Shown here one piece after another: positions 1 through 11,100 of a stretch of 11,100 nucleotides of DNA. Both the position numbers and the translations under genes were made by a program. The notes under the pieces are model-generated. The model saw only the letters and a program-made list of their open reading frames with translations. It was not told the origin of the DNA and did no database searches. Every line of letters begins with the position of its first letter. The first letter of the stretch is position 1. Origin of the DNA: Nitrospinota bacterium (lineage in GTDB: Bacteria; Nitrospinota; Nitrospinia; UBA9942; JAHJSF01); NCBI GenBank assembly GCA_018830405.1, contig JAHJSF010000054.1:1-11100 (forward strand). The letters are read 5' to 3'.

Positions 1-43
1 AATCATCAGAAAGTGTCCTCTGTTCTAGTCATGACCCAAAAAT

Positions 44-49
44 TATAGT
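44..49 (+). promoter_or_regulatory. Possible -10 box upstream of yebC
   Basis: TATAGT at 44-49 matches the sigma-70 -10 consensus at five of six positions and lies 36 bp before the yebC start codon. I see no convincing -35 hexamer 16-18 bp upstream, so this is a weak candidate. The first 84 bases hold no other feature I can support. Confidence 0.25.
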
Positions 50-84
50 AACGTTCATCAAAAAACAACAATTAGGAGGTTTTG

Positions 85-828
85 ATGTCAGGACATTCTA
101 AGTGGTCGACAATAAAACATAAAAAGGGGGCAACGGACGCCAAAAGAGGGAAGATATTTACTAAGATAACCAGGGAAATTACCGTTGCCGCCAAGATAGG
201 GGGGAAGGATTTAACCGGCAACTTTAGGCTGAGAAAGGCCCTTGAGGCCTCCAAAGAGGTCAATATGCCTAAAGACAATATTGATCGGGCCATCAAAAAG
301 GGAACCGGAGAGCTTGAAGGGGTGTCTTATGAGGAGATAAGGTACGAAGGATACGGCCCGGGAGGAGTAGCCATCCTGGTCGATACCCTGACCGATAATA
401 AGAATAGAACTGTCGCCGAGGTCCGGAGTATCCTCTCCAAAGGGGGAGGCAACTTCGGGGAAACTGGTTCCGTCAACTGGATATTTGATATGAAGGGACT
501 CCTTGTTATAGAGAAGAAGGGGGTCAATGAAGACCAGCTTATGGAGATTGCCCTTGAGGCCGGGGCAGAGGACTTTGGCGAAAGCGACGGAGACATAGAG
601 ATAAAAACCAGCCCGCACGACTTCGAGCTGGTCAAAGAGGCCGTGGCCGCCAAGGGGTTCAAGATAAAATACGGAGAGGTAACCATGGTTCCCCAAAATA
701 CGATTAAGCTTGAAGGGGATAAGGCCAAACAGATGCTGCGCCTGATTGACAACCTTGAGGACAATGATGACGTCCAGAAGGTCTACACCAATTTTGACAT
801 AGATGAATCGGAACTTGAGGATATATAG
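85..828 (+). CDS. yebC: YebC/PmpR family protein (TACO1-like)
   Basis: Encodes 247 aa, the usual length for the YebC/TACO1 family. The N-terminus [22 protein letters not shown] is the family signature and is followed by the conserved [10 protein letters not shown] helix and a GPGG loop near residue 90. Family members are cytoplasmic. They were annotated as transcriptional regulators, and more recent work on bacterial YebC and mitochondrial TACO1 links them to translation of proline-rich stretches. The ATG at 85 is chosen because AGGAGG at 74-79 sits 5 nt upstream; a TTG one codon earlier is also in frame but badly spaced. The gene precedes ruvC and ruvA, a common bacterial order (yebC-ruvC-ruvA). 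A palindromic segment separates it from ruvC. Confidence 0.96.
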
Positions 829-837
829 ATACGGGGG

Positions 838-970
838 CCCATTCAAATGATAACAAGGCGGCAAAGAGGAAACGACGCACAACCCCCTTATTCCCCCTTA
901 ACAAAGGGGGATAGGGGGTTGTATGTTGAGGAGTTGACGATACAGCCAACGCAGTTAGCGTTTGAATGGG
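838..970. repeat. Long imperfect palindrome between yebC and ruvC (MITE-like)
   Basis: The ends form an inverted repeat. CCCATTCAAA at 838-847 is the exact reverse complement of 961-970, and the match continues to 15 of 17 bases (838-854 against 954-970). Nested almost at the centre is a G/C-rich palindrome (880-921). Terminal inverted repeats around a central palindrome, about 130 bp in all, resemble a MITE or REP-type element. I see no clear target-site duplication. The right end lies 8 bp from the ruvC start, so the segment supplies the ruvC leader. Its mobile nature is inferred, since only one copy is visible. Confidence 0.5.
880..921 (+). repeat. G/C-rich hairpin palindrome
   Basis: The arms contain two CCCCC blocks (883-887, 893-897) and two GGGGG blocks (906-910, 914-918). 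Pairing C880-G921 through T899-A904 gives about 18 base pairs with two single-base bulges and a four-base loop at 900-903. No U-run follows, so it is not a classical intrinsic terminator, but such a stem in the mRNA could slow RNA polymerase or protect transcript ends between yebC and ruvC. From general memory, similar CCCCCTT/AAGGGGG repeats are dispersed in many environmental bacterial genomes. Confidence 0.75.
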
Positions 971-977
971 ACATCGT

Positions 978-1481
978 ATGAGGGTATTAGGGATAGACCC
1001 GGGGTGCACAGTCACCGGCTACGGCATAATCGAAGAAGAAAAAAACAAACTAAAGGCAATTAAGTGGGGGACGATAAAAACCTCCCCCAAAGATAACTAT
1101 CCGAAGAGGATAAAATTTATATATGACAACATCTTTGAAGTTATCCAAGACTATAAACCTGATGTGGTGGCGGTTGAAGAGATATTCTTCGCCAAGAATG
1201 TTAAAAGCGCCATGGTCTTGGGGCTGGCCAGGGGGGCGGCTATTATGGCCGCGGCCAATTCAAAGGTTGATATCGCCGAATACTCGGCTCTTCAGGTAAA
1301 ACAGTCGGTTGTAGGTTACGGCCGGGCCGACAAGGAGCAGGTTCAACATATGGTTATTCAACTTCTGGGGCTTGGCAAAACCCCTTTCCAACATGATGCC
1401 TCTGACGCCTTGGCCGTGGCCATCTGCCACAACAACACTCATGCTTTCCAAAACCGTATCGATAGGGCCATAAAAAAATGA
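978..1481 (+). CDS. ruvC: Crossover junction endodeoxyribonuclease RuvC
   Basis: A Holliday-junction resolvase that cuts four-way junctions during homologous recombination and repair, normally acting with the RuvAB branch-migration motor. The start at 978 gives 167 aa beginning MRVLGIDPG, matching the family; an in-frame ATG at 966 would add four non-conserved residues. The acidic catalytic tetrad is complete: D7 in the GIDPG motif, E67 in VAVEEIFFAKN, and D140 and D143 in HDASDALAVA. The basic GYGRADKEQV segment (113-122) is also present. The Shine-Dalgarno is weak (GGGA at 968-971), so expression may depend on the leader formed by the palindromic segment just upstream. The stop overlaps the ruvA start as ATGA. 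Confidence 0.96.
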   Translation: MRVLGIDPGCTVTGYGIIEEEKNKLKAIKWGTIKTSPKDNYPKRIKFIYDNIFEVIQDYKPDVVAVEEIFFAKNVKSAMVLGLARGAAIMAAANSKVDIAEYSALQVKQSVVGYGRADKEQVQHMVIQLLGLGKTPFQHDASDALAVAICHNNTHAFQNRIDRAIKK

Positions 1482-2086
1482 TAGCCAGACTAAGCGGAAC
1501 GATAATAGACAAATCACCCGGGCACCTTATCGTAGAAACGGGGGGAGTAGGATTCAATGTTACCCTCTCCCTGACCAGTTACTACGGACTCCCCGACATA
1601 GGGGAAAAGATATCCCTCCTTATACACACCCATATAAGAGAGGATGCCATCGCCCTGTTCGGGTTTACCGAACAGACTGAAAAAGAGCTGTTCGAAAAAC
1701 TGATCAACATATCGGGCATAGGCCCAAAGCTCGGAATCAACATTTTATCCGGCATATGCGCCGCTGACCTTATCAAGGCGATACTGAATGGCGACATAGA
1801 CTCAATCGTAGCCATACCGGGGATTGGGAAAAAGAGCGGAGAAAGAATAATCCTAGAGCTAAAGGATAAGCTTAAAGGAGCCGATGCAGCTACTGGCTCC
1901 GTAAGGGGGAAGAGCGGGGGAATCGGCAGTGAGTCCGTATCTGACGCTATCTCCGCCCTGGCCAACCTCGGCTATAAAGAGAAACAGGCCAAAGAGGCGG
2001 TAGAGAAGTGTCTGGAGGAGGTCGGCCATAAGGATATTAAGATAGAGGAACTGATAAGAGAGTCTCTCAAATATCTGGCCCGTTAA
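1478..2086 (+). CDS. ruvA: Holliday junction branch migration protein RuvA
   Basis: The 202-aa subunit that binds four-way junction DNA as a tetramer and recruits the RuvB ATPase. All three RuvA domains can be read: an N-terminal OB fold (about 1-63, starting MIARLSGTI), two helix-hairpin-helix motifs (ISGIGPKLG at 78-86 and IPGIGKKSG at 113-121), a glycine/serine-rich flexible linker (about 135-152), and the C-terminal RuvB-binding domain (SDAISALANLGYKEKQA onward). The start codon overlaps the ruvC stop (ATGA), indicating translational coupling. ruvB, often the next gene, is absent here: mnmE follows after 139 bp, so ruvB must be elsewhere if the organism has it. Confidence 0.96.
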   Translation: MIARLSGTIIDKSPGHLIVETGGVGFNVTLSLTSYYGLPDIGEKISLLIHTHIREDAIALFGFTEQTEKELFEKLINISGIGPKLGINILSGICAADLIKAILNGDIDSIVAIPGIGKKSGERIILELKDKLKGADAATGSVRGKSGGIGSESVSDAISALANLGYKEKQAKEAVEKCLEEVGHKDIKIEELIRESLKYLAR

Positions 2087-2163
2087 AATAGTTTAGATGC
2101 TTATTAAACAAGGGGGGGATTAAACTCGTCAGAAAAATATAAACATAAATCTACTCTACCTAC

Positions 2164-2192
2164 TTGGACTTCCTCTTTTTATTACATAACAT
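2164..2192 (+). promoter_or_regulatory. Candidate promoter for mnmE
   Basis: TTGGAC (2164-2169) and TAACAT (2187-2192) are separated by 17 bp and lie 34 bp before the mnmE start, inside the A/T-rich 139-bp gap after ruvA. Both hexamers are partial sigma-70 matches. The gap shows no strong intrinsic terminator, only a weak GTTTA/TAAAC stem near 2091-2109, so read-through from ruvCA is also possible. Confidence 0.3.
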
Positions 2193-2225
2193 AAACAGAA
2201 GCAAAAACTTATATAGGTCATTTAG

Positions 2226-3620
2226 ATGCATAAATTAGTAGATACAATTACCGCCATATCAACCCCTATCGGAGATGGGGGGATAGGGATCGTTAGAATG
2301 AGCGGGCCGGACTCAATCGCCATTGCCGAGAGGATATTTGAGCGGGGGGATAGAAGAGAGTTTAATCCGGTAGAATCTCATAAAATGGTCTATGGCTTTA
2401 TCAAAGACCCCGATAGCGATAAGGTTGTCGACGAGGTAATGCTGACCGTTATGCTCGCCCCCAATACATTCACCAAAGAGAATATGGTGGAGATAAACTG
2501 TCACGGGGGACTCTATGTCACCCGTAAGGTGCTCGATACCACCCTTCTGGCCGGGGCGCGGCTGGCCGAGCGGGGAGAGTTCACCAGGAGGGCCTTTCTG
2601 AACGGCCGAATTAGTCTGGCCCAAGCCGAGGGGGTAATTGACCTTATCGATGCCAAGTCGGAGGCAAGTTATGAGGCTGCCCTGAAGGAACTGAATAACT
2701 CCCTCTCCGAAAAGATAACCACCATAAAGGATAGACTCTCTAAGATTGCCGCCGAAACAGAGGCAGAGATTGATTTTTCTGAGGATGACCTCGAAGGGTC
2801 CGATCACTCAGTCTGGATAAAGGAGATTTCAGATATTCTGACCGAGATAAATAATCTTATAGGCTCCTACGACCATGGAAAGATTCTCCGTGACGGTCTT
2901 ACGGTTTCTATCGTCGGCCGCCCCAATACCGGGAAATCAAGCCTGATGAACAGACTCCTCAATTATGACCGGGCCATTGTAAGCGATATCCCTGGAACAA
3001 CACGCGATACCATTGAAGAAAAACTGTCGGTTAACGGGATTGCGGTTCAGCTCATCGATACCGCCGGTGTGCAGGAATCGCAAAACATTCTGGAGGCGGA
3101 GGGAATAAGAAGATCTAGAGAAAAAATTGAACAATCGGACATACTTATCTTTCTCTTCGACGGCTCCTACGACTTAACCAGCTACGACCTTGACCTGGCC
3201 TTGATGGTCCGCAGACTGGGTAAAAAGGTTGTCTGGGTAATTAACAAGTCGGACATCAAGGGGAAATTTAGAGAAAATAAAATCAGGGAGATTACCGGGG
3301 AGCGTCCCATTATGATATCGGCCAAGAGAGGGGACGGGATAGAATCCCTCCTCTCCGCCCTGTCCGATACGATATGGGAAGGGGGGTGCGGGAAGAGCGA
3401 AGATATCATCATAACCAGGCGGCGCCATTTTGACCTCCTCACCAAGGGAAAAATCCCCCTCGAAAGAGGGATTAAAACCTTGAAGAGGGATAATAATGCC
3501 GTAGAACTGTTCGCGGTCGATATTCGGGAGGCAATCATGGCCCTCGGGGAGATAAATGGAGACCAATACACCGATAGCCTCCTCGATAAAATCTTTAATG
3601 ATTTTTGTATAGGGAAATAA
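2226..3620 (+). CDS. mnmE: tRNA uridine-5-carboxymethylaminomethyl modification GTPase MnmE
   Basis: A 464-aa GTPase (TrmE/MnmE) that, with MnmG, installs the cmnm5 modification at wobble uridine 34 of certain tRNAs, using a folate cofactor and GTP hydrolysis. The N-terminal formyl-THF-binding domain begins DTITAISTPIGDGGIGIVRMSG. It is followed by the helical domain, with the embedded G domain at about 225-385: G1 GRPNTGKS (231-238), G2 GTTRDT (257-262), G3 DTAG (278-281), G4 NKSD (340-343) and G5 SAK (about 365). The protein ends in FCIGK, the C-terminal motif whose cysteine is conserved across the family. Length is normal and nothing is broken. The Shine-Dalgarno is weak. It converges on pyrD with 23 bp between the stop codons. 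Confidence 0.97.
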   Translation: MHKLVDTITAISTPIGDGGIGIVRMSGPDSIAIAERIFERGDRREFNPVESHKMVYGFIKDPDSDKVVDEVMLTVMLAPNTFTKENMVEINCHGGLYVTRKVLDTTLLAGARLAERGEFTRRAFLNGRISLAQAEGVIDLIDAKSEASYEAALKELNNSLSEKITTIKDRLSKIAAETEAEIDFSEDDLEGSDHSVWIKEISDILTEINNLIGSYDHGKILRDGLTVSIVGRPNTGKSSLMNRLLNYDRAIVSDIPGTTRDTIEEKLSVNGIAVQLIDTAGVQESQNILEAEGIRRSREKIEQSDILIFLFDGSYDLTSYDLDLALMVRRLGKKVVWVINKSDIKGKFRENKIREITGERPIMISAKRGDGIESLLSALSDTIWEGGCGKSEDIIITRRRHFDLLTKGKIPLERGIKTLKRDNNAVELFAVDIREAIMALGEINGDQYTDSLLDKIFNDFCIGK

Positions 3621-3643
3621 CCGACCGGAATAGAAAAACCGGC

Positions 3644-4567
3644 CTAACCCTTGGCGGGTATTTTAAGAGAACCTATTATCTCCCTTATAGAGCCGACGCC
3701 TTTCCTTCGGCAATAGGCCTCAATCCCCTCTACTATTTTGAGGGATGCCTCGGGGTCAACAAAGTTGGCTGTCCCAACCTGGACCGCCGAGGCCCCGGCC
3801 AGGAGAAACTCCACCGCATCCTCCCATCTCATGATGCCGCCAAGCCCGATGACAGGGATAGAGACCGCTTGGGCCGACTGCCAGACCATCTTCAGGGCAA
3901 CCGGTTTTATGGCCGGGCCTGAAAGCCCGCCGGTTATATTGGCCAGCTTTGGTTTCCTGCTTTCGATATCAACGGCCATCCCCGTAAGTGTATTTATTAG
4001 GGATATAACATCCGCGCCAGACTCCTCGGCCGCCCTGGCTGTTACGGTAATATCTGTTACATTGGGGGAGAGTTTGACAATCAAAGGGAGCTTGGCGACC
4101 TTTCGTACCGCCCCAACCACCCTTTTAAGCAGAGAGGGGTCGGTTCCAAAGACAAGCCAGCCCTCCTGTTTATTGGGACAGGAAATATTCATCTCAAGGG
4201 CGGCGATACCTTCAACATCACTCAGCCTCTCGGCTGCCTCCACATACTCATCTACCGAATCACCAAAGAAGTTAGCGATAATCGCAGTATCATATTTTCT
4301 AAGGAGGGGCATCTTATCCTTAATAAAGGCATCTATCCCTATGTTCTGCAGCCCTATGGCGTTGAGCATACCTGATGGGGTTTCGACAATACGAGGTGTT
4401 GGATTCCCCTGCCTCGGCTTTACCGAAAGGCCTTTGACCGATATCCCCCCAATCAGATTAAGGTCTATGTATTTCTCAAATTCAAGCCCGTAACCGAAGG
4501 TTCCGGAGGCGGCAATAACCGGATTCTTTAATCTAATTCCGGCAATATCAAGCGACATGTCTACCAT
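3644..4567 (-). CDS. pyrD: Dihydroorotate dehydrogenase, class 1B catalytic subunit
   Basis: A 307-aa FMN-containing TIM-barrel subunit that oxidises dihydroorotate to orotate in pyrimidine biosynthesis. The class 1B type is supported by the catalytic cysteine in NISCPN (C130, where class 2 enzymes use serine) and by the adjacent pyrK. Other conserved stretches are NPVIAASGTFGYG at the N-terminus, GLQNIG (72-77), the late glycine-rich FMN phosphate-binding segment around PVIGLGGI, and AGASAVQVGTA. The start at 4567 overlaps the pyrK stop (ATGGTAG), and GGAG lies 6 nt upstream inside pyrK. An ATG at 4558 (MSLDIAG) is an alternative start. The gene is coupled to pyrK and cytoplasmic. Confidence 0.95.
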   Translation of the reverse strand: MVDMSLDIAGIRLKNPVIAASGTFGYGLEFEKYIDLNLIGGISVKGLSVKPRQGNPTPRIVETPSGMLNAIGLQNIGIDAFIKDKMPLLRKYDTAIIANFFGDSVDEYVEAAERLSDVEGIAALEMNISCPNKQEGWLVFGTDPSLLKRVVGAVRKVAKLPLIVKLSPNVTDITVTARAAEESGADVISLINTLTGMAVDIESRKPKLANITGGLSGPAIKPVALKMVWQSAQAVSIPVIGLGGIMRWEDAVEFLLAGASAVQVGTANFVDPEASLKIVEGIEAYCRRKGVGSIREIIGSLKIPAKG

Positions 4568-5331
4568 GAGAGACTCCTTGAATCAAAGACAGGGCCATCC
4601 TTACAAACGGTTACATACTTGTTATCCTTATCCGGAACGACACAGCTAAGACAGGCCCCCAGGCCGCACCCCATCCTCCCCTCAAGAGAGACCTGACACT
4701 CTATAGAGGCGGCCGAGGCAATTCTATGCACCTCCCGCAGCATTACATTAGGGCCACAACCATATATAAGATAATCATTTGGATTGGTAATAGATGAAAT
4801 ATACCCCTCAAGTAGACTGGTAACAAACCCCTTTATCCCAAGGGAGCCATCATCGGTGGATATCTGAGGGGAAAGACCGAGCGATTCAAATTGGGGGAGG
4901 CCAATAACATCGTTTCCGGCTGCCCCGCCAATCATAACAACCACTTCCCCTCCCCCCTTCAGCAATTCTTCGGCCAGACCGATTAAGGGGGCAATCCCAA
5001 TCCCCCCCCCTACAAGAATGGATTTTTTACTGGGGGGGATATCAAAGCCTTTTCCGAGGGGACCCAGTATATCCATCGACATCCCGGCGGCAAATTCGGT
5101 CAATTTTTTTGTACCTCTCCCTACAACCCGGTAAAGAATCTCAATTTCTCCCCTAGACAAATCTATGCGGGAGATAGACATCGGCCTTCTGAGGAGTGGA
5201 TTATCCCCCTGGCTAACCTTGAGCATAAGAAACTGCCCAGCCTTGGCTGCCCCGGACAATGCACTATTTGAGACCAGCAGCCGGTAATAGCCGAGGGAAA
5301 GCTCCTCATTAGATATAACCTTTACCTTCAA
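4561..5331 (-). CDS. pyrK: Dihydroorotate dehydrogenase electron transfer subunit PyrK
   Basis: An iron-sulfur flavoprotein that passes electrons from PyrD to NAD+ in the class 1B heterotetramer. Counting from a TTG start at 5331 (256 aa), it shows the FAD-binding RRPMSIS motif (48-54), a nucleotide-binding GGGIGIAPL loop (108-116), and four cysteines for a 2Fe-2S cluster (C222, C227, C230, C243) followed by KDGPVF. The TTG is chosen because homology to PyrK begins at KVKVISNEEL. The frame stays open to 5502, but those residues (including an ATG at 5421) are read through a palindromic segment and look non-coding. No good Shine-Dalgarno is visible at 5331, so the start is uncertain. It is cotranscribed with pyrD. 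Confidence 0.9.
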   Translation of the reverse strand: MKVKVISNEELSLGYYRLLVSNSALSGAAKAGQFLMLKVSQGDNPLLRRPMSISRIDLSRGEIEILYRVVGRGTKKLTEFAAGMSMDILGPLGKGFDIPPSKKSILVGGGIGIAPLIGLAEELLKGGGEVVVMIGGAAGNDVIGLPQFESLGLSPQISTDDGSLGIKGFVTSLLEGYISSITNPNDYLIYGCGPNVMLREVHRIASAASIECQVSLEGRMGCGLGACLSCVVPDKDNKYVTVCKDGPVFDSRSLSW

Positions 5332-5345
5332 TTTGGTTCCATAAG

Positions 5346-5512
5346 TAGTGCTTAATTGCCTAAATCTTGCTGTAGTCGACCGGCCTTTGACACGCCCGGC
5401 TTTGTCGTCAATCCTCGCCATAGGCCCTGTGCTATGGCTACGGTTGTCTTCGTGCCAGTCGCGCCAAATTCTCGGTCTTGATACTGACGCAGAATTAGGC
5501 AACTAAACACTA
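5346..5512. repeat. MITE-like palindromic element upstream of pyrK
   Basis: The two ends are imperfect terminal inverted repeats: 5346-5366 and the reverse complement of 5512-5492 share TAGTG-Y-TTA-R-TTGCCTAA-W-TCT, with three differences in about 21 bases. A perfect 7-bp stem (GCCATAG 5417-5423, CTATGGC 5432-5438) sits almost exactly at the centre, and stretches between show further complementarity (for example GACCG and TTTG blocks in both arms). This 167-bp architecture fits a MITE or a long hairpin. No clear target-site duplication was found. Its left edge is 14 bp from the proposed pyrK start. Mobility is inferred from structure alone. Confidence 0.5.
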
Positions 5513-5550
5513 AGATAAAAAGAATAAAAACCTATGCCTCTCTATCGGTT

Positions 5551-5556
5551 TATAAT
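5551..5556 (+). promoter_or_regulatory. -10 box of the tRNA-Arg promoter
   Basis: A perfect TATAAT lies 20 bp before the mature tRNA 5' end, a normal distance for a tRNA promoter. The -35 region (around 5528-5533) is a poor match to TTGACA. Confidence 0.5.
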
Positions 5557-5576
5557 ATCATATCAGCTTAATTGTT

Positions 5577-5653
5577 GCGCCTGTAGCTCAATTGGATAGA
5601 GCGCTGGCCTTCGAAGCCATCGGTTGGGGGTTCAAGTCCCTCCGGGCGCGCCA
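5577..5653 (+). tRNA. tRNA-Arg (anticodon TCG)
   Basis: A 77-nt cloverleaf can be drawn completely. The acceptor stem is 5577-5583 with 5643-5649 (one G-U pair), the D stem 5586-5589 with 5599-5602, and the anticodon stem 5604-5608 with 5616-5620. Anticodon TCG is at 5611-5613, the variable loop is five bases (5621-5625), and the T stem is 5626-5630 with 5638-5642 around TTCAAGT. CCA is encoded at 5651-5653 after discriminator G5650. Anticodon UCG reads CGA and, depending on wobble modification, other CGN arginine codons. The outermost anticodon-stem pair is a C-U mismatch (5604/5620), which is tolerable. It stands alone between pyrK and the mglB-like gene. Confidence 0.95.
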
Positions 5654-5671
5654 TCAATTAAATTTGTTTAG

Positions 5672-5716
5672 AATTTTCATAGTCACATGCCGATACCTCT
5701 AGACACTATGAAAATT
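5672..5716. repeat. Perfect 12-bp inverted repeat downstream of tRNA-Arg
   Basis: AATTTTCATAGT (5672-5683) is the exact reverse complement of ACTATGAAAATT (5705-5716), with a 21-bp spacer. It starts 19 bp after the tRNA. No U-run follows the second arm, so it is not a standard terminator. It could be a transcript-end hairpin, a protein-binding site, or the remnant of an inserted element. Confidence 0.7.
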
Positions 5717-5767
5717 ATACGCCGGAATAAGGCATTTGTTTCAACAAGTTGGCCCCGGTAGGCAATA

Positions 5768-5796
5768 TTGACATGGTAACCTTATACTGCTACGCT
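5768..5796 (+). promoter_or_regulatory. Weak candidate promoter for the mglB-mglA-pilB cassette
   Basis: A perfect TTGACA (-35) at 5768-5773 is followed 17 bp later by TACGCT (5791-5796), a poor -10. A better -10-like TATAGT at 5804-5809 is too far away (30 bp). The region is the only sizeable gap before the cassette, so a promoter is expected somewhere in 5654-5858. Confidence 0.25.
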
Positions 5797-5815
5797 GTTA
5801 GCGTATAGTAGCAGT
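5786..5815. repeat. Hairpin in the leader of the mglB-like gene
   Basis: ACTGCTAC (5786-5793) pairs perfectly with GTAGCAGT (5808-5815) around a 14-base loop. An alternative, mutually exclusive stem TACGC/GCGTA (5791-5795 with 5801-5805) overlaps it. It lies 43 bp before the mglB-like start codon. A nearly identical small hairpin sequence occurs at 949-961, inside the yebC-ruvC palindrome (12 of 13 bases shared). Confidence 0.6.
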
Positions 5816-5858
5816 TTGAACAAACAACAATTTATATTTTACATTATTAGGGGATCCT

Positions 5859-6251
5859 ATGAGTCTGATTATTAACAAGGAGAGTGCCGATAAAGTCGAA
5901 AAAATATTGGAGCGGTTTGTTGAGGAGTCTGGGGCAACTTATGTTTTGCTGACAGACATGGGGGGGGGTATGCTCTTCGAGTCTGGGGCAGATGTCGTCA
6001 GCTATAATGGTGATGCCTTGGCCGTTCTCTCGGCTGCCAACTACGCGGCCACCAATGAAATAGCCAAGCTTATAGATGAGGAGAGTTTCTCCTTGCTCTT
6101 CCACAGGGGGAACAATGAGAATATACACTTTACGAAAGTCTCCCCTGATGTATTAATGATCGTTCTATTCAAACCATTCCTATCCCTTGGGCTGCTAAGG
6201 CTTAAGATAGGCAAAATTCAGGACGAAATTGCCTCTTTACTCGGGAAGTAG
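5859..6251 (+). CDS. mglB: MglB-like roadblock/LC7 domain protein
   Basis: A 130-aa single-domain roadblock protein. It closely resembles Myxococcus MglB, the partner and GTPase-activating protein of MglA: the middle segment ALAVLSAANYAATNEIAKLIDEESF and the FHRGNNENIHFTKV strand follow the MglB pattern, and LSLGLLRLKIGKIQDEIASLL matches its last helix. It lacks the longer C-terminal tail of Myxococcus MglB (159 aa from memory). No signal peptide or membrane segment is seen, so it is cytoplasmic and probably dimeric. AGGGGA at 5849-5854 supports the start. The mglA-like gene follows after 2 bp, so the two products are very likely made together. Expected role: stimulating GTP hydrolysis by, or localising, the neighbouring GTPase. 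Confidence 0.9.
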   Translation: MSLIINKESADKVEKILERFVEESGATYVLLTDMGGGMLFESGADVVSYNGDALAVLSAANYAATNEIAKLIDEESFSLLFHRGNNENIHFTKVSPDVLMIVLFKPFLSLGLLRLKIGKIQDEIASLLGK

Positions 6252-6253
6252 CA

Positions 6254-6880
6254 ATGGCGACAATAAACCTAAAAGATAAGTCTATTAGGATAAAACTTGT
6301 ATACTATGGTCCGGGTAGAAGCGGCAAAACAACGAACCTGGAATATATCTACAATAAAATCCAAGAAAATGATGAGAAACAGAAGGGGAAAATGGTTTCC
6401 ATCGACACAAATGGGGACAGGACTATGTTCTTTGACTTCTTCCCCATTGATCTTGGTAAAATCAACGGCTTTGCCCTCAAGTTACAACTTTACACAACCC
6501 CCGGGCAGGTAAAATATGAATTCACCCGTAGGTTGGTTTTAAAAGGGGTTGACGGCATAGTATTCGTAGCTGATTCTATGGCCTCGAGACAGGAGGCAAA
6601 TGCACAATCCTTTGAGAATTTGAAAGAAAATCTAGCCTTTCACAACAAAACTCTTTCGGATATAAAAGTCGTTTTCCAATGGAACAAGAGGGATATAGAT
6701 GAAAACTTAATCCCCTTGGCGAGTGTTGAGGAGATGGAGAAAACGCTTAATTCCAAGTATGGATATACGTCATTCCCGGCAAGCGCAGAAACAGGGCTGA
6801 ATGTTTTTAAAACGGTTAATTATATTGCCAAGGAAACTGTTAAACACGTAATTGCCCTAAACGACATCAAAAAGGGATAG
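6254..6880 (+). CDS. mglA: MglA-like small Ras-family GTPase
   Basis: A 208-aa GTPase of the MglA family, which sets cell polarity and controls type IV pilus and gliding motors in Myxococcus. P-loop GPGRSGKT is at 19-26. The switch region GDRTMFFDF contains R56, corresponding to the intrinsic arginine finger of Myxococcus MglA. TTPGQ (81-85) carries the MglA-specific TPGQ in place of the usual DTAGQ, with Q85 as the expected catalytic glutamine. NKRD (144-147) is the guanine-specificity motif. The segment between P-loop and switch I (QENDEKQKG) is slightly longer than in Myxococcus MglA. There is no lipidation motif or membrane segment. It is adjacent to the mglB-like gene and upstream of a PilB-type ATPase, which suggests regulation of that motor. 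Confidence 0.94.
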   Translation: MATINLKDKSIRIKLVYYGPGRSGKTTNLEYIYNKIQENDEKQKGKMVSIDTNGDRTMFFDFFPIDLGKINGFALKLQLYTTPGQVKYEFTRRLVLKGVDGIVFVADSMASRQEANAQSFENLKENLAFHNKTLSDIKVVFQWNKRDIDENLIPLASVEEMEKTLNSKYGYTSFPASAETGLNVFKTVNYIAKETVKHVIALNDIKKG

Positions 6881-6891
6881 GATATTCCTAT
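6877..6891 (+). promoter_or_regulatory. Palindrome covering the ribosome binding site of the 147-aa gene
   Basis: ATAGGA and TCCTAT flank a three-base TAT centre. The left arm contains the AGGA ribosome binding site (6879-6882) and the mglA stop codon; the right arm ends directly before the ATG at 6892. A six-pair A/T-rich stem could partly mask the site until ribosomes finishing mglA open it, giving translational coupling. The function is inferred. Confidence 0.45.
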
Positions 6892-7335
6892 ATGGATTAT
6901 AAACAATTGAAAGAGAATTTAGTCCCATTCTTTCAAGGTGATAGTGTGGATGTTAAAACTGCCGAAGAGGCTATCAACAACGCCCAACCGGAAAACACCT
7001 TTGACGAGAGGATGCTTATAGTTCTAAGAAACATAACAACAAGTGCTAAAGTTGGCGCCTCGTTACAAGCGTTGGGGAGTGACATTCTGGGCAACTCCGA
7101 ATACTTCTCTGATAAAGGTTTGCGGAAAAAGGAAAAAGACGAAAGACTTGAGCAATTACTCTCTGCCGGAAATTATCAGGAAAATGAAGAATTGTTTACT
7201 TTGAGCATGTTCCGAACATACTTGGAGACCATACTAAACAAACAGCTCTATGAAATAAATTTAAAAATAGAGGAAAACCAACGCCTGTTACAAAATATGC
7301 AAAGCTGGGCACTCGTTAAAACTAAAAAGAAATAG
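6892..7335 (+). CDS. Unrecognised 147-aa helical protein in the mglBA-pilB cassette
   Basis: I do not recognise this protein. It is predominantly helical-looking, charged and soluble, with no signal peptide, membrane segment or cysteine. An N-terminal part (about 1-65) with hydrophobic FDERMLIVLRNITTSAKVGASLQALG is followed by a lysine/glutamate-rich middle (KGLRKKEKDERLEQLL). A C-terminal helix with heptad-like spacing (about 105-140, YLETILNKQLYEINLKIEENQRLLQNM) could be a coiled coil, ending in a basic KTKKK tail. It starts 11 bp after mglA with AGGA at 6879-6882, so it is almost certainly cotranslated with the GTPase. It may be an effector or adaptor between GTPase and ATPase, but that rests only on position. 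Confidence 0.8.
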   Translation: MDYKQLKENLVPFFQGDSVDVKTAEEAINNAQPENTFDERMLIVLRNITTSAKVGASLQALGSDILGNSEYFSDKGLRKKEKDERLEQLLSAGNYQENEELFTLSMFRTYLETILNKQLYEINLKIEENQRLLQNMQSWALVKTKKK

Positions 7336-7377
7336 AGAATAGGCAGAATTAAAATGAAAAGGAAACAGTAAATTCTT

Positions 7378-7402
7378 AATGATGTATGTCAGATACATCG
7401 TT
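7378..7402 (+). repeat. Hairpin between the two unrecognised genes
   Basis: A 10-bp stem (7378-7387 with 7393-7402, one T-G wobble) encloses a five-base loop, GTCAG. The downstream TTATTACTTT is only loosely T-rich. It could be a leaky terminator or a processing/stability hairpin that sets different levels of the genes on either side. It occupies the 100-bp gap between 7335 and 7436. Confidence 0.5.
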
Positions 7403-7435
7403 TATTACTTTCAGAATGCATAGAGGAGAAGAAAA

Positions 7436-8296
7436 ATGCCTGACGAAAACACCCTGGAAAACGAAGATGAAAACGAAAACAACGCCTTTGACACAATAGA
7501 CAAACTTTTTTCAGATAATCCGGTGATAAAAACTCAAGACGACATAGGCGGCTACGATGATTCAAAAGAAGTAGTCCCCGAAACAAAAGAGGACAAAGGA
7601 GAGCTTGAAGAAACAACTGCGGATAGACTCCCCAAAGAAGTATTAACCGTATCAGATAGCAGCCAAGAGCCTCTATTAATGGAGACCAAACCAAGCCATG
7701 ATAAAAAAATCGAAAAGAGTAAAGAATTAGACGAAGCAGGTAATATGGGTGATTTGGATATGCTTGAAGGGTATGCCATGGCCCTGGAATGGGAATTTAC
7801 CGACAAGGATATAAAAAAATTCAACTACTACCTAAATAAGCTGGCCGCGCAGTATACTGACAGTCACAACCAGATTTTAATAAAGCTTTTGCGCGCCATT
7901 GTTAATTACATAAGCAGCGCCCAAGAAAAAGCGGTACCGGAAACCATGAGTATTTTGTCCAAAGTATTAAAGACATTAAAAATGGTCAATTCAGGTGATA
8001 AGGATAAATCTTTTGTAAAGGCAAAAATACGGGAGTCATATCAAGAGGTTCTAAACCTAAAAAAGCGTATATCCTCGTACAACAAAGAATTCAACGAAGA
8101 AAAAGAAGAAGAGGAAAAGGAAGAGGTGATTGCTAAGGAACCAACGGTAAGCATTCAACCCCCGCAAGAGTCTATCCCCCAGAGCCTACTTTCCAGATTG
8201 GATGAACTGCTCTTGAAGCTGGATGAATATGAAAAGAGAATTTCTTATTTGGAAGAACAAAACAGGAAATTGAAAAATATTATCATTGGGCTTTAA
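7436..8296 (+). CDS. Unrecognised 286-aa acidic coiled-coil protein
   Basis: I do not recognise this protein. Residues 1 to about 105 are strongly acidic and low-complexity (ENEDENENNAFD, ETKEDKGELEETT), so probably disordered. A helical domain follows (about 105-210, DMLEGYAMALEWEFTDKDIKKFNYYLNKLAAQYTDSHNQILIKLLRAIVNYI). After it come a glutamate-rich stretch near 220-231, a proline/glutamine linker near 238-250, and a C-terminal coiled coil (about 253-286, LLSRLDELLLKLDEYEKRISYLEEQNRKLKNI). There is no signal peptide, membrane segment or cysteine. GAGGAG is at 7422-7427, about 8 nt before the ATG. This layout suggests a scaffold or adaptor. Its place between the GTPase and the pilus-type ATPase makes it a candidate link, but no function is shown. 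Confidence 0.82.
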   Translation: MPDENTLENEDENENNAFDTIDKLFSDNPVIKTQDDIGGYDDSKEVVPETKEDKGELEETTADRLPKEVLTVSDSSQEPLLMETKPSHDKKIEKSKELDEAGNMGDLDMLEGYAMALEWEFTDKDIKKFNYYLNKLAAQYTDSHNQILIKLLRAIVNYISSAQEKAVPETMSILSKVLKTLKMVNSGDKDKSFVKAKIRESYQEVLNLKKRISSYNKEFNEEKEEEEKEEVIAKEPTVSIQPPQESIPQSLLSRLDELLLKLDEYEKRISYLEEQNRKLKNIIIGL

Positions 8297-8312
8297 AAAT
8301 AGCGCAAATTGG

Positions 8313-8345
8313 GCCCATCAATTTTCTTGGGCAGCACAAGCTGCC
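8313..8345 (+). repeat. Two mutually exclusive hairpins before the ATPase gene
   Basis: GCCCA (8313-8317) can pair with TGGGC (8328-8332). Alternatively GGCAGC (8330-8335) pairs with GCTGCC (8340-8345) around an ACAA loop. The two stems share bases 8330-8332. The second stem is followed by TTAAAC, not a U-run. This resembles a small switch or attenuator, but could be chance structure in the 67-bp gap. Confidence 0.4.
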
Positions 8346-8363
8346 TTAAACAAATAAACCTAA

Positions 8364-10757
8364 ATGCTCAATATGAACAGCAATGGCATAGACCAGACTC
8401 AATTCGATTTAAAATTAGAGCAGGCTGAATTTTATGCCAAGCAGGGACTTTCGGATGAAGCTGACGCAGTATACCAAGATCTGTTGGACATTCTTAAAAA
8501 ACTCCCCGAAACAAAATCCACTCAGTTACAGATAAAGCAGTTAGAGTCTATTCGTAATGGCATAGGCGCCAGTATTTCGTTAAAGGCCAGTGATAAAGAA
8601 GCCGGCTCTCCAGTTGAGAGTAAACCTGATGAGGAACTCTATGCGGAATCAACAGCCTTTGTCGACCTTGGGTTTTATGACAAGGCTATAGTTAACAACA
8701 AAATACTCATTGAACGAAACTTTAAAATTTATGAGTCTATCTCCACATTTGTTTCCTGTTCCAAAACAATAGAGCAGGAAATGGAGGCAGTTAAATATCT
8801 TGATTCCATTGTAAAATCTTCTTCCTCAGATACAGAAAAAAAGGATGTCGCCTACTATTTCCTCTCCTTTCTTTACGAAAAAATAGGCAACTTTGGCCGG
8901 TCTATAAGCTCTTTACAAAATATCAAGGCCACTGATAATTTTACCGACTACTCTAATAGGGTAAAATTTCTAGGTTCAAAGATAAAGGGAAAAACCAGGT
9001 TTGACTACCTCCTCTCCGAACAAATAATTATCCAGAAGGACTTAAAGCAGGCTATAGAACTATCGAAAAAAACCCAAAAATCGGTTGAATATATTCTTAT
9101 CAACAAATTTTCAGTTGCAATAGACCAACTGGGCAAATCACTGGGAATGTTTTACGGATATCCCTTTGTAGATATATCTCAGGAAGGTCTTAAAACAGGC
9201 CTTTTCGGCAAACTAAAGCATAAATACTTAAAAAACAACCATTGGGCTCCTCTGGAGATATCCGGCAAAAAACAGACGGTAGACGTTGTTGTAGCCAATC
9301 TTGATATGCAATGTACTGAAGACATAAAAAAGATTTATGTCGGTTATAAAACATTTCTTCATATAGGTATACAGGAACATATAGACGAATATATAAACAA
9401 ACAATATGACAACGAAACCCCGATCGATAATACTCCGGCAGAAGAGGGTAAGGGGGAGGACGTTTCGGGATTCATGGATGGGATAGAAGAAGATGAACTT
9501 GAAGATATAGTAATAGAAAAAGAAGATAAGGCACAAGATGATGAGGAGGAGGCAGCCCCTGACAGCAAAGTAATACTATTCGCCAATAAAATGATTGTGG
9601 ATGCCCGTCGCAGAAGGGCCTCAGATATCCACATAGAACCCTCAACCCACAGCCTGAGCACAGACATCCGTTTCAGAGTAGACGGCCTTTGCCAACCTTA
9701 TAGAAAAATACCAAATAGTTTCAGCCGACAGGTCATTTCACGAATTAAGATTATGGCTGATATGGATATTGCCGAAAGACGTAAGCCAATGGATGGAAAA
9801 ATACTGTTCAAGAGTAAACAAACAGGAAAGGTTGAACTTCGGGTCGCCACTTTACCGACAAGCGGCGGCAAAGAAGACGTGGTTCTCAGGCTTCTTCAGA
9901 GCGGCAAACCTGCCGGCCTGGCCGAGTTGGGAGTACTTGAATACAACATTGAACCTTTTCTAAAAATCATCCATAAACCATATGGACTTGTTTTGGTTGT
10001 TGGCCCTACCGGTTCAGGTAAAACAACAACCCTTCATTCAGCTCTAAGTATTATTAATACCCCCGAAAAAAAGATATGGACAGCAGAGGACCCTGTGGAG
10101 ATAGACCAAAAAGGAATCAGACAATCGGAGGTTCACCGTAAAATAGGTTTGGACTTCGCAACGTTGTTAAGGGCTTTCCTGAGGGCCGACCCTGATGTAA
10201 TTATGGTAGGAGAGATGAGAGATGTAGAAACAACAAAGATAGGCATCGAGGCGTCTCTAACCGGTCACTTGGTCTTTTCAACTCTACACACCAATAATGC
10301 CCCGGAAACAATAACAAGGCTTATTGAAATAGGGATAGACCGCACCAACTTTGCGGATTCCCTACTTGGAATACTGGCCCAAAGATTGGGGAGGAGGCTA
10401 TGCAATGAATGCAAAAAAGAGGCTCCTGCCACCAAAGAAGAAATAGACTCCCTGATAAAAGAATTCGGCTCTGACAATATGGGCATGCTCAACAAAATAG
10501 ACAAAGACAACCTGAAACTCTACCACCCCGTAGGATGTGCTAACTGTGCCAATACCGGTTACAGGGGAAGAATAGGTTTTCATGAACTACTCATCAATAA
10601 CGATACTATCAAGGCTCTCATTAAAAAAGAGGCCGCTGTTGAAAGGATAAGGGCTGCGGCTGTAGCAAATAATATGTACACCCTAAAACAAGACGGGATA
10701 ATCAAGGTTCTCGAGGGCATTACCGACATGACAGAGGTGAGAAGGAACTGCATATAA
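8364..10757 (+). CDS. PilB/GspE-family ATPase with TPR-like N-terminus and MshEN-like domain
   Basis: A 797-aa secretion/type IV pilus extension-type ATPase. Residues 1-205 are helical and TPR-like (QAEFYAKQGLSDEADAVYQDLL, AFVDLGFYDKAIVNN, FLSFLYEKIGNFGRSISSL). Residues 213 to about 275 resemble an MshEN domain but lack the usual glycine of its RLGxxL motif, so c-di-GMP binding is doubtful. An acidic linker follows (about 360-400). The ATPase core is complete: Asp box DIHIE (421-425), Walker A GPTGSGKT (547-554), Walker B VIMVGE (612-617), His box with H635 and H642, and a CXXC...CXXC zinc site (C680, C683, C725, C728), typical of PilB/GspE and absent from PilT. It would power assembly from the cytoplasmic face of the membrane. 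No Shine-Dalgarno is evident; ATG 8373 is an alternative start. Confidence 0.93.
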   Translation: MLNMNSNGIDQTQFDLKLEQAEFYAKQGLSDEADAVYQDLLDILKKLPETKSTQLQIKQLESIRNGIGASISLKASDKEAGSPVESKPDEELYAESTAFVDLGFYDKAIVNNKILIERNFKIYESISTFVSCSKTIEQEMEAVKYLDSIVKSSSSDTEKKDVAYYFLSFLYEKIGNFGRSISSLQNIKATDNFTDYSNRVKFLGSKIKGKTRFDYLLSEQIIIQKDLKQAIELSKKTQKSVEYILINKFSVAIDQLGKSLGMFYGYPFVDISQEGLKTGLFGKLKHKYLKNNHWAPLEISGKKQTVDVVVANLDMQCTEDIKKIYVGYKTFLHIGIQEHIDEYINKQYDNETPIDNTPAEEGKGEDVSGFMDGIEEDELEDIVIEKEDKAQDDEEEAAPDSKVILFANKMIVDARRRRASDIHIEPSTHSLSTDIRFRVDGLCQPYRKIPNSFSRQVISRIKIMADMDIAERRKPMDGKILFKSKQTGKVELRVATLPTSGGKEDVVLRLLQSGKPAGLAELGVLEYNIEPFLKIIHKPYGLVLVVGPTGSGKTTTLHSALSIINTPEKKIWTAEDPVEIDQKGIRQSEVHRKIGLDFATLLRAFLRADPDVIMVGEMRDVETTKIGIEASLTGHLVFSTLHTNNAPETITRLIEIGIDRTNFADSLLGILAQRLGRRLCNECKKEAPATKEEIDSLIKEFGSDNMGMLNKIDKDNLKLYHPVGCANCANTGYRGRIGFHELLINNDTIKALIKKEAAVERIRAAAVANNMYTLKQDGIIKVLEGITDMTEVRRNCI

Positions 10758-10831
10758 CAATCACCATAAATTAACTGTTGGATGGCCTTGTTCCTACTTT
10801 GTTCTAACAAAATCAACTTAGGGCTATAAAA

Positions 10832-11100
10832 TCACTCGCCTTTTTCGATGCAGGCATCTATCTTCCTTTTCAGGTCCGTGGCCGAAGGTTGCCCCGGCGC
10901 GGTAGGCTCATCTATGTATCCGTAGGTAAGGGACGAACCAAGCAGCGGAAAAGATATTCTGGTATCACCAGCATCATCGCCCATCCCTATCACGCACAAG
11001 GGAATGCCCCAATCTAGACCAAGAAGTGACTTAAGGGTCTCAACATCAGTCTGGCTATTTACCCTAGTAGCAATCTTGGCAACACTATTATCGATCTTCG
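10832..11100 (-). CDS. aroD: 3-dehydroquinate dehydratase type I (partial, C-terminal 88 residues)
   Basis: The minus strand is open from the window edge (first full codon 11098-11096) to the TGA at 10832-10834. The enzyme dehydrates 3-dehydroquinate to 3-dehydroshikimate in the shikimate pathway. The type I C-terminal pattern is clear. AKIATRVNSQTDV contains the Schiff-base lysine (codon 11075-11077). MGDDAGDTRISFPLLGSSLTYG carries the substrate-binding arginine, and TAPGQPS carries the substrate-binding Gln loop. The protein ends KRKIDACIEKGE. The 5' part lies beyond the window. It converges with the ATPase gene across a 74-bp gap in which I see no convincing terminator. Confidence 0.88.
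   Translation of the reverse strand, partial: KIDNSVAKIATRVNSQTDVETLKSLLGLDWGIPLCVIGMGDDAGDTRISFPLLGSSLTYGYIDEPTAPGQPSATDLKRKIDACIEKGE

Follow-up and report, generated by a model that had tools for sequence, protein, structure and literature searches.

Genes for an MglA-type GTPase, an MglB-like roadblock protein and a protein family that we call P4 recur beside a PilB-type ATPase carrying an N-terminal TPR domain. We give about an even chance to the reading that this cassette encodes a small-GTPase-gated extension motor of a type IV pilus-type machine, in which an in-cis TPR docking domain would be gated by MglA-GTP. The window analysed here is the entire contig JAHJSF010000054.1 (Nitrospinota bacterium, GCA_018830405.1; 11,100 bp). 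Its five same-strand ORFs, with intergenic gaps of 2, 11, 100 and 67 bp, lie exactly where the first-pass annotation had placed them, and the features are as follows.

5859..6251, + strand: MglB-like roadblock protein, 130 aa (Pfam Robl_LC7, E = 5e-7)
6254..6880, + strand: MglA-like GTPase, 208 aa (Ras 3e-7, small_GTP 5e-10)
6892..7335, + strand: P3, 147 aa, no assigned family (without match in Pfam or NCBIfam)
7436..8296, + strand: P4, 286 aa (E = 1e-19 against a family profile that excludes the window P4)
8364..10757, + strand: TPR-MshEN-T2SSE ATPase, 797 aa (Pfam T2SSE, E = 5e-116)
8379..8978, + strand: N-terminal TPR domain of the ATPase, about residues 6–205 (profile A2 to engineered TPR proteins, E = 1e-21)
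9003..9422, + strand: PilB-type N-terminal region of the ATPase with MshEN, about residues 214–353 (MshEN, E = 1.5e-6; match to the PilB N-domain)

No terminator-like site was found on the + strand between the cassette genes, and a scan for intrinsic terminators and promoters inside the gene set gave nothing clearly exceeding chance. On the 3' side of the ATPase gene, a partial gene on the opposite strand runs to the contig end.

The TPR domain of the ATPase had been missed by the first-pass annotation. In the predicted model this region consists of helices (pLDDT mostly 65–95), and a TPR profile built from MglA-linked ATPases matches the window ATPase with E = 6e-57. The same profile detects all TPR-type loci (E <= 5e-26) and none of the 8 paralogous ATPases (E >= 0.3); the lower scores of loci without MglA were set aside, because the profile was built from MglA-linked sequences. 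All four paralogous ATPases that were scanned have a GAF domain in place of the TPR domain at the N-terminus. A TPR protein encoded beside another MglA, in L006, matches the ATPase N-terminus only weakly (E = 0.014). Following the TPR domain, the MshEN region of the window ATPase has RFD in place of the canonical RLG motif (43-sequence alignment), and the catalytic motifs are complete (Walker A, GE(M/T)RD, STLHTN and CxxC).

The window MglA carries the P-loop GPGRSGKTT, the arginine-finger motif GDRT, the G3 motif TTPGQ and the G4 motif NKRD, and is 70% identical to its homologue in L005. GPGRSGKTT, NKRD and GDRT/GERT are present in all aligned MglA sequences (27 of 27), giving the P-loop, the G4 NKxD and the intrinsic arginine finger next to the G2 threonine by which MglA is recognised, and G3 in most relatives reads TVPGQ, the Group 1 form. 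The coupled roadblock/MglB gene that also marks MglA is found 2 bp upstream in the window. Its product, the presumed GAP of MglA, reaches 52 bits against the NCBIfam MglB model, which is under the cut-off, and shares 66% identity with the L005 homologue.

Conservation of the linkage was summarized over 34 related ATPases sharing the N-terminus of the window ATPase and 8 paralogous ATPases without it. Counted by tblastn, MglA is located nearby on the same strand at 27 of the 34 TPR-bearing ATPases, MglB near 22 and a P4 relative near 26, and 22 of 34 loci contain all three; an ORF-based tally (26/20/25 of 34) was too low in the G+C-rich locus L103. MglA, MglB and the P4 family are absent beside the paralogous ATPases (0 of 8), and the contrast with MglA at 27 of 34 TPR-type loci indicates that the adjacency is not due to chance. 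MglA distances and ATPase distances are correlated (r = 0.92; 0 of 2000 permutations), which would be expected from shared descent too. The linkage has exceptions: three of the genomes encoding a TPR-type ATPase (G175, G332 and G374) show no detectable MglA and a fourth (G333) encodes it elsewhere, and MglA is therefore not obligatory. The first-pass annotation had claimed one dedicated unit of switch, candidate adaptors and motor, to be refuted if the genes were rarely adjacent or if the two middle genes occurred without the GTPase and the ATPase. For MglA, P4 and the ATPase neither was observed (27 of 34 and 26 of 34 loci), and these genes stay together across many genomes, mostly of sulfate-reducer-type bacteria. 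The claim is not supported for P3 as a general component. The exact five-gene set (MglB, MglA, P3, P4 and ATPase) was seen in the window only, and in two loci, L091 and L092, MglA and the ATPase adjoin with no adaptor.

No other genome of the window organism's class, among those searched, contains the cassette, and for this reason it was probably acquired horizontally. The same absence is what would be expected if an MglAB pair merely lay beside an unrelated ATPase, or if the contig were mis-binned. This accidental origin is hardly credible: the recurrence of the linkage at 27 of 34 loci largely refutes it, and the MnmE encoded on the window contig is closest to same-order genomes (47–50% identity, 400–453 bits), with lower values against cassette-bearing genomes (38–45%, 288–372 bits), indicating that the contig is correctly binned.

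In the mechanism that we propose, MglB, acting as GAP, would determine the nucleotide state and the place of MglA. MglA-GTP would then engage the motor via the TPR domain fused to the ATPase N-terminus, and docking of the PilB-type ATPase on the pilus base, and its powering of that base, would be confined to the places and times of MglA activity. From this arrangement we infer that MglA binds the TPR domain directly, that the action is polar and that the output is pilus extension. Going further, and only tentatively, a pilus motor ATPase may itself be a small-GTPase effector, with MglA-GTP gating docking or activity in cis through the motor's own TPR domain, and with the TPR or GAF N-terminus deciding whether MglA or another signal is read. 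TPR domains bind many partners, and we counted this against the gated-motor explanation.

The closest described pathway is that of Myxococcus xanthus, where the TPR repeats of SgmX are bound by MglA-GTP and SgmX is required for polar PilB (PMC7668184, PMC11580455), yet direct contact between SgmX and PilB was undetected (PMC11580455). The cassette shares with the MglA-MglB/SgmX/PilB pathway (PMC7668184, PMC7519303, PMC11580455) an MglA-type GTPase with MglB, TPR repeats (the MglA-GTP binder in SgmX, and a putative one here), a PilB-type extension ATPase as output, and receiver proteins in the network. It differs in carrying TPR domain and motor on one polypeptide and in the linkage of switch and motor genes, and P4 has no identified Myxococcus counterpart. 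Here one protein, encoded beside MglA, combines the TPR domain with the PilB-type motor. The contact missing in Myxococcus could thus be built into a single chain, where it would be open to testing in vitro, and the in-cis TPR domain could stand in for a separate adaptor.

A separate adaptor is what the main competing explanation assumes. With the same motor and machine, MglA could work via P4 as an SgmX/SopA-like adaptor, while the TPR domain binds PilM, a PATAN regulator or another partner. P4 has no Pfam family above threshold; alignment and the predicted model give an N-terminal TIDKLF motif, a disordered linker, a helical domain (about residues 104–220) and a C-terminal coiled coil. The P4 family lies between MglA and the ATPase in most loci and conserves the N-terminal I-D-x-L-F motif and the helical domain, and PATAN-receiver sensory genes are close to the cassette, all of which fits an adaptor. 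However, MglA directly adjoins the ATPase without P4 in L091 (24 bp) and L092 (7 bp), and the TPR domain tracks MglA linkage, but so does P4. We regard the P4 adaptor as possible and somewhat doubtful.

Generally, the cassette surroundings in other genomes are sensory (PATAN-receiver, CheA/CheY/CheB, HDOD, PilZ and roadblock proteins), and the likeliest role of P4 is that of a helical/coiled-coil scaffold tying in such inputs, namely PATAN-receiver and Che-type proteins in other members of the family. The predicted helical domain matches CheA P1 in fold over its full length (Z 11.8–12.7), a level common among helical bundles and equalled by unrelated ones, and the resemblance is only suggestive. 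A sequence link to CheA P1 was unconfirmed (hhalign 0.9%, weak domain scores), and no phospho-accepting His as in Hpt or CheA P1 is conserved among 25 aligned helical domains. Longer family relatives have a further C-terminal domain that the window P4 lacks. Its identification by eye as CheW was rejected (Pfam CheW without match; hhalign probability 1.3%), and no solved relative of this domain was found.

The motor of the window's organism would drive the pilMNOPQ/pilin/PilT set on other contigs. We searched pilus parts in this genome (87% complete) one family at a time, and most are present: pilMNOPQ, with a receiver-PATAN-roadblock gene nearby, PilT and five pilin-type genes. PilC (T2SSF) gave no match in this 87% complete genome, a point against the proposed pilus motor. 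The first-pass annotation had noted no pilin, PilC, PilM-Q or PilT gene in the window; of these, pilM-Q, pilT and the pilins do lie elsewhere in the genome. Also counting against the proposal, pilus structural genes adjoining the cassette are missing from nearly all cassettes; in its favour, pilins, or pilins and secretin, occur beside it in L084, L089 and L111.

The solved structures closest to the window ATPase are PilB, with which it shares an MshEN-type N-domain and a T2SSE core with intact motifs. It differs from PilB in its extra TPR domain, in not being encoded beside pilC, and in its score, 506.8 bits on the PilB equivalog TIGR02538 (cut-off 675.65), with 456.7 bits on the GspE equivalog TIGR02533 (cut-off 630.25); two ATPases encoded beside PilC in G100 likewise stay under the PilB cut-off, at 576–581 bits. 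ATPases of this type fall into a clade of their own, separate from both PilB and GspE (support 100; the reference branches are long), and no grouping with PilC-adjacent ATPases was seen in the tree. The sub-cut-off scores of the window ATPase and the separate clade, the lack of a PilC match in the genome, and the canonical PilB-type ATPases that G100 also encodes beside PilC would fit an ATPase powering type II-style secretion or export, or a polysaccharide- or surface-related process, with MglA placing it at the pole. PilB as the best solved relative and the higher of the two equivalog scores, the three loci with pilins near the cassette, and pilMNOPQ and pilins in the window's genome argue against this, and we consider it unlikely. 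A polarity or signalling module whose ATPase is a regulator that has lost filament drive is very unlikely; sensory surroundings, the distinct clade and the altered MshEN motif point that way, but a working motor is favoured by the conservation, with few exceptions across 43 aligned ATPases, of Walker A, the Walker B/Asp box, the His box and the zinc-type cysteines.

Receiver-PATAN proteins near a PilB-type ATPase recall Synechocystis, where PilB1 is bound by PATAN regulators (PixG and others; PMC12288463); MglA is no part of that described system, and the ATPase N-terminus differs. In the portion of the Group 1 and 5 MglA survey that we drew on (PMC4316618), MglA near PATAN proteins is already reported as occasional, neighbourhoods vary widely and no linked PilB-type ATPase is reported, whereas here linkage is the rule within a single ATPase clade. 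The actinobacterial conservon CvnA-D (PMC13343842) likewise combines a roadblock protein, an MglA-type GTPase and a protein of no known function in a conserved operon, but the window cassette has a motor ATPase instead of such a histidine kinase. A search of the openly accessible literature for the MglA-TPR ATPase linkage returned no paper describing it. With this cassette, control of surface machines by polarity GTPases would reach beyond myxobacteria and Bdellovibrio to many bacteria of the sulfate-reducer type, about whose behaviour on surfaces little has been learned, and in these bacteria the switch choosing the pulling site may act straight on the pulling motor.

P3 had been counted as part of the dedicated unit, but a general place for it there is not supported. 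Homologues sought in 100 relatives were not found, and in our reading P3 would be a lineage-specific accessory. A motif at its C-terminus, EINLKIEENQRLLQ, has a weak match in proteins neighbouring P4 in four loci (L084, L085, L086 and L089), with a profile match of E = 9e-5 against 0.0014 for the best among 200 shuffles.

The five same-strand ORFs of the cassette are separated by gaps of 2, 11, 100 and 67 bp and encode, in order, a roadblock protein, a Ras-type GTPase, two proteins that match no family (P3 and P4) and a T2SSE ATPase that includes an MshEN domain; our ORF check agreed with the first-pass annotation in positions, single strand and gaps. Upstream lie tRNA-Arg and housekeeping genes, and downstream is a partial opposite-strand gene at the contig end. 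The window spans the whole of contig C20, from a genome of 1.42 Mb that is 87% complete.

The ATPase carries a TPR domain in residues 1-210, which that annotation did not describe. A profile of three N-terminal sequences matched engineered TPR proteins (E=1e-21) and, in positions 214-353, the N-domain of PilB. In a two-sequence AlphaFold model, helices pair up across residues 11-250 (moderate to high confidence) and the stretch 263-360 is unresolved; its top Foldseek matches were TPR proteins, with E values of 2e-3 at best. PilB is the closest solved relative, and the ATPase falls under the equivalog cut-offs of both PilB and GspE. Walker A, GEMRD/GETRD, STLHTN and CxxC are conserved in 43 relatives with few exceptions. 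An RLG motif is typical of MshEN, and R-[FY]-x stands in its place in most of these 43 aligned sequences.

In order to examine the neighbourhood, the N-terminus profile was searched in 297 genomes from the phylum to which G101, a Desulfobacterales MAG (L006), belongs, yielding 33 full-length hits across 32 genomes as well as others that covered mainly the MshEN part. Regions around every full-length match and eight partial ones were fetched and neighbours were counted by tblastn; with L005, the cassette closest to that of the window (MglA 70%, ATPase 55%), there are 34 TPR-type loci. MglA is near the ATPase in 27 of 34, MglB in 22 and a P4 relative in 26; 25 loci have both MglA and a P4 relative, and 22 have all three, while none of the three was found in the eight fetched loci of paralogous ATPases. 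The MglA-ATPase linkage proposed earlier thus held (27/34 vs 0/8), and architecture and linkage are direct observations. Of the seven loci lacking MglA, two (L034, L108) come from very short contigs. The usual order is MglB-MglA-P4-ATPase; in one branch MglA and ATPase are separated by five to nine genes, and in L091 and L092 they abut. Distances of MglA and ATPase are correlated (r=0.92), which shows joint inheritance, although common descent would also produce it. The gene association is real and conserved, and no description of it was found in openly available literature. Directly 5' of the P4-less MglA-ATPase pair is a putative MinD/ParA-like ATPase (L091:7235-8428, L092:6962-8155).

A TPR profile made from MglA-linked ATPases recovers every TPR-type locus at E<=5e-26, MglA-less ones included, and none of the eight paralogues. 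The catalytic-domain tree places TPR-type and paralogous ATPases, plus a C-terminal fragment (L037), in a single clade with full support, separate from GspE and PilC-adjacent ATPases. Within it the TPR type splits into two groups that flank the GAF type; these branches are weakly supported, so we claim no order of TPR and GAF gain and loss. The sister ATPases (L115-L122, e.g. L122:8454-10772; ~770 aa), with no MglA, MglB or P4 nearby, have GAF at the TPR position in all four scanned, and might be a second signal-gated pilus motor.

P4 is a member of a family whose proteins are ~220-640 aa long (E=1e-19 to a profile built without it). The family shows I-D-x-L-F as an N-terminal motif, a long disordered region and a helical domain; an extra C-terminal domain is frequent, but the window P4 lacks it. 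In the P4 model, the helical domain is similar to the CheA P1 bundle (Z 11.8-12.7 over ~120 residues). However, bundles unrelated to it reach comparable scores and the family alignment of this domain has no conserved histidine, so the likeness is only a lead. P3 weakly matches, around one C-terminal motif, proteins following MglA in L084, L086 and L089 and one similar protein in L085.

Sensory genes surround cassettes of relatives. For example, L005 has DUF4388/PATAN genes between MglA and P4, and its ATPase is followed by the gene of a HAMP/Zn-ribbon protein, and the divergent operon of L104 encodes HDOD, three CheB-type receivers (one with PATAN), CheY and CheA; L099, L100, L105 and L111 have similar surroundings. 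Pilin-type genes are close to the cassette in L084, L089 and L111, in L111 with a secretin gene. In four other loci (L106, L112-L114; four genomes), two putative dissimilatory sulfite reductase subunit genes lie by the cassette, upstream of an HDOD gene. In the window's genome, pilMNOPQ is on contig C15, close to the following gene:

L129:6815-7966 (C15), strand opposite to pilMNOPQ, receiver-PATAN-roadblock fusion, 383 aa

Its receiver-PATAN part shares 28-34% identity with proteins encoded in the cassette regions of other genomes. PilT is on C3 and pilin-type genes are on C51, C175 and C25. No T2SSF (PilC) protein and no CheW match were found in this 87% complete genome, which does encode pilMNOPQ, PilT and pilins; either the assembly is incomplete or the machine may be unusual.

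In Myxococcus, the three C-terminal TPRs of SgmX are bound by MglA-GTP, not MglA-GDP (PMC7668184), and polar PilB requires SgmX, though direct SgmX-PilB contact was not detected (PMC11580455); in the cassette, by comparison, the TPR domain is fused to the PilB-type motor beside MglA/MglB. In Synechocystis, PilB1 is bound by PATAN regulators (PMC12288463), and PATAN-receiver genes occur near cassettes of relatives. Because the cassette joins elements of both systems, we favour a reading in which MglA-GTP would gate the motor via the TPR domain of the motor itself and P4 would serve as a scaffold; from this we infer MglA binding, polarity and a pilus output. Against such gating speaks that MglA went undetected in three genomes that retain the TPR ATPase. 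The association makes the known MglA-pilus pathway testable in a new form. The L006 genome, which also encodes a TPR-type ATPase, has a second MglA setting with a TPR-like protein, MglA, a DUF4388 protein with cyclic-nucleotide-binding domains and a PilZ protein.

The full-length ATPase N-terminus was not found in 76 other genomes of the window's class or in ~210 outside it, and MglA is missing altogether from six genomes of its order. MnmE on the contig groups by score with the window's order, and the ATPase is nested in the tree among sequences from the phylum of G101. Given this nesting and the absence from relatives, the cassette was likely acquired horizontally; its loss in all relatives is less likely. 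In the window's class, two or three proteins encoded side by side (open frames ~790-1170 aa; G021:C1:1514236-1521307, G034:C9:16485-22949 and others) match the ATPase profile in its MshEN part only. Moreover, MglA of this class in L014, L015, L016 and L018 has a C-terminal extension of ~190 residues and an adjoining roadblock gene.
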